Positions 1 to 64,000 of a stretch of 64,000 nucleotides of DNA are shown in pieces. Every line of letters begins with the position of its first letter. Positions within the stretch are counted from its first letter, which is position 1. This DNA comes from Flavobacterium sp. J27 (GTDB taxonomy: Bacteria > Bacteroidota > Bacteroidia > Flavobacteriales > Flavobacteriaceae). The stretch is from the NCBI RefSeq assembly GCF_004303025.1, contig NZ_PJQW01000003.1:124001-188000 (forward strand), given 5' to 3'. The translations under genes were made by a program, and so were the position numbers. The notes beneath the pieces were generated by a model. It was given only the letters and a program-made list of their open reading frames with translations, had not been told where the DNA came from and did no database searches.

Positions 1-1
1 A

Positions 2-82
2 ACTTATATTTTTGATTTTAGTTTAACGGGTAATAAATATTACAACGGTAAAGTTTTGCAGGTTTCATCTACAACACCTTAA
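2..82 (+). CDS. 3' end of an unidentified gene (5' truncated by window)
   Basis: An open frame enters from the left edge and ends at a TAA three bases before the next gene's TTG start. Only 26 codons are visible, ending in GKVLQVSSTTP. That is too little to name a family. The tight junction suggests it is co-transcribed with the SprT-like gene downstream. Confidence 0.5.
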   Translation, partial: TYIFDFSLTGNKYYNGKVLQVSSTTP

Positions 83-85
83 AAA

Positions 86-688
86 TTGAGCGACGTTTTA
101 CAAAAATATTTACCTGAACATGCGGTTCAATCTTGTTTTGAATTAATCAAAAACAATCACGTTCATTTAAAAATCGTAAATGAACGAGTAACTCGTCATG
201 GTGATTATAGAAAAGATGCGAATGGGTATCATCAAATTACAGTAAATGCCAGTCTCAATAAATATCGTTTCCTAATTACTCTAGTTCATGAAATTGCACA
301 TTTAGTTGCCTTTGAAAAATACGGGAGGTATATTAAACCTCATGGTGATGAATGGAAACTCACGTTTAGACAATTGATGTTGCCATATATACGACCTGAG
401 ATTTTTCCAAATCAATTGTTACCATTATTAGCTCGTCATTTTAAAAATCCGAAAGCAAGTAGCGATACAGACGCTACACTATCTTTGGCATTGAAGCAGT
501 ATGATGAAAAAGAATCAGATAAGAATTATATTTTTGAAATTCCGTATGGAGCTTATTTTAAAATTCATAATGGGCGAGTTTTTAAAAAAATAGCACTACG
601 CGTAAAACGGTATGAGTGTATTGAACTACAAACGGGAAGAATTTTTCTTTTTCAGCCCAACGCAGAAGTAGAATTGGTGGCCAATTAA
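86..688 (+). CDS. SprT-like zinc metalloprotease-fold protein
   Basis: This is a 200-aa protein of the SprT-like family, which shares its fold with the SprT/Spartan DNA-protein crosslink proteases; bacterial members are mostly uncharacterised. The zinc site is visible as HEIAH at residues 68-72, with a likely third ligand at H86 (PHGDEW). The C-terminal half is beta-rich and lacks the cysteine pairs of a zinc ribbon. The start is a TTG three bases after the stop of the preceding gene. No ATG lies near the expected N-terminus, so I accept TTG. It is cytoplasmic, with no signal peptide. The family call is firm; the function is inferred only from the family. Confidence 0.82.
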   Translation: MSDVLQKYLPEHAVQSCFELIKNNHVHLKIVNERVTRHGDYRKDANGYHQITVNASLNKYRFLITLVHEIAHLVAFEKYGRYIKPHGDEWKLTFRQLMLPYIRPEIFPNQLLPLLARHFKNPKASSDTDATLSLALKQYDEKESDKNYIFEIPYGAYFKIHNGRVFKKIALRVKRYECIELQTGRIFLFQPNAEVELVAN

Positions 689-834
689 ATGGTTTATTAG
701 TTCAACGAAAGTTTTGATATTAATATTATAATTTCAATTTTTGCAGGAATTTATCTATTTTCTGAATTGCTATTTTTTGGCATTATATTTTTAAGTATAT
801 TTAAAGTTATAAAAAGAACCCTTTTAAGGTATAT

Positions 835-1893
835 ATGAAAAACAACAATTATTACGCAATAATAATGGCTGGTGGTGTAGGTTCGCGTTTTTGGCCAGTA
901 AGTACAACCGAATTTCCAAAACAGTTTCACGACATGTTAGGAACTGGAGAAACGCTGATTCAAAAAACATTTTCCAGATTAAGTAAACTCATTCCTTCTG
1001 AAAATATTTTGGTTTTAACCAATGAAAAATACAACGACTTAGTATTAGAGCAATTGCCGTCAATTCAACCGAATCAGGTTGTTCTTGAACCTGCTATGCG
1101 AAATACAGCACCCTGTATTTTGTACGCTTCTATGAAAATTAAAAAAGAAAACCCAGACGCTTTGCTTATTGTTGCTCCGTCAGACCATTGGATAGAAGAT
1201 GAAACTGCTTTTGTGCAAAATGTGCAACAATCTTTTGATTATTGTACTTCAAATAATGCATTAATGACTCTTGGTATTCAACCCACTTTTCCAAATACTG
1301 GTTTTGGGTATATCGAATTTGATAAATTAGATATAAATCCAATAAAGAAAGTAAAACAGTTTAGAGAAAAACCAGATTATGAAACAGCGAAATCTTTTTT
1401 AGCAAGTGGTAATTTTCTTTGGAATGGCGGTATTTTTATTTGGAGTGTTTCTTCGGTTTTAGAAGCTTTTGCAACATTTCAACCTGAAATGAATGCTCTT
1501 TTTGTCTCTGGTTTTGAGAGCTACAATACGATAGCTGAAAAAGAATTTATTGCTCAAAATTATCCTTTAGCCGAAAATATTTCTATAGATTATGCTATTT
1601 TGGAAAAAGCATCGAATGTGTATGTCTTACCTGCAACTTTCGATTGGAATGATTTAGGAACTTGGGGGTCTTTACACGAAAAATTGGATAAAGATTTCAA
1701 TAATAATGCCGTTGTAAATGCTACTGTAATATTAGAAAACGCTTCTAACAATATCATTAGGACTGAAGGTAAAAAGCTCGTGGTTGTGGATGGTCTTGAT
1801 GATTTTATAATTGTTGATAAAACCGATACTTTATTAATTTATCCAAAAAGTAAAGAGCAAGAAATCAAAGGAATTGTAAGTAAACTACAATAA
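835..1893 (+). CDS. manC: Mannose-1-phosphate guanylyltransferase
   Basis: Converts mannose-1-phosphate and GTP to GDP-mannose, a sugar donor for surface polysaccharides and glycans. The 352-aa length fits a single-domain GMP enzyme without the phosphomannose isomerase domain of long ManC/AlgA proteins. The nucleotidyltransferase signature MAGGVGSRFWPVS lies at about residues 11-23, followed by EFPKQF. FREKP follows near residue 177 and the NTG-GY motif (FPNTGFGYIEF) near residue 153. The ATG is 8 bp upstream of nothing Shine-Dalgarno-like, as usual here. The next gene starts 8 bp after the stop, so the two are probably co-transcribed, although their functions are not obviously linked. Confidence 0.9.
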   Translation: MKNNNYYAIIMAGGVGSRFWPVSTTEFPKQFHDMLGTGETLIQKTFSRLSKLIPSENILVLTNEKYNDLVLEQLPSIQPNQVVLEPAMRNTAPCILYASMKIKKENPDALLIVAPSDHWIEDETAFVQNVQQSFDYCTSNNALMTLGIQPTFPNTGFGYIEFDKLDINPIKKVKQFREKPDYETAKSFLASGNFLWNGGIFIWSVSSVLEAFATFQPEMNALFVSGFESYNTIAEKEFIAQNYPLAENISIDYAILEKASNVYVLPATFDWNDLGTWGSLHEKLDKDFNNNAVVNATVILENASNNIIRTEGKKLVVVDGLDDFIIVDKTDTLLIYPKSKEQEIKGIVSKLQ

Positions 1894-1900
1894 ATTAAAC

Positions 1901-3289
1901 ATGGAAAATAATACTCCGTTAAATTTCTCAGAGATAGTTAAACAGATAAAACAATTTGTAATTAGTATTTTTGATATCTCAAGAGATTCAGATAAGACCA
2001 ATACTATTGAAGATATAAAAGCAGGAATTTACATGAAAGGCGCTACTGCTTGGGTACTTATATTTTCTATTCTTATTGCATCGGTAGGTTTAAATACAAG
2101 TTCTACCGCTGTGGTTATCGGAGCCATGTTAATATCTCCTCTAATGGGACCTATTTTAGGAATGGGTCTTTCTTTAGGTATTAATAATATTGATTTGTTA
2201 AAGAAGGCTTTGAATAATTTTGCCGTAATGGTTATTTTAAGTTTACTAACTTCTTTTTTGTTTTTCAGTATTCCAATTTTCCAAAATGAAACTCAAGAAT
2301 TAATTGCGCGAACTTTTCCAGATGTTCGAGATGTAATTATAGCATTGTCTGGTGGTCTATCTTTAATTATAGCCATAAGTCAACGAAATAAGTTGTTTAA
2401 TGCTATTGCAGGTGTTGCTATTGCTACTGCTTTAATGCCACCTTTATGTACTGCGGGTTATGGCTTAGCAACGGGTAAATGGGACTTTTTCGGAGGTGCT
2501 TTGTTTTTATTTTCAATTAATACTATTTTTATTGCTTCTGCAACCTTTCTAGTCGTTCGTTTTTTGAAGTTTCCTTATGAGGAATACGCCAATTCGAAAA
2601 GAAGAAAGTTATTATCTCGTGCTATTTCGTTTTTAGCTTTAGCAATACTTATTCCAAGTGTATATATGTTTTATCAATTGTATAAACAATCTGATTTTGG
2701 TCAGAAAGTAGATACATTAATTGAAGAATTAAAAACGGAAAAAGGAGTGTTAATTTTAGATGTAAAGAAAGATTATTCTAAAAGACAAATTAATTTTGCC
2801 GTTATAGGTAAGAGTTTGTCTGAAAATGAAGTAAAAGAGTTTGAAAAGAAAATGAGTGAGTTAGGTTATGCAAATTGTACTTTTAAAGTTTTTCAAGATA
2901 CAGGAAACATAGAAACAATGACAAAAATGAAAGATATTGAGCAATCCTTTTTGTCTAACCAACAATTATTAGTTAAAAAAGATGCTGATTTGTTGGATAA
3001 AGATCGCCAAATATTTGATTTAAAGAATCAATTGACTGCTAAAAAGGCCACGCTGTTTTCTTTTGATCAGGTAACCAAAGAAATGAAAGCATTAGATCCT
3101 AATATTGAAGCTGTTAGTTATGCCGATAAGATTGTGACAAACTTTAGTAAAGTAGACACTATTCCTACATTTGGAATTACTTGGTCTAAAAAAGTAACTT
3201 CAAAAACAAAATCTGAAGCTACTGAAAGATTAGAAAACTGGTTAAAAACCAAGTTGAAAGTGAAAAAGATAGAAGTAAAAGTCGACTAA
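1901..3289 (+). CDS. DUF389 (TIGR00341-type) polytopic membrane protein
   Basis: A 462-aa inner-membrane protein of the DUF389 family, whose function is unknown. The conserved core is at residues about 45-225. It has glycine- and proline-rich helices such as ISPLMGPILGMGLSLG and ATALMPPLCTAGYGLATG, and I count roughly six membrane segments. After the last one (about residues 240-262) comes a soluble C-terminal half with charged helices, possibly coiled coil, and a beta-rich end. It starts 8 bp after manC. Its stop overlaps that of the convergent ABC ATPase gene by 4 bp, so the two transcripts run into each other. Confidence 0.85.
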   Translation: MENNTPLNFSEIVKQIKQFVISIFDISRDSDKTNTIEDIKAGIYMKGATAWVLIFSILIASVGLNTSSTAVVIGAMLISPLMGPILGMGLSLGINNIDLLKKALNNFAVMVILSLLTSFLFFSIPIFQNETQELIARTFPDVRDVIIALSGGLSLIIAISQRNKLFNAIAGVAIATALMPPLCTAGYGLATGKWDFFGGALFLFSINTIFIASATFLVVRFLKFPYEEYANSKRRKLLSRAISFLALAILIPSVYMFYQLYKQSDFGQKVDTLIEELKTEKGVLILDVKKDYSKRQINFAVIGKSLSENEVKEFEKKMSELGYANCTFKVFQDTGNIETMTKMKDIEQSFLSNQQLLVKKDADLLDKDRQIFDLKNQLTAKKATLFSFDQVTKEMKALDPNIEAVSYADKIVTNFSKVDTIPTFGITWSKKVTSKTKSEATERLENWLKTKLKVKKIEVKVD

Positions 3290-4056
3290 CTATTATCGTC
3301 TTCTAAATACATTTTTCTTACTTTTTTGAATAATTCAGAAGAATAAACAAAATCGGTAACCGCTTCATTATCTGTTTTAAAAATTTCTTTATTGGAACCT
3401 TCCCATTCGAGTAAACCATTTTTTAAAAACACAATTTTCTGTCCAATTTCCATTACAGAATTCATGTCGTGTGTATTAATAATGGTTGTAATATTATATT
3501 CTTCTGTAATTTCTTGAATAAGGTTATCAATAACAATCGCAGTTTTGGGATCTAAACCTGAGTTTGGTTCATCACAAAATAAATATTTAGGATTGTTTAC
3601 AATGGCTCTGGCAATCGCAACCCTTTTTTGCATTCCTCCAGAAATTTCAGAAGGTTTTTTATCGTTGGCATTAATTAGTTTTACACGATCTATTACAAAA
3701 TTAACACGCTCTTTAATTTCTGCAGCTGTTTTTTTAGTAAACATTTTTAATGGAAAACCAATATTTTCTTCGACAGTCATACTGTCAAACAAAGCACTAC
3801 CTTGAAAAACCATTCCAATTTCTGTACGAAGTTCTCTTTTTTCATCATCTGTTAAATTAGAATAAATACGACCATCAAAAGCTATGGTGCCAGTTTCAGG
3901 AGTATGAATACCTAATAACGATTTTAAAAAAACAGTTTTACCTGAACCACTTTGACCAATAATTAAATTAGTCATTCCTGATTCAAAATTGGTACTAATC
4001 CCTTTTAAAACTTTTTGATCACCAAAGGTTTTTTCTAAATCTTTTACTTCTATCAT
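3286..4056 (-). CDS. ABC transporter ATP-binding protein, MlaF-like
   Basis: A 256-aa ATPase paired with the MlaE-type permease upstream. This class energises lipid movement between inner and outer membrane. Walker A GQSGSGKT is at residues 34-41, followed by the signature SGGMQKR and Walker B LFCDEP then NSGLDP. The open frame extends 20 codons further upstream, but I chose the ATG at 4056. It overlaps the permease stop as TAATG, a translational coupling arrangement, and MIEVKDLEKTFG is the normal family N-terminus. No MlaD-like substrate-binding gene lies beside it in this window. Its 3' end overlaps the DUF389 stop by 4 bp. Confidence 0.9.
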   Translation of the reverse strand: MIEVKDLEKTFGDQKVLKGISTNFESGMTNLIIGQSGSGKTVFLKSLLGIHTPETGTIAFDGRIYSNLTDDEKRELRTEIGMVFQGSALFDSMTVEENIGFPLKMFTKKTAAEIKERVNFVIDRVKLINANDKKPSEISGGMQKRVAIARAIVNNPKYLFCDEPNSGLDPKTAIVIDNLIQEITEEYNITTIINTHDMNSVMEIGQKIVFLKNGLLEWEGSNKEIFKTDNEAVTDFVYSSELFKKVRKMYLEDDNS

Positions 4057-4802
4057 TAGCTTAAAAGGAGTTGAGTTAATATATAATTCATCAAAATGAT
4101 AACCACTGATGTCCATACAAAGGCAACAGTACTGGCTTTACCTACTTCAAGTGCACCACCTTTCATGTAAAAACCATGAAAAGAAGGAATGGTTGCTAAA
4201 ATTAAAGCAAAAACAATAGTTTTTATAAAAGCATAAGTAATATGAAAAGGGATAAATTCCGTTTGAATTCCTTGAATAAATTCGTTACTAGAGGTAAAAC
4301 CACCATAAACTCCCGCAATATAACCACCAAAAACCCCTAAAAACATACTTAATCCAATAACAAAAGGATACAATAAAAGAGCAACTATTTTAGGGAAAAC
4401 CAAGTAGTTTAAAGAATTTACACCCATAACTTCTAAAGCATCAATTTGTTCTGTAACTCGCATAGTTCCAATGCTTGAAGTAATAAAAGAACCCATTTTA
4501 CCAGCCATAATTACAGAAATAAAAGTTGGAGCAAACTCTAAAATAACCGATTGTCTCGTAGCAAAACCAATTAGATATTTTGGGATTAAAGGGTTAGTTA
4601 AGTTTAAAGCCGTTTGAATGGCTACAACTCCACCTACGAAAAAAGAAATAAAAGATACAATTCCTAAAGAATCTATTATTAAATCATCAATTTCTTTAAA
4701 TATAAGTTGTTTCATTACACTCCACTTGGTTGGTTTGTTAAAAACCTCTTTAAGCATAATAAAATACCTTCCTATTTGCGATAAGTAACGAATAAGCATC
4801 AT
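4056..4802 (-). CDS. MlaE-family ABC transporter permease
   Basis: A 248-aa permease of the MlaE/YrbE (DUF140) family, predicted to move phospholipids or related lipids across the envelope together with the adjacent ATPase. It has about five membrane segments. Family-typical stretches include FFVGGVVAIQTALNL, ILEFAPTFISVIMAGKMGS and the EQIDALEVMGVNSLNYL loop after TM3. Two adjacent ATGs exist at the start (MMLIRYLSQIG) and either could be used. It is the first gene of a two-gene operon and overlaps the ATPase start by one base. Confidence 0.9.
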   Translation of the reverse strand: MMLIRYLSQIGRYFIMLKEVFNKPTKWSVMKQLIFKEIDDLIIDSLGIVSFISFFVGGVVAIQTALNLTNPLIPKYLIGFATRQSVILEFAPTFISVIMAGKMGSFITSSIGTMRVTEQIDALEVMGVNSLNYLVFPKIVALLLYPFVIGLSMFLGVFGGYIAGVYGGFTSSNEFIQGIQTEFIPFHITYAFIKTIVFALILATIPSFHGFYMKGGALEVGKASTVAFVWTSVVIILMNYILTQLLLS

Positions 4803-4870
4803 GGTTTATAAATATCTGCTAAAATAATAAGAAGTTACGAGTTATTTAAAATAATTTAATTTTTATGTAA

Positions 4871-4904
4871 AAAAATAGTCTGTAGTTACATTACAGACTA
4901 TTTT
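4871..4904 (-). terminator. Rho-independent terminator of the T9SS protein gene
   Basis: The arms AATAGTCTGTA and TACAGACTATT form a strong stem just downstream of the 4917-5921 gene on the minus strand. On that strand the stem is followed by a T run (actattttttt). Confidence 0.75.
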
Positions 4905-4916
4905 AAAATTCTATTT

Positions 4917-5921
4917 TTATTCTTTTATAATTTTTCCCTTTTGGAGATTTCCTTCTTTATCTTCTAAGATATATAAGTAGATTCCTTTTTTGTAACCTTT
5001 CAGCTCTATTGAATTTTCTATATTAGATTCATTAATAATTTTATTGCCATTAGAATCAAATATGGTAACAGTATATTGATCTAAGTTTTCTCCTATAAAA
5101 GTAACCTTTGAGCTGGTTGGGTTTGGGGAAACTATTATTTGGGATTTAGTATTATTTTCTCTAGAAATTCCACCATTGTTACAATCTATTACATTTGGAC
5201 TACAACAAGGATGTAAGAAGCAAGTTGGTGTATTGGCAATTGACGAAATTCCTTGTATTGGGTAGGCAGGATCTATTGATCTGTATTGTTTTGTTTGTAC
5301 ACCATTTGAAATAATTAAAGCAAAGCTTCTTACTGGGTTATCCGGACATTTTTCTCTAAAGGTAGGGTTTTGTACATTAAAAGTTAAAAACTGTCCTTGT
5401 TCAAACTTAAAATACCATGTAAATGTTAAACCTGATGAAGATATTGGAGCCCCATAAGGATAACCAACATAAGCGTAGTTTAGAGTTCCTTCAGAATTAA
5501 TGTCTAAACCTCCTTGAGGAGGATCAAAGCCAAAACAGTTTACCGATGGTAATGGTGTTGGAGAATCACCATTTATAACATTACCAATGATACTACATTC
5601 ATGACAACCAGTTTCATCAAAATAGGTTAATTGTAATGTAAAACTACCTAATGAAAGTCCTTTTATTTGTACTGATTGGTTAAAATCATTTCCTACTATT
5701 TGTACATTTCCTACAATATCATTGTTGGAAGAAGTAGAACTATTATTAATATCCCAATCATAACAATTAGTGCATTGGGCTGTTGTAGAGCTAGAGAAGC
5801 TTGAAGTTTGACCTAAATAAATGTTTAATGGGCCATTAATACAATTTAGTGGAGCGCTAGTTTTTTGTGCATTTAAGTTCCAAAATAAAGATGCAACAAT
5901 AAATAAATAAATTTTTTTCAT
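4917..5921 (-). CDS. Secreted protein with T9SS type A C-terminal sorting domain
   Basis: A 334-aa exported protein. An N-terminal signal peptide (MKKIYLFIVASLFWNLNAQ) is followed by a cysteine-containing region that looks like Ig/PKD-type beta sandwiches (CTNCYDW, DETGCHECS). The last 70 residues are a type A sorting domain: IIVSPNPTSSKVTF, the YTVTIFDSNGNKI strand, then KGIYLYILEDKEG and a basic end. Such proteins cross the outer membrane through the type IX system and are released or attached to surface lipopolysaccharide. The body has no recognised catalytic motif, so the role is unknown. It is transcribed divergently from the small peptide at 6216, with a 294-bp gap holding a perfect palindrome. 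Confidence 0.85.
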   Translation of the reverse strand: MKKIYLFIVASLFWNLNAQKTSAPLNCINGPLNIYLGQTSSFSSSTTAQCTNCYDWDINNSSTSSNNDIVGNVQIVGNDFNQSVQIKGLSLGSFTLQLTYFDETGCHECSIIGNVINGDSPTPLPSVNCFGFDPPQGGLDINSEGTLNYAYVGYPYGAPISSSGLTFTWYFKFEQGQFLTFNVQNPTFREKCPDNPVRSFALIISNGVQTKQYRSIDPAYPIQGISSIANTPTCFLHPCCSPNVIDCNNGGISRENNTKSQIIVSPNPTSSKVTFIGENLDQYTVTIFDSNGNKIINESNIENSIELKGYKKGIYLYILEDKEGNLQKGKIIKE

Positions 5922-6035
5922 GATAAATAATTTTAAACTTTAGAGTATTTTGAATTTAAAGTCTTTTTGAATCTTGCAAGAAATCTGGAGCAAATATGTA
6001 TCTATAAATGGCGTTTTACAATTGATATGTGTTGT

Positions 6036-6069
6036 TATTTATAAATAATACATGTATTATTTATAAATA
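6036..6069. promoter_or_regulatory. 34-bp perfect palindrome in a divergent promoter region
   Basis: The sequence is a perfect inverted repeat centred on ACATGT. Each arm carries ATTTATAAAT, itself palindromic, so two 10-bp palindromes sit 12 bp apart inside a larger one. It lies 115 bp upstream of the T9SS gene start and 147 bp upstream of the peptide start. No T run follows, so it is more likely an operator than a terminator. The rest of the 294-bp gap is AT-rich with nothing else I recognise. Confidence 0.6.
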
Positions 6070-6215
6070 GTACGCTTTTGTTTTATGTATAAAGTGTTGT
6101 TTATTAATTTGTTATGGCGCTGTTGGACTTTAAATGGTTTGAAGGGATGGTTTTGCGTTTGTTAAATTGCTTTTAATTGTAATTTTGATTTCAGTATTAA
6201 CTAAATAATTATAAA

Positions 6216-6458
6216 ATGAAGAAAACTTTTAATCGATTCCAGTTTGAAAAATTAACCAAAAATGAACTAATTAATATTAACGCAATAAAAATTGAAGGTT
6301 CAGAAGGGAAATTAGGTGGTAACCCAGATGGTATGAATGGTCCTTGTGGATCAGAACCTGAGATTACTAATCCTAACTATGAAGTTTTACATCAACAATG
6401 GCTTAATTGTGTTCAGATGTATCAGAATCCAACTGATCCTGGGAACTGTATTTTTTAA
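6216..6458 (+). CDS. Small GG-leader-like peptide precursor (bacteriocin-like)
   Basis: An 80-aa peptide. The N-terminus FEKLTKNELININ resembles the leaders of Bacteroidota GG-type natural-product or bacteriocin-like precursors (K-L-x-K-x-E-L pattern). A Gly-Gly pair occurs at residues 34-35 (EGKLGG). Cleavage after it would release a core of about 45 aa rich in G, N and P, with three cysteines (C44, C65, C78). I see no modification enzyme, C39-peptidase transporter or immunity gene next to it. The last 56 bp overlap the end of the convergent TPR/AraC regulator. Peptide identity is inferred from the leader; a fast-evolving unrelated small protein remains possible. Confidence 0.55.
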   Translation: MKKTFNRFQFEKLTKNELININAIKIEGSEGKLGGNPDGMNGPCGSEPEITNPNYEVLHQQWLNCVQMYQNPTDPGNCIF

Positions 6459-8130
6459 TCAAATTATTAATGAAGAGAATCGGGGTAACTCCCGTTTTCT
6501 CTTTAAAAATTCTTGAGAAAGAAGCCCCATTTTTATATCCTAGTAATTCTGCAAGAGCTTGAGTAGTGTAGTTTCTTGTTTTCTTGTCTTCAATTAATAA
6601 TTTTATAACATAATCTATTCTTAATTTATTTGTATAATCATTAAAAGACATTTTCTTATGGTTGTTTACAAAGTTTGAGAGATATGTTGTATTTGTACCT
6701 ATTTTTTTTGCAACAAAATGTAAACTGAAATTTTTATCTAAGAATGTCGAATTTTTTTCTATTTTAGTTAAACCCTCATTGATTTTAAGCTCAATTTCAT
6801 CATTAATAATTGTCGAATTTTTTTCCGATTGGAGGACTTCTTTTGATTGAGTATTATACTCTTCTATTATTTTTAATAATTTTATTTTTTGATTTCTTTT
6901 CTTCGAAATAAAAAATATAAAAAGGATTAGAAGTGTACATATAATCAATACTAACGAAATGACTATTATTTTTTTGTCAAATTTTAATTGTTTATTTTCT
7001 TTTTTTACAGAATTAATTGCTTCTTTTAAGTCGGAGTTTTCTAATAATTTGTAAGCCTCTGAAAATTGTTTCTTTTCGTCTTGTGTACTTTTGTCATATA
7101 AAAACAAAAACTGATCATAGTAATAATTTATCGAATCTGGATTGTTTTCTTCTATGAAAATTTTTGTTAGATATTTATGAGAAAATAAATAATTAAAGTC
7201 AATAATACTATCAGAATGGTTTTCGATTATTTCTAAAAACCCTTTTTTTGCAATTTTATAATCTCCTTTTTGAAAATTATTAAAGTAGTAATTAAATTGT
7301 GCATTTGTTAAGGATTGTTTGAAATTCAACTCTTTGTAAAGAGCAACTGAATTTAATAAATAGGTATTAGCTTTAGTGTATTCTTTTTTGTAGTTGTAAA
7401 GAAGACCAAGATAATATGAAGCTGGTGCCAAATAGTATTTTTCATCTGTTTCCTTTATAATTTTATTAAATTCAATAATTGCTGAATCGGAATACTTTAT
7501 GTTTTTTTCAGGATCATTATTAAATATTCTAAAGTAAGTAGATCCTAAAGTGTTAATACAATATTTTTTTACAAATTGATAATTAATACTGTCATTTTTA
7601 AAATCGTTTGATATTTTTTTGGTTTCTTTAATTTCTTTAATTGCTTCATCTAAAAGATTTAAAGCGCCCATATTAATGGCTATGTTGATTTTAATTTTTG
7701 CTAGCTGAAAAGAATCATTATTTAGTTGAGCAAATTCTCTTGCTTTTATGTAATTTTTAAGAGATTCATCAAGTTTGTTGTGATTTTTTTTTATATGTCC
7801 TAGTAGTATATAAATGCTTGCCAAATCTTTATAGGTTTCTTTTTTTGGTTCTATTCTTTTAAGAAAATAATTAATTTTAGTATCATAGTCCGAACTTTTG
7901 AATTCAACTCCAGTTATGGTTAAAAGATATTTTTTTGATGTATACGCAAACGCTAAATCAATATCTTCTTTTGATTCAAATATTTTATTTACATAAACTA
8001 AGGCACTATCTGGATTATTTTGAAGTAAGAAAAACTGTTGTTTATAAAATGCAATTCTGGTACTGTTTTGGGCGTTTAATCCTGTGATTACTGTTAATAA
8101 TAAGAGGAACAGATAATTGATTTTTGACAT
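6403..8130 (-). CDS. TPR-transmembrane-AraC HTH regulator
   Basis: A 575-aa membrane-anchored regulator common in Flavobacteriia. A signal peptide (MSKINYLFLLLLTVITGLNAQ) is followed by tetratricopeptide-like helices to about residue 370 in the periplasm. One membrane span (IIVISLVLIICTLLILFIFF) lies near residues 388-410. A cytoplasmic coiled linker leads to a C-terminal AraC-type double helix-turn-helix, about residues 465-560 (SLHFVAKKIGTNTTYLS and LAELLGYKNGASFSRIFKEK). It presumably senses something in the periplasm and binds DNA while membrane-bound. It starts 6 bp after the glycosyltransferase stop, so it may be expressed with that gene. Its 3' end overlaps the small peptide gene. Confidence 0.85.
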   Translation of the reverse strand: MSKINYLFLLLLTVITGLNAQNSTRIAFYKQQFFLLQNNPDSALVYVNKIFESKEDIDLAFAYTSKKYLLTITGVEFKSSDYDTKINYFLKRIEPKKETYKDLASIYILLGHIKKNHNKLDESLKNYIKAREFAQLNNDSFQLAKIKINIAINMGALNLLDEAIKEIKETKKISNDFKNDSINYQFVKKYCINTLGSTYFRIFNNDPEKNIKYSDSAIIEFNKIIKETDEKYYLAPASYYLGLLYNYKKEYTKANTYLLNSVALYKELNFKQSLTNAQFNYYFNNFQKGDYKIAKKGFLEIIENHSDSIIDFNYLFSHKYLTKIFIEENNPDSINYYYDQFLFLYDKSTQDEKKQFSEAYKLLENSDLKEAINSVKKENKQLKFDKKIIVISLVLIICTLLILFIFFISKKRNQKIKLLKIIEEYNTQSKEVLQSEKNSTIINDEIELKINEGLTKIEKNSTFLDKNFSLHFVAKKIGTNTTYLSNFVNNHKKMSFNDYTNKLRIDYVIKLLIEDKKTRNYTTQALAELLGYKNGASFSRIFKEKTGVTPILFINNLIKKYSSQDQLDSDTSEHN

Positions 8131-8136
8131 GTTTGT

Positions 8137-8988
8137 TTAATTGAAAATTTTTTCTTTCATTTTTTTCCAACGATAATTTCTAATAAATTGCGCTTGATCT
8201 GGAGTTACTAATAATTCTTTTTTAGCTGTTTTCGCTTTCAAAAAACCTTTCAAATAATCAATAAATAAAAACGGTTTGCCTTTTCGTAAAGCCAGTTTTA
8301 AAGATGCAATTGTAGTTATTAAAAAACCATAACCTAAACTGTAAAATGCTTCTCCTTGTTTATAACGAGATGCTTTGTTGTAATTAGCACCAGTAGGTTT
8401 TAAATGTTTTACATGTAATGTTTTATCGGTTACTATTTTCCAATTGTAATATTTACAAAGAAGTTCATCTACAGTATCCCAACCCATTGCCGCTTTTAAA
8501 CCACCAATTTCTTTAAACGTGTTTTTTCGATAGGCTTTAAAAGCACCTCTAATGTGATCTTTATCAGTTAAGTTTTCCAAAATCCATTTTCCATTACGTT
8601 CAATATAGGCAAAACCGCCCACCATTCCTACGGCATCATCTGCTTCAAAGTGTTGTATTATGGTTTCGAAATAATGAGATGGAAAAATTAAATCAGCATC
8701 CGCTTTTACAATAATGTCATAATTTACATCGAGCTGCTTTTCGCCTTCATGAAAAGCTTGTATGACTTTGCTTCCAGGTAAATGGATTGCTTCCGATTTT
8801 TTTTCAACTAAGCAAATAAAGGCATGTTTTTCTAAATAGGATTTTACGATTTTAGCAGTCGCATCGGTAGAATGATCGTCCACAACAATAATTTTTGAAG
8901 GTAAAACAGTTTGGTTAACCAAAGAATCTAAGGTTAAACCAATGAATTGTGCTTCATTATGTGCGGGTATAATTATTTGATAGTTCAT
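8137..8988 (-). CDS. Family 2 glycosyltransferase
   Basis: A 283-aa GT-A fold transferase. The N-terminal nucleotide-binding strand is IIPAHNEAQFIGLTLDSL, then IIVVDDHSTD near residues 33-42. The metal-binding DXD is DAD at 97-99 (VKADADLIFP). GGFAYIERNGKW and MGWDTVDELLC supply the acceptor side. It is soluble with no membrane anchor, and probably adds a sugar to a lipid, glycan or protein on the cytoplasmic face. It lies 16 bp downstream of the methyltransferase and 6 bp upstream of the TPR/AraC gene, so the three probably form one transcript. The substrate cannot be told from sequence. Confidence 0.85.
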   Translation of the reverse strand: MNYQIIIPAHNEAQFIGLTLDSLVNQTVLPSKIIVVDDHSTDATAKIVKSYLEKHAFICLVEKKSEAIHLPGSKVIQAFHEGEKQLDVNYDIIVKADADLIFPSHYFETIIQHFEADDAVGMVGGFAYIERNGKWILENLTDKDHIRGAFKAYRKNTFKEIGGLKAAMGWDTVDELLCKYYNWKIVTDKTLHVKHLKPTGANYNKASRYKQGEAFYSLGYGFLITTIASLKLALRKGKPFLFIDYLKGFLKAKTAKKELLVTPDQAQFIRNYRWKKMKEKIFN

Positions 8989-9004
8989 CTAAAACTAATT
9001 ACTA

Positions 9005-9526
9005 TTAACTTCTTTCAGCATATACTAAATAATATCTAGGTGTAAAATAACGCAACAAAGGTCGGAAACCAATTTTTTTAACAGGATGTGTAAATTGAAC
9101 GCGATCTATAATTTTAAATCCTGTTTTTTCTAATAACCAATCGAGTTGCCAATCTTCAAATTCATGATAATGCCTGTCCCATGGATCTGTTTTACTTCTA
9201 TAAGCAGCAGAAAACCATAATCGCATAGGTATTGAAATGAGCACTTTGTCACAAGTAATCTTTTCAAGAACTGTATAAGGATTTAATAAATGTTCGAAAA
9301 TTTCAAAAGCAGTAAACACACTATAGTTCTCATTTTTTAAGGCGCTTTGATCTTTGTCCAAATCTTCTCCATTAGTATTTATTACAGTATATCCATTTTC
9401 TTTCATAATTTTAGAAAACGGATTGGTAACACCTAAATCAAATATGGTTTCAGATGTGGTAATATGTTTTTTTAAAAACTCTAAAGTAATTTTAAAGCGT
9501 TTATTTGGGTATGTTTTTTCGTACAT
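9005..9526 (-). CDS. Class I SAM-dependent methyltransferase
   Basis: A 173-aa short methyltransferase. The SAM-binding first strand is TIFDLGVTNPFS, a degenerate form of DxGxGxG. FEIFEHLLNP and VLISIPMRLWFS follow, then the HYHEFEDWQLDWLLEKTGFKI pattern typical of family 11/12 methyltransferases acting on glycan or lipid precursors. The open frame starts at a TTG three codons earlier, but the ATG at 9526 (MYEKTYPNKRF) is the better start. Position and spacing suggest it works with the glycosyltransferase 16 bp downstream. Confidence 0.75.
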   Translation of the reverse strand: MYEKTYPNKRFKITLEFLKKHITTSETIFDLGVTNPFSKIMKENGYTVINTNGEDLDKDQSALKNENYSVFTAFEIFEHLLNPYTVLEKITCDKVLISIPMRLWFSAAYRSKTDPWDRHYHEFEDWQLDWLLEKTGFKIIDRVQFTHPVKKIGFRPLLRYFTPRYYLVYAERS

Positions 9527-9665
9527 AATATTCAACGGAACACATTTTCTTTTGTTCTTAAATTAAAATTAATGGGTGGTAAAGTTACAAAGAAATAAAA
9601 GCTTTTGAAATGATTATTTTATCACTGTCTTTTTTGTATTTTTATTCTTATCAAACATGCTAACA

Positions 9666-10946
9666 ATGAAAAAAATAATCTCGATTGTGTTACTTTTTGT
9701 AACTTGTATACTTGTCGCTCAAAACAGAACTATTATTCAATGTGGAAAATTTATTGATGTTAAAAACGCTACAGTACTTCATAATATAACCGTTGTTGTT
9801 ATAGGTGATAAAATTGAAAAGGTAACTGATAAAAAAGTTAATGTAGGTAAGGATGATGTTTTTCTGGATTTATCCTCTAAGACAGTCATGCCAGGACTTA
9901 TTGATATGCATGTGCATTTAGAACACGAAACGAATCCAAAACAATATTTAGAAGAGTTTACTTTAAATGAAGCAGATATTGCTTATCGTTCAGTAGGTTA
10001 TGCTGAAAAAACACTGCTTACTGGTTTTACAACGGTTAGAGATTTAGGAGGTACCAATGTAAATATTGCTCTGCGAAGAGCAATTGATGCAGAATTAGTG
10101 AAAGGACCTCGGGTTTTTACAGCAGGTAAAGCAATAGCTTCTACTGGAGGTCATGCAGATCCAACCAATGGATATAGAAGTGATTTAATGGGGAATCCAG
10201 GACCAGCATCTGGTGTTGCAAATGGGGTAGATGAATGTGCAAAAGCGGTTAGACAACGTTATAAAAATGGGAGCGATTTAATAAAAATAACAGCCTCTGG
10301 AGGTGTTTTAAGTGTAGCAAAGAGTGGAGAGAATTCTCAGTTTACTATTCAAGAAATAGAAAGTATTGTTACAACAGCTCACGATTATGGTTTTAAAGTA
10401 GCGGCACATTGTCATGGTGAAGAAGCTATGAAAAGAGCTGTAATAGGAGGAGTGCACTCCATTGAGCATGGAACTTATATGAGTGAAGAAGTAATGGAAT
10501 TAATGAAAGAACATGGTACTTATTTAGTGCCCACAATAACAGCGGGAAAAGCAGTAGGACAATTTGCTAAAATTCCTAATTATTATCCTGAGATTGTGAT
10601 TCCCAAAGCACTAGCGATTGGACCGAAAATTCAAAGTACTTTTGAAAAAGCCTATAAATATGGTGTAAAAATTGCTTTTGGAACGGATGCTGGTGTTTTT
10701 GCTCATGGGGATAATTGGAGAGAGTTTATTTATATGAATGAAGTAGGCATGCCTTTTATGGAAATTATAAAAACGGCAACTATAAATGCCTCAGATTTAT
10801 TAGGTCAATCGGATAATTTAGGAATTATAGAAAAAGGAAAATTAGCCGATATTATTGCGGTGGATGGAGATCCTACAAAAAACATTGAAGTAATGGGAAA
10901 AGTTACTTTTGTCATGAAAGGAGGAAAAGTATATAAAAATGAATAA
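9666..10946 (+). CDS. Secreted amidohydrolase-superfamily metallopeptidase-like enzyme
   Basis: A protein of about 426 aa in the imidazolonepropionase/prolidase-like branch of the amidohydrolases. The metal site is visible as MHVHLEH near residue 80, a candidate carboxylated lysine in DLIKITASGG, histidines in AAHCHG and SIEHGT, and the aspartate in FGTDAG. MKKIISIVLLFVTCILVAQ is a signal peptide, so it acts in the periplasm or outside the cell. I chose the ATG at 9666 because it gives a standard signal peptide; an ATG at 9657 adds three residues. Relatives hydrolyse X-Pro dipeptides or cyclic amides. The exact substrate is unknown. Confidence 0.85.
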   Translation: MKKIISIVLLFVTCILVAQNRTIIQCGKFIDVKNATVLHNITVVVIGDKIEKVTDKKVNVGKDDVFLDLSSKTVMPGLIDMHVHLEHETNPKQYLEEFTLNEADIAYRSVGYAEKTLLTGFTTVRDLGGTNVNIALRRAIDAELVKGPRVFTAGKAIASTGGHADPTNGYRSDLMGNPGPASGVANGVDECAKAVRQRYKNGSDLIKITASGGVLSVAKSGENSQFTIQEIESIVTTAHDYGFKVAAHCHGEEAMKRAVIGGVHSIEHGTYMSEEVMELMKEHGTYLVPTITAGKAVGQFAKIPNYYPEIVIPKALAIGPKIQSTFEKAYKYGVKIAFGTDAGVFAHGDNWREFIYMNEVGMPFMEIIKTATINASDLLGQSDNLGIIEKGKLADIIAVDGDPTKNIEVMGKVTFVMKGGKVYKNE

Positions 10947-10947
10947 C

Positions 10948-11085
10948 AAAAGAAGCTGCCCAAAAAGTAATAATTTTTGTCAATCTGAACTTATTTCAGA
11001 TTATTAATTTATCTAATCATAAACATTTTAAGATTGTGAAATAAATTCAGAATAACACCTTTGTAGACTTTTTAGAGCCTCTTTT
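10948..11085. repeat. Nested palindromic intergenic repeat element
   Basis: Two nested imperfect inverted repeats fill this gap. The outer pair is AGAAGCTGCCCAAAAAGT (10951-10968) with ACTTTTTAGAGCCTCTTTT (11067-11085). The inner pair is GTCAATCTGAACTTATTTCA (from 10979) with TGAAATAAATTCAGAATAAC (to 11055). It lies between convergent genes and has no open frame. It resembles the short palindromic repeats scattered through Flavobacteriaceae genomes and may also act as a bidirectional terminator. Confidence 0.6.
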
Positions 11086-11090
11086 TATTT

Positions 11091-12149
11091 TTACATGCGA
11101 TATACAATAGCATTGATATTCATTCCTGCACCTACCGAAGCAAAAATAATAACATCACCTTTGTTTAAGTGGTGTCCTTCTAGTTCACCTTTTATCAATA
11201 AATCATATAAAGTTGGAACAGTAGCTACACTAGAATTCCCTAATTTATGAATACTCATAGGCATAATGTTTTCTGGAGGTGTTTTTTTATATAATTTGTA
11301 AAAACGATGAATAATAGCCTCATCCATTTTTTCATTAGCCTGATGAATTAATACTTTTTTTACTTCATCAATAGATATACCACTATTGTTTAAACAGGTA
11401 GCCATAGCTTTAGGAACATTACTTAAAGCAAATTCATATATTTTACGACCATACATTTTTATATAACGAACATCTGGATCATGTGTTTTATTAAATGAAT
11501 TTCCAAAAAATAAATAATAGGCTTCGTCATAGGTAAAGCTGGCAGTTTCATGAGCTAAAATACCACCTTCATCATCAGTAGCTTCTACAATAGTAGCACC
11601 AGCTCCATCAGAATAAATCATAGAATCTCTATCATGTAAATCCACAACACGTGAGAGTGTCTCAGCTCCTATAACTAAGCATCTTTTTGCCATACCAGAC
11701 TGTATAAAAGCTTTAGCTTGAATAACACCTTCGACCCAGCCAGGACATCCAAACAGCATGTCATAGGCAACGCATTTAGGATTTTTTATACGTAAATCAA
11801 ACTTTACTCTAGTAGCTAAACTAGGTAATGTGTCAGCTTGGATAGCTCCATTTTTTACATTTCCAAAATTATGAGCAAAAATGATATAATCAATAGTTTC
11901 CAGGTCAATTTGAGCCTCTTCAATAGCCTTTTTTGCTGCTAATGTTGCAATGTCTGAGGTGTTTAGATCTGGTGTTACATATCTTCTTTCTCGAATTCCA
12001 GTAATCTCAAGAAATTTTTGAGCAACAATATCATTTGGATGAGGAAAAGGTGTTCCATCATCATTTAAGAAAACATGTTTAGCAAAATCGATATTAGAAA
12101 TGACTTCTGTAGGGATATAGCTCCCAGATCCAGTTATTTTTATATTCAT
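11091..12149 (-). CDS. 3-oxoacyl-ACP synthase III family (FabH-like) ketosynthase
   Basis: A 352-aa thiolase-fold condensing enzyme. The catalytic triad is complete: Cys135 in MLFGCPGWVEG, His269 in KVLIHQANEKM and Asn305 in HKLGNSSVATV. The length and the FGCPGWVEG variant differ from housekeeping FabH (about 330 aa). It is therefore probably a specialised ketosynthase for an unusual acyl chain rather than the essential FabH. It stands alone on the minus strand with no fatty-acid genes around it, so the partner carrier protein and product are unknown. A palindromic repeat adjoins its 3' end. Confidence 0.85.
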   Translation of the reverse strand: MNIKITGSGSYIPTEVISNIDFAKHVFLNDDGTPFPHPNDIVAQKFLEITGIRERRYVTPDLNTSDIATLAAKKAIEEAQIDLETIDYIIFAHNFGNVKNGAIQADTLPSLATRVKFDLRIKNPKCVAYDMLFGCPGWVEGVIQAKAFIQSGMAKRCLVIGAETLSRVVDLHDRDSMIYSDGAGATIVEATDDEGGILAHETASFTYDEAYYLFFGNSFNKTHDPDVRYIKMYGRKIYEFALSNVPKAMATCLNNSGISIDEVKKVLIHQANEKMDEAIIHRFYKLYKKTPPENIMPMSIHKLGNSSVATVPTLYDLLIKGELEGHHLNKGDVIIFASVGAGMNINAIVYRM

Positions 12150-12339
12150 GGTGATTTATTGGGTTAACACAACGAAATTATGTATTATTTCTTAAAACGT
12201 ATCTAAAACGTTGTAGTAATTGTAATTATTTATGATATTGTTAAAATAAAGTTTAAAAATTGTCAAATTGTTAGTTTGAAGAGCAATATTTGGTATTGTT
12301 GAAACCAATTTTATATAAACTTTCATAAAGGGATTCGAT

Positions 12340-12407
12340 TTTCAGAAACTCAAAGCGTAATTTTAAAAGTTTTGAGAGACAATTAATTCAACAATAATGT
12401 ATTTTTG
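12340..12407 (+). promoter_or_regulatory. Promoter with paired LytTR-like direct repeats (sensor kinase gene)
   Basis: Repeats TTTCAGAAACTCA (12340-12352) and TTTTAAAAGTTTT (12361-12373) start 21 bp apart. A -7 element TATTTTTG lies at 12400-12407, 39 bp after the start of the second repeat. Two other promoters here (16067-16134 and 17947-18014) have the same 21/39 spacing. No TTG lies at the usual -33 spacing, as expected if an activator replaces it. This copy is the weakest match and implies autoregulation. Confidence 0.5.
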
Positions 12408-12424
12408 AAGGAATATATCTTTGA

Positions 12425-15274
12425 ATGAAATTAAAAATACTATTTTTTTTACTGCTCACTTTTATTTGTGTCGCGCAACAACCTTCTCACAATATAATAG
12501 GAGAAGACGAGTTGGCTGGTGTAAATATTTACAGTATTATTCAAGATGATGATCAAACGGTTTGGCTGGCTACAAATAATGGTATTTATCATTATGACGG
12601 GTTGCGCTTTACACAACTAAGTAGTCCTATAGTAAATGATTTGTCTCTTTTTGGTTTAACCAAAGATAACAATGGCATTATTTATTGTTATAATTTGAGT
12701 GGTCAAATCTTGCGAATTATTGACGGTAAAATAGAATTATACTGGCAAGTTCCAAAAAAATACATCTCTAGTGTTATTTATATTATTTTTGATGATGTAA
12801 ATAATTTATTGGTTTCCGTAAACAGCCTTTTAAAAGTTACTCCAGATAAAAAAGTAGCCTTAGTTTATCCTTATGAAAAAGAAACTGCCTGTCAACTAGT
12901 AAAAAACAAAGAAGGGAAGATTTATTTTTATGAAAATAATAATTTCTTTGAGTATGCCAACGGAAAATTAACCATTGTTTCTAAAGATCTTCCTGCTATT
13001 TCTTCTAACTTATTAAAAGCCGAAATACTCCCAAATGATAAAATAGGATTATTTGTTAATCTTGAAGCAAAGGCATTATTAAAGGAGAACAAACAATTTA
13101 GAATAGTTAATTATAATGTCATTAAAGACAAGTCTGTTCTTTATACAGCATTACTTTCTAAGAAACAAAATTTAGTTTGGATAACTAGCTCTAAAAATGG
13201 TGTATATTGCTTTACGATTGATGGGAAGCCATTGTACAACAATAAGTTGCTTTTTAATCAATATTTTATTTCCTCTCATTTAGAAGACAACGAAGGTAAT
13301 TTGTGGTTTTGTACTTTTGGAAAAGGAATCATTGTAATTCCTAACCTGAAAGTAGTCGATTATACGAATAGTGAGTTGCTTGAAAAAGACGACTTAAAAA
13401 AGATAGCTAAAAGAGGAAATACAGTTTATTTTGGAGGTTCAAAAGGAGTATTATATACACTGCAAAACGATGAAATTACTTTAGGGATTCAAAATACTAG
13501 AAAAATCGAATCCATAAAGTATTTGCCAAAAGCAGATTTGTTTTTTGTGAATAATGAAGTGTATAGAGGAACCAATTTTAGTCTTCTAAGGAAAAATAAC
13601 TATAATAAATATGATGTTTTTCAAAATCAATTCTCAGATTCTATCTATTTTGTAAATCGTTCAGGCTTATTTTATTTAGATAAAGAATATGATTATACGA
13701 GTCTTAATTATAATGTTAGGAGTTATGCTTTGTATAACGACGAGTTGAATAAAACACTTTGGATAGGCTCTTCAACAGGATTAGAGATATATAAAAGTAA
13801 GCAATTTAAAAAAGTTGAGATAGATGGTAAAACTGTTTTTGCATTAAGTATTATAGGCGTTGGTGAACAAATTTGGATGGCTACTTCTAATGGAATTTTA
13901 ATTTTTGAAAAAGATACTTTGGTAAACAAAATTACAACTAAAGAAGATTTGTTATCTAACAATGTGTTGAAGTTAATGTATGCCAATGGTTTTGTTTATG
14001 TATCTACTAATGAAGGATTACAGCGGTATGATTTGGCAAAAAAAACATTTAAAAATTTTACTAAATCAGAAGGATTATTGTCTAATGCTATTTTCGATTT
14101 TGAAATAGTACAGAATCAAATTTATGTGATAACCGCAAAAGGAATACAAAAATTTAGTTTTGATGATTTGAGTGAAATAAAAAAAATGCCAAAAATTAAA
14201 ATTGATAAAGTTTTAGTAAACGGATTTAAAAATATCGCAAAAAATACAGTGCTTTCATACGAAGAAAATACGCTCGAATTTTCTCTTCTTTCGGTTACCC
14301 ATAAAGACAAAAGAAACTTAAAATATATGTATCAACTCGAAGGACTTGATGAAAATTGGTATACAACAGATTTTTACAATAATAAAATAAAATTTACTAA
14401 ACTTCCAGCTGGAAAGTATCAATTTAAAGTAAAGTTAAAAGACGATACTTCTGTTGCTACTCAAATGGAATTGTTTTCTTTTGAAATTCAAACAGTGTTT
14501 TGGAAAAAATGGCAATTTGTTGTAGGTGTTCTTTTATTCATTATTATTGGTTTTGTTATTTATTATAGAATCCGAATTTATTATCTCATTCGTAAGAAAA
14601 ATGAAGAAATTGAAAGGCAGAAATACATTCAAGAATTAAATAAATCGAAGTTAACTGCTTTGAAATCACAAATGAATCCGCATTTTATGTTTAATGCTTT
14701 AAACAGTATTCAGGAATTTATTTTGCAAAATAAAAAGGAACTTGCTTCTAATTATTTAGGCGATTTTGCCGATTTAATGCGTAGTTATTTGCAATATAGT
14801 CAGGAAGATTATATTAGTCTTAGAGATGAAATTGAAACCTTAGAATTGTATTTAAAGTTAGAAAAAGTACGTTTTGAAGATGACTTTTATTATGAGGTTG
14901 CTTTTTTAGATATTTCAGATATAGATGGTATCCAAATTCCATCCTTCTTAATTCAACCTTTTGTAGAGAATGCGATTAAGCATGGTTTATTACATAAAGA
15001 AGGTAAAAAGAAAATTGAAATACGGTTTTTACTAGAAAGTGAGTTTGTTTTAAAGTGTGAAATTATAGATAATGGTATAGGACGTGCAGCAAGCATGGAA
15101 ATTAATAAAAACAAAAAGTACAAATCATTTGCAACTGAAGCGAGTAACAATAGATTGCAATTGTTAAACCAAAATATTGGGAAGAAAATAGGGCTTGTTA
15201 TAACCGATTTATTTGACGAAAATAGGAATGCAATAGGTACTATGGTTAGTGTTACTATTCCAATTTCGAAGTAA
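12425..15274 (+). CDS. Propeller-type sensor histidine kinase, LytS/YesM-like
   Basis: A 949-aa membrane sensor. After a signal peptide (MKLKILFFLLLTFICVAQQ) come two-component-regulator propeller repeats (for example QDDDQTVWLATNNGIYHYDG and NEGNLWFCTFGKG) to about residue 585. A Y_Y_Y-type beta domain follows (MYQLEGLDENWYTT), then one membrane span near residues 700-717. The His_kinase domain has phospho-acceptor H753 in QMNPHFMFNALNSIQ, and an ATPase domain with FVENAIKHG and DNGIGR ends the protein. The partner is the LytTR regulator 32 bp downstream. The extracellular propellers suggest it senses a polysaccharide or cell-surface cue. The promoter carries the proposed operator of its own regulator. 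Confidence 0.9.
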   Translation: MKLKILFFLLLTFICVAQQPSHNIIGEDELAGVNIYSIIQDDDQTVWLATNNGIYHYDGLRFTQLSSPIVNDLSLFGLTKDNNGIIYCYNLSGQILRIIDGKIELYWQVPKKYISSVIYIIFDDVNNLLVSVNSLLKVTPDKKVALVYPYEKETACQLVKNKEGKIYFYENNNFFEYANGKLTIVSKDLPAISSNLLKAEILPNDKIGLFVNLEAKALLKENKQFRIVNYNVIKDKSVLYTALLSKKQNLVWITSSKNGVYCFTIDGKPLYNNKLLFNQYFISSHLEDNEGNLWFCTFGKGIIVIPNLKVVDYTNSELLEKDDLKKIAKRGNTVYFGGSKGVLYTLQNDEITLGIQNTRKIESIKYLPKADLFFVNNEVYRGTNFSLLRKNNYNKYDVFQNQFSDSIYFVNRSGLFYLDKEYDYTSLNYNVRSYALYNDELNKTLWIGSSTGLEIYKSKQFKKVEIDGKTVFALSIIGVGEQIWMATSNGILIFEKDTLVNKITTKEDLLSNNVLKLMYANGFVYVSTNEGLQRYDLAKKTFKNFTKSEGLLSNAIFDFEIVQNQIYVITAKGIQKFSFDDLSEIKKMPKIKIDKVLVNGFKNIAKNTVLSYEENTLEFSLLSVTHKDKRNLKYMYQLEGLDENWYTTDFYNNKIKFTKLPAGKYQFKVKLKDDTSVATQMELFSFEIQTVFWKKWQFVVGVLLFIIIGFVIYYRIRIYYLIRKKNEEIERQKYIQELNKSKLTALKSQMNPHFMFNALNSIQEFILQNKKELASNYLGDFADLMRSYLQYSQEDYISLRDEIETLELYLKLEKVRFEDDFYYEVAFLDISDIDGIQIPSFLIQPFVENAIKHGLLHKEGKKKIEIRFLLESEFVLKCEIIDNGIGRAASMEINKNKKYKSFATEASNNRLQLLNQNIGKKIGLVITDLFDENRNAIGTMVSVTIPISK

Positions 15275-15306
15275 AAATGTCATGTTTTAAAAAATTACAT
15301 TAAAAA

Positions 15307-16062
15307 ATGAAAGCATTAATTATTGATGACGAAAGTAAAGCCAGATCATTACTCGATACTATTATAAAGGAGTATTGTTCTTCAGAAATTGAAATGATAT
15401 TTTTGGCAGAAAATCTAATGAAAGGCATTGAGGTTATTAAACAAGAACAAATTAATATTGTATTTCTTGATATTGAAATGCCAAATCATTCTGGTTTGCA
15501 GTTATTTGAATTTTTAGATATTCAAGAAATAACTTTTGAAGTTATTTTTACAACGGCTTACAGTGATTATGCCATACAAGCATTTGAGTTTTCTGCTATA
15601 GATTATTTGTTAAAACCATTACGTCCTAATAAGGTTAAAGAAGCTGTAGATAAAGCGAAAAAAGCTTTAGAGCAAAATCAGGTACAACAAAGGTTAACAG
15701 AATTAAAAAATGTACTTACTGCTGATAAATTTAAGAAAATTGCATTACCAGTAGAAGAAGGAGTTTTGTTTGTTAAACTAGATGAAATTTATTTTTTACA
15801 AGCAGATAGTATGTATACACAGTTTTATTTAACGAATGGTAAAAAATTATTGATTAGTAAACCCATGAAATATTTTACCGATATGCTCGAAAATAAAGAT
15901 ATGTTTTATAAACCCCATCGTTCTTATTTGGTAAACCTAAAGTTTTTACAAAGAATAGTTAAAAAAGATGGGACTTCTATAGAATTAGAAAATAATGCTT
16001 TAATCCCTGTTTCAAAAGAGAAAAAAGAAGAATTAAACAAAATTATAGAAATGCTGATGTAA
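15307..16062 (+). CDS. LytTR-family response regulator
   Basis: A 251-aa regulator. The receiver domain is at residues 1-120 with phospho-acceptor Asp55 in VFLDIEMPNHSG and the conserved KPLRPNK lysine. The C-terminal LytTR DNA-binding domain (about 145-250) contains KLDEIYFLQADSMYT and FYKPHRSYLVNLKFLQRI. It follows the kinase gene by 32 bp and should be phosphorylated by it. LytTR proteins bind two direct repeats about two helical turns apart. Exactly such pairs precede the kinase gene and the two T9SS genes downstream, so these are its likely targets. Confidence 0.92.
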   Translation: MKALIIDDESKARSLLDTIIKEYCSSEIEMIFLAENLMKGIEVIKQEQINIVFLDIEMPNHSGLQLFEFLDIQEITFEVIFTTAYSDYAIQAFEFSAIDYLLKPLRPNKVKEAVDKAKKALEQNQVQQRLTELKNVLTADKFKKIALPVEEGVLFVKLDEIYFLQADSMYTQFYLTNGKKLLISKPMKYFTDMLENKDMFYKPHRSYLVNLKFLQRIVKKDGTSIELENNALIPVSKEKKEELNKIIEMLM

Positions 16063-16066
16063 TTGC

Positions 16067-16134
16067 ATTTAGAAGTTGAAAAATTACATTCAGCAGTTGA
16101 GTCTAATTCTTACTCCATCTGTAAACTAATTTTG
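16067..16134 (+). promoter_or_regulatory. Promoter with paired LytTR-like direct repeats (first T9SS propeller gene)
   Basis: Repeats ATTTAGAAGTTGA (16067-16079) and ATTCAGCAGTTGA (16088-16100) start 21 bp apart. The -7 element TAATTTTG is at 16127-16134, 39 bp after the second repeat begins, and is followed by ACTTAAAAT as in the sister promoter. No TTG sits at standard -33 spacing; the second repeat occupies the region just upstream of it. Confidence 0.65.
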
Positions 16135-16161
16135 ACTTAAAATAATAAAATTAAGTCGATT

Positions 16162-17895
16162 ATGAAAAAAAGTTTACTATTTACATTATTTATTTCAGTT
16201 ACTGTATTTGCTCAAACGCCATCCTATGATTGGGGTAAACACATTGGAGGGTTAAATGATATTAAAGTGTGGGATAATGCATTCGATTCCAATGGGAATA
16301 TATACCTTGTGGGGGAATTTGTTGGAACAATCGATTTTGATCCAGATGTAACTGGTGTGCAAAATAGAACGGCTGCTGGTCAAAATGATGCTTTTGTTTT
16401 AAAATTAGACTCTCAAGGAAATTATACTTGGGTTAAAACTTTTGGAGGCACTGGAATGGAATTAATTTCAAGAGTAGTTGTAGATGATTTTCAAAATGTG
16501 TATGTAGGAGGAAGATATCAAAGTTCATCTATCTCATTTGCTCCAGCAGGTACAGCTACAAATTCAGGAGATTATGATGGATTTTTGTTAAAAATGGATA
16601 ATACTGGAACTCCAGTTTGGTATAAACGAGTAGCTAGTGCTAGTACTGATTTTTTTGTGGGTCTAGACGTGGATAGTAATGGAAATGTATATGCTACAGC
16701 TAGTTATAAAGGTGGTGTTGCAGAATTAGGACCAGGTACTGTATCTAATTTTGGTAATGCGGCACAAGGATTTTATGATTTTTTATTAATGAAATTATCG
16801 AGTACAGGTGCTACACTTTGGGCGCATAAGTTTGGTAGTAATTCAAATGATATAGGGTATAGTGTTACGCTTTCTGATGATGAAACTAAAGTTGCTGTAA
16901 CCGGTTATTTTAGAGGAATAATTGATTTTGATACTGCTGGCGCTTCAATTTATAATTTAAGTTCTATAGGTAATGCTGATTCAGGGCTTTTATATGTTGT
17001 TGATTCTTCTGCAGGATTTATTTTCGCAAAAGCGTTTGGAAATTCTACCGCTGCTTGTGCTTCTTATGATGCTGCTTTCGATAGTGCAAACAATGTATAT
17101 GTAACAGGAAGATTCGCAGGAACTTCTGCTAATTTTAGTCCTGGCGTTATTGCTAATTCTAATGGAGGTTCGGGTTTTGATGCCTTTGTTGCAAAATATG
17201 ATATAGCTGGAAATTATCAATGGGTAAAATCATTTCAAGGTGTTGGTTCTGGAACGAATGAACAAGGGAGTGGTATCGATGTGGATAATTTAGGTAATAT
17301 ATATGTTATTGGAACTTACAATAGTTTTGGAGGTTTGGATTTAGATCCTTCCGCTAACTCGGTAACTGTGCCTAATTATGGTAGTACAGCAGGAACTAGC
17401 GATGTTTTTGTTGCCAGATTAGATGCTAATGGAGACTATAGCTGGGGTACTTCGTTTACAAATAGTAATAATAATGATGACGCATGGGGCATAAATGTAG
17501 ATGATAATTATAATATCTTAATTGCAGGACATTTTACTTCAACACAAATAGATTTAAACCCACTTCCTTATGCGGGTGATCAATTAGTAACAGGAAATGT
17601 TAATGGAAGTAGCGATATTTTTATTGCAAAATTAAGCCAATCTACCTTATCTAATGCTACTTTTGAGAGTACTAATGCTTTTGTCTTTTATCCAAATCCT
17701 GTGAAAAATAAACTAAATGTAACAGGGAGTAAAGATTTAGCTGAGATTACTATTTATAATCTTACAGGGCAAAAAATAACACTTCCCTATGAAAATAATG
17801 CTATCGATATGTCTGAATTACCAAAAGGATACTATTTGGTAAAAGGAACTTATGTAACAGGTAAGGTATTGATTAGTAAGGTTATGAAAGAATAA
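16162..17895 (+). CDS. Secreted SBBP-like beta-propeller protein with T9SS type A sorting domain
   Basis: A 577-aa exported protein. A signal peptide (MKKSLLFTLFISVTVFAQ) leads into about eight repeats of roughly 55 residues with the SBBP-type pattern (DSNGNIYLVGEF, DDFQNVYVGGRY, DNLGNIYVIGTYN), expected to form a beta-propeller. The C-terminal 75 residues are a T9SS type A domain (FVFYPNPVKNKLNV, ITIYNLTGQKI, LPKGYYLVKG). It has no catalytic motif; an adhesin or binding role is an inference. It is a paralog of the next gene, with the same upstream operator, and follows the two-component system by 100 bp. Confidence 0.88.
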   Translation: MKKSLLFTLFISVTVFAQTPSYDWGKHIGGLNDIKVWDNAFDSNGNIYLVGEFVGTIDFDPDVTGVQNRTAAGQNDAFVLKLDSQGNYTWVKTFGGTGMELISRVVVDDFQNVYVGGRYQSSSISFAPAGTATNSGDYDGFLLKMDNTGTPVWYKRVASASTDFFVGLDVDSNGNVYATASYKGGVAELGPGTVSNFGNAAQGFYDFLLMKLSSTGATLWAHKFGSNSNDIGYSVTLSDDETKVAVTGYFRGIIDFDTAGASIYNLSSIGNADSGLLYVVDSSAGFIFAKAFGNSTAACASYDAAFDSANNVYVTGRFAGTSANFSPGVIANSNGGSGFDAFVAKYDIAGNYQWVKSFQGVGSGTNEQGSGIDVDNLGNIYVIGTYNSFGGLDLDPSANSVTVPNYGSTAGTSDVFVARLDANGDYSWGTSFTNSNNNDDAWGINVDDNYNILIAGHFTSTQIDLNPLPYAGDQLVTGNVNGSSDIFIAKLSQSTLSNATFESTNAFVFYPNPVKNKLNVTGSKDLAEITIYNLTGQKITLPYENNAIDMSELPKGYYLVKGTYVTGKVLISKVMKE

Positions 17896-17918
17896 TTTGT
17901 TTTTTTTAAGTTTAATTT

Positions 17919-17943
17919 GAAAGCGACTATTGAGTCGCTTTTC
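17919..17943 (+). terminator. Terminator after the first propeller gene
   Basis: The arms GAAAGCGACT and AGTCGCTTTTC form a 9-10 bp stem with a 4-nt loop, followed by tattttt. It lies 23 bp past the stop codon and just before the operator of the next gene, so the two paralogs are separate transcription units. Confidence 0.7.
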
Positions 17944-17946
17944 TAT

Positions 17947-18014
17947 TTTTAGAAGTCCAAATAATTCATTCAGAAGTTAGGGGCTTAATTTGTTGTTTAG
18001 CAAAGCTACTTTTG
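17947..18014 (+). promoter_or_regulatory. Promoter with paired LytTR-like direct repeats (second T9SS propeller gene)
   Basis: Repeats TTTTAGAAGTCCA (17947-17959) and ATTCAGAAGTTAG (17968-17980) start 21 bp apart. The -7 element TACTTTTG is at 18007-18014, again 39 bp after the second repeat begins, and is followed by ACTTAAAAT. The geometry is identical to the promoter at 16067-16134. Confidence 0.65.
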
Positions 18015-18041
18015 ACTTAAAATTCTAAAAAACTATTCATT

Positions 18042-20513
18042 ATGAAAAAAATATTACTATTGATTTCTTTATTTGCTTTTTATTTTACAAATGCACAAAC
18101 TCCTATATACACATGGGGAAAAATGATTGGTAATAATCAAAATTTGTATGTATATGATAATGCTACAGACGCCAATGGAAATGTCTATTTAACAGGAGAA
18201 TATTCTGGTACGGTAGATTTTGATCCGGGTGCTGGAATTTCAAACCAAACGGCTAATGCAACAGGAGGTAGAGATATTTTCATTTTAAAATTAGATGCTT
18301 CAGGTGCTTTAAGCTGGGTGAGAACCTATGGAGGAACTGGAGTCGATTTTGGGCAAAGAATTGCAGTAGATAATTCGGGAAATATCTATGTAGGTGGACG
18401 TTTTCAAAATACAGTAACGTTTACTGGTTTTGGAGGTTTTAGTAGTAATGGTGGTTATGATGGTTTTTTGTTGAAAATGGATGCGACTGGAACGCTACAA
18501 TGGGTGCTAGATCTTTCTGGAGGTGGAACTGAAGGTTTTTTAGGTATTACCACTGACGATTCTGGAAATATATTTACAACTGGTTTTTTTAATACTGCAT
18601 CGGCTACTTTGGGTGGTTTAAATAGTACTTGGACAACACTAACTCGTGCAGGGGCTTCAACGAACTATGATTTTTTTGTAGCCAAATACAATTCGAATGG
18701 AGAAAGAATATGGTCAAATACAACCGGAGCAGGTTATGATGAAATTCCTTATGGTATTGCTCTTACTGATGATGATAAAGTAGTAACAGTTGGTAGTTTT
18801 ATAGGTACCTCCGTAGATTTTAATCCAAGTGTCGCAAGCAATTTATTATATAGTAACAGTAATTCAACATCAACAGGATTTATTCAGGTATTAGAAGCAG
18901 GGAATGGTAATTTTTCTTGGGCAAGGTCATTGGGTTCTTCATCAAATGATACTGTTTTGGATGTAGCTTCAGCCAATAATAACATCTATGTAACGGGTTA
19001 TTTTGCAGGATCACAAGCTGACTTTAACACTACAGGTTCAGGTGGTGGAGATATATTGAACCGAACAGGAAGTATTGATTCGTTTGTGGCTAAATATACT
19101 TCTACTTCCACATTTGTTTGGGTGAAACAAATTAGAGGTACAACGGGTTCCGATAATAGAGGTTCAAGTATTGCTGTAAAAGGAAATCCGGAACGTGTAT
19201 ATACTACGGGAACATTTACGAGTTTAGTATATTTAAATCCTACCTCAAGTGCTTCTATTTCTAGTTTTGGAGCGAAAGATTCTTATATTGCGAGTTATGA
19301 TGATGCAGGAGCTTATTTATGGGGTGGCAGTTTAAAATCTATGGATAATGATGATGCTTGGGGAATTTCAGTAGATGATAATTATAATGTATATATGTCT
19401 GGGTATACGGCAAGTGGTAACTTTGCGATAAATCCTTTTTCTAATAGTACAGTGCCTAATAACGGTACAACAGGTAACGATGTATATGTGATTAAATTAG
19501 AGCAACCAAATGCTTGTGTTGTAACTATTCCAGATACCAATTTTAAGAATTATTTAGTTAATAATACAGCTATTAATACTAATGGAGATGCCGAAATTCA
19601 ATGTAATGAAGCACAGACATTCACAGGAACTCTAAATTGTAATAATTTAAATATAGCAGATTTAACAGGAATTGAAACTTTTACTTCTTTAACAGGGTTA
19701 TTGGTAGTTAATAATCAATTGACATCTCTTGATATTTCTCAAAATATGGCATTGGTAACACTAAATTGTGGAAATAATGGTATATTGAATCTAGATGTGA
19801 GTCAAAATACAAACCTAGAAAATTTGTATTGTTTTCAAAATCAATTAACAGTATTAGATGTTTCTAATAATACTTCCTTATTGGTTTTAGGGTGTTATAA
19901 TAACCAGTTAACAAACTTAAATGTATCGACAAACCTAGCTTTGGTTGAATTAAATTGTGATTCGAATTCAATTAGTGGTTTGGATGTTTCTGCTAATGCA
20001 AATTTGGAATCATTATATTGTAATTTGAATCAAATAACAAGTTTAGATATAAGCCAAAATAATGATGTGTTGTATTTACAATGTTATGATAATCAATTGA
20101 CTATTTTAAATTTAGCCAATGGGAATAATACCATGATACAAGGAATTAATGCTACTAACAATGCTAGTCTAACTTGTATTCAAATTGATGCTGCTTTTAC
20201 ACCACCATCCAATGGAGCTTGGCTTAAAGATGTAACAGCGAGCTATAGCGATGATTGTGCGGCGTTAGGTAGTGATGATTTTGAAATTACTTCAATAATT
20301 TTGGTATATCCAAATCCTGTACAAAATAGAGTAACAATTCAGTCCAAGAAAGAATTGGCAAGAATTGAATTGTACACTATTACTGGACAAAAAATACCAA
20401 TAAATGTAATTGATAACAATATGGATATGTCTCGTTTATCAACTGGTTTGTATGTGTTAAAGGCAACAACAATTGACGGTGATGCGATTATAAAGAAAAT
20501 AATAAAACAATAA
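18042..20513 (+). CDS. Secreted SBBP-like propeller plus leucine-rich-repeat protein, T9SS type A
   Basis: An 823-aa paralog of the preceding protein with an added domain. A signal peptide (MKKILLLISLFAFYFTNAQ) and propeller repeats run to about residue 490 (DANGNVYLTGEYSG, DDNYNVYMSGYT). At about 497-725 there are leucine-rich repeats of about 21 residues. They begin with VTIPDTNFKNYLVNN and continue as LTSLDISQNMALVTLNC and LTVLDVSNNTSLLVLGC. A T9SS type A domain closes the protein (LVYPNPVQNRVTI, IELYTITGQKI, LSTGLYVLKATT). Leucine-rich repeats usually bind ligands, so an adhesin role is plausible. It is likely controlled by the upstream LytTR system. Confidence 0.88.
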   Translation: MKKILLLISLFAFYFTNAQTPIYTWGKMIGNNQNLYVYDNATDANGNVYLTGEYSGTVDFDPGAGISNQTANATGGRDIFILKLDASGALSWVRTYGGTGVDFGQRIAVDNSGNIYVGGRFQNTVTFTGFGGFSSNGGYDGFLLKMDATGTLQWVLDLSGGGTEGFLGITTDDSGNIFTTGFFNTASATLGGLNSTWTTLTRAGASTNYDFFVAKYNSNGERIWSNTTGAGYDEIPYGIALTDDDKVVTVGSFIGTSVDFNPSVASNLLYSNSNSTSTGFIQVLEAGNGNFSWARSLGSSSNDTVLDVASANNNIYVTGYFAGSQADFNTTGSGGGDILNRTGSIDSFVAKYTSTSTFVWVKQIRGTTGSDNRGSSIAVKGNPERVYTTGTFTSLVYLNPTSSASISSFGAKDSYIASYDDAGAYLWGGSLKSMDNDDAWGISVDDNYNVYMSGYTASGNFAINPFSNSTVPNNGTTGNDVYVIKLEQPNACVVTIPDTNFKNYLVNNTAINTNGDAEIQCNEAQTFTGTLNCNNLNIADLTGIETFTSLTGLLVVNNQLTSLDISQNMALVTLNCGNNGILNLDVSQNTNLENLYCFQNQLTVLDVSNNTSLLVLGCYNNQLTNLNVSTNLALVELNCDSNSISGLDVSANANLESLYCNLNQITSLDISQNNDVLYLQCYDNQLTILNLANGNNTMIQGINATNNASLTCIQIDAAFTPPSNGAWLKDVTASYSDDCAALGSDDFEITSIILVYPNPVQNRVTIQSKKELARIELYTITGQKIPINVIDNNMDMSRLSTGLYVLKATTIDGDAIIKKIIKQ

Positions 20514-20557
20514 TAAGCTATTCATTAAAAACCAGGTTAATTTAAAAATAAATAAAA

Positions 20558-21025
20558 ATGAAAAAAATAATTTTTGTATGGTTTCTTATGGGGTTAATTT
20601 TAGTGTCATGTTCTAAAGATGATGATACAACAACTAATACTGAAGATTTTTCAAAATACCATGCCACATGGATATTAAGTGCTAAAAAAGATGCAGACGA
20701 TAATACAATTGCTATCTCTGGATGCGAAAATGGACGAAATAAAATAGTATTAGATGCGAATGGGAATGGTTCTTTTACAATAGGAAATACCATATATAAT
20801 GGGAATGGTTTTGTTTGTGGAGAAAATACAGAGGCCTATAAATATACTATTGCGAATTCAAAAATGGAATTCAAAAATTCAGATGAGACGTATAAAATGA
20901 CGTATGAAATCATAAGTGTAAATGAAACAACTCTTGTGGTAAAAAAGATTTCAGTTACAACTAATGGAACAGAAACTACAATTACAAACATCATAACTGA
21001 AACGTATACCAAACAAGTTCTTTAA
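20558..21025 (+). CDS. Lipocalin-like lipoprotein
   Basis: A 155-aa lipoprotein. The signal ends in the lipobox LVSCSKDD near Cys18, and the acidic residues that follow fit the Bacteroidota surface-export signal. The mature part is all beta: a starting YHATWILSAKKD strand, CENGRNKIVLDANGNG, then paired strands to the end. This resembles the lipocalin-like proteins common in Flavobacteria, and two cysteines could form a disulphide. It starts 45 bp after the LRR gene with no terminator between, so it may be co-transcribed. The ligand is unknown. Confidence 0.75.
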   Translation: MKKIIFVWFLMGLILVSCSKDDDTTTNTEDFSKYHATWILSAKKDADDNTIAISGCENGRNKIVLDANGNGSFTIGNTIYNGNGFVCGENTEAYKYTIANSKMEFKNSDETYKMTYEIISVNETTLVVKKISVTTNGTETTITNIITETYTKQVL

Positions 21026-21081
21026 AATATATAAATCGAAACGGAAGAATTTTATCGTGTTTATTTTATAGATATGTTTTG

Positions 21082-21112
21082 AAAAGCAACTCCATTAGGG
21101 GTTGTTTTTTAT
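21082..21112 (+). terminator. Terminator after the lipoprotein gene
   Basis: The stem GCAACTCC / GGGGTTGT is followed by a T run. The rest of the 312-bp gap to the next gene (21113-21337) is very AT-rich. I see no further element in it beyond presumed promoter DNA. Confidence 0.7.
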
Positions 21113-21337
21113 ACACAAATTACGACTAGTAATTTTTAAATAATGAAACCATTACAATAAAACTATGTTCTTAGTTAAATTTTATTTTTTTTAAAAATAA
21201 TAAACAACAATAAATCAGTTGTTTGGTTAAATATATTTCTGTAAAAATGTTAAAACGAAATACTATTGATAAGTAATCTTGTTTTTTGGTACATAACTTG
21301 TAATGTTTTGGAATTATAAACAATTAATTTCAAAAAC

Positions 21338-21820
21338 ATGAATGCAAAAAATCAAATTAGTATCGAAATTCCTCAGGCGGTAATTGATACAGTAACACAA
21401 AAACTACAAGAATGTAAAACAGCGTTGTCTCCTTATTTACAAGGTTTAACAATGGAAGAACGTATTTCTTTATTTAAAATGGGAGACAAAACCGTCGCTA
21501 CTGTTCAAAAAACAAAATCTTATGTAGATACCAATCCAGAATTTGTTCCTTCTTATATGGATAAGGATGAATTTCTAAAAGATGAAGCTGTTGTAACTGT
21601 TTTAAATCCTATTGTGAATCTAGCCAATCAATTAGCCACTGATGTGAACGATACCATGATGCTAGCAGGAAGTGAAGCTTTACAAGCAGCTATGTTATAC
21701 TATGGTCAAGTTAAAGAAGCAAATAGCAAAGGTATTGTTACTGCAAAGCCTATTTATGAAGATTTAAGCCAACGATTTATTAAACGAGCTAAGAAAGTCA
21801 ATACGAATAAGGCAGAATAA
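21338..21820 (+). CDS. Conserved hypothetical protein, 160 aa
   Basis: A helical cytoplasmic protein without signal peptide or membrane span. I recognise the type (MEERISLFKMGDKTVATVQK, a family of about 160 aa seen in Bacteroidota) but know no function for it. The sequence begins with a hydrophilic amphipathic helix (IPQAVIDTVTQKLQECKTAL), has one central proline-rich loop (NPEFVPSYMDKDEF), and ends with a long helix and a basic tail. It is a single gene with its own terminator, followed by the 21-bp repeat array. Confidence 0.75.
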   Translation: MNAKNQISIEIPQAVIDTVTQKLQECKTALSPYLQGLTMEERISLFKMGDKTVATVQKTKSYVDTNPEFVPSYMDKDEFLKDEAVVTVLNPIVNLANQLATDVNDTMMLAGSEALQAAMLYYGQVKEANSKGIVTAKPIYEDLSQRFIKRAKKVNTNKAE

Positions 21821-21841
21821 ATATTGAAATACTTCAAGAAT

Positions 21842-21872
21842 AAAGACTCCAATAATAGTTGGGGTCTTTTTT
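21842..21872 (+). terminator. Terminator after the 160-aa protein gene
   Basis: AAAGACTCC pairs with GGGGTCTTT (one wobble) around a 10-nt loop, and a T run follows. Confidence 0.7.
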
Positions 21873-21881
21873 ATGCGTCTC

Positions 21882-22175
21882 GTAAAAAGCTGTTGTATAT
21901 AGTCTAAAAGGTAGTATTGATAAACTTTTGGTTCATTGAAAGAAGCTAAAAGGTATTCGGTAGAACCTAAAAGCTTTAAAAAATAACCTTTGAGCTATTC
22001 ATTAGAACCAAAAAGGTATTAAAAAGAAGCTTTTTGCTCTAAATTATAATCAAAAAGATAGTATGAAGAACCTAAAAGCTGTTACTTATAACTCTAAAGC
22101 TTATAATGATATCCTTTTTGCTAGTAGGTAAAAGCTAAAAGCTATTCCAAAGAAGCATTGCGGTATTAATGAATC
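21882..22175. repeat. Degenerate 21-bp tandem array, about 14 units in exact phase
   Basis: Decamers of the type [G/C]CTAAAAG[C/G]T recur at 21882, 21903, 21924, 21945, 21966, 21987, 22008, 22029, 22050, 22071, 22092, 22113, 22134 and 22155, always 21 bp apart. In four units the central AAAA is replaced by T-rich sequence (for example GCTTTTTGCT at 22029). The spaces between decamers often contain ATT and end in AGAA. No frame is open through it on the + strand. It fills the gap between the 160-aa protein gene and the truncated haemoglobin gene. Confidence 0.75.
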
Positions 22176-22194
22176 TATGAGAATTATTTTTTTA

Positions 22195-22569
22195 TTACAA
22201 TTTAATTTGCATTACGGTTGCCATACTTAAAGCATTGGTCTTCATTTGTTCTGCTACTTTTCCTTTAAAATGAGCATCGATAGTTGTGTAAAAATGATGG
22301 AGCCAAATATCGAAATGCGTTTTTGTAAAGGCATGTTTGTAATGCACCTCTTTATGTATTTGAAACATATTATTCGTATAGCCTCCTTTCATAAACAGAG
22401 ATTGCTCCCAAAAAGTGGCTAAAACTTCAAAATGATGTGGTAAATGTTGGTCGGTGTGCGTTATTTTGGTAAAGAAAAAATTAATCTGATCATCTGCTAA
22501 GAGTTTGTCGTAAAACTTTTGCATAAGGAAAAGAAGGTCTTCTCTAGTGGCTATGTCTTTCATATTCAT
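22195..22569 (-). CDS. Group III truncated haemoglobin
   Basis: A 124-aa haem protein. The features of group 3 truncated globins are visible: a short N-terminus, IATREDLLFLMQKFYDKLL as helices A-B, HLPHHFEVLATFWEQ with the E7 histidine (H45 or H46), and FQIHKEVHYKHAFTKTHFDIWL with the proximal histidine at about H72. It is likely cytoplasmic, with a role in O2, NO or peroxide chemistry that is poorly defined for this group. A second ATG two codons in (MKDIATRED) is an equally good start. A dispersed palindrome lies upstream, and gcvP, on the same strand, ends about 150 bp further upstream. Confidence 0.85.
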   Translation of the reverse strand: MNMKDIATREDLLFLMQKFYDKLLADDQINFFFTKITHTDQHLPHHFEVLATFWEQSLFMKGGYTNNMFQIHKEVHYKHAFTKTHFDIWLHHFYTTIDAHFKGKVAEQMKTNALSMATVMQIKL

Positions 22570-22604
22570 AGTGTAAAAATAAAAAAGGGTAGGGCTAAAA
22601 AAAA

Positions 22605-22666
22605 GTCATTTCGAAGAAAAGGAGTTTCTTATGGGATAAAGAGCACTCAACTTCGTTCGAAATGAC
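22605..22666. repeat. Dispersed palindromic repeat (GTCATTTCGA type)
   Basis: The termini GTCATTTCGA (22605-22614) and TCGAAATGAC (22657-22666) are perfect inverted repeats enclosing about 42 bp. Elements with these ends are frequent between genes in Flavobacteriaceae. It lies between gcvP and the haemoglobin gene, has no open frame, and could fold into a hairpin in the gcvP transcript. Confidence 0.6.
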
Positions 22667-22721
22667 AATTATAAGGTTGGACTAGGGTCTAATTTTAACT
22701 ATTTAGTCACTAATTACTATA

Positions 22722-25565
22722 TTACATATACGCTTCAATAGGAGCACAACTGCATACTAAATTTCGATCGCCATACGTTTCATCTACGCGACGTACACTA
22801 GGCCAAAATTTATTTTCAGCAATGTATTCCAATGGATAAGCTGCTTTCTCTCTTGTATAAGGTAAACTCCAAGTATCAGCGGTTAGCATTGCTAACGTAT
22901 GCGGTGCATTTTTTAGAACATTGTTAGGCTCTTCTGCTGTTGCTTCTTCAATTTCTTGACGAATGGCAATCATGGCATCACAGAAACGATCTAATTCAGC
23001 TACATCTTCAGATTCTGTTGGTTCTACCATTAAAGTTCCTGCTACTGGGAAAGAAACCGTTGGAGCATGGAATCCATAATCCATTAAACGTTTAGCAATA
23101 TCCGTTACTTCTATACCTTTTGCTTTAAATGCTCTACAATCTAAAATCATTTCGTGAGCAGCTCTTCCTTTTTCACCTGAATATAAAATAGGGTAGTGTG
23201 CTTCTAAACGTGCTTTCATGTAGTTGGCATTTAAAATCGCATATTTAGTAGCATTGGTTACTCCTTCAGCTCCTAACATACAAATGTAGCCATACGAAAT
23301 TAAACACACTAAAGCAGAACCATAAGGTGCTCCAGAAATAGCAGTAATTGCCTGTTCTCCACCCACCGCTACAAACGGATTACTTGGTAAGAACGGTAAT
23401 AGTTTTTCGTTTACACAAATTGGACCTACTCCAGGACCACCACCACCATGAGGAATAGCAAACGTTTTATGAAGGTTCAAGTGGCAAACATCGGCACCAA
23501 TAGTAGCAGGGTTGGTTAATCCAACTTGAGCATTCATGTTAGCCCCATCCATATATACTAAACCACCATTATCGTGGATGATTTGAGTAATTTCTTTAAT
23601 AGCGCTTTCAAACACACCATGTGTAGAAGGATAGGTTACCATTAAACACGATAACTGATCTTTATATTGAATGGCTTTTTCTCTTACATCTTCTACATCA
23701 ATATTACCATTTTCCATGGTTTTGGTTACGATAATTTGCATGCCTGCCATTGCAGCAGAAGCAGGATTAGTTCCGTGAGCAGAAGCCGGAATTAGACATA
23801 CATTTCTTTCTTTGTTTCCACGTGAAAGATGGTATGCACGAATTGCCATTAAACCCGCATATTCACCTTGTGCACCTGAGTTAGGTTGTAAAGTAGTACC
23901 AGCAAATCCAGTAATCACACTTAATTGGTGTTCTAATTTTTTAAGCATTTTGGTATATCCTTCCACTTGATCTAATGGAGCAAATGGATGAATGGTATTC
24001 CAATATGGCATACTTAAAGGTAACATTTCAGCTGCAGCATTTAATTTCATGGTACAAGAACCTAACGAAATCATAGAATGGTTTAAAGCTAAATCTTTAC
24101 GCTCTAATTTTTTGATATAACGCATTAAACTCGTTTCAGAGTGGTATTTGTTAAACACTTCATGTGTTAAAAACTCTGATTTACGGTTCAAATGCATTGG
24201 GTAATTATTTTCTAATGCATATTCACTTACTTCAAAAGCTTCTTTGCCAACAGCTTCAGCAAAAACGGCAATCACTTCATTCACATCTGTAAATAAAATG
24301 GTTTCATTTAGAGAAATCGAAATCGTTTCATCATCTATATAATAAAAATTGATTTCGTATTTTTCAGCAATTGCTTTTACTTTTTTTGCATCAGCTTTTA
24401 CTACAAGTGTATCAAAAAAAGCGGTATTTGTTTGGTAAACGCCTAATTTATTTAATGCTTCTGCTAAAGTAGAAGCCATTCCGTGTACTTTATCTGCAAT
24501 ATATTGTAATCCTTTTGGACCATGATATACCGCAAACATACCCGCCATAACAGATAATAAAACTTGGGCAGTACAAATATTTGAAGTGGCTTTTTCTCTT
24601 TTGATATGTTGCTCACGAGTTTGTAACGCCATTCTCAAAGCTCTATTACCATTGGCATCTTGAGAAACGCCAATGATTCTTCCTGGCATGGAGCGTTTGT
24701 ATTCTTCTTTGGTTGCAAAATAGGCTGCATGTGGACCTCCATATCCCATTGGTATACCAAAACGTTGCGTGGTTCCAACAACTACTGCTGCTCCCATTTC
24801 TCCTGGAGGCGTTAATTTTACTAAAGATAAAATGTCAGCAGCAACAGCTACTTTTATTTCGTTATCATTTGCTTTGGCAATAAAATCTGCATAATCATAA
24901 ACCTGTCCATGTTTTCCTGGATATTGTAAAATAGCTCCAAAAAATTCATTTGAAAAATCAAATTCTTGATGATTGCCTACGACTAATTCTACACCGATTG
25001 GAGTAGAGCGTGTTTGTAAAACAGATAAGGTTTGTGGTAAAATTTCTTCAGAAACAAAAAATTTACAGACATTGTTTTTCTTTTGATCACGAGAACGAAC
25101 ATCAAATAACAAGGCCATTGCTTCTGCAGCCGCTGTACTTTCATCTAATAAAGAGGCATTTGCAATTTCCATTCCTGTAAGTTCAATAACCATAGTTTGG
25201 AAATTTAAAATAGCTTCTAGTCTTCCTTGCGCAATTTCTGCTTGATATGGAGTATAAGCGGTGTACCAACCTGGGTTTTCAAAAATGTTTCTTTGAATCG
25301 CAGGAGGAACAATCGTTGGGTGGTATCCTAAACCAATATAAGATTTAAAAACTTTGTTGGTTCTACCTAATTGACGAATATGATTAGCATATTCATATTC
25401 TGTCATAATGTGTTCCAATTGTAAAGGCTGTTTTAAGCGAATATCATCTGGAATGGTTTCATAAATTAATTGATCTAAAGTTTCAACACCTATGGTTTCT
25501 AACATTTTAGGTAAATCTGTCTCTCTTGGACCTAAGTGTCTTAAAGCAAATGAGTCTGTTTTCAT
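22722..25565 (-). CDS. gcvP: Glycine dehydrogenase (aminomethyl-transferring), P-protein
   Basis: The P-protein of the glycine cleavage system decarboxylates glycine and passes the aminomethyl group to lipoylated H-protein. At 947 aa it is the fused two-half form, as in E. coli and eukaryotes. The N-terminus FALRHLGPRETDLPKML is typical. The PLP lysine is K700 in HLNLHKTFAIPHGGGGPG, and NSGAQGEYAGL and IPASAHGTNPASAAM are also present. No gcvT or gcvH is adjacent, and I saw no glycine riboswitch upstream. A -7-like TACTTTTG is on the minus strand at 25660-25653. The start MKTDSFALRHLG is unambiguous. Confidence 0.97.
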   Translation of the reverse strand: MKTDSFALRHLGPRETDLPKMLETIGVETLDQLIYETIPDDIRLKQPLQLEHIMTEYEYANHIRQLGRTNKVFKSYIGLGYHPTIVPPAIQRNIFENPGWYTAYTPYQAEIAQGRLEAILNFQTMVIELTGMEIANASLLDESTAAAEAMALLFDVRSRDQKKNNVCKFFVSEEILPQTLSVLQTRSTPIGVELVVGNHQEFDFSNEFFGAILQYPGKHGQVYDYADFIAKANDNEIKVAVAADILSLVKLTPPGEMGAAVVVGTTQRFGIPMGYGGPHAAYFATKEEYKRSMPGRIIGVSQDANGNRALRMALQTREQHIKREKATSNICTAQVLLSVMAGMFAVYHGPKGLQYIADKVHGMASTLAEALNKLGVYQTNTAFFDTLVVKADAKKVKAIAEKYEINFYYIDDETISISLNETILFTDVNEVIAVFAEAVGKEAFEVSEYALENNYPMHLNRKSEFLTHEVFNKYHSETSLMRYIKKLERKDLALNHSMISLGSCTMKLNAAAEMLPLSMPYWNTIHPFAPLDQVEGYTKMLKKLEHQLSVITGFAGTTLQPNSGAQGEYAGLMAIRAYHLSRGNKERNVCLIPASAHGTNPASAAMAGMQIIVTKTMENGNIDVEDVREKAIQYKDQLSCLMVTYPSTHGVFESAIKEITQIIHDNGGLVYMDGANMNAQVGLTNPATIGADVCHLNLHKTFAIPHGGGGPGVGPICVNEKLLPFLPSNPFVAVGGEQAITAISGAPYGSALVCLISYGYICMLGAEGVTNATKYAILNANYMKARLEAHYPILYSGEKGRAAHEMILDCRAFKAKGIEVTDIAKRLMDYGFHAPTVSFPVAGTLMVEPTESEDVAELDRFCDAMIAIRQEIEEATAEEPNNVLKNAPHTLAMLTADTWSLPYTREKAAYPLEYIAENKFWPSVRRVDETYGDRNLVCSCAPIEAYM

Positions 25566-25757
25566 TTATCCAAATATAAATATGTGAGTTGTGTTTTTTT
25601 GTAATAAGAACTAAATTTAGATGTTTTAAAAAAAGATTCTAAATTACCACTGCAAAAGTAATTATTAATGTTGTAATTTTTTCCTAAATTAAATTGAAAA
25701 TTTGTGATTTTTTGAACAAATAGCCTATCTTATTAACACATTCGTTATTTTTGTGAT

Positions 25758-26570
25758 ATGAAGTATTTAAAAAACCTTCTCGATTTTTATATTGAAAGTA
25801 GTCTACATGTGGCTTTGGCGGTTTATGCCTTAATTCGAATAACGTTTTTAAAACTTAATTTACCTCCAGATCATTCGGTTGCTTTTTTTGGATTTTTTGG
25901 TACTATAGTGGGTTATAATTTTATCAAATATGATGAACTAGCTAGAGTAAAAAAAGTGAAATTAAATGCAATGTTTAAAGCCATAATAGGATTGAGTTTT
26001 ATTTCCTTTTTTGCAGCATTATATTGTTTTTTAGAATTGAAAACAAGAACTAAATTCGTTGGTTTTATTGCATTAGGAATTACTATTTTATATACTTTGC
26101 CTATATTTCCAAAGAAATCCAATATGCGTAATTGGAGTGGTGTAAAAATTTATTTGGTTGCGATTGCTTGGGTTGCCGTGACGGTTTTTTTGCCCGTATT
26201 GAATGCTAAATATGATTTTGATACACTAATTCTTTTAAAAAGTATCCAGCGTTTTTTATTGGTTTTCGTTTTAATGTTGCTATTTGAAATTATAGATTTA
26301 CAAGTAGATGTTCGTAGTTTAGAAACTATTCCACAAAAAATAGGCATACCAAAAACAAAAGCTTTAATTTATGCTTTGCTCTCCTTATTTATAATTTTAG
26401 ACTTTCTGAAAGAAAATGCAACAGAGAAACATCTTTTGTCAACTGTTTTTATTGCCTCTATAATTAGTTTGTTTGCTTTTTTTGCTGACGCTAAGAGAAA
26501 TAAATATTATACTAGTTTTTGGGTTGAAAGTGTACCATTAATTTGGTTGTTGTTGCTGTTATTTCTATAA
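25758..26570 (+). CDS. Polytopic membrane protein, possibly UbiA-like
   Basis: A 270-aa inner-membrane protein with about eight hydrophobic segments. Charged loops after TM2 (IKYDELARVKK) and in the middle (LLFEIIDLQVDVRSLETIPQ) fall roughly where UbiA-type prenyltransferases carry their aspartate motifs. That resemblance is loose, and I would not assign a substrate. It is transcribed divergently from gcvP. A TATTTTTG -7-like element ends only 5 bp before the ATG, which would give a nearly leaderless mRNA if it is used. A terminator is not obvious downstream. Confidence 0.65.
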   Translation: MKYLKNLLDFYIESSLHVALAVYALIRITFLKLNLPPDHSVAFFGFFGTIVGYNFIKYDELARVKKVKLNAMFKAIIGLSFISFFAALYCFLELKTRTKFVGFIALGITILYTLPIFPKKSNMRNWSGVKIYLVAIAWVAVTVFLPVLNAKYDFDTLILLKSIQRFLLVFVLMLLFEIIDLQVDVRSLETIPQKIGIPKTKALIYALLSLFIILDFLKENATEKHLLSTVFIASIISLFAFFADAKRNKYYTSFWVESVPLIWLLLLLFL

Positions 26571-26646
26571 TGATATAAACCTTGGTTGAAAGTCACACTT
26601 TTATGGTATTTTAAATTTTAAGACTTATTTTGCTGAATTTTTTCTA

Positions 26647-26841
26647 TTACGACTCGTCTTTTGTTGTTTTGATTAAACTAATTCCAGAACTAAAAAATAC
26701 TAAACCTAAAATAGAATAAATAATTAAAGTTCTAATGTCTTGATTCCCTCCATTTGTATTACTAAAAACTACAGCGGTATAAAGTAACGCTCCTATACCA
26801 AGAGTGGTTAAAATGGTACCAAAAATTCTTTTTAGATTCAT
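26647..26841 (-). CDS. Small two-span membrane protein
   Basis: A 64-aa protein with two membrane segments (GTILTTLGIGALLYTAVVF and LIIYSILGLVFFSSGISLI) joined by a short polar loop (SNTNGGNQDIRT), and a basic start MNLKRIF. The frame runs 20 codons further upstream. I prefer the ATG at 26841 because the extra part is low-complexity and the basic residues suit an N-terminus. It resembles small conserved Flavobacterium membrane proteins of unknown role and has no clear operon partner. Confidence 0.65.
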   Translation of the reverse strand: MNLKRIFGTILTTLGIGALLYTAVVFSNTNGGNQDIRTLIIYSILGLVFFSSGISLIKTTKDES

Positions 26842-27030
26842 GATTTTGCTTTTAAAAATGATTTTGAATAAAAAAATATTTACAAAATTAGCGTAGCTCA
26901 CTAGAAAGTATTTTATATTATTTTAAGAGGAATTTGTATTTTTTTCATTTTTATGTATTAATCTACTGTATAAAAAAATAAAGAAAAAATGTAGCTATTT
27001 AACATAAAAATGAAGATTTGTAAGAATATG

Positions 27031-27079
27031 TACGTATTTATACGTAGGAATTATGTAAAAAATACGTGTAAATACGTAT
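27031..27079 (+). promoter_or_regulatory. Phased TACGTA operator-like array
   Basis: Two 16-bp palindromic blocks are spaced 16 bp apart: TACGTATTTATACGTA (27031-27046) and TACGTGTAAATACGTA (27063-27078). The TACGT cores within each lie 10 bp apart. A separate palindrome, ATTATGC-TT-GCATAAT, lies at 27115-27130. They sit 36-150 bp upstream of the first of two duplicated lipoprotein genes. The rest of the 340-bp gap (26842-27181) is AT-rich with nothing else recognised. Confidence 0.5.
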
Positions 27080-27181
27080 TGATTTAATTGTCAAAAATTT
27101 TTATCTTTATCATTATTATGCTTGCATAATAGTTATTGAGTTTTAAATAATTGATTGAAAATTAATATATTATAAATGCTT

Positions 27182-27625
27182 ATGATAAAAAAAATACTCT
27201 TTTTTCTTTTAATTATAATTTTTTCTTCTTGCGCTACAAAGAAAGAAAAACTTACTTTTTCAAGATTTATAATTAATGATGAGAAAGGTCGTACAGAAAT
27301 TAAAGTTGAAGATAATGGTACGATTTATATTAGTGACAATCTTATTGGATTAGTCGATAAAGAAGGAACAATTAGTACTAAGAATGGAACCGTTTTAGCA
27401 GAAATAATAGAAGATAACTTTATTGTAGACGGAAACGGAAATGAATTAGTACAAATTGATAAAAATGGAGCTGTAGAAAATAGCGCTGGTGAGTCTATTA
27501 CTTGGTCTGAAACTGGTGAACTGTTAAAAGACGACGAACCCTTAGGTTTAAAAATTTTCCCTGCTAATCGAGACTCTTTTCAAACAGCTTCAATATTGCT
27601 ATATTTACATCTTGCTATTAAGTAA
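27182..27625 (+). CDS. Lipoprotein, first of a tandem duplicated pair
   Basis: A 147-aa predicted lipoprotein: a hydrophobic signal ending in FSSCATKK with Cys near position 17. The mature part has short beta repeats of the form VEDNGTIYISDN and IDKNGAVENSAGE, then SITWSETGELLKDDEPLG and a hydrophobic C-terminus SILLYLHLAIK. I do not recognise a family. I chose the second ATG, because the frame's first ATG at 27176 only adds ML. It shares length, architecture and the W-S-x-x-G-E-L-x-K-D-D-E block with the next gene, so the two arose by duplication. Confidence 0.7.
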   Translation: MIKKILFFLLIIIFSSCATKKEKLTFSRFIINDEKGRTEIKVEDNGTIYISDNLIGLVDKEGTISTKNGTVLAEIIEDNFIVDGNGNELVQIDKNGAVENSAGESITWSETGELLKDDEPLGLKIFPANRDSFQTASILLYLHLAIK

Positions 27626-27713
27626 GTTGTTTTATATGCACTGCACTATATTATACAAAATAATATAAAAATAGTGTATGTGTTGGAATAGGATAACTGT
27701 TAAAAAAAATAAA

Positions 27714-28157
27714 ATGAGAAAAATAATCTGGTTAACTTTATTGTTTACTATTTTAAGTTGTGAAACAGAACCCGATAAATTAATGGTTTCTAAATTTAAG
27801 ATAACAGATGCTAATGGACAATCTATAATTAGAGTAGATGAAAAAGGAAATGTAATAAAACAAGGAATTAAAGTGGGAGCTGTAAAAAAGAAAGGAGTTA
27901 TTGTGGATAAAAAAGAACGAACTATTTTGCAACTGGGAGATCATAACGATTCTTTGTTTTTGGATAATGAAGGAAAAGAAGTTCTTGTTATACATAAAGA
28001 TGGAAAATTTTTAGCTTCTTCTGGGGAACAAATACATTGGTCAGATGCTGGAGAATTAATGAAAGACGATGAGAGTATGGGGATTACTGTTTCACCAGTA
28101 GAAAAGAGTTTATTGCAAATTGCTTCTGTATTATTGTACTTACATTATGTTATATAA
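27714..28157 (+). CDS. Lipoprotein, second of a tandem duplicated pair
   Basis: A 147-aa predicted lipoprotein, exactly as long as its upstream neighbour. The signal ends in TILSCETEP (Cys16). The mature part repeats the VDEKGNVI and LDNEGKEVL type motifs, then HWSDAGELMKDDESMG and a final SVLLYLHYVI. The frame begins 12 codons earlier at 27678. The ATG at 27714 is chosen because it gives a lipoprotein signal aligned with the paralog. No terminator lies between the two genes, so they are probably co-transcribed. The function is unknown. Confidence 0.7.
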   Translation: MRKIIWLTLLFTILSCETEPDKLMVSKFKITDANGQSIIRVDEKGNVIKQGIKVGAVKKKGVIVDKKERTILQLGDHNDSLFLDNEGKEVLVIHKDGKFLASSGEQIHWSDAGELMKDDESMGITVSPVEKSLLQIASVLLYLHYVI

Positions 28158-28163
28158 ATACAA

Positions 28164-28195
28164 AAAGCTTTGAAAAGACTAATATTCAAAGCTTT
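28164..28195. terminator. Hairpin between convergent genes
   Basis: AAAGCTTTGA and TCAAAGCTTT form a perfect 10-bp stem with a 12-nt loop, directly after the lipoprotein stop and before the end of the convergent TPR gene. It lacks a strong T run, so efficient termination is uncertain. Confidence 0.45.
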
Positions 28196-28211
28196 AGGAT
28201 AAACAACAATT

Positions 28212-29135
28212 TTAAATAGATAATTCTTTTATTTTCTTTTTAAGTGTCTTTAATTCTGGAACATCAGGGTTAATAGCTTTGATTTTTTTATACCATTGTT
28301 TGCCTTCTTCCAAGTTTGAGGATTCTAAATAAAAGTTTGCTAGAATAATATAATTTTGAATTGAAGGTTCAATAGCAATGCAGTTCTTCATGATTTCAAT
28401 ACTTTTTTCAAAATTACCATTGCTTGCGGGATAGCCACTATAACCACGCATACCATTGGTGAAATTTGGATCAACCAAAAATGAAAGTTGCATAAAAAAC
28501 TCACCTCTAGGGTACCTCTTTTTAGTCACCTGACTAATCATTCCAATATTGTTATAAGGATTAGGATTTGTAGGGTCAATGTACATTGCTTTGAAAAATT
28601 CATTTGCTGCTGCTTCAAACTTTTCTTCTCCAAATAATTGATTTCCTTGATGTTTAATAGTTTCTGATAAATTTCTATCAAAGGATCTTTCTATTACAGG
28701 AATTTTTTCATATTGATCTGCGACTTTTGAAATAGTGTTGTTTTTTATAGCATAAAATAAAATATCTTTTTTAGATTTTGATTTCGTATTTATAAATAAA
28801 ACACCTTCACAGTCCTGAAATGGCCCTTTATGTGCTTCCTTACCAATGAAAGCAAATGGGATTAATCCATTTTCTTCCCAAAGCCAAAAAGAAAGAATAT
28901 CTTTTTCAAGTAATTCCTCTTGACCTTCAACCCAAATGATGTCTAAAGAGGTTATTTTGATATTTGCTTTTTCTGCAATATCATTTTTAATTTTATATTG
29001 TAATAATTTGTCTATTTCTAGATAATTAAAAATAAAAATAGGTTGTTCTCCTGTTAATCCTTGCCATTTTGAATCGTTATCAGTTAAAAGATAATGTGGA
29101 CCTAGTGCTAATTTTTGATTTAGTTGTCTTTCCAT
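28212..29135 (-). CDS. TPR-containing cytoplasmic protein
   Basis: A 307-aa soluble protein without signal or membrane segment. The N-terminal 150 residues form a mixed alpha/beta domain (KWQGLTGEQPIFIFNYLE, LSFWLWEENGLIPFAFIG). Its style recalls SMI1/KNR4-like (SUKH) folds, but the match is loose and I do not assert it. From about residue 165 there are tetratricopeptide repeats (LFGEEKFEAAANEFFKAMYI, NPYNNIGMISQV, YIILANFYLESSNLEEGKQW). TPRs mediate protein-protein contacts; the partner is unknown. It is a single gene on the minus strand. Confidence 0.65.
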   Translation of the reverse strand: MERQLNQKLALGPHYLLTDNDSKWQGLTGEQPIFIFNYLEIDKLLQYKIKNDIAEKANIKITSLDIIWVEGQEELLEKDILSFWLWEENGLIPFAFIGKEAHKGPFQDCEGVLFINTKSKSKKDILFYAIKNNTISKVADQYEKIPVIERSFDRNLSETIKHQGNQLFGEEKFEAAANEFFKAMYIDPTNPNPYNNIGMISQVTKKRYPRGEFFMQLSFLVDPNFTNGMRGYSGYPASNGNFEKSIEIMKNCIAIEPSIQNYIILANFYLESSNLEEGKQWYKKIKAINPDVPELKTLKKKIKELSI

Positions 29136-29337
29136 TTTTTTTAGATTTAAAATACGATCAGTTTTAGTTTTACAAAATTGTAATTAAATAGAGGACTAGA
29201 CATCATTATAAATAGTGATTTTACATCAAAATCAAATCTGTTTTTTTTGGGGTTTAAATCAATTGAAATACAATAAAAGTTTTTTTATAAAAAACGATTT
29301 TGTATTTTAGCAATCCCAAATCTAACAATTTAAACCT

Positions 29338-30189
29338 ATGAAAAAACAACTACTTACCCTTTTTGGGTTTGTATTTGCATTGTGCGTACAAGCTCAAGAA
29401 ACTGAAACGTCGGTTAAACTGAAACAAATTACAAGTACCGAAACAAATACTAAAACAGGCGAATATAGTACCAAAAAGTATACTTTTCAAGATGGAAAAA
29501 TACTATCCATAAAAACATCTGATATTGTGCAATCTTTTTTTTATAACGCAAATGGCTATTTAGATAGAACAGTTCGTGAAAATGAAATGAGCGATTGGAG
29601 AGAAGTTGCATCTTATTTTTATGATGATAGAAATAATTTAATTAAATATGTGAATGAGTATGAAGAGGGAGGGAAAAGCGTTTCCAAAACAATTACCTAT
29701 AAGTATGAGGGTAATAAGATAAAGGCAATTACAAAAAGGAGTAATAGTTCATTAAAGTTTGTACAATGGATAGACTATACTTTAGAAAATGGGCGAATCG
29801 TAAATGAATCTGAACGAGATATTAATGAAAAAGTAATTAGTAATAGAAGAATTGATTATATAGAAGGAGACTTAATTGCTTACAAAGGCGTTTTTGGTGA
29901 TCGTTCCACAGATAGTTATGATTATGATGATAAATTTTCAGCTATGCGATTATTTGTTCAAAATGTATTTGGTAAAAATTACAAGACAATTGTAACTTTA
30001 ATTGCACCCCATGAAAAAGAATTTCCTTTAGAAAGTATTTCATATCATAATTTTTTAAAATTTTCGTCTACAACACCTTCCAAAAAAGAATATCGATATA
30101 TATATACGTATAATGATTTAAATTATCCTAAAACACATATAGAGCATACAGGATTATTAAAAACAATTGTGAATTATGAATATGAATAA
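29338..30189 (+). CDS. Secreted hypothetical protein with YD-repeat-like strands
   Basis: A 283-aa exported protein. The signal peptide is MKKQLLTLFGFVFALCVQAQ. The mature part is built of short beta strands of the type YFYDDRNNLIKYVNEYEEGG, ITYKYEGNKIKAITKR and YTYNDLNYPKTHIEH. These resemble the YD-like repeats found in many Bacteroidota secreted proteins. It has no sorting domain, so it may stay in the periplasm or at the outer membrane. It has its own terminator and no obvious partner genes. Confidence 0.7.
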   Translation: MKKQLLTLFGFVFALCVQAQETETSVKLKQITSTETNTKTGEYSTKKYTFQDGKILSIKTSDIVQSFFYNANGYLDRTVRENEMSDWREVASYFYDDRNNLIKYVNEYEEGGKSVSKTITYKYEGNKIKAITKRSNSSLKFVQWIDYTLENGRIVNESERDINEKVISNRRIDYIEGDLIAYKGVFGDRSTDSYDYDDKFSAMRLFVQNVFGKNYKTIVTLIAPHEKEFPLESISYHNFLKFSSTTPSKKEYRYIYTYNDLNYPKTHIEHTGLLKTIVNYEYE

Positions 30190-30211
30190 ATTATATTCGA
30201 ATTGTGTATAA

Positions 30212-30250
30212 ACAAAAAATCTTCATTGCTTTAATGAAGATTTTTTGTTT
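30212..30250 (+). terminator. Strong terminator after the YD-like protein gene
   Basis: ACAAAAAATCTTCATT pairs with the inverse TAATGAAGATTTTTTGT around a small loop; the T run is part of the right arm. The remaining gap to 30476 contains a -7-like TATTTTTG at 30379-30386. Confidence 0.8.
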
Positions 30251-30475
30251 ATACAGGGTAGCAGTAGTCTTTTTACAAATGAAAGGACCTAAAAAAGACT
30301 ATTTTTACTAAATACCCTTCTTATACCAAAAAATACCAATCTTGTTCACATTTTATGTTAGCAATTTTTTTGACACTTTATTTTTGTATTATAAATTATT
30401 ATTAAGTTTAAAACCTAATTCATAAATCAATGATTAGTAGAATTAATAACTTAAATTAACCATTAAATTAGTATT

Positions 30476-30961
30476 ATGAAGTACAAAAAAACAAAGTTTT
30501 ATTTTGCTTTGCTCTTTGGCTTGGGTTCTGTTGTTACTTATGGGCAACAAGGAACTGTAAGTTCTGGGGGTGACGCATCTGGAAGTGGTGGTGGTACCTC
30601 TTACTCAGTAGGGCAAATAGTGTACACTACAAATTTTGGTACGACTGGTTCTGTTGCTCAAGGGGTGCAACAACCTTATGAGATTCAAACCGTTCTAGGT
30701 TCTGAATTATTTACGATTAACCTAAATGTTGCTGTTTATCCAAATCCAACAACTGATGTTTTAAATTTAACAATCCAACAAGGAGCGTTTTCAAATTTAT
30801 CATATCAACTTGTAGATTTTAATGGAAGAATACTAGCAAGTAGTTTAATCACTAGTCAAGACACAACCCTTTTGATGAGCGAATATCCAAAGGCAATTTA
30901 TCTGTTAAATGTTGTGGAAAACAACAAAATAATCAAAACTTTTAAAATCATTAAAAAATAA
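30476..30961 (+). CDS. Short secreted protein with T9SS type A sorting domain
   Basis: A 161-aa exported protein. The signal peptide ends in YGQQG. A glycine/serine-rich stretch and the widespread pattern SYSVGQIVYTTNFGTTGSVA-QGVQQPYEIQ precede a full T9SS type A domain (VAVYPNPTTDVLNLTI, YQLVDFNGRILA, YPKAIYLLNV). Short proteins of this kind usually sit beside a larger surface protein. Here the next gene starts only 3 bp after the stop, so the two form an operon. The role is unknown; an anchoring or partner function for the neighbour is an inference. Confidence 0.8.
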   Translation: MKYKKTKFYFALLFGLGSVVTYGQQGTVSSGGDASGSGGGTSYSVGQIVYTTNFGTTGSVAQGVQQPYEIQTVLGSELFTINLNVAVYPNPTTDVLNLTIQQGAFSNLSYQLVDFNGRILASSLITSQDTTLLMSEYPKAIYLLNVVENNKIIKTFKIIKK

Positions 30962-30964
30962 TTT

Positions 30965-32461
30965 ATGAAAAAAATATTTACTCTTGTTACTTTTTTATTT
31001 ATCAGTATATTAGGTTTTGCTCAAGCACCTCAAAAAATGAGCTATCAGGCAGTTATTAGAGACGCAAGTGACGCTTTAGTTACCTCTACTACAGTTGGTA
31101 TACAAATAAGTATCTTAGAAGGTTCTTCTTCAGGAACTCCTGTATACGTTGAAACACATACACCTACAACTAACGTAAATGGTTTAGTAAGTGTAGAAAT
31201 CGGTTCAGGAAACGTAGTTACAGGAAATTTAGCGACTGTAGATTGGTCAACAGGGAATTATTATATTAAATCTGAAACAGATTTAAACGGAGGTACAAAT
31301 TATACTATCTCTGGTACAAGTCAACTTTTAAGTGTGCCTTATGCTTTGTATGCTGGTAAAGCAGACGGAACATTAGCAGACGGAACAGTTGCAGGGAATA
31401 CACCTTATTGGAATGGTACAACATGGGTAACTAATGGGAATAATTTCTATAACAATGGTGGGAATATCGGTATAGGCACGACAAATCCTACTACTGCTAA
31501 ATTAGTAATAAACGGTGGTAGTGCCGGACAGCAAGGATTAGATTTGTCTACTCATGATAGTTACGCTAATATGAGAGTTATTCAAAACACGAATAGTACT
31601 ATTGATAAGGATATCTATATCGGGTTAAATAGCGGAGCAACTAGTAGTCTTCGTTTATACTCTAGTAACTACGAAACCATAACCGTTAAGAATAATATGG
31701 TTGGACTTAACACGAATAATCCTCTGGCTAGGTTAGATGTTAAAGGAAATATTAGAATTGAAGATGGTAATCAGGGTGCTGGGAAAGTTTTAACTTCTGA
31801 TGCTAATGGTATTGCAACTTGGACTACTCCTTCAGTTGGTCCAGTAACTTCAGCAGATATTGTAGATGGAACAATTGTAAATGCTGATGTAAGCCCTTCG
31901 GCAGCTATTTCTTACAGTAAATTAAATTTAACTAACTCGATACAAAATGGAGATTTAGTAGCCAATTCCGTTACAACTTCTAAAGTAGCAGATGGAACTG
32001 TTACTACAGAAAAATTAGCTAATTCTAGTGTTACTACAGCAAAGATTAGTGCGGGAGGTACACCTAGTAATACTACTTTTTTAAGAGGTGATGGTCAATG
32101 GGCAAGTCCTGCGGTTGCTCCATATTATCAAGTAGATAGTTTTGATGGAACACCTTCAGCTGCTTTTAGTATTGGAAGTGGAGGAGCCATGATTACTTTT
32201 ATGATTTATAATAATTGCGCTCAAGGTCAGGTATTTGGAGGAACTATGCTTATTGCTCCTTCAGGAGATATTACTATAATGAGTTCTGCAAATGTATTGC
32301 CTTCAGCCAATATGTCTGCTACTGCCAATGTGATTACGTTAAACTCTGGGTGTGGAGGAATAACAATGACATTTAACGTTACTGGAAGTTCTTGTACTAT
32401 AACAACTGGTGGAGTTACAGGAGCATATACGCTTTCAAAATTTACTGTGTTACCATATTAA
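30965..32461 (+). CDS. Large exported surface protein, tail-fibre-like repeats
   Basis: A 498-aa exported protein. A signal peptide (MKKIFTLVTFLFISILGFAQ) leads to the Bacteroidota module APQKMSYQAVIRDASDALV and SIEILEG-type strands, ending in LLSVPYALYAGKADG at about residue 135. Low-complexity G/N/T-rich strands follow (NNGGNIGIGTTNPTTAKL, ARLDVKGNIRIEDG), which recall phage tail-fibre and trimeric adhesin passengers. Threonine-rich repeats come next (TSKVADGTVTTEKLANSSVT). The C-terminal domain contains three cysteines. I see no clear T9SS type A domain, so its export route beyond the periplasm is open. It is translated directly after the small T9SS protein. Confidence 0.75.
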   Translation: MKKIFTLVTFLFISILGFAQAPQKMSYQAVIRDASDALVTSTTVGIQISILEGSSSGTPVYVETHTPTTNVNGLVSVEIGSGNVVTGNLATVDWSTGNYYIKSETDLNGGTNYTISGTSQLLSVPYALYAGKADGTLADGTVAGNTPYWNGTTWVTNGNNFYNNGGNIGIGTTNPTTAKLVINGGSAGQQGLDLSTHDSYANMRVIQNTNSTIDKDIYIGLNSGATSSLRLYSSNYETITVKNNMVGLNTNNPLARLDVKGNIRIEDGNQGAGKVLTSDANGIATWTTPSVGPVTSADIVDGTIVNADVSPSAAISYSKLNLTNSIQNGDLVANSVTTSKVADGTVTTEKLANSSVTTAKISAGGTPSNTTFLRGDGQWASPAVAPYYQVDSFDGTPSAAFSIGSGGAMITFMIYNNCAQGQVFGGTMLIAPSGDITIMSSANVLPSANMSATANVITLNSGCGGITMTFNVTGSSCTITTGGVTGAYTLSKFTVLPY

Positions 32462-32488
32462 TTTTAATTATTGTAAAGTAATTGAATA

Positions 32489-32554
32489 TAAACTGAGTTT
32501 GTTAAGTATCTTAAAAATTTTTTTTTAAACCAAAACTAGGACAAACTCAGTTTA
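32489..32554. repeat. Long-loop perfect inverted repeat
   Basis: TAAACTGAGTTTGT (32489-32502) and ACAAACTCAGTTTA (32541-32554) are perfect 14-bp arms around 38 bp that include a run of nine T. It is probably a terminator for the surface-protein operon, but the T run is inside the loop rather than after the stem. Confidence 0.55.
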
Positions 32555-32609
32555 ATACTTCTTATTATGTTTACTTTTAAAATATTTTCAAAATAACCAA
32601 TTTAAAAAT

Positions 32610-33011
32610 ATGAATATGAAAAATACGATAGTTCCGCCAGGAATTCAGTTAGAAAAGGTTGGGTTTACAAAACTAGAGGTTAATATTGCATTTCCTAATG
32701 CGAGACCATCAACACCTTTTCCTCCTTTGGTACAAGCTTATTTTGAGTCTAAAGCATTGCAAGTTAGCGCAGTAGTTTTAATAGATGCCAATGCAAGTAT
32801 AGACGCTATTCAAGTGTATTATGAAAAAAATGATATAATGCCTAACTTATATGTAACCTATGATGCTCCTGAAGAGTCATCAGCTAATTTTAGCGCTTAT
32901 CAAGTTAATTTTATGTTAGATATATCTACTCAACCTAAAACGATTCAAACTACAGTTTGGAACGAAGATCCAGAAACTTCAAGAGGTACTATTACAACTG
33001 TTCAACCTTAA
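32610..33011 (+). CDS. Hypothetical 133-aa protein without signal peptide
   Basis: I do not recognise a family. The protein is proline-rich at the start (IVPPGIQLEK, PNARPSTPFPPLV), then alternates strands and helices (LQVSAVVLIDANASIDAIQV, MPNLYVTYDAPEESS). It has no cysteine, signal peptide or membrane segment, so it is expected in the cytoplasm. It is followed by a strong terminator and then by the TPR kinase. It is one of four unexported orphan proteins around that two-component system. A second ATG two codons in is also possible. Confidence 0.6.
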   Translation: MNMKNTIVPPGIQLEKVGFTKLEVNIAFPNARPSTPFPPLVQAYFESKALQVSAVVLIDANASIDAIQVYYEKNDIMPNLYVTYDAPEESSANFSAYQVNFMLDISTQPKTIQTTVWNEDPETSRGTITTVQP

Positions 33012-33030
33012 GATGTATCTTTAAGATTTA

Positions 33031-33066
33031 AAAAAAACAGAAGCTAACAACTTCTGTTTTTTTTTA
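33031..33066 (+). terminator. Terminator after the 133-aa protein gene
   Basis: AAAAACAGAAG and CTTCTGTTTTT form a strong stem with a 7-nt loop, followed by more T residues. Confidence 0.85.
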
Positions 33067-33105
33067 TGTTTTAAATTTAAGTAAATTGCTGTCAAATTAT
33101 AGCAA

Positions 33106-34845
33106 ATGAAATTCTTTGATAAGAGTATAATTATTTTGATGTTTTTAACTTTTTCAGCTTTTTGTCAAAATAGTATTGAAAATGATTTATTTGAAAAAAA
33201 CATCAAAATTAAAACCCAAAACTGGTTAAATAAGCCTCATTTTCAGAAAGCTTCATTCTTTTTCTTAGAGAAAAATTGGGATTCAACGTTAGTTTATTCC
33301 ATGAAACAATTAAGCGAAAGTAAAAAAAAATTGGAACTAAATAATTATTGCCATTTTTTTAGAGGGTTTAGTTTTAAACAAAAAAAGTTATTTCTTGAAA
33401 GTCAAAAAGAACTTGATTCTGTTACTGAAGATTTTGATTTTTATAATAGAGTAGTAATGCTTCTAGGTGAAACTACACTAGAATTGAAAGATTTTGAAAA
33501 AGCTTTGTCCTATTTTAAACAGTTAGAAAATGTTGTTAATCTCGATTTTTTTGGAATTAAGAAAAGTACAGTGGAACATAATTTAGGTATTTGCTATATT
33601 CACATCAAAGATTTTGAAAAGGCAGAATACTATTTGTTACAAAGTGCTAAAAAGCAAGAAGAAGACAAAGACACACTTCTTTTGGTAGGTTCTTATGGTG
33701 ATATTGCGAACCTGTATTATGAGCAGTATAAAGATGATTTGGCAATTCCTTATTTTATAAAAGCGTATGAATTAGCTAAGAATACAAAAGATTATAAGTT
33801 AAAATTTCATACGGCGAATAATATGGCAGTTGTGGAAGAGAATAGAAAAGATTTTTTAAAAGCGTTACAATATAGGAAGGAATTGGAAAAGTGGAAGGAC
33901 TCTTTAAACGATCAAAATAAAATATGGGAGGTTGCACAACTCGAAAAACAATTTGCTGTAAAAGAAAAACAAAAAGAAGTAAGTTTTTTACAGGTCGAAA
34001 ATAAAGTTAAAATTGCAGAACGAAATGGTCTTTTTTATTCAGCAATAGTACTGTTGTTGTTGCTAGGAACAACAATTTATTTTTATAAAGAAAAAATAAA
34101 AACAAATAAAATTATCTTGGCACAGAAAGAAGCTTTAAATGAACTAAATGCCACTAAAGACAAGCTGTTTTCTATCGTAAGTCATGATTTGAGATCGTCT
34201 GTAAATATGATGAAAGTTAGTAATGCTAAATTATTAGAAAATTTAGCGACTAAAAACTTGGAGGAATTAGATGTTTTACTTCACCAAAATAATCAAATTG
34301 CAAATAGTACCTATAATTTGTTAGATAATTTATTACATTGGGCACTATTACAAACAAAACAATCCTACTTTGAAATTACTTCTCAGCGATTGTATTTTTT
34401 AGTGGAGCAAGTAGCCTATAATTATTTGCCTTTAATGCATGACAAAAAGCTTCAATTTGAAAATACAGTCAATAAGAAAGAAATCATTTTTGTAGATCAA
34501 GAATCGTTAAAATTATTGCTTAGAAATTTTTTAGACAATGCTATAAAGTTTTCTAATGAAAACGGGTTTATAAAAGTATTTTCAGAAAGTGTTGATGATA
34601 GTTATTGCCGTTTGATTATTGAAGATAATGGATTAGGAATGAGTGAAATTACTAGGCAATCTCTTTTGAAAGAAACTACTTTGCTGGCTAAAAAAGAAAA
34701 CGAAAAAATAATTGGTTCTGGTTTAGGATTGCAATTATGTAAATCAATTATAAAAAAGAATAACGGGAAATTAGATATACAAAGCGAATTAGGAAAAGGA
34801 ACAAAAATCATTGTATCTTTGCCTAAAAAGCATTTACATGGATAA
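33106..34845 (+). CDS. TPR sensor histidine kinase
   Basis: A 579-aa membrane kinase. A signal peptide (FFDKSIIILMFLTFSAFC) leads to tetratricopeptide repeats in the periplasm (about residues 60-290). One membrane span lies near 307-327 (SAIVLLLLLGTTIYFY). The HisKA domain has H360 in FSIVSHDLRSSVNMM, and a HATPase domain carries DNAIKFSNENG, EDNGLGMS and GSGLGLQLCKSI. The partner is the LytTR regulator, whose ATG lies inside the last codons of this gene. TPR kinases of this form are widespread in Flavobacteria and their ligands are mostly unknown. The flanking genes are orphans, so local control of them is plausible but unproven. Confidence 0.9.
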   Translation: MKFFDKSIIILMFLTFSAFCQNSIENDLFEKNIKIKTQNWLNKPHFQKASFFFLEKNWDSTLVYSMKQLSESKKKLELNNYCHFFRGFSFKQKKLFLESQKELDSVTEDFDFYNRVVMLLGETTLELKDFEKALSYFKQLENVVNLDFFGIKKSTVEHNLGICYIHIKDFEKAEYYLLQSAKKQEEDKDTLLLVGSYGDIANLYYEQYKDDLAIPYFIKAYELAKNTKDYKLKFHTANNMAVVEENRKDFLKALQYRKELEKWKDSLNDQNKIWEVAQLEKQFAVKEKQKEVSFLQVENKVKIAERNGLFYSAIVLLLLLGTTIYFYKEKIKTNKIILAQKEALNELNATKDKLFSIVSHDLRSSVNMMKVSNAKLLENLATKNLEELDVLLHQNNQIANSTYNLLDNLLHWALLQTKQSYFEITSQRLYFLVEQVAYNYLPLMHDKKLQFENTVNKKEIIFVDQESLKLLLRNFLDNAIKFSNENGFIKVFSESVDDSYCRLIIEDNGLGMSEITRQSLLKETTLLAKKENEKIIGSGLGLQLCKSIIKKNNGKLDIQSELGKGTKIIVSLPKKHLHG

Positions 34846-35584
34846 TATTAATGTATTAATTATTGAAGATACTCCTTCTGAAAGTGAAGCATTGATTAAA
34901 GTATTAGAAGCAAATAATTATACTGTTGCTGGTGTTGCTACCAATCATAAAGATGCTTTGTCTATGTTTTATGAAGCTAAAATAGATATTGTAATTATTG
35001 ATATTTTTTTAAATGGTTCTCCAGATGGAATTGCATTTGCAGAAACCATAAATATTGTTCCAAATGCTTCTAAACCTTTTGTGTTTTTAACCAGTTCGTC
35101 TGACAGACAAATATTTGAGCGTGCCAAATTAACTAAACCTTTTAGTTACTTAATGAAACCATTTAATGAATTAGAATTATTATATGCTTTAGAGTTAGCT
35201 GTGGAAAAGTTCTATAATCAAAGTGATGTTTTTTTAAGTGATGAAGAAAATACGGTTATAAGTGAAGAATATCTATTTATAAAAAAAGGAAAATCGCTAA
35301 AGAAAGTTTTAATTGAAGATATTATTTACATTGAAGTTGAAGAAAAGTATTGCAACATCATTACAGAAAATGAAAAGTTTCTTATTCTAATTTCTTTAAC
35401 AAAAATTCTAGAATTACTTGATGCTTCTCTTTTTGCAAGAACGCACAGAAATTTTATTGTAAATAATAAAAAAATTACTGAAGTTATTCTTGCCGATAAC
35501 CTTATTGTTTTAACAGGAGGATACAAGGCTACTTTAAGCGAAAAGTATAAAGATATTATTAAAAATGTGCGTACTTTAAAATAA
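34838..35584 (+). CDS. LytTR-family response regulator
   Basis: A 248-aa regulator. The receiver domain has phospho-acceptor Asp55 (VIIDIFLNG) and the conserved lysine in YLMKPFNELE. The LytTR domain is in the C-terminal half (LIEDIIYIEVEEKYCNI, FARTHRNFIVNNKKITE). The open frame begins at 34811, but the ATG at 34838 gives MDNINVLIIEDTPSE, the expected receiver start. It overlaps the kinase stop by 8 bp, so the pair is translationally coupled. Unlike the first LytTR system of this window, I could not find a convincing paired repeat upstream of its neighbours. Confidence 0.9.
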   Translation: MDNINVLIIEDTPSESEALIKVLEANNYTVAGVATNHKDALSMFYEAKIDIVIIDIFLNGSPDGIAFAETINIVPNASKPFVFLTSSSDRQIFERAKLTKPFSYLMKPFNELELLYALELAVEKFYNQSDVFLSDEENTVISEEYLFIKKGKSLKKVLIEDIIYIEVEEKYCNIITENEKFLILISLTKILELLDASLFARTHRNFIVNNKKITEVILADNLIVLTGGYKATLSEKYKDIIKNVRTLK

Positions 35585-35714
35585 TTTTAAAAACGAGGTT
35601 TTCTTCGTGCCAATTATTTTCATTCTTATGCCTATTTTTTTCAGATGCATTCTCCTTGAATTTATTTTTGATTTTGGTAATTAAAAAATAGACTAAACTC
35701 AAAAATAAATACTT

Positions 35715-37037
35715 ATGACAACTTTAAATGTAATTTTTCAGAATAAAAGTGGGTTATCCGACAAGTTAATTTCTATTGGATTTGTTTCAGGAAGCACAAC
35801 GGCACCATTTGCAATAAGTTACCCAAATTCTAACCCGTTAGATCCTTTAGATATTGAAATCCTTCCTCTAAACCAAGAAGTAGGGAAAGGAAAATGGTAT
35901 GCTTTTGAGGATTTAAAAAAAGGAGTTTCAATAAGAAATTTTAGTGGTCGAATTTATATTTCTTATGGGCAAACGTGGTCAGTTTTAAATACGTTTTATG
36001 AACCTGCTCAAAATATTACCGATGTTAATTTTTTTCTTCGCTATGATAAAATGGAACTTACTTTTAATGGTAAAGCTAGCGACGTGGCCGATTTAACGAG
36101 TATAGATTATTGGAGTATACCGATGCAATTAACTACCTTAAAAGATGATGTTATCATACAAATTGATAAAGGAATAAAAGCTGGAGTTACTTCACAAATG
36201 ATTTATTCTAATTTGAATAATCTTACATCTACCACTCAGTCTAGACTTGCTAACGCATTACCAGCTTTGGTTCCAGGTGATTTTCATCAAAATATAAACC
36301 AGCCAGGTACAGGTTTTGCCCGAATTATTGGCCCCTCTTCTTATCCACCAATTGGTGGCGTACCTGTTATACCATATCCACTTTTTAATGATTATTTGAA
36401 TTACTTAATGACTAATTTTGGTACAAAAACAACTTTAGGGCATATAATTCCTACATTGGGAATTGGAAAAATAGCATATATAAAAGGACAATTTAATGGT
36501 GTAGGACCAAATGTGCCACTTTCAGGACCTCAAAGTGCCCAAGCGTATGATTTGACAGCTACTATAGATGACAATGGAAATGTTACCTTATCTGGAAGGG
36601 TAGGTACAACTAATACAACAATGGTGTATAAAAAAGAAGATTTGCTTAATCCCGACGGAATTTATGGAGCCAATGCGTCATTCTCTTTAAATGGTGCTAG
36701 TACTCAAAAACCAGCTAATGATGTATATGGATGGATTACAGGAGATTTATTAGCTGGATTTAATATTGGAGCAATTGGTTCGCAAACTAAAATGAATGAT
36801 GTTATGGTTGGTGCCATGTTTAGTAGTCAATGGTTTACTATTGCTAATGATCAATTGTTTAGTTATTTGCAAAGTAATAGTTCTTATTATAATCAGTATG
36901 CAGCCACTTTACAACAATTGTCTGATGCTTATAATTTTGCTTACTCCGATCGTTTTGCACCTGTTTTAGTATCATTAAACCCTGCCAATGTGGATACTTT
37001 AGAAATATCTTTTTTTAATGTAACCGAAAACAATTAA
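35715..37037 (+). CDS. GH64/thaumatin-like beta-1,3-glucanase-family protein without signal peptide
   Basis: A 440-aa protein whose motif order matches family 64 beta-1,3-glucanases. FSGRIYISYGQTWSVL corresponds to the family's SGRI-F-S strand. DKMELTF and ADLTSIDYWSIPMQL correspond to the E-T and VDF-IP region, and GTGFARIIGPSSY to the R-aP strand. The protein ends with AYNFAYSDRFAPVLVSL. Known members are secreted, yet this N-terminus (MTTLNVIFQNKSGLS) has no signal and no sorting domain. I could not confirm catalytic acids, so a binding or non-enzymatic role is possible. A -7-like TATTTTTG is at 35663-35670. Confidence 0.5.
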   Translation: MTTLNVIFQNKSGLSDKLISIGFVSGSTTAPFAISYPNSNPLDPLDIEILPLNQEVGKGKWYAFEDLKKGVSIRNFSGRIYISYGQTWSVLNTFYEPAQNITDVNFFLRYDKMELTFNGKASDVADLTSIDYWSIPMQLTTLKDDVIIQIDKGIKAGVTSQMIYSNLNNLTSTTQSRLANALPALVPGDFHQNINQPGTGFARIIGPSSYPPIGGVPVIPYPLFNDYLNYLMTNFGTKTTLGHIIPTLGIGKIAYIKGQFNGVGPNVPLSGPQSAQAYDLTATIDDNGNVTLSGRVGTTNTTMVYKKEDLLNPDGIYGANASFSLNGASTQKPANDVYGWITGDLLAGFNIGAIGSQTKMNDVMVGAMFSSQWFTIANDQLFSYLQSNSSYYNQYAATLQQLSDAYNFAYSDRFAPVLVSLNPANVDTLEISFFNVTENN

Positions 37038-37209
37038 TCTCAAACCAAGAGGATTGTTTTTTCAATTTAAAAGTGTTTTTTGTTTGGTTCCATTCGTTGC
37101 TCGTTTTGTGACTAAAAAGTTGGTGCTCATGGTTATTTGTTCGTTTTTACTACAATTCATTTTTAGCTTTATATAACAAATTAATAGTTTGCTAAATTAA
37201 TTTTTAAGT

Positions 37210-37268
37210 AGTGGAGTTCAGAAACCATGTAAAAAACGAGGCGTATTCTGAAAAGCCTAATGAGTAAG
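37210..37268 (+). ncRNA. Conserved 5' leader, copy A, predicted H-type pseudoknot
   Basis: This 59-nt block is almost identical to 37952-38011. TTCAG (37217-37221) can pair with CTGAA (37248-37252), and AGGC (37239-37242) with GCCT (37255-37258). The order of the four segments gives an H-type pseudoknot. The stems are short, but all four segments are conserved in both copies. It ends 24 nt before the chosen ATG. It could be a riboswitch-like or regulatory leader; I cannot match it to a known class. Confidence 0.55.
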
Positions 37269-37292
37269 AATAAACAAATAAATTTAAATAAA

Positions 37293-37748
37293 ATGATAAC
37301 AACTAATGTATTTCAATTATCTGCTGTAAGCCAAAATGATGTAGAAGCTGCTGACGGAAGCAAAATATTTTGCACACTCGCAAAAATTACGAATGGAACT
37401 TTAAGAACAGGATCTTTTCCAATTAATGAAGCAGTCCATTTACCAACACCTCCAGGTCAAAACAGTTCAGGAGATACCCCTTCATGGTTTTTGATTCCTG
37501 AAAACAACATCTTAGAAACTTCATTTGAGCTAGAAATTAATTGCCCTTCTGATTCTAATTATCCAGTTACTAAAATAACGGTAAAAGCTTCCGATGTTCA
37601 AAAATGGGCAAACATACCTTATAATGAAAGAGAGAATCAAATTTATCAAGAAGGAAAAAATGGAATTTTTGGATTCGCGCAAGAAGGCCCAAATGGATTA
37701 ATTTATACCATTACTGCTGGAGTTTTAAATCCTCAATTACAAGGTTAA
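37293..37748 (+). CDS. Hypothetical 151-aa protein with conserved leader
   Basis: I do not recognise a family. The mature-looking protein has a beta-rich body (FELEINCPSDSNYPVTKITV, IFGFAQEGPNGLIYTITAG) with two cysteines. It has no signal peptide and an alpha stretch NIPYNERENQIYQEGKNG. An upstream ATG at 37260 is in frame, but it lies within the conserved leader block. The second leader copy has no ATG there, so I place the start at 37293 (MITTNVFQLSAVSQNDVEAADG). The N-terminus is unusually polar for an exported protein. It sits between the GH64-like gene and another orphan with the same leader. Confidence 0.6.
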   Translation: MITTNVFQLSAVSQNDVEAADGSKIFCTLAKITNGTLRTGSFPINEAVHLPTPPGQNSSGDTPSWFLIPENNILETSFELEINCPSDSNYPVTKITVKASDVQKWANIPYNERENQIYQEGKNGIFGFAQEGPNGLIYTITAGVLNPQLQG

Positions 37749-37782
37749 ATCTAAAATAAGGTTTTGTTATGTTTAATTTGTT

Positions 37783-37815
37783 AAAGAGACTAATTGATAA
37801 ATAGTCTCTTTTTTG
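37783..37815 (+). terminator. Terminator after the 151-aa protein gene
   Basis: AAGAGACT and AGTCTCTT form an 8-10 bp stem around AATTGATAAAT, followed by a T run. It separates the two leader-bearing genes into independent units. Confidence 0.8.
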
Positions 37816-37951
37816 CGATTTTACTTGTTTTGTAAATCAGGTATTTTTATTTGGAAAAAAAGTGTTTTTACTTTATTGTAAATCAGTTATTTGTGCTCTG
37901 TTTTTTTCTGTGGTTTAAAAGTAATTTTACAACGTAATATTACAACAACCA

Positions 37952-38011
37952 AGTGAAGTTCAGAAATCACATTAAAAAACGAGGCGCAACCTGAAAAGCC
38001 TTACGAGTAAG
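37952..38011 (+). ncRNA. Conserved 5' leader, copy B, predicted H-type pseudoknot
   Basis: This is the counterpart of 37210-37268. TTCAG (37959-37963) pairs with CTGAA (37991-37995), and AGGC (37982-37985) with GCCT (37998-38001). The core AAAAAACGAGGCG and the end GAGTAAG are also shared. The block ends 20 nt before the ATG. A -7-like TAATTTTA is at 37922-37929, so the block would lie in the 5' UTR. Confidence 0.55.
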
Positions 38012-38031
38012 GATACAAATAAGCAAAAATT

Positions 38032-38373
38032 ATGACTGCACAATTTGAATGGAAATTAGAAGCCTACCAAAAACAAGGTAATTTATGGCTGAGATGGAGT
38101 ACTAATGCTCCTTTTAGAGCACAACAAGGAAGAATATATGTTTATAAGGGAGGTTTTCCTTCTAACCCAACAGACAATGATAAAAAATGGACTTGGGATA
38201 CCGATCATAATCATGATTGGGACACTGGTTTAGTTTGGGGAACAGGTTGGAACTGTGCTTATATAGCGGAAGCTCCTAAAAACGGACCTTATGTCTATTT
38301 TATGAAATTAACTACTGACGCTAAAATGGGACCAGATGTGGCTAAGGTAGTTGAAGCTAGTGAAGTAAATTAA
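38032..38373 (+). CDS. Hypothetical 113-aa tryptophan-rich protein with conserved leader
   Basis: I do not recognise a family. The small acidic-to-neutral protein has no signal peptide. It is rich in Trp, Gly and Asp (NLWLRWSTNAPF, DKKWTWDTDHNHDWDTG, LVWGTGWNCAYIAEAP), with strands GRIYVYKGGFP and YVYFMKLTTD, suggesting a compact beta-sandwich. The aromatic clusters could serve ligand or carbohydrate binding; that is an inference. A single cysteine is present. It has its own leader and a strong terminator, so it is a monocistronic unit. Confidence 0.6.
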   Translation: MTAQFEWKLEAYQKQGNLWLRWSTNAPFRAQQGRIYVYKGGFPSNPTDNDKKWTWDTDHNHDWDTGLVWGTGWNCAYIAEAPKNGPYVYFMKLTTDAKMGPDVAKVVEASEVN

Positions 38374-38397
38374 TTTTTTATAAAAGACATTTACCTT

Positions 38398-38436
38398 AAA
38401 ATCCCCATAAATGAAAATATTTTATGGGGATTTTTT
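38398..38436. terminator. Strong bidirectional terminator
   Basis: AAAATCCCCATAAA and TTTTATGGGGATTTT form a long stem with an 8-nt loop, flanked by A and T runs. It separates the 113-aa gene from the end of the convergent GbsR-linked operon. Confidence 0.85.
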
Positions 38437-38455
38437 AAAAATAGGATAAAGTGAA

Positions 38456-38908
38456 TTATTTCTTTTCTGAAATTCTTTTCAAAATTGTATTTCTAGAGCT
38501 AAGAAAGTTTTTTAAATGGTTTTTTAATAACAATTTATCAAATAACTTTCCAAAAATGCCATAAGGGGTTTCATATTCTAAAATATCTTGCATTATGGTT
38601 ATTCCATTTTGTTCTTCAAACAAATGCGTATGTTTAAAAGCTTTAAAGTGTCCTTTTAATTGTTCGTCTACAAAAGAATTTGGATACTCCATTTGGCTAA
38701 TGATACTTTGATGTTTAATATACAAACCAAAATGTTTCCCTTTCCAGGTTACTGTCTCTCCTAACTCGATTAATCCTGAAGTTTTACCTGCAATGGCTTT
38801 CTCTTTTGTTTTGGTTGCCGATTGTTGATGTATATCAATGTTTCTTGCTATATCAAAAGCAATATGGCAAGGTGCTTTAATTCTGGTTGTAAGATGTATG
38901 GTTGTCAT
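38456..38908 (-). CDS. SRPBCC-family ligand-binding protein
   Basis: A 150-aa helix-grip fold protein. The N-terminal strand plus helix (IHLTTRIKAPCHIAFDIARN), the middle GETVTWKGKHFGLYIKHQS and the terminal helix FGKLFDKLLLKNHLKNFLSSR are typical of SRPBCC/polyketide-cyclase-like proteins. These bind hydrophobic ligands. Related proteins often stand beside TIGR01777 reductases, as here. It is the last gene of the minus-strand operon under the GbsR-type regulator, 17 bp after the small membrane gene. The ligand is unknown. Confidence 0.8.
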   Translation of the reverse strand: MTTIHLTTRIKAPCHIAFDIARNIDIHQQSATKTKEKAIAGKTSGLIELGETVTWKGKHFGLYIKHQSIISQMEYPNSFVDEQLKGHFKAFKHTHLFEEQNGITIMQDILEYETPYGIFGKLFDKLLLKNHLKNFLSSRNTILKRISEKK

Positions 38909-38925
38909 GATTTTAAATAAAAGAG

Positions 38926-39312
38926 TTAGCCATTAACCACAACAGTTTGTGTTTTTCGACTTGCTTTTGCTTTCCTTTTTCCTCTAAAAAATAAATATAA
39001 GTTTAAAAATAACATGATGCCTAAATAAATTGAAAAACCACCTATTTTATAACTTAAGTTTTCTATTAAAGATTGATAGGAATTATCACTGATGCTCATT
39101 TCTAAAATACGAAATGCAAAACCAATATTTAGGAGATAAAAGCCAGTTTCGAAAAGTTTATTAGTAGCTAAAGCAATTTCTTCACGCCCATTAAAGATAT
39201 CGAGCATATAAATTTTACTGTTTTTGAAAAGGGTTTTCGAAACATAAAAGGTTAAAAACATAACTACTGGGATATAAATAGCGTAGCCAATTAAAATTTT
39301 TGAAGTTTCCAT
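38926..39312 (-). CDS. Small integral membrane protein, paralog of its neighbour
   Basis: A 128-aa membrane protein with about three spans: the start IGYAIYIPVVMFLTFYVSKTLF, the middle TGFYLLNIGFAFRILEMSI and GGFSIYLGIMLFLNLYLFF. The tail is basic (RGKRKAKASRKTQ). It shares the xYLLNIG block and an LNLYLFF/LNIFLL end with the 114-aa protein encoded next, so the two are paralogs. It is an operon member with no known function. Confidence 0.7.
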   Translation of the reverse strand: METSKILIGYAIYIPVVMFLTFYVSKTLFKNSKIYMLDIFNGREEIALATNKLFETGFYLLNIGFAFRILEMSISDNSYQSLIENLSYKIGGFSIYLGIMLFLNLYLFFRGKRKAKASRKTQTVVVNG

Positions 39313-39322
39313 AATGTGTAAT

Positions 39323-39667
39323 TTAAATTAATTTTTTAATGAATTTAGTGAGTAAAAAAATGTTGAGGTAATGCATAAAAGCAATGGTAATAATGATAAT
39401 AGCCGATTTTGATGCAATAATTTCAATTAAGTTTTCAAAAGAAATTATTTTTTGCCATGAAATAATTGTCATAGCACAATAACCAATATTTAACAGATAA
39501 TATCCAATGAGCAACATTTGATTGATTCTTTGACAAAGTGCTTCATGATTAGGAATTAATTGGGCAACGTAAATATTTCCGTTGTCATAACATACTTTTC
39601 CCACTTTTAGGATAATGAAACATGTAATGCTAAAATAAATTAGGTAGCCAATGATATTGAGATTCAT
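39323..39667 (-). CDS. Small integral membrane protein, paralog of its neighbour
   Basis: A 114-aa protein with about three membrane spans (NIIGYLIYFSITCFIILKVG, IGYYLLNIGYCAMTIISW and IIITIAFMHYLNIFLLTKFI). It is related to the 128-aa protein encoded 10 bp downstream. Its ATG overlaps the stop of the reductase gene in an ATGA arrangement (39664-39667), so translation is coupled. The function is unknown. Confidence 0.7.
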   Translation of the reverse strand: MNLNIIGYLIYFSITCFIILKVGKVCYDNGNIYVAQLIPNHEALCQRINQMLLIGYYLLNIGYCAMTIISWQKIISFENLIEIIASKSAIIIITIAFMHYLNIFLLTKFIKKLI

Positions 39668-40572
39668 GATACTAAATCTGAAATTGTTTTTTCTAAGGTG
39701 TCAAATTGAAACTGAAATCCTTCTTGAAGTAATCGATCCGGAATCACATTTCGACTTTTTAATACTAATTCGGTTTCGGTACCAATGAATTTTGCCCCTA
39801 ATTTTAAAATTGGAGTTGGAGTAGAAAAACCAAAAGGCATCCCATGACTTTTTCGCAATTGCTTCATAAATGTTGTATTTGCTATTGGTGTTGGGCTTAC
39901 AATATTAACAACACCAGTTAATTGATGATCCAAAATAAATGCTATAGCACTAGCAAAATCATATTCGTGTATCCAACTAATAAATTGGTTGCCTTTGCCT
40001 TGTTTACCACCAAATCCTAGCAGAGTCAGTCGCTTTAAAGGAATAAAAGCTCCTCCATTTTTACCTAAAACAATAGATGTACGTAACGCTGTTTTTAAGG
40101 TGTTTTTGGTAGGTACTTCAAAAAAAGTTTGTTCCCAAGTCTTGGCCACATTCATTGAAAAATCTTCTCCAATTTCTCCATTACGTTCTGTCATTTGTTT
40201 GTCTTCCGAATGTCTGTAAATGGTGGCCGTTGATGAATTTAACCAATGTTGAGGCGGGTTTTTGCAACTTAAAACCGCAATATTTAAAATGGCAGTACTA
40301 TCAATTCGAGAATCTAAAATCTTTTTTTTATTGGCTTCTGTATAACGACAATCAACCGATTTTCCTGCTAAATTAATTAAAGCTGTTGCATTTTCTAATT
40401 CGGTTTCCCAACCAGTAAGCGTTTTGGCATCCCAATGGACATATTTTACATGGTTTCTATCTTCAGATTTTCCACGCGTTAACACCACTATTTCATCACA
40501 TTTATGTCTGAAAAAACGAACTAAGACGTTACCTAAAAATCCAGTTCCAGCAGCTATGACAATTTTTTTCAT
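39664..40572 (-). CDS. TIGR01777-family NAD(P)-binding epimerase/reductase
   Basis: A 302-aa atypical short-chain dehydrogenase of the YfcH-like TIGR01777 group. The dinucleotide-binding GTGFLGN lies at residues 9-15, and ALINLAGKSVDCRYTEANKK and WLNSSTATIYRH occupy the active-site region. The C-terminal DUF1731-like tail contains KSRNVIPDRLLQEGFQF. The family's substrate is unknown, although its co-occurrence with SRPBCC, DCC and DUF2071 genes is a recurring theme in bacterial stress and light-response clusters. It lies 3 bp after the DCC-protein gene. Confidence 0.88.
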   Translation of the reverse strand: MKKIVIAAGTGFLGNVLVRFFRHKCDEIVVLTRGKSEDRNHVKYVHWDAKTLTGWETELENATALINLAGKSVDCRYTEANKKKILDSRIDSTAILNIAVLSCKNPPQHWLNSSTATIYRHSEDKQMTERNGEIGEDFSMNVAKTWEQTFFEVPTKNTLKTALRTSIVLGKNGGAFIPLKRLTLLGFGGKQGKGNQFISWIHEYDFASAIAFILDHQLTGVVNIVSPTPIANTTFMKQLRKSHGMPFGFSTPTPILKLGAKFIGTETELVLKSRNVIPDRLLQEGFQFQFDTLEKTISDLVS

Positions 40573-40575
40573 TTT

Positions 40576-41397
40576 TTAAAAATTTAATAAGAAGGGTAAC
40601 GCTAAGATGCGATACAAAATCCACGTTAATGTTAGGTGTTTTGGTAATTGTAACAGGTTGATTCTTCTGTAATGTTCTAGAATCATTAGGTTTACGGTTA
40701 TGCCAAACCAACCTAGAGTAATGTATTCATGGAGAACTACAAATTGATTTAGAATAAGTATTGGAAGTAAAAACAAACTTCCTATTACAGAAACAGTAAT
40801 TAAATTTCCAATATAATGGAGTTGGTCTTGTTTGTTTATCTTACGAATAAAAAGATATTGAAAACCAATTTGCCCCAAGGCTAATGCTAATTCTTTGCTA
40901 AAAAGAGTATTTGATAAGAAAGACAATAATTTGGCATATTGGAATAGTACAAAAGCTGTAAATAAAATTGTTAAAATTATATATGAAATGCGATAAGCAA
41001 CATTAAAATCGGGTGTGCATTCTAGCTTATTTGAATCGTTTATTTTGCTAGGTGCAATTACTTTCCGATTGTAAGAAATAAACTTGTATAGCTTTCTCAA
41101 CAGGTAGTTGACTGGTTTCCAATTGCCTATTTTTTCAATCCAAGGGAAAGAGAAGCCAATTATTTTTAATAAACTGTCAATTCCATATACAACTTTTTTA
41201 TTCATGTTATCTATTAAAGCAATTTCATTTTTCGCTTTATCTACATCTATATAGGTTTGTTCTTTATCAGTTAAAGCAACAAATGCTTTCCGCCCATTTT
41301 CATCTAGCATCTTGGCTTTGATGAACCCAGCAGTGTATAAATTGCACATAGGGCAATCTTCGTCATAGAGTAATGTGTGGTTCGTTAAGGTTTTCAT
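40576..41397 (-). CDS. DCC-family (DUF393) thiol-disulphide oxidoreductase fused to a membrane domain
   Basis: A 273-aa protein. The N-terminal DCC domain has a redox CPMC motif (C15, C18 in LLYDEDCPMCNLYT). It also shows the family's YGIDSLLKIIG and FSFPWIEKIGNWKPVNYL region. From about residue 130 there are four to five membrane segments. DCC proteins are thioredoxin-like, and the membrane fusion is a known variant. It overlaps the preceding gene by 35 bp, an unusually long same-strand overlap. It forms a tight block with the TIGR01777 gene 3 bp downstream. Confidence 0.82.
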   Translation of the reverse strand: MKTLTNHTLLYDEDCPMCNLYTAGFIKAKMLDENGRKAFVALTDKEQTYIDVDKAKNEIALIDNMNKKVVYGIDSLLKIIGFSFPWIEKIGNWKPVNYLLRKLYKFISYNRKVIAPSKINDSNKLECTPDFNVAYRISYIILTILFTAFVLFQYAKLLSFLSNTLFSKELALALGQIGFQYLFIRKINKQDQLHYIGNLITVSVIGSLFLLPILILNQFVVLHEYITLGWFGITVNLMILEHYRRINLLQLPKHLTLTWILYRILALPFLLNF

Positions 41398-41737
41398 TTT
41401 CTGTAACTATTTTATTTAGAATTATATAGAAGTAAGTGGCAGCAATCCAAGGAGTTATAAGTGTTATAGCGTAAAAGAGTTCAAAATGAATAAGAATAAA
41501 TTTACTTTTGAATATCCAAAAGAGAATTAACGATTCAATGAAAGTCAAGCCCCAATACACTGTTAAATATCTTTTGGCTTTAATAGATTTGTTATAAAAA
41601 GAATAACTCAAATAGATAGCAGAAACAATTTGTACAAAACCCAAGAATAACAACCCAATTGGACCTCCATAAAAAGTAACCATAAGAATTAATGCAGTAA
41701 AAAAAGTGACTTTGTTAATTTTAATTAGTGTTTTCAT
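41363..41737 (-). CDS. Four-span membrane protein (operon module)
   Basis: A 124-aa integral membrane protein with four predicted segments. The core FYGGPIGLLFLGFVQIVSAI is followed by tyrosine-rich segments. The same layout appears in the N-terminal half of the DUF2071 protein encoded upstream and in the 110-aa protein, so the three share one membrane module. Its ATG overlaps the upstream stop (ATGA, 41734-41737), and its own end overlaps the DCC gene start by 35 bp. The function is unknown. Confidence 0.7.
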   Translation of the reverse strand: MKTLIKINKVTFFTALILMVTFYGGPIGLLFLGFVQIVSAIYLSYSFYNKSIKAKRYLTVYWGLTFIESLILFWIFKSKFILIHFELFYAITLITPWIAATYFYIILNKIVTENENLNEPHITL

Positions 41738-42720
41738 GATATTCTTTTTTTATTTTCAACACTTATTTCAGAACCTTTCGCTACAATTACAGAAGATGGA
41801 TCTGTATTTTTTAGAAATCCAAAATCCGATCCATACACTGCTTCGAAATCAACTTTTATTTCGGTTTCAACTACTTTGTGTTGTTCCCATTTAGGATGTT
41901 TTACTTCATATTCAAAAGTAGTAGTGTCGTTTTTTTTAGTATATCCAAAGTAATGTTCGCAAATAAAATGTGCTTCAGAGTTTTCCTCAATAGGAAGTAA
42001 TTCCTTTTCTGTAATCAGTTCGATTGTATTCCAAAAATTATTGTATTTCCATTGGTAACTTAATTTAGAATTATTTTCTGATGGTAAACTACTATGTTTC
42101 ATAGGTAAGGTTTGATAATGTTCTTTATAAATGGTATTGGCAACTAATGTTAGGGCTGGTTTTGGGACTATTTCTTTAATAAAAACGACACCTCGTTTCC
42201 ATTCATTATTCTCAAAACGTTTAACATAAAAACGCAAATTCACTTCTTCAAAGTTACTGTGGAAAGGAATCTTCCAACCTAATAGTTTCGTATTTTGGAA
42301 TAGAAAGCCAACTAAACTCACGTAGTGTTTTCCATTGTAATCATCTAGCTCGGTGCCTTTTGGTATGTGTTTTTCTAAAATAGAAGGATTAATTTCATAA
42401 TTAATTAAAGCCAGATTTTTCCAGTTGGCTGTTAGAAAACTAACTGATTTTCTTCTGTGAAAATGAATAATATAAGTTAGAAAGAAAATTAAAGTAATAG
42501 GAATTAAAAAAAGCCATCCAAAGCCACCATCCCAAAATGTGAAAAATATAATAACTAAAACAAAATAGATATAGATTAATTTGTTTTTAGGGTCGTGTAA
42601 TAAAAAAAGAAAGGCAGCAATAACTTGAAAGATTCCAGTGAAAGCAATTCCATAACCACCAAAAAGTAAAAAGAGAAGTGCTATTATATTAATAAATTTG
42701 ATGTATTTTAAGAATTCCAT
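41734..42720 (-). CDS. Four-span membrane module fused to DUF2071 domain
   Basis: A 328-aa protein. The first 90 residues form four membrane segments (FGGYGIAFTGIFQVIAAFLF and others). The rest (about 95-328) is a DUF2071/YqjF-type domain. The evidence is LTANWKNLALINYEINPSIL, HIPKGTELDDYNGKHYVSLV and NFEEVNLRFYVKR, with the strand WKRGVVFIKEIVPKPALTLV. DUF2071 has an acetoacetate-decarboxylase-like fold of unknown activity, and in most genomes it is not fused to a membrane module. It starts 3 bp after the 110-aa gene's stop. Confidence 0.8.
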   Translation of the reverse strand: MEFLKYIKFINIIALLFLLFGGYGIAFTGIFQVIAAFLFLLHDPKNKLIYIYFVLVIIFFTFWDGGFGWLFLIPITLIFFLTYIIHFHRRKSVSFLTANWKNLALINYEINPSILEKHIPKGTELDDYNGKHYVSLVGFLFQNTKLLGWKIPFHSNFEEVNLRFYVKRFENNEWKRGVVFIKEIVPKPALTLVANTIYKEHYQTLPMKHSSLPSENNSKLSYQWKYNNFWNTIELITEKELLPIEENSEAHFICEHYFGYTKKNDTTTFEYEVKHPKWEQHKVVETEIKVDFEAVYGSDFGFLKNTDPSSVIVAKGSEISVENKKRIS

Positions 42721-42723
42721 AAC

Positions 42724-43056
42724 TTAGTTGTTAGTGTTATAAATAATTACAGAGAGATAAACCGTTAAAATAAGTGGAATGGGTACCAGTATATAAGTAA
42801 TGATGTCGATGTAATTGAATCTGGCATTTAGTATCCAAGTAAAAAAGAATAAACCAACGCTTCCTGCATAAAGTTGTAAACTCTTATTAGAAGGTGCTTC
42901 AAATAACATTTTTAACCCTAAAATAATTTGAATTAGACCAGTTAATATCGTAGAAACAGCAGCGTAAAACAAAAATACTTCATCTAAACAGCCTAAAAAT
43001 AAAAGTATAATGGGTAGACCTATAGCAAAAGTATTCCAATATTTAATTGTTTTCAT
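42724..43056 (-). CDS. Four-span membrane protein (first gene of the GbsR-linked operon)
   Basis: A 110-aa integral membrane protein with four segments (FAIGLPIILLFLGCLDEVFL, AAVSTILTGLIQIILGLKML and two more). It resembles the neighbouring 124-aa protein and the N-terminus of the DUF2071 protein. It is the first gene after the operator at 43071-43098, which lies 15 bp upstream of its ATG. The function is unknown. Confidence 0.7.
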   Translation of the reverse strand: MKTIKYWNTFAIGLPIILLFLGCLDEVFLFYAAVSTILTGLIQIILGLKMLFEAPSNKSLQLYAGSVGLFFFTWILNARFNYIDIITYILVPIPLILTVYLSVIIYNTNN

Positions 43057-43070
43057 AATTCTTATTTTTT

Positions 43071-43098
43071 TAAACTTTCAGAAAAAAATGAAAGTTTA
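43071..43098. promoter_or_regulatory. Perfect palindromic operator, copy 1 (GbsR-type regulator)
   Basis: TAAACTTTCA (43071-43080), an 8-bp spacer and TGAAAGTTTA (43089-43098). The arms match perfectly. An identical pair with the same spacer length is at 43665-43692. It sits between the regulator's stop and the start of the membrane-protein operon, where a bound dimer would block or activate that operon. Confidence 0.8.
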
Positions 43099-43110
43099 AA
43101 TTAAAATTTT

Positions 43111-43617
43111 TTATTTTTTCATAAACTTAACTAGTAATTGAGCCAGCCAATTGTCTTTATATTCGGTCATTTTATCCAAAACATTATCGGCTTTTAAAAC
43201 AAAATCGTAAAGTTTAGAAGTTTGCTCTACAAAATGTTTTTCTTCATCACTTTGACTCGCTTCAATAGAAGAAACTTCTTTTAAAACCTTTAAGGCGGGT
43301 TTAATTTCTCTTTTACTACGCTCTTTTGAAATTTTTACAGCTAATTCATCTAAATCTTTTTCGGCAGTAAAAAACTCTCTTCTTTCACCAGCTTTAAATT
43401 CTTTATATACTATTCCCCAATCCATTAAAGCACGAATGTTCATACTCGCATTTCCGCGAGAAATTTGCAATTCTTCCATAATATCCTCCATAGAAACTGG
43501 TTCGTTGCTCACCATTAATAAAGCATGTATTTGAGCCATGGTTTTATTAATGCCCCATTGCGAGCCTAAGGCGCCCCAAGTTTGAACGAATTTATTTTTT
43601 GCTTCTTTGTATTCCAT
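43111..43617 (-). CDS. GbsR/MarR-family transcriptional regulator
   Basis: A 168-aa winged-helix regulator. The GbsR-type start YKEAKNKFVQTWGALGSQWG is followed by the winged helix-turn-helix (MAQIHALLMVSNEPVSMEDI, ELQISRGNASMNIRALMDWG). A wing (VYKEFKAGERREFFTAEKD) and a C-terminal helical dimerisation region complete it. The frame begins at 43647, but I prefer the ATG at 43617 (MEYKEAKNKF), because the extra ten residues are not part of the family. Copies of a perfect palindrome lie on each side of the gene, so it probably regulates itself, the operon downstream and the divergent secreted-protein gene. Confidence 0.9.
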   Translation of the reverse strand: MEYKEAKNKFVQTWGALGSQWGINKTMAQIHALLMVSNEPVSMEDIMEELQISRGNASMNIRALMDWGIVYKEFKAGERREFFTAEKDLDELAVKISKERSKREIKPALKVLKEVSSIEASQSDEEKHFVEQTSKLYDFVLKADNVLDKMTEYKDNWLAQLLVKFMKK

Positions 43618-43664
43618 TATTATGTGAAAGAGTATTTGATGAAACAAAGATATATAAAAGTTTT

Positions 43665-43692
43665 TAAACTTTCAAAAAAAAATGAAAGTTTA
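43665..43692. promoter_or_regulatory. Perfect palindromic operator, copy 2 (GbsR-type regulator)
   Basis: TAAACTTTCA (43665-43674), eight A residues and TGAAAGTTTA (43683-43692). It lies 47 bp upstream of the regulator's ATG and 53 bp upstream of the divergent gene's ATG, so one dimer could control both. The arms are identical to copy 1. Confidence 0.8.
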
Positions 43693-43745
43693 TTTTGGCA
43701 CAGTATTTGGTTTTATACTTATACTAACAAATAAAATAATGTATT

Positions 43746-44210
43746 ATGAAAACGATTAGTATAAAAAACGAGAATAGAGCCATTACAAAATTAATAGCCC
43801 TTTTGTTTTTCATTTTTGCTTCCTTGTTTGCATTACAAAGTAATGCTCAGGTATCGGTTAGTGTTAGTATTAATGCCAATGCCAATCGTGCTTATGCTCC
43901 AGAATATAGACATGTGCATACGGCAAGATGCAATCATTATGAAGCTGTAGAATATTATTATTATCCAGAGATAGAAGCTTATTTTGATATTAACTCATCG
44001 GTTTATATTTACTATACATCAAATGGCTGGGTAAGATCTAAAACCTTACCAAGATATTGTAATCAGTATGATGTGAGAAGAGGATATAGAGTAGCGTTAG
44101 ATTATCACGGACATAAACCTTATACCTATTTTAACAATCATAAAAGAAAATATAAAGCTAAAAAATATTATGCTAATAATGGAAAGCATAAAGGGCATAA
44201 AAAGCATTAA
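43746..44210 (+). CDS. Secreted His/Tyr/Lys-rich protein under the GbsR operator
   Basis: A 154-aa exported protein. The signal sequence ends in LFALQSNAQ at about residue 35. The mature part starts with VSVSVSINANANRAYAPEYR and has a cysteine-histidine patch (HVHTARCNHYEAVEYYYYP). It ends in a strongly basic, histidine- and tyrosine-rich tail (HKRKYKAKKYYANNGKHKGH). Similar small exported proteins occur in Flavobacteria without known function; metal or polyanion binding is only a guess. It is transcribed divergently from the regulator with the palindrome between them. Confidence 0.7.
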   Translation: MKTISIKNENRAITKLIALLFFIFASLFALQSNAQVSVSVSINANANRAYAPEYRHVHTARCNHYEAVEYYYYPEIEAYFDINSSVYIYYTSNGWVRSKTLPRYCNQYDVRRGYRVALDYHGHKPYTYFNNHKRKYKAKKYYANNGKHKGHKKH

Positions 44211-44244
44211 CAATTAGTTTTGCCATGTTGTATTTGTTTGTTTA

Positions 44245-44277
44245 AACGAACTGTCTTTATTGATAGTTCGTTTTTTT
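44245..44277. terminator. Terminator between convergent genes
   Basis: AACGAACT and AGTTCGTT form a stem around a 12-nt loop, followed by a T run. It serves the 43746 gene, and the potassium-channel gene ends within its 3' edge. Confidence 0.8.
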
Positions 44278-44632
44278 ATGCGTTATGCTTGTTTTCTTTT
44301 TTTAATTTCTTTCGTAAAATTTCTTTGCGTTCTTTATAACGCATGTGGGTATAATGATGTTGAATGGTGTTAATAAAACTAAGAATCATTCCTATTCCTA
44401 TTATTATGTATAAAACTGTAAATAATTTACCGCCATCCGTTTTTGGTGCAAAATCGCCATAACCTATAGTTGTTAAGGTTACTACAGAAAAATATAATGA
44501 ATCTATAAAACTCCAGCCTTCCAAATAATGATAGGTAAACATTCCTACCAAAACAATCATTATAGTGGTAATTAATAAATCCCTATATTCATCATCTTGT
44601 AAAAATGAAATTAAGGTTCTGTAGAAAAACAT
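44276..44632 (-). CDS. Two-span potassium channel (ion channel family 2)
   Basis: A 118-aa channel protomer. TM1 is LLITTIMIVLVGMFTYHYL and the pore helix is IDSLYFSVVTL. The selectivity filter is TTIGYGDF, followed by TM2 VLYIIIGIGMILSFINTI and a basic C-terminal helix. There is no RCK/TrkA domain, so gating is not visible. Four subunits would form the pore. It stands alone, and its 3' end lies in the shared terminator. Confidence 0.9.
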   Translation of the reverse strand: MFFYRTLISFLQDDEYRDLLITTIMIVLVGMFTYHYLEGWSFIDSLYFSVVTLTTIGYGDFAPKTDGGKLFTVLYIIIGIGMILSFINTIQHHYTHMRYKERKEILRKKLKKENKHNA

Positions 44633-44742
44633 ACGGTTTACTTATTTAGATTTCTAAAATACAAAATTTTATTAATATTTATGATTTGTTTAAGAAGAAG
44701 AGGCTATTAAAAAATGTAATTTTGAGTTAAAAAATAAGAAAT

Positions 44743-45330
44743 ATGAAAAAGTTTTTAATTCTTTGTGCCATCATCTGTTCTGTACAGCAAAGTTTAGTTG
44801 CTCAAAAAAAGAGCAATACATCTAATAATAAAAAAAATAGTATGAAAGAAAACATATATCAATTTAAAGTGGAAGATATTGAAGGAAATGAATTTGATTT
44901 TGCTACTTTAAAAGGGAAGAAAATAATGGTAGTCAATACGGCTTCAAAATGTGGGCTAACACCTCAGTATAAAGATTTACAAGCATTGTACGACACTTAT
45001 AAAAATCAAAATTTTATCATTGTTGGTTTTCCGGCTAATAATTTTGCTTCTCAAGAGCCAGGAAACAATGAAGAGATTGCTACTTTTTGTGAGAGAAACT
45101 ATGGTGTTACTTTTCCAATGATGAGTAAAATTTCTGTAAAAGGGGGCGATATGCATCCTCTGTATGTATTTTTAACTCAAAAAGCTAAAAATGGTTTAGA
45201 AGACAGCGAAGTGTCTTGGAATTTTCAGAAATACTTAATTAATGAAAAAGGGGAAGTAGAAAAGGTTATTTCACCAAAAACATTACCTACAGATACTACT
45301 GTAATTAATTGGATAGAAAATAAACGTTAA
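44743..45330 (+). CDS. Secreted glutathione peroxidase-family protein
   Basis: A 195-aa thiol peroxidase that reduces hydroperoxides. A signal sequence (MKKFLILCAIICSVQQSLVAQ) suggests a periplasmic location. The catalytic site is NTASKCGLTPQY with peroxidatic Cys70 in place of selenocysteine; FPANNFASQEPG supplies the glutamine and SWNFQKYL the tryptophan. The resolving cysteine may be in TFCERNYG, as in thioredoxin-dependent members. A -7-like TAATTTTG is at 44717-44724. Its stop overlaps the convergent GNAT gene by 4 bp. Confidence 0.9.
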   Translation: MKKFLILCAIICSVQQSLVAQKKSNTSNNKKNSMKENIYQFKVEDIEGNEFDFATLKGKKIMVVNTASKCGLTPQYKDLQALYDTYKNQNFIIVGFPANNFASQEPGNNEEIATFCERNYGVTFPMMSKISVKGGDMHPLYVFLTQKAKNGLEDSEVSWNFQKYLINEKGEVEKVISPKTLPTDTTVINWIENKR

Positions 45331-45827
45331 GGTTGTAGAAATAACTGTAGTAATACGGTATTTAACCAACGGTCAAATTTATACCCCGATTGTGAAATGG
45401 TTCCTATTTTTTTAAAACCTGCTTTTTCATGAAATAGAATACTCTTTTCGTTTTCAGAATCGATTACTGCTATCATGGTGTTTTTATGTTGTTTTTTAGC
45501 CAAAGTAATTAATTTGTGTAGCAGTAATTTTCCTATACCTTTGTTACAATGCTGCTGAGAAATATAGACAGAATGTTCCACAGTAAATTGATAAGCGGGT
45601 CTAGTACGAAACTCACTGTAATATCCAAACCCTACAACCTCATGGTTTAGTTCGGCAACAATGACAGGGAAATTTTTGGCTGTTTTTTCTGTAAAAATAT
45701 TTTTTTGTTCTTCTAACGTTCGAGCTTCGTACTCATAAATATTAGTTGTGTGATGTATGTTGTAATTGATAATGTCTAAAATAGCCTGACAATCTTCTGT
45801 TTGGTACGGTCTTATAATAACCTGCAT
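45327..45827 (-). CDS. GNAT N-acetyltransferase, phosphinothricin-acetyltransferase-like
   Basis: A 166-aa acetyl-CoA-dependent transferase. The start MQVIIRPYQTEDCQAILDII and NIHHTTNIYEYEARTLEEQ follow the PAT/YncA-like pattern. EHSVYISQQHCNKGIGKLLL contains the acetyl-CoA-binding Q-x-x-x-G-x-G/A loop (QHCNKGIG), and NEKSILFHEKAGFKKIG is the C-terminal signature. The frame runs to 45893, but those extra 22 codons are atypical, so I start at 45827. The substrate is unknown; methionine sulfoximine or similar amines are known for the subgroup. Confidence 0.85.
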   Translation of the reverse strand: MQVIIRPYQTEDCQAILDIINYNIHHTTNIYEYEARTLEEQKNIFTEKTAKNFPVIVAELNHEVVGFGYYSEFRTRPAYQFTVEHSVYISQQHCNKGIGKLLLHKLITLAKKQHKNTMIAVIDSENEKSILFHEKAGFKKIGTISQSGYKFDRWLNTVLLQLFLQP

Positions 45828-45932
45828 GAGAACATAATTTATTTTTAGTAAAATTATTAAAAACTTAGGTAACTTTTTACCTTTGTATTTCAATTTATTC
45901 GTTCCATTTTAGAATATAGTTACTGTAAAAAT

Positions 45933-47600
45933 TTGATACCAAATACTAAATATCCCAAAATACCTTTAGCACAAAGTCTAATTGAAATTTGTAAAGCCAA
46001 AGGATTAAAACATATTGTAATTTCTCCAGGTTCAAGAAATGCACCATTAACTATTGGTTTTGCAAGTAATAGCTTTTTTACTTGTTATAGTATTGCTGAT
46101 GAAAGGTGTGCTGCTTTTTTTGCCTTAGGTATTGCACAACAATTGGAAGAACCTGTAGCAGTGGTTTGTACTTCAGGATCAGCTCTTTTAAATTATTATC
46201 CAGCTGTGGCAGAAGCTTTTTATAGCCAAATTCCTTTAGTCGTTATTAGTGCCGATAGACCTCATGATAAAATTGATATAGGAGACGGACAAACTATTAG
46301 ACAGGAAAATGTTTTTGCTAATCATATTATTAATAGTGCTAACTTAACTGAGGAAGCTTCTGAAAAAAACGATTTAGCCATTCAATATGCACTGCATCTT
46401 GCAGTAAATCTAAAAGGACCTGTACATATTAATGTGCCTTTTGAAGAACCTTTATACGAGGTTGTTGACGCCATTTCTGTAACTACAAATTGGGCTACTT
46501 TTGAAAATGAAAAAAAATCTTTTGCAATAGAAGAAAAGGATATAAATCAATGGTATGCAAGTAAGAAAAAGTTGGTTTTAATTGGAGAGAATAAACCGAA
46601 TACGATTGAAGAAAGAATAATCGAGCAATTAGTGGCTGATCCTTCTGTTGTTGTGATGACAGAGAAGACCTCTAATCTTTTTCACCCTAAATTTGTAAAT
46701 CATATTGATGCCATTATTACCCCTTTTACAGAAGAAGAGTTTACTTTTTTTCAACCAGACATCTTAGTTACCTTTGGAGGTATGGTTGTTTCTAAAAGAG
46801 TAAAAGCTTTTTTAAGAAAATATAAACCTACAGCGCATTGGCATATAGATTATTTAAGAGCGTATGATACTTATGGCGCTCTTACCAAGCATTTTCAAAC
46901 AGAACCCAATCATTTTTTTAATTTGTTATTTCATGCTTCTCGTTTTGTAGAAAGTAACTATGATTTGAAAATTCAGGAAATTATTACATTAAGAAAAGAG
47001 AAAACAAAACAGTATTTAGAACAAATTCCTTTTTCAGATTTTAAAGTTTTTGAATATATAGCCAAAAAACTTCCAAACCATATTCAGTTACAAATAAGTA
47101 ATAGTTCTGCAGTTCGATATTTGCAATTAGTAGCTATTGATTCTTCGATAACTGTTTTTTGTAATAGAGGTACAAGTGGAATAGATGGGAGTACTTCTAC
47201 AGCGATTGGTGCAGCAATAGGGTCGAAAAAAAAGACAGTGTTTATAACGGGTGATGTTAGTTTTTTTTATGATAGTAATGCGCTATGGAATAACTATATT
47301 CCTAACAATTTTAAAATTATATTGATTAATAATGGAGGCGGTGGTATTTTTAGAATTTTACCTGGACATCAAGAAAATAAGGTTTTTAATACGTTTTTTG
47401 AAACCTCGCATAGATTAAATGCAAAGCACTTGGCAGCTATGTTTGATTTGAATTATATGTTAGCTTCCAATGAAGTTGATTTAGATGATTGTATGGATGA
47501 TTTTTTTCAAAATGATAGTAAACCTTCTTTGTTAGAAATAGCCACTCCAGAAAAAGTTAATGATAAAATTTTGTTGGATTATTTTAAAAATTTGAAATAA
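45933..47600 (+). CDS. menD: 2-succinyl-5-enolpyruvyl-6-hydroxy-3-cyclohexene-1-carboxylate synthase
   Basis: MenD joins isochorismate and 2-oxoglutarate (via a thiamine-diphosphate intermediate) in menaquinone biosynthesis. The 555-aa length is normal. The N-terminal pyrimidine-binding region is ISPGSRNAPLTIGFASN, and VCTSGSALLNYYPAVAEAF follows. The diphosphate motif is GDVSFFYDSNALWNN, ending at INNGGGGIFRILPG. The start is a TTG; the first in-frame codons (IPNTKYPKIPLAQSLIEICK) match the usual N-terminus. No other men genes are adjacent. Menaquinone is the standard quinone in this group. Confidence 0.95.
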   Translation: MIPNTKYPKIPLAQSLIEICKAKGLKHIVISPGSRNAPLTIGFASNSFFTCYSIADERCAAFFALGIAQQLEEPVAVVCTSGSALLNYYPAVAEAFYSQIPLVVISADRPHDKIDIGDGQTIRQENVFANHIINSANLTEEASEKNDLAIQYALHLAVNLKGPVHINVPFEEPLYEVVDAISVTTNWATFENEKKSFAIEEKDINQWYASKKKLVLIGENKPNTIEERIIEQLVADPSVVVMTEKTSNLFHPKFVNHIDAIITPFTEEEFTFFQPDILVTFGGMVVSKRVKAFLRKYKPTAHWHIDYLRAYDTYGALTKHFQTEPNHFFNLLFHASRFVESNYDLKIQEIITLRKEKTKQYLEQIPFSDFKVFEYIAKKLPNHIQLQISNSSAVRYLQLVAIDSSITVFCNRGTSGIDGSTSTAIGAAIGSKKKTVFITGDVSFFYDSNALWNNYIPNNFKIILINNGGGGIFRILPGHQENKVFNTFFETSHRLNAKHLAAMFDLNYMLASNEVDLDDCMDDFFQNDSKPSLLEIATPEKVNDKILLDYFKNLK

Positions 47601-47688
47601 ATATCATACTTTTATGATTAAATCTTACGTTTTAAAATTAAAATACCTATTTTTAAAGTAAACTATAAACAAATAAAACAACAAAATT

Positions 47689-48030
47689 ATGAGTAAAAGA
47701 GATGAATTAATTACTAAATATGCAGCTGATTTAAAAGATAAGTGTGGTCTTACTGCTGATATGGATTTGTTAACGAAAGTTACTATAGGTTGTGGACCAT
47801 CAATTTACAATGCGGACTCTTCTACAGTTTCAGGTACAGACGAAAAAGAATTGGCAACAGTAAAAAATAATTTTTTAATAAAAAAATTAGGTTTAAAAGA
47901 TGGGCCAGATTTAGATACAGCCATTGCAGCTGTAATTGATCAGTATGGTAAATCCAATAAGAATAAATATAGAGTTGTTTTTTATTATCTGTTAACAAAA
48001 CATTTTAACAAAGAAGCTGTTTATAAATAA
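47689..48030 (+). CDS. DUF2853-family protein
   Basis: A 113-aa cytoplasmic helical protein. The pattern SKRDELITKYAADLKDKCG, then TKVTIGCGPSIYNADSSTV and KNNFLIKKLGLKDGPDLD, is that of DUF2853, a small family of unknown function. It has no signal or membrane segments. It stands between menD and nadC with its own terminator and is probably a separate unit. Confidence 0.85.
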   Translation: MSKRDELITKYAADLKDKCGLTADMDLLTKVTIGCGPSIYNADSSTVSGTDEKELATVKNNFLIKKLGLKDGPDLDTAIAAVIDQYGKSNKNKYRVVFYYLLTKHFNKEAVYK

Positions 48031-48046
48031 AATATAAAAAATTAAC

Positions 48047-48076
48047 CAAATCCCGATGTAATCGGGATTTTTTTTG
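48047..48076 (+). terminator. Terminator after the DUF2853 gene
   Basis: AAATCCCGAT and ATCGGGATTT form a stem with a very short loop, followed by a T run. Confidence 0.85.
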
Positions 48077-48141
48077 TATTTATGTTAAAAATAAAAAATT
48101 GTGAATACGAATGCTTACTTTAGCATTTCAAAAAAATAAAC

Positions 48142-48999
48142 ATGATTTCAGAAGAACAATTTCAAAGAGAATTGGATTTGATTATCGCTAATGCTATTCG
48201 AGAAGACGTAGGAGATGGAGACCATAGTTCGTTAGCATGTATACCAAAAGATGCTCAAGGAAAAGCAAAATTATTAGTAAAAGATACAGGAATTATAGCA
48301 GGAGTTGCATTTGCTAAAAAAGTGTTTGCTTATGTTGATCCAGAGATGGAAATAGAAACGTTTATTGATGATGGTCAAAAAGTGAGCCATGGAGATGTTG
48401 TTTTTCATGTAACTGGAAGATCACAGTCTATTTTAAAGGCAGAAAGATTGGTTTTAAATGCCATGCAACGTATGAGTGCTATAGCTACAAAAACGAATTA
48501 TTTTGTGAGTTTACTAGAAGGAACTACTGCTAAAATTTTAGATACAAGAAAGACTACTCCTGGTTTAAGAGCTGCAGAAAAATGGGCTGTAAAAATTGGA
48601 GGAGGTGAAAATCATAGATTTGCTCTTTATGATATGATTATGCTGAAAGACAATCATATTGATTTTGCTGGCGGAATAACAAAAGCAATAGAGAAAACAA
48701 AAACATATTTAGCTGAAAACAATAAAGATTTAAAAATAATTGTAGAAGCTAGAGATATAGATGAGGTGAAGGAAATATTAAAAAGCTCTGGAGTATATAG
48801 GATATTGTTAGATAATTTTACATTTGAAATGACTCGTGAAGCAGTTACTTTAATTGGGAATACTTGCTTAACAGAATCTTCAGGTAATATTAATGAAAAC
48901 ACAATAAGACAGTATGCGGAATGTGGAGTTAATTATATATCTTCCGGAGCATTAACACATTCGGTTTATAATATGGATTTAAGCTTAAAAGCGATTTAA
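48142..48999 (+). CDS. nadC: Nicotinate-nucleotide pyrophosphorylase (carboxylating)
   Basis: Converts quinolinate and PRPP to nicotinate mononucleotide and CO2 in de novo NAD synthesis. The 285-aa length and motifs fit: EDVGDGDHSSLACIP at the start, then ERLVLNAMQRMSAIATKT. The substrate-binding LDTRKTTPGLRAAEKWAVKI, GGGENHR, MLKDNHI and the final YISSGALTHSV are also present. Its TAA overlaps the ATG of the YihY gene by one base (TAATG), so the two are coupled. nadA and nadB are not in the window. Confidence 0.95.
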   Translation: MISEEQFQRELDLIIANAIREDVGDGDHSSLACIPKDAQGKAKLLVKDTGIIAGVAFAKKVFAYVDPEMEIETFIDDGQKVSHGDVVFHVTGRSQSILKAERLVLNAMQRMSAIATKTNYFVSLLEGTTAKILDTRKTTPGLRAAEKWAVKIGGGENHRFALYDMIMLKDNHIDFAGGITKAIEKTKTYLAENNKDLKIIVEARDIDEVKEILKSSGVYRILLDNFTFEMTREAVTLIGNTCLTESSGNINENTIRQYAECGVNYISSGALTHSVYNMDLSLKAI

Positions 49000-49925
49000 T
49001 GTCTGAGGCAATCGAAAATAAATTAGGAAAAATTCCTATAATTAAAAATTTGGTTGCTATTTGCAAGAAAATTAGATTGTCTTCTTTGGAAGGGCTCACA
49101 TTGTATGATATTATTGAGTTATATGTTTTAGGAATTTTAAAAGGAGCGTTCTCATATAGAGCTAGTGCGGTAGCGTTTAGTTTTTTTATGGCATTATTCC
49201 CTTTTGCATTATTTATTTTAAATTTAATTCCTTATATTCCGATTGAAAATTTTCAAGATGATTTTCTTTTTTTTGTAGAAAAAGGTGTGCCTCCAAATAC
49301 CTATGATGCAATTGAGTTAATTATTAAAGATATTATGAATACTAGTTATAAGAGCTTGCTTTCTTCTGGTTTTATTTTATCTATTTTTTTAATGACAAAT
49401 GGGGTAAATGCGATTTTAGGAGGTTTTGAAATGTCGACGCACATAACGATTACAAGAGGTTTTTTTCGGCAATATTTTATTGCATTGGCTATTTCAATCA
49501 CCTTGTCATTAATACTGATTATTACAGTCGCATCAATAGTAATTTTTGAAGTGCTAATTCAAAAAATAAAAGTACAAGGATTAATAACTAATGATGTGCA
49601 TTTGATTGAATGGGGAAGATATTTATTTGTAATTTTAATGATATTAATTACAACATCAATATTATATAAGTTTGGAACAACCGAAACAAAAAACATTTCT
49701 TTTATTAGTTATGGTGCGGTATTTACAACTTTGTTGATTGTGCTAACTTCTTATATATTTGGTATTTATGTTGAGAAATTTGCAAGGTATAATGAGTTGT
49801 ATGGGTCAATTGGCACGCTTCTTGTTTTAATGTTTTATATCTGGATAAATTGTATGGTTCTTTTACTCGGTTTTGAATTAAATGCAACTATTAACAAATT
49901 AAAAAGAAAAAATTTATATATTTAA
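48999..49925 (+). CDS. YihY/BrkB-family membrane protein
   Basis: A 308-aa inner-membrane protein with six membrane segments. The family signature SYRASAVAFSFFMALFPFAL is near residue 56. LTSYIFGIYVEKFARYNELY followed by GSIGTLLVLMFYIWINCMVL is the C-terminal signature. The family was once called ribonuclease BN in error; its function is unknown. It starts on the last base of nadC, so it is translationally coupled to it, an arrangement common in Bacteroidota. Confidence 0.9.
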   Translation: MSEAIENKLGKIPIIKNLVAICKKIRLSSLEGLTLYDIIELYVLGILKGAFSYRASAVAFSFFMALFPFALFILNLIPYIPIENFQDDFLFFVEKGVPPNTYDAIELIIKDIMNTSYKSLLSSGFILSIFLMTNGVNAILGGFEMSTHITITRGFFRQYFIALAISITLSLILIITVASIVIFEVLIQKIKVQGLITNDVHLIEWGRYLFVILMILITTSILYKFGTTETKNISFISYGAVFTTLLIVLTSYIFGIYVEKFARYNELYGSIGTLLVLMFYIWINCMVLLLGFELNATINKLKRKNLYI

Positions 49926-49948
49926 CAATTATTTAATAATTTTCAACT

Positions 49949-50512
49949 ATGAGAAAACTTTACCTACTGTTAACTTTTACAATGTTACCCCTATTTTTTG
50001 CTACAGCTCAATCGAAATTATCTGGAGTAAGTGTTTATGAAACTTTATCTTTTGGTGGAAATCGACTTGTTTTAAATGGTGCGGGTATCAAAGAAAGAGT
50101 TTGGATTGACATGTATGTTGCATCATTGTATGTTCCTACAAAAACGTCAAATGCGGATCAGATTATTAATAGTACAGAACCAGCTATTATAAAAATAAAT
50201 GTGGTGTCTGGGTTGTTAAAATCTGACAGAATGAAAGAAATGTTTGAAGAAGGTTTTAAAAATTCTATGAACGGAAGTACAGAAGCTTTAAAAACTGAAA
50301 TAGATAAATTTATTTCATTCTTTGATAACACTATGAAAGAAAACGATGAGTTTATGATTGTTTATAATCCTAAAACTGGAATCACAGTTTTTAAAAATAG
50401 TGTAAAAAGAGGTGTCATTGAAGGGCATGATTTTAAGAAAGCTTTATTTGGAGTATGGCTTTGTGTAAAACCAGCTGATGAAAAGCTGAAGAAAGCAATG
50501 CTTGGTTTGTAA
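49949..50512 (+). CDS. Secreted chalcone isomerase-like protein, copy 1
   Basis: A 187-aa exported protein with a signal ending in FFATAQSK. The family fold is marked by LSFGGNRLVLNGAGIKERVW, IDMYVASLYVPTKTSNA and the C-terminal KRGVIEGHDFKKALFGVWL. These proteins resemble chalcone isomerase, which catalyses a plant flavonoid step, but bacterial members lack known flavonoid chemistry and may bind fatty acids or other hydrophobic ligands. It forms a tandem pair with the next gene and follows the YihY gene by 24 bp. Confidence 0.85.
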   Translation: MRKLYLLLTFTMLPLFFATAQSKLSGVSVYETLSFGGNRLVLNGAGIKERVWIDMYVASLYVPTKTSNADQIINSTEPAIIKINVVSGLLKSDRMKEMFEEGFKNSMNGSTEALKTEIDKFISFFDNTMKENDEFMIVYNPKTGITVFKNSVKRGVIEGHDFKKALFGVWLCVKPADEKLKKAMLGL

Positions 50513-50608
50513 TTTGAGTTTTTACTGTTTTTTACGATTTTAATTACAAAAAGTAAAAAATATTTCAATAAAAATTATAAATTAGCAAAAAAAAACAATA
50601 AATAAGTT

Positions 50609-51169
50609 ATGAAAAAAAAATTTTTTGCATTTATTCTCATTCTCATTACATCTTTTGTTTCGGCTCAAACAACTATTTCAGGTGTTAAATTAGAAGAAAC
50701 AATTACGATTGAGGGTAAAAAGTTAGTTCTTAATGGTGCTGGAACTAGGGAAAAATGGTGGATTGATCTTTATGTAGGATCTTTGTATCTTCCTAAGAAG
50801 AGTACTAATGGAACAGAAGTGGTTAATAGTTCTGAAACATCAGCAATCAAATTAGATGTTGTATCTGGTATGGTATCGGCAGAAAAAATGATGGGTGCGT
50901 TAGATGAAGGTTTTGTTAAGTCAACTAATAATAATTTAGAGCCTTTAAAAGAAAGAATTGAGAAGTTTAAAACTTTCTTCCAAGAAAAATTTAACAAAGG
51001 GGATTCATTTACGTTTGCGTATGTTTCAGGCACAGGTATAGTTGTATATAAAAATGGTGTGAAGAAAGGGGCAATTGAAGGGCAAGATTTTAAAAAAGCA
51101 TTATTCGGAATTTGGTTGTCAAATAATCCAGCAGATAAAAACCTTAAAAAATCTATGTTAGGAATGTAG
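50609..51169 (+). CDS. Secreted chalcone isomerase-like protein, copy 2
   Basis: A 186-aa exported protein with a signal ending in FVSAQTTI. It aligns with the previous gene over its length (KLVLNGAGTREKWWIDLYVG, SLYLPKKSTNG, KKGAIEGQDFKKALFGIWLS), so the two are a tandem duplication. The strongly conserved DxYV-SLY and DFKKALFG-WL blocks suggest both copies are functional. A strong terminator follows. Function as for its neighbour: unknown, probably hydrophobic-ligand binding. Confidence 0.85.
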   Translation: MKKKFFAFILILITSFVSAQTTISGVKLEETITIEGKKLVLNGAGTREKWWIDLYVGSLYLPKKSTNGTEVVNSSETSAIKLDVVSGMVSAEKMMGALDEGFVKSTNNNLEPLKERIEKFKTFFQEKFNKGDSFTFAYVSGTGIVVYKNGVKKGAIEGQDFKKALFGIWLSNNPADKNLKKSMLGM

Positions 51170-51189
51170 TATTTTACATTCGTTGAAAT

Positions 51190-51225
51190 AAAAAAACACT
51201 TCTATTAAGAAGTGTTTTTTTATTA
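51190..51225. terminator. Bidirectional terminator
   Basis: AAAAACACTTCT and AGAAGTGTTTTT form a stem with a 4-nt loop, with A and T runs on both sides. It separates the chalcone-isomerase-like gene from the end of the convergent hydrolase gene. Confidence 0.85.
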
Positions 51226-51227
51226 TT

Positions 51228-52088
51228 TTATTGAGATAAAAAGTTCTGAATTGCTTGAATTACTTTCTCATCACCTAATATTTTTCGATGACCTAAATTC
51301 TCTGTTAGTATTAATTGACTATTTTTTAGATGAGCATGAATGTTTTCGGAGGCTGTGAAAGGAACATCGAAGTCGTTTTTGTCATGTAATAATAATATTG
51401 GAATATTACATTGTTCGGCAGCAATATATGAAGAGAAACTTTCCATGTCTATTTGAAACTTTTCTTCGAACCTGTTTTTCATTTTTATAGCGATACTAGG
51501 GGCTAATTGTAATTTCGAGACAAAATCATTTAAAATAGCCGTAACACTATCACCACTACCAATAATAATTGCTTTTTTTACATTTAAGCCTTGTTTGATT
51601 GCGTTTAAAATAGACATACCTCCTAGGGAATGACCAATAACAAATTCAAAAGGGCCATATGTTTTTTCTAATTCTAGAATGCTAGCAATAAATTCAGGCA
51701 TTAAGGTAGTTTTTCCAGGTGATTTTCCGTGTGCAGGAGCATCAAAGCTTATTGTTTCATATCCAAGTACAATCATTGCATCGGCAATTTTTACCAATTG
51801 CGTCCCCCTACCAGACCATCCGTGAACCAATAAGATTTTTTTAGAACTCTTTCCATACCTATATGTCATTACTTTTTTCTGGATAGTAGGAATAAAAGTA
51901 AATTCTTGTTGGCTTTCTGCGTCCATTCTAAACTCTCTTTTTGGAATTTTATACTTAATAGGAGTGCTGAATAGACGATTCGCAAATCGAACAGTTATAT
52001 TGGTGGATAATTTTTGTAAAATAGAGAAAAAACGAATTATGTTTTTAGGAACAGAATCGCCAGTAATCGGTTTTTTTCTTTTTGGCAT
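51228..52088 (-). CDS. Alpha/beta hydrolase
   Basis: A 286-aa serine hydrolase of the alpha/beta fold. The oxyanion-hole loop is LLVHGWSGRGTQ. The nucleophile is S154 in VIGHSLGGMS, the acid is D238 or D241 in HDKNDFDVP, and the histidine is H267 in NLGHRKIL. A basic N-terminal extension of about 50 residues without a clear signal peptide precedes the fold. The substrate is unknown; esterase or acylhydrolase are the usual roles. It is a single gene on the minus strand, divergent from the M48 lipoprotein gene. Confidence 0.88.
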   Translation of the reverse strand: MPKRKKPITGDSVPKNIIRFFSILQKLSTNITVRFANRLFSTPIKYKIPKREFRMDAESQQEFTFIPTIQKKVMTYRYGKSSKKILLVHGWSGRGTQLVKIADAMIVLGYETISFDAPAHGKSPGKTTLMPEFIASILELEKTYGPFEFVIGHSLGGMSILNAIKQGLNVKKAIIIGSGDSVTAILNDFVSKLQLAPSIAIKMKNRFEEKFQIDMESFSSYIAAEQCNIPILLLHDKNDFDVPFTASENIHAHLKNSQLILTENLGHRKILGDEKVIQAIQNFLSQ

Positions 52089-52196
52089 AATATATGTAGT
52101 TTGGAACTATAGTACTGCAAAATTACTATTATTTTTTTGTATGATTGTTTGAAATGAAATTTTAAAAACTGTAACTTTGTTAAAAAACTATTTAAA

Positions 52197-53015
52197 ATGA
52201 ACTATAAAATAAAAATTGTATTTGCAATGTTATTTGCAATGGTTTTGTCTTGTGCAAAGAATCCTTTTACAGGTAAAAGTACTTTAGCTCTTGTTCCTAA
52301 TAGTCAAATTTTGCCTATGGCATTTCAACAGTATGATCAATTTCTTTCAGAAAATAAGGTTATTACTGGTACAAAAGATGCAAAACGAGTAGAAAATGTT
52401 GGTATGAAAATTAAAACAGCTGCTGAAAGATGGTTGAATGCTAATGGGTATTCTAATTATCTTGAAGGATATTCGTGGGAATACAAATTAGTTGATGATA
52501 AAACAGTTAATGCTTGGTGTATGCCTGGAGGTAAAATAGTTTTTTACACAGGAATTATGCCGATTTGCAAAGACGATGCAGGTATGGCAACGGTTATGGG
52601 GCATGAAGTAGCACATGCTTTAGCAAATCATGGACAACAGCGTATGAGTGCAGGTTTGTTGCAACAAGCTGGTGCAGCAGGAGTAGCAGTAGCTACAGGA
52701 AGTAAATCTTCTGAAGAGCAACAACTATGGATGACAGCTTATGGTGCTGGCACGCAATTTGGTGGTATGTTGCCTTTTAGTAGAAATCATGAAAGTGAAG
52801 CAGATGAAATAGGGTTGGTTTTAATGGCAATTGCAGGATACAATCCAGATACAGCTGTAGGTTTTTGGGAAAGAATGGCAGCGCAATCAGGAGGTCAGGC
52901 TCCGCCAGAATTTATGAGTACACACCCAAGTAATGAAACACGTATTAATAAAATTAAAGAGTTATTGCCTTTTGCAAAACAAGAAGCAGCAAAATTTGGA
53001 GTAACTTTTAAATAA
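52197..53015 (+). CDS. M48-family metallopeptidase lipoprotein
   Basis: A 272-aa envelope zinc protease. A lipobox (VLSCAKN, Cys19) predicts outer-membrane or periplasmic anchoring. The catalytic site HEVAH is at residues 136-140 in VMGHEVAHALANHGQQRMS, with third ligand Glu199 in FSRNHESEADEIG. Similar proteins (BepA/LoiP type) act in outer-membrane protein quality control. It ends with MSTHPSNETRINKIKEL, a family feature. It is monocistronic, with a strong terminator downstream. Confidence 0.92.
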   Translation: MNYKIKIVFAMLFAMVLSCAKNPFTGKSTLALVPNSQILPMAFQQYDQFLSENKVITGTKDAKRVENVGMKIKTAAERWLNANGYSNYLEGYSWEYKLVDDKTVNAWCMPGGKIVFYTGIMPICKDDAGMATVMGHEVAHALANHGQQRMSAGLLQQAGAAGVAVATGSKSSEEQQLWMTAYGAGTQFGGMLPFSRNHESEADEIGLVLMAIAGYNPDTAVGFWERMAAQSGGQAPPEFMSTHPSNETRINKIKELLPFAKQEAAKFGVTFK

Positions 53016-53037
53016 TATAAAAAAAAGAAGTATATTC

Positions 53038-53066
53038 AATCCCGATTTTAAATCGGGATTTTTTAT
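53038..53066 (+). terminator. Terminator after the M48 gene
   Basis: AATCCCGATTT and AAATCGGGATT form a near-perfect stem with almost no loop, followed by a T run. Confidence 0.8.
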
Positions 53067-53075
53067 TTTAAAAAT

Positions 53076-54371
53076 ATGGAAAAATTACAAAAAGGTGAAA
53101 AGAAATTATTAAATGCTTGGGCGTTTTATGATTGGGCCAATTCAGTATATTCGTTAGTTATTTCTTCTAGTATATTTCCTTTATATTTTGGTTTTCTTTA
53201 CACAAAAGAGAATCCTGTTATACCTTTTTTTGGACATGACTTTAAGAGTACAGCTTTAATTAGTTATGTTACAGCATTTGCTTTTTTAACAGTGGCAGTT
53301 CTGTCTCCTATACTATCTGGTATCGCAGATTTTGTTGGGAATAAAAAACGTTTTATGCAGTTTTTCTGTTATTTGGGAGCACTATCATGTATAGGTTTGT
53401 ATTGGTTTACACCAGAGAATGTGTACTGGGGAATTAGTTGTTTCTATTTTGGCTTAATTGGTTTTTGGGGAAGTATTGTATATTATAATTCTTACCTTCC
53501 AGATATTGCTTATGAAGAACAACAGGATGCCTTGAGTGCTAAGGGCTTTTCTTTTGGATATGTTGGTAGTGTTATTTTGTTGATTGCTTGTTTGGCGTTA
53601 ATTTTAACTAGGAAAACAGATGCAGATTCTTTGCTTGCTATGCGTCTTTCTTTTGCTTTAACTGGTGGTTGGTGGTTGATTTTTAGTCAATATACATTTT
53701 ATTATTTACCTAAAGGAAATAAAACGAATAACAAAATTTCTAGTCATGTTCTTTTTAATGGGTTTAAAGAACTCTTGAAAGTGCAAAAGCAACTTTTTCA
53801 TAATGTAGCTTTAAAGCGTTATTTGGCTGCTTTTTTTGTTTATAGTATGGCAGTTCAAACCGTTATGTTAGTAGCTACTTATTTTGGAGAACAAGAAATT
53901 AATTGGGCTTCAGATAGTGAAAAAACACAAGGCTTAATTGTAAGTATTTTAGTTATCCAATTAGTTGCTGTTTTAGGTGCTTATTTAACTTCTAAATTGG
54001 CTTTTAAAATTGGAAACATTAAAGCCTTATTACTTATAAATATTATTTGGGCTGTAATTTGTATTTTTGCCTTTTTTGTAACCGAACCAATTCATTTTTA
54101 TGTAACTGCTGGTTTTGTGGGATTAGTAATGGGCGGGATTCAGTCTCTATCTCGTTCAACATATTCTAAATTTTTACCCGCTACAGAAGATACTACATCG
54201 TATTTTAGTTTTTATGATGTGTCAGAAAAAATAGGTATTGTAATAGGAATGGGGATTTTTGCGACCATTGATCAAATTACAGGATCCATGCGAAATGCTA
54301 TTGTTTTTTTAACAGCCTTTTTTATAATTGGAATATTTTTACTAATCCGAGTACCAAAAAATAAAGAATAA
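53076..54371 (+). CDS. MFS transporter, UMF1/ATG22-like family
   Basis: A 431-aa inner-membrane carrier with 12 predicted spans. The start LLNAWAFYDWANSVYSLVIS is the family signature. ILSGIADFVGNKKRFMQFFC is the loop between TM2 and TM3, and GGIQSLSRSTYSKFLPAT is the second-half equivalent. The substrate is unknown; related fungal vacuolar proteins export amino acids. It starts 10 bp after the terminator hairpin of the M48 gene and ends 27 bp before the lipoprotein gene. Confidence 0.9.
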   Translation: MEKLQKGEKKLLNAWAFYDWANSVYSLVISSSIFPLYFGFLYTKENPVIPFFGHDFKSTALISYVTAFAFLTVAVLSPILSGIADFVGNKKRFMQFFCYLGALSCIGLYWFTPENVYWGISCFYFGLIGFWGSIVYYNSYLPDIAYEEQQDALSAKGFSFGYVGSVILLIACLALILTRKTDADSLLAMRLSFALTGGWWLIFSQYTFYYLPKGNKTNNKISSHVLFNGFKELLKVQKQLFHNVALKRYLAAFFVYSMAVQTVMLVATYFGEQEINWASDSEKTQGLIVSILVIQLVAVLGAYLTSKLAFKIGNIKALLLINIIWAVICIFAFFVTEPIHFYVTAGFVGLVMGGIQSLSRSTYSKFLPATEDTTSYFSFYDVSEKIGIVIGMGIFATIDQITGSMRNAIVFLTAFFIIGIFLLIRVPKNKE

Positions 54372-54398
54372 TTTTGGTGTCTCAATAATTTCTGCATA

Positions 54399-55388
54399 AT
54401 GAGAAAAATTAATAATTTTTTTGCTTTTATTGTATTGATAGTTGCTTTTGCTTCTTGTAGTGAAGTGGAGCCTTTAGATCCTGCGTTGTCAGGACAAGTT
54501 TCTTCAGGAAATAATAACGGATCTGGTTCAGGTTCAAACGGAGGAAATTCTGGAGGAGGTACTGCTTCTAGTGTTTTTAAAGCTGATTTTGATGGGCAAA
54601 CATGGTTAGCATCAACCACACAAGCAATTGTAAATTCAGATTATATTGCTATCACAGGGATGAAATCAAACGGAAGTTTTTTTCAGATAACTATTGCTAA
54701 AGGAGAAGTTGGTACTTATACTTGGGCTAATGCAACTAATATTACGTATCCAGGGTTGGCTTATTCTACAGGAAATGGGCAAGTTCCATTCATAGGTCTT
54801 AGTAATTCAGATGCAACAGGACAAGGATTTGTGAATTATAATGATACCGCTGAGATCGTAATATCTTCTATTAATACAACTACAAAAATCATCACTGGAA
54901 CATTTAAGTTTACTGGTGTACGATTTGATAGTACATTAACGCAAACACAAACAAAAGTTTTTACAAACGGGCAATTCTCTGTTCCTTATACTGAAAATAA
55001 TACTTCTCCTTCAACAAATCATTTTTTCTGTAAATTAGATGGTAATGATTTTAATCCTACTAATGTTGATGCAATTTTAGCAAACAATTTAATCAATATT
55101 AATGGAAGAAGAGGAAGTGTTGAAACTATATCAGTGGCATTGCTTTCTAATATAGGAGTGGGTACCCATGACTTGGAAAATCTACCTTTAGGAACAAACA
55201 ATATTGGATTGTATAATTTAGATGCGACTGGTATGAATAGTTTTGGTGCTGATCCTGGAACAGTAACCATTACTTCTCATGATACAACATCTAGACATAT
55301 CGTAGGAACTTTTCAGTTTGCAGGAACTAGTTTTTTTAATACCGATACCCATTCAATTACAGATGGAGAATTTGATGTGTATTACTAA
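54399..55388 (+). CDS. DUF6252-type lipoprotein
   Basis: A 329-aa lipoprotein. The signal ends in AFASCSEVEP (lipobox Cys about 20). A low-complexity G/S/N linker (GNNNGSGSGSNGGNSGGG) follows, then two copies of a beta domain of about 125 residues. The first begins FKADFDGQTWLAST and the second HFFCKLDGNDFNPTN. Each contains a GTFKFTG / GTFQFAG strand near its end, so this is an internal duplication. The family is common in Flavobacteria; its function is unknown. It probably shares a transcript with the MFS gene 27 bp upstream. Confidence 0.75.
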   Translation: MRKINNFFAFIVLIVAFASCSEVEPLDPALSGQVSSGNNNGSGSGSNGGNSGGGTASSVFKADFDGQTWLASTTQAIVNSDYIAITGMKSNGSFFQITIAKGEVGTYTWANATNITYPGLAYSTGNGQVPFIGLSNSDATGQGFVNYNDTAEIVISSINTTTKIITGTFKFTGVRFDSTLTQTQTKVFTNGQFSVPYTENNTSPSTNHFFCKLDGNDFNPTNVDAILANNLININGRRGSVETISVALLSNIGVGTHDLENLPLGTNNIGLYNLDATGMNSFGADPGTVTITSHDTTSRHIVGTFQFAGTSFFNTDTHSITDGEFDVYY

Positions 55389-55399
55389 ATTAAAAATTA

Positions 55400-55430
55400 A
55401 AATCCTGAATTTTTTTTCAGGATTTTTTTT
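55400..55430 (+). terminator. Terminator after the lipoprotein gene
   Basis: AATCCTGA and TCAGGATT form an 8-bp stem followed by eight T. Confidence 0.85.
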
Positions 55431-55484
55431 ATGGCATAAATGTTGACTTTATTAATAGCTTGTAAAAAGCAAATTTTGCTATTA

Positions 55485-55517
55485 TTGCTGATTTTCAATA
55501 TTTTAATCTTAATTTTG
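55485..55517 (+). promoter_or_regulatory. Promoter of lon (Bacteroidota type)
   Basis: TTG (55485-55487), a 22-bp spacer and TAATTTTG (55510-55517). The -7 element matches TAnnTTTG exactly, and the spacer is within the known 17-23 range. The predicted 5' UTR is about 50 nt. Confidence 0.5.
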
Positions 55518-55575
55518 TAAGGCAATGATAACGAATATTATAAGTTATTAATGACAAAATGACCCTTTTATAATT

Positions 55576-58029
55576 ATGCCAAATCAAAAAATACTAACAT
55601 TTGACAACTTGTCACTTCAAGAAATTAATTCTGATGCAGAATTGATTCCGTTATTAACTCCTGAAGATGAGGAAGAAATGAATAATGAACAGTTGCCAAA
55701 TGATTTACCAATTCTTTCTTTAAGAAATACAGTTTTATTTCCTGGAGTGGTTATTCCTATAACTGCTGGTAGAGATAAATCTATAAAATTAATAAATGAT
55801 GCAAACGCAGGTGGAAAAGTTATAGGAGTTGTGGCTCAAATAGATGAAGAAATTGAAGAGCCAACCCCAGCCGATGTGCATCATATAGGAACTGTAGCGA
55901 GAATTATTCGTGTCTTAAAAATGCCAGATGGGAATACCACTGTTATCTTGCAAGGAAAAAAACGTTTTGAGATTGATGCTTTTACGCAAGAAGAGCCTTA
56001 TTTAAAAGCGACCATTAAGGAAGTAAGTGAAGTTCGTCCTGATAGTGAAGATGTGGAATTTAATACTATTGTAGATTCTATTAAGGATTTAGCAATACAA
56101 ATCATTAAAGAGAGTCCTAATATTCCTACTGAAGCAACTTTTGCTATTAAAAACATAGAAAGTAATCCTTTTTTAATCAATTTTGTTTCTTCAAATATGA
56201 ATCTGACAGTTAATGAGAAACAAAATTTACTTTCGATTAACAATTTAAAAGATAGAGCTTTAGAAACATTGCGATTCATGAATTTAGAATTGCAAAAATT
56301 AGAATTAAAAAACGATATTCAATCTAAAGTCCGTTTTGATTTAGATCAACAACAAAGAGAATACTTCTTGCATCAGCAGATGAAAACTATTCAAGAAGAA
56401 TTAGGAGGTGTTTCTTATGAGGCAGAAATAGAAGAAATGAGAACTAAAGCCAAAAGTAAAAACTGGGATGAAAAAGTGGCTGTTCATTTTGAAAAAGAAG
56501 TTTCTAAATTGCAACGTTCTAATCCTAATTCGCCTGATTTTGGTATTCAACGAAATTATTTAGAATTGTTTTTAGATTTACCTTGGAATGAATATTCTAA
56601 AGATAATTTTGATTTAAAAAGAGCTCAAAAAATATTAGATAGAGATCATTTTGGGTTAGAAGATGTAAAGCAACGTATTATTGAACATTTAGCGGTATTA
56701 AAGCTGAGAAATGACATGAAATCGCCTATTCTTTGTCTTTTTGGACCTCCAGGAGTTGGGAAAACTTCAATAGGGAAATCTATTGCAGAAGCTTTAGGGA
56801 GAGAATATGTTCGTGTTTCATTAGGAGGAATGAGAGATGAAGCGGAAATACGTGGTCATCGAAAAACATATATTGGGGCGATGCCAGGTCGAATAATCCA
56901 AAGTATTAAAAAAGCAAAAACTTCAAATCCAGTTTTTGTATTGGATGAGATAGATAAATTGTCTAGTAGTTTTAATGGTGATCCATCTTCTGCATTATTA
57001 GAAGTGTTGGATCCAGAACAAAATGGTGAATTTCATGATAATTTCTTAGAATTAGGATATGATTTATCTAAAGTGATGTTTATTGCTACATCTAATAATA
57101 TGGCAACAATTCAACCTGCTTTGAGAGATCGAATGGAAACCATTAAAATGTCTGGGTATACTATTGAAGAAAAAGTAGAAATAGCCAAAAGACATTTGTT
57201 GCCAAAGCAATTAAAAGAGCATGGTTTAAGTGAAAATGATTTGCAAATTGGTAAAAAGCAATTAGAAAAAATTGTTGTAGGCTACACAAGAGAATCCGGA
57301 GTGCGTGGTTTGGAAAAGAAAATTGCACAAGTAGTTCGTTATGCTGCAAAATCTATCGCAATGGAAGAAGACTACAATAAGGCATTAACTGATGAAGATA
57401 TTCTAACTATTCTAAAAGCACCTACATTAGAACGTGATAAATATGAAAATAATGATATGGCTGGAGTGGTGACTGGTTTGGCTTGGACATCGGTAGGAGG
57501 TGATATTTTATTTATAGAGTCAACTATTTCTAAAGGTAAGGGAGCGATGACTATGACGGGAAATTTAGGTACAGTAATGAAAGAATCGGTTACTATTGCT
57601 TTAGAATATATCAAATCGAATAATGAATTGCTGGGTATACCAAATGATGTAATTAGTAATAATAATATTCATATTCATGTGCCAGAAGGAGCAACACCAA
57701 AAGACGGTCCTAGTGCAGGTATTGCGATGTTAACTTCAATGGTTTCAACTTACACGCAAAGAAAAGTAAAGAAAAGTATCGCTATGACTGGTGAAATTAC
57801 ACTAAGAGGGAAAGTATTGCCAGTAGGTGGGATAAAAGAAAAGATATTGGCGGCCAAAAGAGCGAATATCAAGGAAATTATTCTTTGTCATGAGAATAAA
57901 AGAGATATTGATGAAATTAAACCCGAGTATCTAAAAGGACTTGCATTTCATTATGTAGATCGAATGAGTGAAGTGGTTGATATTGCGATAACCAATCAAA
58001 AAGTTAAAAACGCTAAGAAATTAGATTAA
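55576..58029 (+). CDS. lon: ATP-dependent protease La (Lon)
   Basis: An 817-aa cytosolic quality-control protease. It has an N-terminal LAN domain (about 40-245), then the AAA+ module with Walker A GPPGVGKT at 390-397 and Walker B VFVLDEIDKLSSS. The Ser-Lys catalytic dyad is S713 (DGPSAGIAM) and K756 (GGIKEK), 43 residues apart as in E. coli Lon. The start carries an acidic N-terminal extension (LTPEDEEEMNNEQLPNDLP) common in Bacteroidota. It degrades misfolded and regulatory proteins and is usually stress-induced; no heat-shock element was recognised here. Confidence 0.97.
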   Translation: MPNQKILTFDNLSLQEINSDAELIPLLTPEDEEEMNNEQLPNDLPILSLRNTVLFPGVVIPITAGRDKSIKLINDANAGGKVIGVVAQIDEEIEEPTPADVHHIGTVARIIRVLKMPDGNTTVILQGKKRFEIDAFTQEEPYLKATIKEVSEVRPDSEDVEFNTIVDSIKDLAIQIIKESPNIPTEATFAIKNIESNPFLINFVSSNMNLTVNEKQNLLSINNLKDRALETLRFMNLELQKLELKNDIQSKVRFDLDQQQREYFLHQQMKTIQEELGGVSYEAEIEEMRTKAKSKNWDEKVAVHFEKEVSKLQRSNPNSPDFGIQRNYLELFLDLPWNEYSKDNFDLKRAQKILDRDHFGLEDVKQRIIEHLAVLKLRNDMKSPILCLFGPPGVGKTSIGKSIAEALGREYVRVSLGGMRDEAEIRGHRKTYIGAMPGRIIQSIKKAKTSNPVFVLDEIDKLSSSFNGDPSSALLEVLDPEQNGEFHDNFLELGYDLSKVMFIATSNNMATIQPALRDRMETIKMSGYTIEEKVEIAKRHLLPKQLKEHGLSENDLQIGKKQLEKIVVGYTRESGVRGLEKKIAQVVRYAAKSIAMEEDYNKALTDEDILTILKAPTLERDKYENNDMAGVVTGLAWTSVGGDILFIESTISKGKGAMTMTGNLGTVMKESVTIALEYIKSNNELLGIPNDVISNNNIHIHVPEGATPKDGPSAGIAMLTSMVSTYTQRKVKKSIAMTGEITLRGKVLPVGGIKEKILAAKRANIKEIILCHENKRDIDEIKPEYLKGLAFHYVDRMSEVVDIAITNQKVKNAKKLD

Positions 58030-58051
58030 TACTTTTCAAAAAAAATAAAGA

Positions 58052-58087
58052 AGCCCAAACTATATCATGGTTTGGGCTATTTTTTGT
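58052..58087 (+). terminator. Terminator after lon
   Basis: AGCCCAAAC and GTTTGGGCT form a perfect 9-bp stem with a 9-nt loop, followed by a T run. Confidence 0.9.
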
Positions 58088-58153
58088 TCAGTTGATTTTT
58101 AATATATATACTTAAAAAAGCATTCTAACGTTATCTTTTAAAATTGTTTGTTA

Positions 58154-58996
58154 ATGACCTATTTTACCCATGCTATTGTCCAGGTGTTTTTCTTTTTTTC
58201 TGTATTTCTTACTGTAAAAAATGAAGAACAGTCTTTCAAATCGGTCAATTCTTTCGTAGAAAGAGACTCGATTAATAATGAGTTTATTAATAAATCACAG
58301 AATGTTATACATATTTTAGTAGCTTTGTGCGATAATAAATACCAAGGTATTGTTCCTGTTCCAAAAGGTATCGGTAATGGTCAAGATCCAAAAAATAATT
58401 TGTATTGGGGTTGTGCTTATGGTGTAAAAACCTATTTTAAAAAAAGCGCAAATTGGAAATTAATTAGTACAGAGCTATTAGATAGTGTTAAAATGGAACG
58501 CTTGGTCTTTAAGCATGTAAGTCAGGAAAGTTATGTTGTTGCAGATGCTTATAATGGTAAGTATATTAAAGAGTGTACGATAGATTTCTTAAAAAGCTGT
58601 TCAGGACAATTAAAAGAAACCATTACTGTTGGAGATAAAGTTTTAGGAATTAATGGAAATTCAAATTTAGTGGGATATATAGGACACGATGGGTTAATGG
58701 ATTTTACTATAGATGATGAAATAAAAAATATCGATCATAATAAAAGAGATTGTATTATATTAGCGTGCTATAGTAAAAGCTTTTTTTCTTCGTTTATAAG
58801 TAAGGCGAATGTGAATCCTTTGGTTTGGACTACTGGTCTGATGGCACCAGAAGCCTATACAATTCATGATGCTATTAATCAGTATTGTAATGGGGGAAAT
58901 GAAAGTATGATAATTGAAGCAGCGGCAAAAGCATATGCTAAGTATCAAAAGTGCAGTGAAAAATCAGCTAAAAGATTATTAGTCGCTGGTTGGTAA
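58154..58996 (+). CDS. Hypothetical 280-aa exported protein
   Basis: I do not recognise a named family. The N-terminus is hydrophobic (IVQVFFFFSVFLTVKNEEQS) and probably acts as a signal or anchor. The body has two parts: an alpha/beta region with WGCAYGVKTYFKKSANWK and RLVFKHVSQESYVVADAY, and a helical C-terminus (NQYCNGGNESMIIEAAAKAY). CDNKYQGIVPVPKGIGNGQD is a conserved-looking loop. The frame also has a TTG two codons upstream, but the ATG at 58154 is preferred. It ends 12 bp before porQ and may be transcribed with it. Confidence 0.65.
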   Translation: MTYFTHAIVQVFFFFSVFLTVKNEEQSFKSVNSFVERDSINNEFINKSQNVIHILVALCDNKYQGIVPVPKGIGNGQDPKNNLYWGCAYGVKTYFKKSANWKLISTELLDSVKMERLVFKHVSQESYVVADAYNGKYIKECTIDFLKSCSGQLKETITVGDKVLGINGNSNLVGYIGHDGLMDFTIDDEIKNIDHNKRDCIILACYSKSFFSSFISKANVNPLVWTTGLMAPEAYTIHDAINQYCNGGNESMIIEAAAKAYAKYQKCSEKSAKRLLVAGW

Positions 58997-59008
58997 TTAA
59001 AGTTAGAA

Positions 59009-60025
59009 ATGAAATTAAAATTACAGTTGTTTTTTGTTTTTTCTGTTACTCTTTGTCAAGCGCAAATAGGAGGGAAATATGTATACCAATTTCTGAATTT
59101 AGCACAATCTCCTAGACAAGCTGCTTTAGGTGGTAAAACGGTAACTGTAGTGGATTATGATGTAAATCAAGCCTTTTATAATCCAGCCACGATTAATCAG
59201 GAAATGAGTAATCGGTTGTCTGTTAATTATGGAAATTATTATGGAGAAGTTTCTTATGGTACAGCAGCTTATGCCTATACCTGGGATCAACATGTGCAAA
59301 CTTTTCATGCAGGAATTAATTACATTAACTACGGTACCTTTGAAGGAAGAGATGAATTAGGAAATGAAACTTCTGATTTTACAGGGAGTGAAGCTGCTTT
59401 GTCGTTGGGTTATGCTTATAATATACCTTGGACAAGTGTGTATTTGGGAACCAATGTGAAATTAATTTCTTCCACTTTAGAATCCTATAACTCTTGGGGT
59501 GTAGCTACAGATTTAGGGTTTTTGTATGTAGATGAAAAAAATGATATTAATTATGGGTTTTCGGTTCGTAATTTAGGATTTCAAATTACACCGTATCAAG
59601 ATGTAAGAGAAAAATTACCCTTGTCTATAGATGCTGGAATTTCACAATTATTAGAAAATGTACCTATTCGTTGGCATTTAACTTTGGAAAACTTGCAACA
59701 ATGGAATATTGCTTTTTCCAATCCAAATAGAGCAGAAACCACTCTAGATGGTGAAGTAGTTGAAGAAAAGGTGTCTTTTTTTAATAATGCTTTGCGACAT
59801 GTTATTTTAGGAGCTGAACTATTTCCTGAAAAAGGATTTAATATTCGTTTAGGGTATAATTTTAGAAGAGGTCAAGAATTAAAAATTCTAGATCAGAGAA
59901 GTTTTTCTGGTATTTCAGCAGGATTTGGTTTGCGCTTTGGTAAGATAAAATTTGATTATTCGTATTCGAGGTATACATTAGCTGCCAGTACGAATTTATT
60001 TGGTTTAATGATCAATTTAGAGTAA
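59009..60025 (+). CDS. porQ: PorQ-like type IX secretion system outer-membrane protein
   Basis: A 338-aa exported beta-barrel-like protein. A signal peptide (LQLFFVFSVTLCQAQIG) leads to YVYQFLNLAQSPRQAALGGK, the N-terminal pattern of PorQ, and many alternating strands follow (YGTAAYAYTWDQHVQTFHAG, ASTNLFGLMINLE at the end). In T9SS, PorQ belongs to the attachment complex with PorU, PorV and PorZ. That complex cleaves and anchors cargo, and several cargo proteins are encoded in this window. The cmk gene follows 34 bp downstream, as often seen for porQ in Flavobacteria, which supports the call. Confidence 0.8.
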   Translation: MKLKLQLFFVFSVTLCQAQIGGKYVYQFLNLAQSPRQAALGGKTVTVVDYDVNQAFYNPATINQEMSNRLSVNYGNYYGEVSYGTAAYAYTWDQHVQTFHAGINYINYGTFEGRDELGNETSDFTGSEAALSLGYAYNIPWTSVYLGTNVKLISSTLESYNSWGVATDLGFLYVDEKNDINYGFSVRNLGFQITPYQDVREKLPLSIDAGISQLLENVPIRWHLTLENLQQWNIAFSNPNRAETTLDGEVVEEKVSFFNNALRHVILGAELFPEKGFNIRLGYNFRRGQELKILDQRSFSGISAGFGLRFGKIKFDYSYSRYTLAASTNLFGLMINLE

Positions 60026-60059
60026 CATAAAAGAACTATAAAGAAAAGAGATACATATT

Positions 60060-60749
60060 TTGAAAAAAATTACAATAGCAATAGATGGTTTTTCATCAAC
60101 AGGTAAAAGTACTTTAGCAAAACAAGTAGCCAAAGAATTAGGGTATGTTTATGTGGATACTGGAGCAATGTATAGAGCAGTAACTTATTATGCTATGGAG
60201 AAAGGATGGGTTTCTGATAATTTTTTAGATAAAGAAAATTTAATTGCTCAATTACCAACTATTCAATTGCAATTTCAATTTAATCCTGCTTTAGGTTTTG
60301 CTGAAATGTATTTAAATGGTGAAAATGTGGAGCAAGCCATTCGTACGATTGATGTTTCTAGAAATGTGAGTCAAATTGCTGAAATATCTGAAGTGAGAGC
60401 TAAATTGGTAGAGCAACAGCAAGCTATGGGTAAAAACAAAGCTATTGTAATGGATGGAAGAGATATTGGAACAGTGGTTTTTCCAGATGCAGAATTGAAA
60501 TTATTTATGAATGCTTCAGCGGAAACTAGAGCCCAAAGAAGATATGATGAGCTGTTAGAAAATGGTCAAAGTGTTACTTATGAAGAAGTGCTTCAAAACG
60601 TGCAACAACGAGACTATATTGATACGCATAGAGAGGATTCTCCCTTGGTAAAAGCAACCGATGCGGTAGAGGTTGATAATTCTACAATGACCAAAAAAGA
60701 ACAATTTGATTTAGTAATGAAACTCATTTGGGCTGAATTAACTTCTTAG
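60060..60749 (+). CDS. cmk: Cytidylate kinase
   Basis: Phosphorylates CMP and dCMP with ATP. At 229 aa it fits the long form with an NMP-binding insert. The P-loop is AIDGFSSTGKSTLAKQ, followed by YVDTGAMYRAVTYYAM, MDGRDIGTVVFPDAELKLFM and the lid region RAQRRYDELLENGQ. The start is a TTG directly before AAAAAAATTACA, and no ATG lies at a suitable position. The last 26 bp overlap the end of the convergent VOC gene. Confidence 0.95.
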   Translation: MKKITIAIDGFSSTGKSTLAKQVAKELGYVYVDTGAMYRAVTYYAMEKGWVSDNFLDKENLIAQLPTIQLQFQFNPALGFAEMYLNGENVEQAIRTIDVSRNVSQIAEISEVRAKLVEQQQAMGKNKAIVMDGRDIGTVVFPDAELKLFMNASAETRAQRRYDELLENGQSVTYEEVLQNVQQRDYIDTHREDSPLVKATDAVEVDNSTMTKKEQFDLVMKLIWAELTS

Positions 60750-61143
60750 TGCTGTTTTTTGGTTCGATTAAGTCCCATTTATTTCCATATAAATCTTCAA
60801 AAACAACCACAATTCCATATGATTCATTTCTTGGGTTTTCTAAAAAACGAATTTTATTAGCTAGCATTTTTTGGTAATCCTCCCAAAAGGAATCGGTGTA
60901 TAGAAATAAAAATACTCGACCACCTGTTTGATTTCCGATGTGTTTTTTCTGCTCATTATTAGCAGCTTTGGCTAACAAGATGGCGCATTCTTGTGAGTTT
61001 TTTGGAGCAATAAGAACCCATCTTTTCTCTGTATTTATATAGGAATCCTCTAAGAGTTTAAATGCTAATCGTTGTGTGTAAAAAGCAATTGCCTCATCAT
61101 AATCTTTTACTACTAAAGTTATTATCGCGATGTATTGATGCAT
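60724..61143 (-). CDS. VOC-family (glyoxalase-like) protein
   Basis: A 139-aa vicinal-oxygen-chelate fold protein. It shows the beta-alpha-beta-beta-beta repeats: HQYIAIITLVVKDYDEAIAF, then WVLIAPKNSQECAILLAKA, and a second half with GRVFLFLYTDSFWEDYQKML and GIVVVFEDLYGNKWDLIEP. The metal ligands would be the first-strand histidine or asparagine and the terminal glutamate. Substrates range widely in this superfamily, so none is assigned. Its 3' end overlaps that of cmk by 26 bp. Confidence 0.85.
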   Translation of the reverse strand: MHQYIAIITLVVKDYDEAIAFYTQRLAFKLLEDSYINTEKRWVLIAPKNSQECAILLAKAANNEQKKHIGNQTGGRVFLFLYTDSFWEDYQKMLANKIRFLENPRNESYGIVVVFEDLYGNKWDLIEPKNSTKKLIQPK

Positions 61144-61236
61144 GGTTAGTTTTATTTATAAAGCTACAAAAAAACCATTTTTCATTTGTTGTTAATTATA
61201 AGGTGATAAGTGTTTTGTTTTTCTTGACTTAAATAT

Positions 61237-61266
61237 TTGTTAGTTAATAAATTATTTGTAATTTTG
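61237..61266 (+). promoter_or_regulatory. Promoter of rpsA (Bacteroidota type)
   Basis: TTG (61237-61239), a 19-bp spacer and TAATTTTG (61259-61266). Both elements match the Bacteroidota housekeeping consensus and the spacer is optimal. The expected start of transcription is near 61273, giving a leader of about 115 nt. Confidence 0.7.
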
Positions 61267-61284
61267 CACACCTTTTGACGGGAT

Positions 61285-61353
61285 TGGGTTTTCATTAGGA
61301 ATCAATAAAATATATAAACACTGTTGTTGTTTTTACTCTGTTAAAAAAACCCA
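61285..61353 (+). promoter_or_regulatory. Structured rpsA leader (candidate autoregulatory element)
   Basis: TGGGTTTT (61285-61292) can pair with AAAACCCA (61346-61353), closing an AT-rich region of about 50 nt upstream of the ATG at 61388. Ribosomal protein S1 is known to regulate its own mRNA in other bacteria. Whether this leader does so is an inference. Confidence 0.4.
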
Positions 61354-61387
61354 TAAGAACGCAACATACAAATTTTTAAATCAGCAT

Positions 61388-63154
61388 ATGTCTGAAATTA
61401 ACAAAACACAAGAAGAGTTTTTAGCAAATTTTAACTGGCACAACTACCAAGAAGGTATTGATGTAGTAGATGAGAAAAACTTACAAGAATTTGAAGACCT
61501 AGTATCTAAAACTTTTATCGATACTAAGGATGAGGAAGTAGTAGTAGGTACTGTAGTTAGAATTACTGATAGAGACGCTATTGTTGATATCAATGCTAAA
61601 TCTGAAGGTGTTATCTCTTTAAACGAATTTCGTTATAACCCTAACTTAAAAGTTGGTGATAAAGTAGAAGTACTTATTGATATTCGTGAGGATAAAACAG
61701 GTCAATTAGTATTGTCTCACAGAAAAGCAAGAACTATCAAAGCTTGGGATAGAGTTATTGCTGCTCATGAGTCTGGAGAAATCGTGAATGGTTTTGTAAA
61801 ATGCAGAACTAAAGGGGGTATGATTGTAGATGTTTTTGGAATTGAAGCTTTCTTACCAGGTTCTCAAATTGACGTAAAACCAATTCGTGATTACGATCAA
61901 TATGTGAACAAAACTATGGAATTCAAAGTGGTAAAAATTAACCATGAGTTCAAAAACGTAGTTGTTTCTCACAAAGCGCTTATCGAGGCAGATATCGAAG
62001 AGCAAAAGAAAGAAATTATTGGTCAATTAGAAAAAGGACAAGTTTTAGAAGGTGTGGTTAAAAACATTACTTCTTACGGTGTGTTTATTGACTTAGGTGG
62101 TGTAGATGGATTAATCCATATTACAGACTTATCTTGGTCTAGAATCAATCACCCAAGCGAAGTTCTTGAATTAGATCAAAAATTAAACGTAGTAATCCTT
62201 GATTTCGATGATGAGAAAACAAGAATTCAATTAGGTTTAAAACAATTAAACGCTCACCCTTGGGACGCTTTAAGTGCTGACTTAAATGTTGGTGATAAAG
62301 TAAAAGGTAAAGTGGTTGTTTTAGCTGATTACGGTGCTTTCATTGAGGTTGCTGAAGGTGTTGAAGGTTTAATCCACGTTTCTGAAATGTCTTGGTCAAC
62401 TCACTTAAGAAGTGCGCAAGATTTCATGAAAATTGGTGATGAAGTAGAAGCAGTTATCTTAACTTTAGATAGAGATGAGAGAAAAATGTCTTTAGGTATT
62501 AAGCAAATGACGCAAGATCCTTGGACTGATATCACTGCTAAGTACCCAGTAGGTTCTAAGCATACAGGTATTGTTAGAAACTTCACAAACTTTGGTATTT
62601 TCGTAGAATTAGAAGAAGGAATCGATGGTTTAGTGTATATCTCTGATTTATCTTGGACTAAGAAAATTAAACACCCATCAGAATTTGTAAACGTTGGAGA
62701 CAAAATGGAAGTGGTTGTTTTAGAGTTAGATGTTGAAGGACGTAAATTATCTTTAGGTCACAAACAAACAACTGAAAATCCATGGGATAAACATGAAGAT
62801 GCTTACGCTGTTGGTACTGTTCATAATGGAACTATCGGAGAAATCGTTGACAAAGGTGCGACTGTAGATTTCGGTGATGATGTAGTGGCTTTCATTCCAA
62901 CACGTCATTTAGAAAAAGAAGATGGTAAAAAATTGAAAAAAGGAGATACTGCAGACTTTAAAGTAATTGAGTTCAATAAAGAATTCAAAAGAGTGGTAGC
63001 TTCTCATACTGCTATCTTCCGTGAAGAAGAAGAAAAAGCAGCGAAAACTGTTGAAACATCTTCTGCAAATAATAACAATGTAGAAAAATCAACTTTAGGT
63101 GATATCGATGCATTAGCTGAATTAAAAGCTAAAATGGAAAAAGGAGAAAAATAA
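61388..63154 (+). CDS. rpsA: 30S ribosomal protein S1
   Basis: A 588-aa RNA-binding ribosomal protein that captures mRNA, which is especially relevant in a group lacking Shine-Dalgarno sequences. Six S1 domains are visible. The first two are VVRITDRDAIVDINAKSEG and GFVKCRTKGGMIVDVFGIEA. The third to fifth end in the classic GLIHITDLSW, GLIHVSEMSW and GLVYISDLSW. The sixth is divergent (VDKGATVDFGDDVVAFIP). The C-terminal tail is rich in E, K and N. Codon use differs from its neighbours, with many C-ending codons (ATC, TTC, AAC, TAC), as expected of a highly expressed gene. Confidence 0.97.
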   Translation: MSEINKTQEEFLANFNWHNYQEGIDVVDEKNLQEFEDLVSKTFIDTKDEEVVVGTVVRITDRDAIVDINAKSEGVISLNEFRYNPNLKVGDKVEVLIDIREDKTGQLVLSHRKARTIKAWDRVIAAHESGEIVNGFVKCRTKGGMIVDVFGIEAFLPGSQIDVKPIRDYDQYVNKTMEFKVVKINHEFKNVVVSHKALIEADIEEQKKEIIGQLEKGQVLEGVVKNITSYGVFIDLGGVDGLIHITDLSWSRINHPSEVLELDQKLNVVILDFDDEKTRIQLGLKQLNAHPWDALSADLNVGDKVKGKVVVLADYGAFIEVAEGVEGLIHVSEMSWSTHLRSAQDFMKIGDEVEAVILTLDRDERKMSLGIKQMTQDPWTDITAKYPVGSKHTGIVRNFTNFGIFVELEEGIDGLVYISDLSWTKKIKHPSEFVNVGDKMEVVVLELDVEGRKLSLGHKQTTENPWDKHEDAYAVGTVHNGTIGEIVDKGATVDFGDDVVAFIPTRHLEKEDGKKLKKGDTADFKVIEFNKEFKRVVASHTAIFREEEEKAAKTVETSSANNNNVEKSTLGDIDALAELKAKMEKGEK

Positions 63155-63176
63155 TCCTGTTTTTCTTTAAATAAAT

Positions 63177-63208
63177 AAAAACTCCCAAATTTTTTTGGGA
63201 GTTTTTTT
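63177..63208. terminator. Bidirectional terminator after rpsA
   Basis: AAAACTCCCAAA and TTTGGGAGTTTT form a strong stem with a short T loop, flanked by A and T runs. It also serves the convergent gene at the window end. Confidence 0.9.
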
Positions 63209-63213
63209 TATGC

Positions 63214-64000
63214 TTAAATTTTACTCATAAAATCGTAAATACCATGATAATTTTGATGGGTTGTAACTGTATTGAGTATAAATGTAGGATATGGAATAGC
63301 GCATGGTTTTATATTGGTGTTGTTTGATATAATAGCTTGTGCGCTACCAATGAGCCATTTTTTACCATAACAAGCATCATAGTAAAAGCCTAATTCTTTC
63401 ATAGTATAGCTCGAACTAGTTGATTTGTATGAAAACTTTTCTGTATAATCACCTCCGGTTAGTTCGTATTGAAATATGTCTCCTCTTTTTCCAGAGCAAA
63501 TATAATCGGTATTACCGGAAATAGTATATAATTTTCCTCCTGAAACGGTTAGCCCATTATATTGTGAAGGAAATCCGCTAGGTCCAAAAGGGGAACAAGT
63601 TCCAGAACTAATGTCTATTTTCATTATTTGTGAACTACCTTCTTTTATGCCTACCAATGTATTTGCGTCTAAGTTATCAATATCTTGTAGGTAGTCTGTG
63701 GTGGTGTTTGCTATTGAAGCTTGACCAGTAGTTATTTTTACTTTTAGTAATCTTTTTGGAAAATTGGAATTAACTCCGGTTACAGCCCAAGCATAATTGG
63801 GTACTCCAAGCATGTCAGTTATTCCGGTAACACATGTTACGGGTACACCTCCAATTTTAATTTGTGAGACAAAGTTATAGTCAATAGGGGTAATGCTTAA
63901 ATCTATTTTAAAAATAAAAGATTCAACATTTGGTAATATAGGGCTTCCAGTTCCGTTTGCAGGTAAAACTAAGGCGTAGAGTTCTGGGCAAGGCGCTAGT
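63214..64000 (-). CDS. Secreted beta-propeller-like protein (5' truncated by window)
   Basis: The frame is open from the right window edge to the stop at 63214, giving at least 262 residues with no start visible. An in-frame ATG at 63813 is internal, because the sequence before it continues the same pattern. It has repeated strand units of about 45-50 residues (ESFIFKIDLSITPIDYN, RLLKVKITTGQASIANTTTD, QIMKIDISSGTCSPFGPSGF, GDIFQYELTGGDYTEKF), as in propellers of NHL/DUF-type surface proteins. It has cysteines and ends without a T9SS domain. The N-terminal signal, if any, lies outside. No family is named. Confidence 0.7.
   Translation of the reverse strand, partial: LAPCPELYALVLPANGTGSPILPNVESFIFKIDLSITPIDYNFVSQIKIGGVPVTCVTGITDMLGVPNYAWAVTGVNSNFPKRLLKVKITTGQASIANTTTDYLQDIDNLDANTLVGIKEGSSQIMKIDISSGTCSPFGPSGFPSQYNGLTVSGGKLYTISGNTDYICSGKRGDIFQYELTGGDYTEKFSYKSTSSSYTMKELGFYYDACYGKKWLIGSAQAIISNNTNIKPCAIPYPTFILNTVTTHQNYHGIYDFMSKI

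What the first reader, a model, noticed from the sequence alone, without database searches (positions are those of the whole stretch)
37210..38011. Twin 5' leaders with conserved H-type pseudoknot upstream of two unrelated orphan genes
Seen: 59-60 nt blocks at 37210-37268 and 37952-38011 are nearly identical, although the coding sequences behind them are not. TTCAG/CTGAA and AGGC/GCCT interleave as a pseudoknot in both. The blocks stop 20-24 nt before the ATG, where translation could be controlled. They differ mainly outside the pairing segments. I cannot assign them to a known riboswitch or ribozyme class. They may be a new regulatory RNA, or a duplicated promoter/leader cassette.
Basis: partly seen in the sequence, partly recalled or inferred. 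Interest (0 to 1): 0.75.

Follow-up and report, generated by a model that had tools for sequence, protein, structure and literature searches.

The report
Twin copies of orphan DUF805 RNA
The two matching leaders are copies of an already catalogued but functionally unexplained regulatory RNA, which appears to fold into linked knots just before the start codon of many unrelated genes and probably controls how well they are translated.

Summary
Both blocks are Rfam RF03081, "DUF805 RNA" (window 37206-37274, 70.4 bits; 37948-38018, 68.5 bits; gathering score 51.1). The window's genome has five copies, and the class occurs across the phylum. On 198 distinct copies, eleven covarying pairs form four short helices: hairpins P1 and P2, a pseudoknot from the P1 loop to the junction (PK1), and one from the P2 loop to the 3' tail (PK2). 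The element is anchored to the start codon: 183 of 198 copies have an ORF's ATG 8-22 nt downstream, with an A-rich, SD-poor initiation region between; promoter-like boxes lie at no single distance. The genes behind are diverse: 192 ORFs fall into 112 clusters. The leader also occurs in Pseudomonas and on a Bradyrhizobium conjugative plasmid, before cystatin-like genes. Best reading: a riboswitch-like leader acting at translation initiation, signal unknown. Known class; new members, refined anatomy, wider range.

The parts
37206..37274 (+). Leader 1: RF03081 DUF805 RNA
   Evidence: cmscan 70.4 bits, gathering 51.1; R1 72.9 bits
37211..37228 (+). Leader 1 hairpin P1: GTGG 37211-37214 with CCAT 37225-37228
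   Evidence: columns 5-8/19-22 covary on 198 copies; 98.5% of cells paired on 113 distinct rows, in an alignment fitted to P1 and P2
37218..37239 (+). Leader 1 pseudoknot PK1: TC 37218-37219 (P1 loop) with GA 37238-37239
   Evidence: columns 12-36 and 13-35 covary; 95.0% of cells paired
37240..37257 (+). Leader 1 hairpin P2: GGC 37240-37242 with GCC 37255-37257
   Evidence: columns 37-55, 39-53 covary, the middle pair hardly varies; 100% of cells paired
37247..37269 (+). Leader 1 pseudoknot PK2: TCT 37247-37249 (P2 loop) with AGA 37267-37269
   Evidence: columns 45-67, 46-66, 47-65 covary; 77.6% of cells paired, the third pair being absent in 61 of 112
37293..37748 (+). Gene 1 behind leader 1, 151 aa, no family match; counterpart 82% identical behind a leader in G838
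   Evidence: found in 1 of 150 genus genomes (its own). An in-frame ATG at 37260 lies inside the leader; taken here as not the start (inference)
37783..37811 (+). Terminator-like hairpin with T run after gene 1
   Evidence: fold -10.1 kcal/mol, z -3.82; not listed by the pattern scan
37948..38018 (+). Leader 2: RF03081 DUF805 RNA
   Evidence: cmscan 68.5 bits; R1 74.2 bits
37953..37970 (+). Leader 2 hairpin P1: GTGA 37953-37956 with TCAC 37967-37970
37960..37982 (+). Leader 2 pseudoknot PK1: TC 37960-37961 with GA 37981-37982
37983..38000 (+). Leader 2 hairpin P2: GGC 37983-37985 with GCC 37998-38000
37990..38012 (+). Leader 2 pseudoknot PK2: CCT 37990-37992 with AGG 38010-38012
38032..38373 (+). 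Gene 2 behind leader 2, 113 aa, no family match
   Evidence: in 3 of 150 genus genomes, its own included; counterpart 73% identical behind a leader in G838
38398..38434 (+). Terminator-like hairpin with T run after gene 2
   Evidence: fold -17.2 kcal/mol, z -3.91; inverted repeat I13; not listed by the pattern scan

Best explanation
Both blocks are copies of the Rfam DUF805 RNA (RF03081), a cis-acting structured 5' leader. It folds as two linked pseudoknots (P1+PK1, then P2+PK2), ends about 19 nt before the start codon, and acts on translation initiation of whatever gene stands behind it. Shown here: class membership, covariation in all four helices, a near-fixed distance to the start codon rather than to the promoter, an SD-poor initiation region of the usual kind between, and many unrelated downstream genes. 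Inferred: that the leader is transcribed, that its 3' pseudoknot (P2 loop with the GUAGGA tail) sits at the upstream edge of the 30S footprint and opens or closes access, and that it responds to a shared physiological signal (a small ligand or ion, as in a riboswitch), so that the downstream genes form one regulon. The signal and the sign of the effect are unknown.
For: Rfam match over the gathering score for both copies; five copies in the own genome. 12 column pairs pass a joint test (canonical, changed on both sides, dependent), 11 of them in the four helices; 100 tree-based null simulations gave at most 7. On 113 distinct rows 93.1% of cells pair and 11 of 12 pairs have changes on both sides; none of five measures is reached by any of 500 shuffles. 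That alignment was fitted to P1 and P2 but not to PK1 or PK2. ATG of an ORF 8-22 nt after the element in 183 of 198 copies, against 18% of shuffled stretches with any ATG there; for those 183, median 19 nt from the last PK2 base to the ATG, sd 2.7, which leaves no room for an intrinsic terminator (inference). Adenine at -3, -6, -12, -13 in 77, 63, 78 and 77%, and 8 of 183 gaps with an SD-like word, matching published Flavobacterium johnsoniae initiation determinants (PMC6847099, abstract and sections 14 and 15 read). 192 ORFs in 112 sequence clusters, 83 of them single. In the six Pseudomonas genomes looked at and on the Bradyrhizobium plasmid the leader stands before the homologous ATG with GGAG between.
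Against: No transcription start, expression or probing data. The other tree-based test, on single pairs, was not significant: best pair expected 0.2 times by chance, third 0.9, the rest more. One of the 12 pairs of the joint test (8-12) fits no helix. Helices are short (2-4 pairs), and PK2 pairs in 77.6% of cells. Hits were found by a model, so sequence conservation is partly selection of hits. 15 of 198 copies lack an ATG at the usual distance, and some start choices are mine. No common pathway among the genes, so no ligand is suggested. The leader is optional: 8 of 14 cystatin-like loci examined have it, and the gene 2 counterpart in G056 has only a weak remnant (14.2 bits, E 0.077).
Confidence: 0.62

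Rival explanations
1. The leader is the binding site of a regulatory RNA-binding protein (or ribosomal protein) rather than a direct sensor; the protein represses or activates translation of a scattered regulon.
For: Same facts as above: near-fixed distance to ATG, highly conserved unpaired stretches such as AAACG, GAAAA and GAGTA, scattered unrelated genes.
Against: The leader is kept in Pseudomonas and Bradyrhizobium, where a Bacteroidota-specific protein would be missing (inference); the distribution is patchy even within the genus (37 of 61 genomes). Neither excludes a universal protein. No search for co-occurring proteins was made.
Confidence: 0.2
2. The leader is a constitutive booster: a 5' structure that recruits 30S or protects the mRNA end in bacteria without SD sequences, with no signal sensed.
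For: Geometry next to the initiation region, very diverse genes, many of them short or with a hydrophobic N-terminus.
Against: Mostly accessory-looking genes in the Pfam list seen (25 of 53 families shown, phosphatidylserine decarboxylase being a possible exception); no match in many genomes (214 of 249 in the family sample).
Confidence: 0.13
3. A DNA-level element: duplicated promoter, operator or recombination site (cassette), with the RNA fold incidental.
For: Copies cluster: 16 loci with two or three copies within a few kb, in one direction within each of these (most of these regions were fetched because they looked clustered). Pairs in opposite directions about 3 kb apart also exist (G414, G643). 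Repeated upstream DNA words at 37831 and 37877.
Against: Compensatory changes in four helices; near-fixed distance to ATG, while TAnnTTTG boxes fall in two zones, -45 to -31 and -15 to -1, rather than at one distance. Integron-type features were not searched for.
Confidence: 0.04
4. A self-cleaving ribozyme or another known riboswitch class.
For: Compact double pseudoknots occur in small ribozymes and riboswitches (recalled).
Against: cmscan at E up to 1 over 37000-38300 lists only RF03081 (two lower-scoring overlapping matches of the same clan left out).
Confidence: 0.01

Closest known systems
Rfam RF03081 DUF805 RNA (clan CL00115), type Cis-reg
   Same: Both window copies score well above its gathering score over the whole model; upstream of genes; P1 and P2 as in the Rfam structure line.
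   Different: The window's two genes are not DUF805 genes. The cmscan structure line shows no pseudoknots; PK1 and PK2 are added here. Whether the original description drew them is unknown to me, since the paper I recall as its source (10.1093/nar/gkx699) is not held.
Translational H-type pseudoknot riboswitches (preQ1-I, SAM-II; recalled)
   Same: Compact pseudoknot whose 3' strand lies upstream of the start codon, no room for a terminator.
   Different: In those the SD is in the 3' strand close to the AUG (recalled); here the GUAGGA tail is about 19 nt away (23 and 19 nt in the window) and the host group rarely uses SDs (PMC6847099 abstract). No ligand known.
Second-messenger riboswitches such as c-di-GMP classes (recalled)
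   Same: Many copies per genome before unrelated genes.
   Different: No Rfam match to them in the region; no ligand evidence.

Membership tests
RF03081 DUF805 RNA | Covariance model score at or above the gathering score (51.1 bits) | tested here: met
   70.4 and 68.5 bits, model positions 1-68 of 68
RF03081 DUF805 RNA | Two hairpins P1 and P2 of the consensus structure | tested here: met
   Aligned in both copies; supported by covariation
RF03081 DUF805 RNA | Position just upstream of a protein-coding gene, same strand | tested here: met
   Both window copies; 183 of 198 copies within 8-22 nt of an ORF's ATG
RF03081 DUF805 RNA | Association with DUF805 genes (source of the name, recalled; not a criterion of the model) | tested here: not met
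   Neither window gene has a Pfam match over cut-off (one sub-threshold CaKB hit). In the collection 8 of 192 ORFs fall in the cluster whose representative is DUF805
RF03081 DUF805 RNA | Bacteroidota distribution (recalled) | tested here: met
   Class 111 of 295, phylum 57 of 296 genomes with a match; but also outside: Pseudomonas 5 of 199, a Bradyrhizobium plasmid, Ignavibacteria-type and Kapaibacterium bins
Riboswitch | Direct ligand binding that alters structure and expression | not testable with these tools
   Needs in-line or SHAPE probing and reporter assays
Riboswitch | Conserved structure with covariation, placed as a 5' leader | tested here: met
   that the leader is transcribed is inferred
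Other Rfam ribozymes or riboswitches | Match to another family at E up to 1 | tested here: not met
   Only RF03081 listed

The most novel reading that the evidence does not exclude
DUF805 RNA is a portable translation-control module for bacteria without Shine-Dalgarno initiation: a double pseudoknot that touches the 30S platform directly and senses a global signal, attached to over a hundred gene clusters across Bacteroidota and carried by horizontal transfer, with a cystatin-like gene, into Pseudomonas and Bradyrhizobium, where an SD stands behind it.
Probability: 0.15. Interest if true: 0.8.

Novelty: new member of a known kind. Interest (0 to 1): 0.45.

Why it matters
The class is named in Rfam, but no paper found here gives it a function (searches: 'DUF805 RNA', 'DUF805' with 'RNA motif', 'RF03081', 'DUF805', and broader ones; the paper I recall as its source is not held). 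The near-fixed geometry before the start codon, the two covarying pseudoknots and the very broad gene set make a clear test possible: which signal, and how does a leader work on ribosomes that rarely use Shine-Dalgarno sequences. The copies in Pseudomonas give a second host, with SD-like words behind the leader, for the same test.

Tried and rejected
A CGG/CCG pairing (junction with P2 loop) was considered by eye and dropped because copies with CGA break it. A promoter at one fixed place upstream: exact TAnnTTTG boxes are enriched (39 against 11.5 expected) but in two zones. RF03082 was guessed to be the clan partner; it is dinG and had no match in the genome, a search that rang in no control either. 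Phage records: no match to a Pseudomonas copy or to the plasmid protein; four IMG/VR contigs carry the Pseudomonas-type element, not shown to be phage. NCBIfam and solved structures gave nothing useful for the two window genes. The comparison of downstream genes with background ORFs (lipobox-like 15 of 81 against 6 of 235) uses a noisy background with spurious ORFs and is only a hint. The first tree-based covariation null gave no single pair below 0.05; reported as it stands.

Rows dropped before counts: of 98 and 123 model matches the weakest 10 and 2 were left out, six more were added by coordinates, overlapping loci were merged, leaving 198. For the ORF clusters 192 of 198 had an ORF start within 60 nt. 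Pfam was run on 112 cluster representatives, and 25 of 53 families were shown. Of the loci of the named-genome scan (80 listed, 119 stretches found), 12 were examined with the model, plus all 6 of the viral scan.

Full report
WHAT IS THERE. The two blocks exist as described and are strongly related. A scan against all Rfam families identifies both as RF03081, DUF805 RNA, a cis-regulatory class: window 37206-37274 at 70.4 bits and 37948-38018 at 68.5 bits, gathering score 51.1, and no other family over its threshold in the 64 kb. A permissive scan of 37000-38300 at E up to 1 lists no other family, with two overlapping clan matches left out.

DISTRIBUTION. The window's genome holds five copies over the cut-off. 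At E <= 0.001 a match was found in 37 of 61 genomes of the genus (31 over the cut-off), 35 of 249 of the family (22), 111 of 295 of the class (81) and 57 of 296 of the phylum (43). These samples overlap, all include G000, and the searches used strict filters.

STRUCTURE. I built a covariance model from 81 copies, found 98 and 123 matches in fetched loci, and made a set of 198 distinct copies. Eleven of the fourteen most dependent column pairs belong to four helices. They are P1 (columns 5-8 with 22-19), P2 (37 and 39 with 55 and 53), PK1 (12, 13 with 36, 35: P1 loop with the junction) and PK2 (45-47 with 67-65: P2 loop with the 3' tail GUAGGA). P2+PK2 is an H-type arrangement, and so is P1+PK1. 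On an alignment fitted to P1 and P2 only, 93.1% of cells pair (P1 98.5, PK1 95.0, P2 100, PK2 77.6%), 11 of 12 pairs have changes on both sides, and none of 500 shuffles reaches any of the five measures. A joint test against 100 tree-preserving simulations gave 12 pairs observed, 11 of them in these helices and one (8-12) in none, against at most 7 simulated. The simpler single-pair tree test was not significant: best pair expected 0.2 times, the third 0.9 times. The two window leaders themselves show two compensatory double changes, one in P1 and one in PK2 (rows).

POSITION. In 183 of 198 copies the ATG of an ORF lies 8-22 nt after the element, 126 of them at 12-16; of shuffled stretches 18% have an ATG there. 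For those 183, the distance from the last PK2 base to the ATG has median 19 and standard deviation 2.7. The gap is A-rich (A at -3 77%, -6 63%, -12 78%, -13 77%), and 8 of 183 have an SD-like word. These are positions at which adenine promotes initiation in Flavobacterium johnsoniae (PMC6847099; abstract and sections 14-15 read). The -7 promoter word TAnnTTTG is enriched upstream (39 exact against 11.5), in two zones. So the element is tied to the start codon more tightly than to the promoter. Terminator-like hairpins follow both window genes (though the pattern scan does not list them), which suggests two separate transcription units. I could not recognise the promoter of leader 1; upstream of leader 2 two 10-nt palindromes are conserved in G845 and G838.

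GENES BEHIND. 192 downstream ORFs form 112 clusters, 83 of them single. Pfam on the 112 representatives gave 53 families; the 25 shown have one or two representatives each, among them aquaporin, PixA, rhodopsin, MscS channel, papain protease, TM2, aegerolysin and DUF805 (ten proteins followed). The two window genes match no family and are rare: gene 2 in 3 of 150 and gene 1 in 1 of 150 genus genomes, its own included. A related genome, G838, carries both in the same order, each behind its own leader. In G845 gene 2 and its leader are present, and gene 1 is not in the 3.3 kb locus around them. Sixteen loci hold two or three copies in one direction, most of them fetched because they looked clustered; opposite pairs about 3 kb apart also occur.

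OUTSIDE THE PHYLUM. Three named Pseudomonas records carry the element (64.6-67.4 bits by R1) before a cystatin-like gene of about 90 codons. In the genus of P. chlororaphis 5 of 199 genomes have it, all five before this kind of gene. In the six Pseudomonas genomes looked at and on a conjugative plasmid of Bradyrhizobium diazoefficiens (AP014688.1; transposase genes around) GGAG stands shortly before the homologous ATG; in four of these seven an earlier in-frame ATG overlaps that GGAG, so the start is my choice by homology. The plasmid protein resembles a solved cystatin (6i1m, E 0.0011), while Pfam matches are far below cut-off. Of fourteen loci with homologs of this protein, eight have the leader: three of six from the class sample, five of six from Pseudomonas, none of two Bacteroidota plasmids. 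The leader is thus separable from the gene. Transfer between phyla is an inference.

MECHANISM. With about 19 nt between element and ATG there is no room for an intrinsic terminator, so attenuation between element and gene is unlikely. The best reading is control of translation initiation, with PK2 next to the upstream edge of the ribosome footprint. A shared signal is inferred from many copies before unrelated genes. Whether the sensor is the RNA itself or a bound protein is not decided; survival in Proteobacteria leans towards the RNA itself.

LITERATURE. The held library contains no paper with 'DUF805 RNA' or 'RF03081' and none with 'DUF805' plus 'RNA motif'; eight papers hold 'DUF805', none about this RNA by title (listing only). 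Broader searches (listings) showed no title on it. The paper I recall as the source of the class is not held. The Flavobacterium psychrophilum and Bacteroides thetaiotaomicron transcriptome papers (PMC9723704, PMC7366714; passages only) do not contain the word DUF805 in the main text. PMC9976891 (passages) describes bS21 control in the same host group and has no mention of riboswitch or pseudoknot in the main text.

VERDICT. A real, conserved RNA element of a known but unexplained class. The twin leaders are ordinary members. What this work adds is the pairing model, the start-codon geometry, the breadth of genes and the occurrence in Proteobacteria.

Noticed in passing
L210 5989-6057 (-), L236 6420-6488 (+), L333 6001-6069 (+): RF03081 leaders in Pseudomonas and on a Bradyrhizobium conjugative plasmid, before cystatin-like genes, with GGAG between leader and ATG.
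   Followed up: yes
window 37831-37846 and 37877-37892: Exact repeats of TGTAAATCAGNTATTT upstream of leader 2; with one mismatch allowed 2 found, 0.04 expected.
   Followed up: partly
window 37921-37930 and 37934-37943: Two neighbouring 10-nt palindromic words GTAATTTTAC and GTAATATTAC just upstream of leader 2, kept in G845 and G838; possible operator.
   Followed up: no
L201 1417-1471: Gene 2 counterpart in G056 has a weak remnant leader: P1 side lost, P2 and PK2 strings still visible.
   Followed up: partly
window 37260, and columns 58-60 of the element: 77 of 198 copies contain an ATG inside the element; at 37260 it is in frame with gene 1 and could mislead gene callers.
   Followed up: partly
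window 33106-37037: Histidine kinase with TPR repeats, LytTR response regulator and a GH64-like protein directly upstream of the twin leaders.
   Followed up: no
L060 1501-1596, L062 1501-1596: Low-scoring variants with roughly 27 extra nt between P1 and P2 that could form an extra stem (by eye).
   Followed up: no
upstream of many class-level copies, e.g. L068, L078, L081, L092: TTGAC words concentrated about 21-35 nt upstream of the element (25 of 38 occurrences; 17.5 expected in all), often as TTCTTGAC; possibly an alternative promoter.
   Followed up: partly
L105, L024: A papain-type cysteine protease and cystatin-like inhibitors both occur behind this leader class.
   Followed up: no
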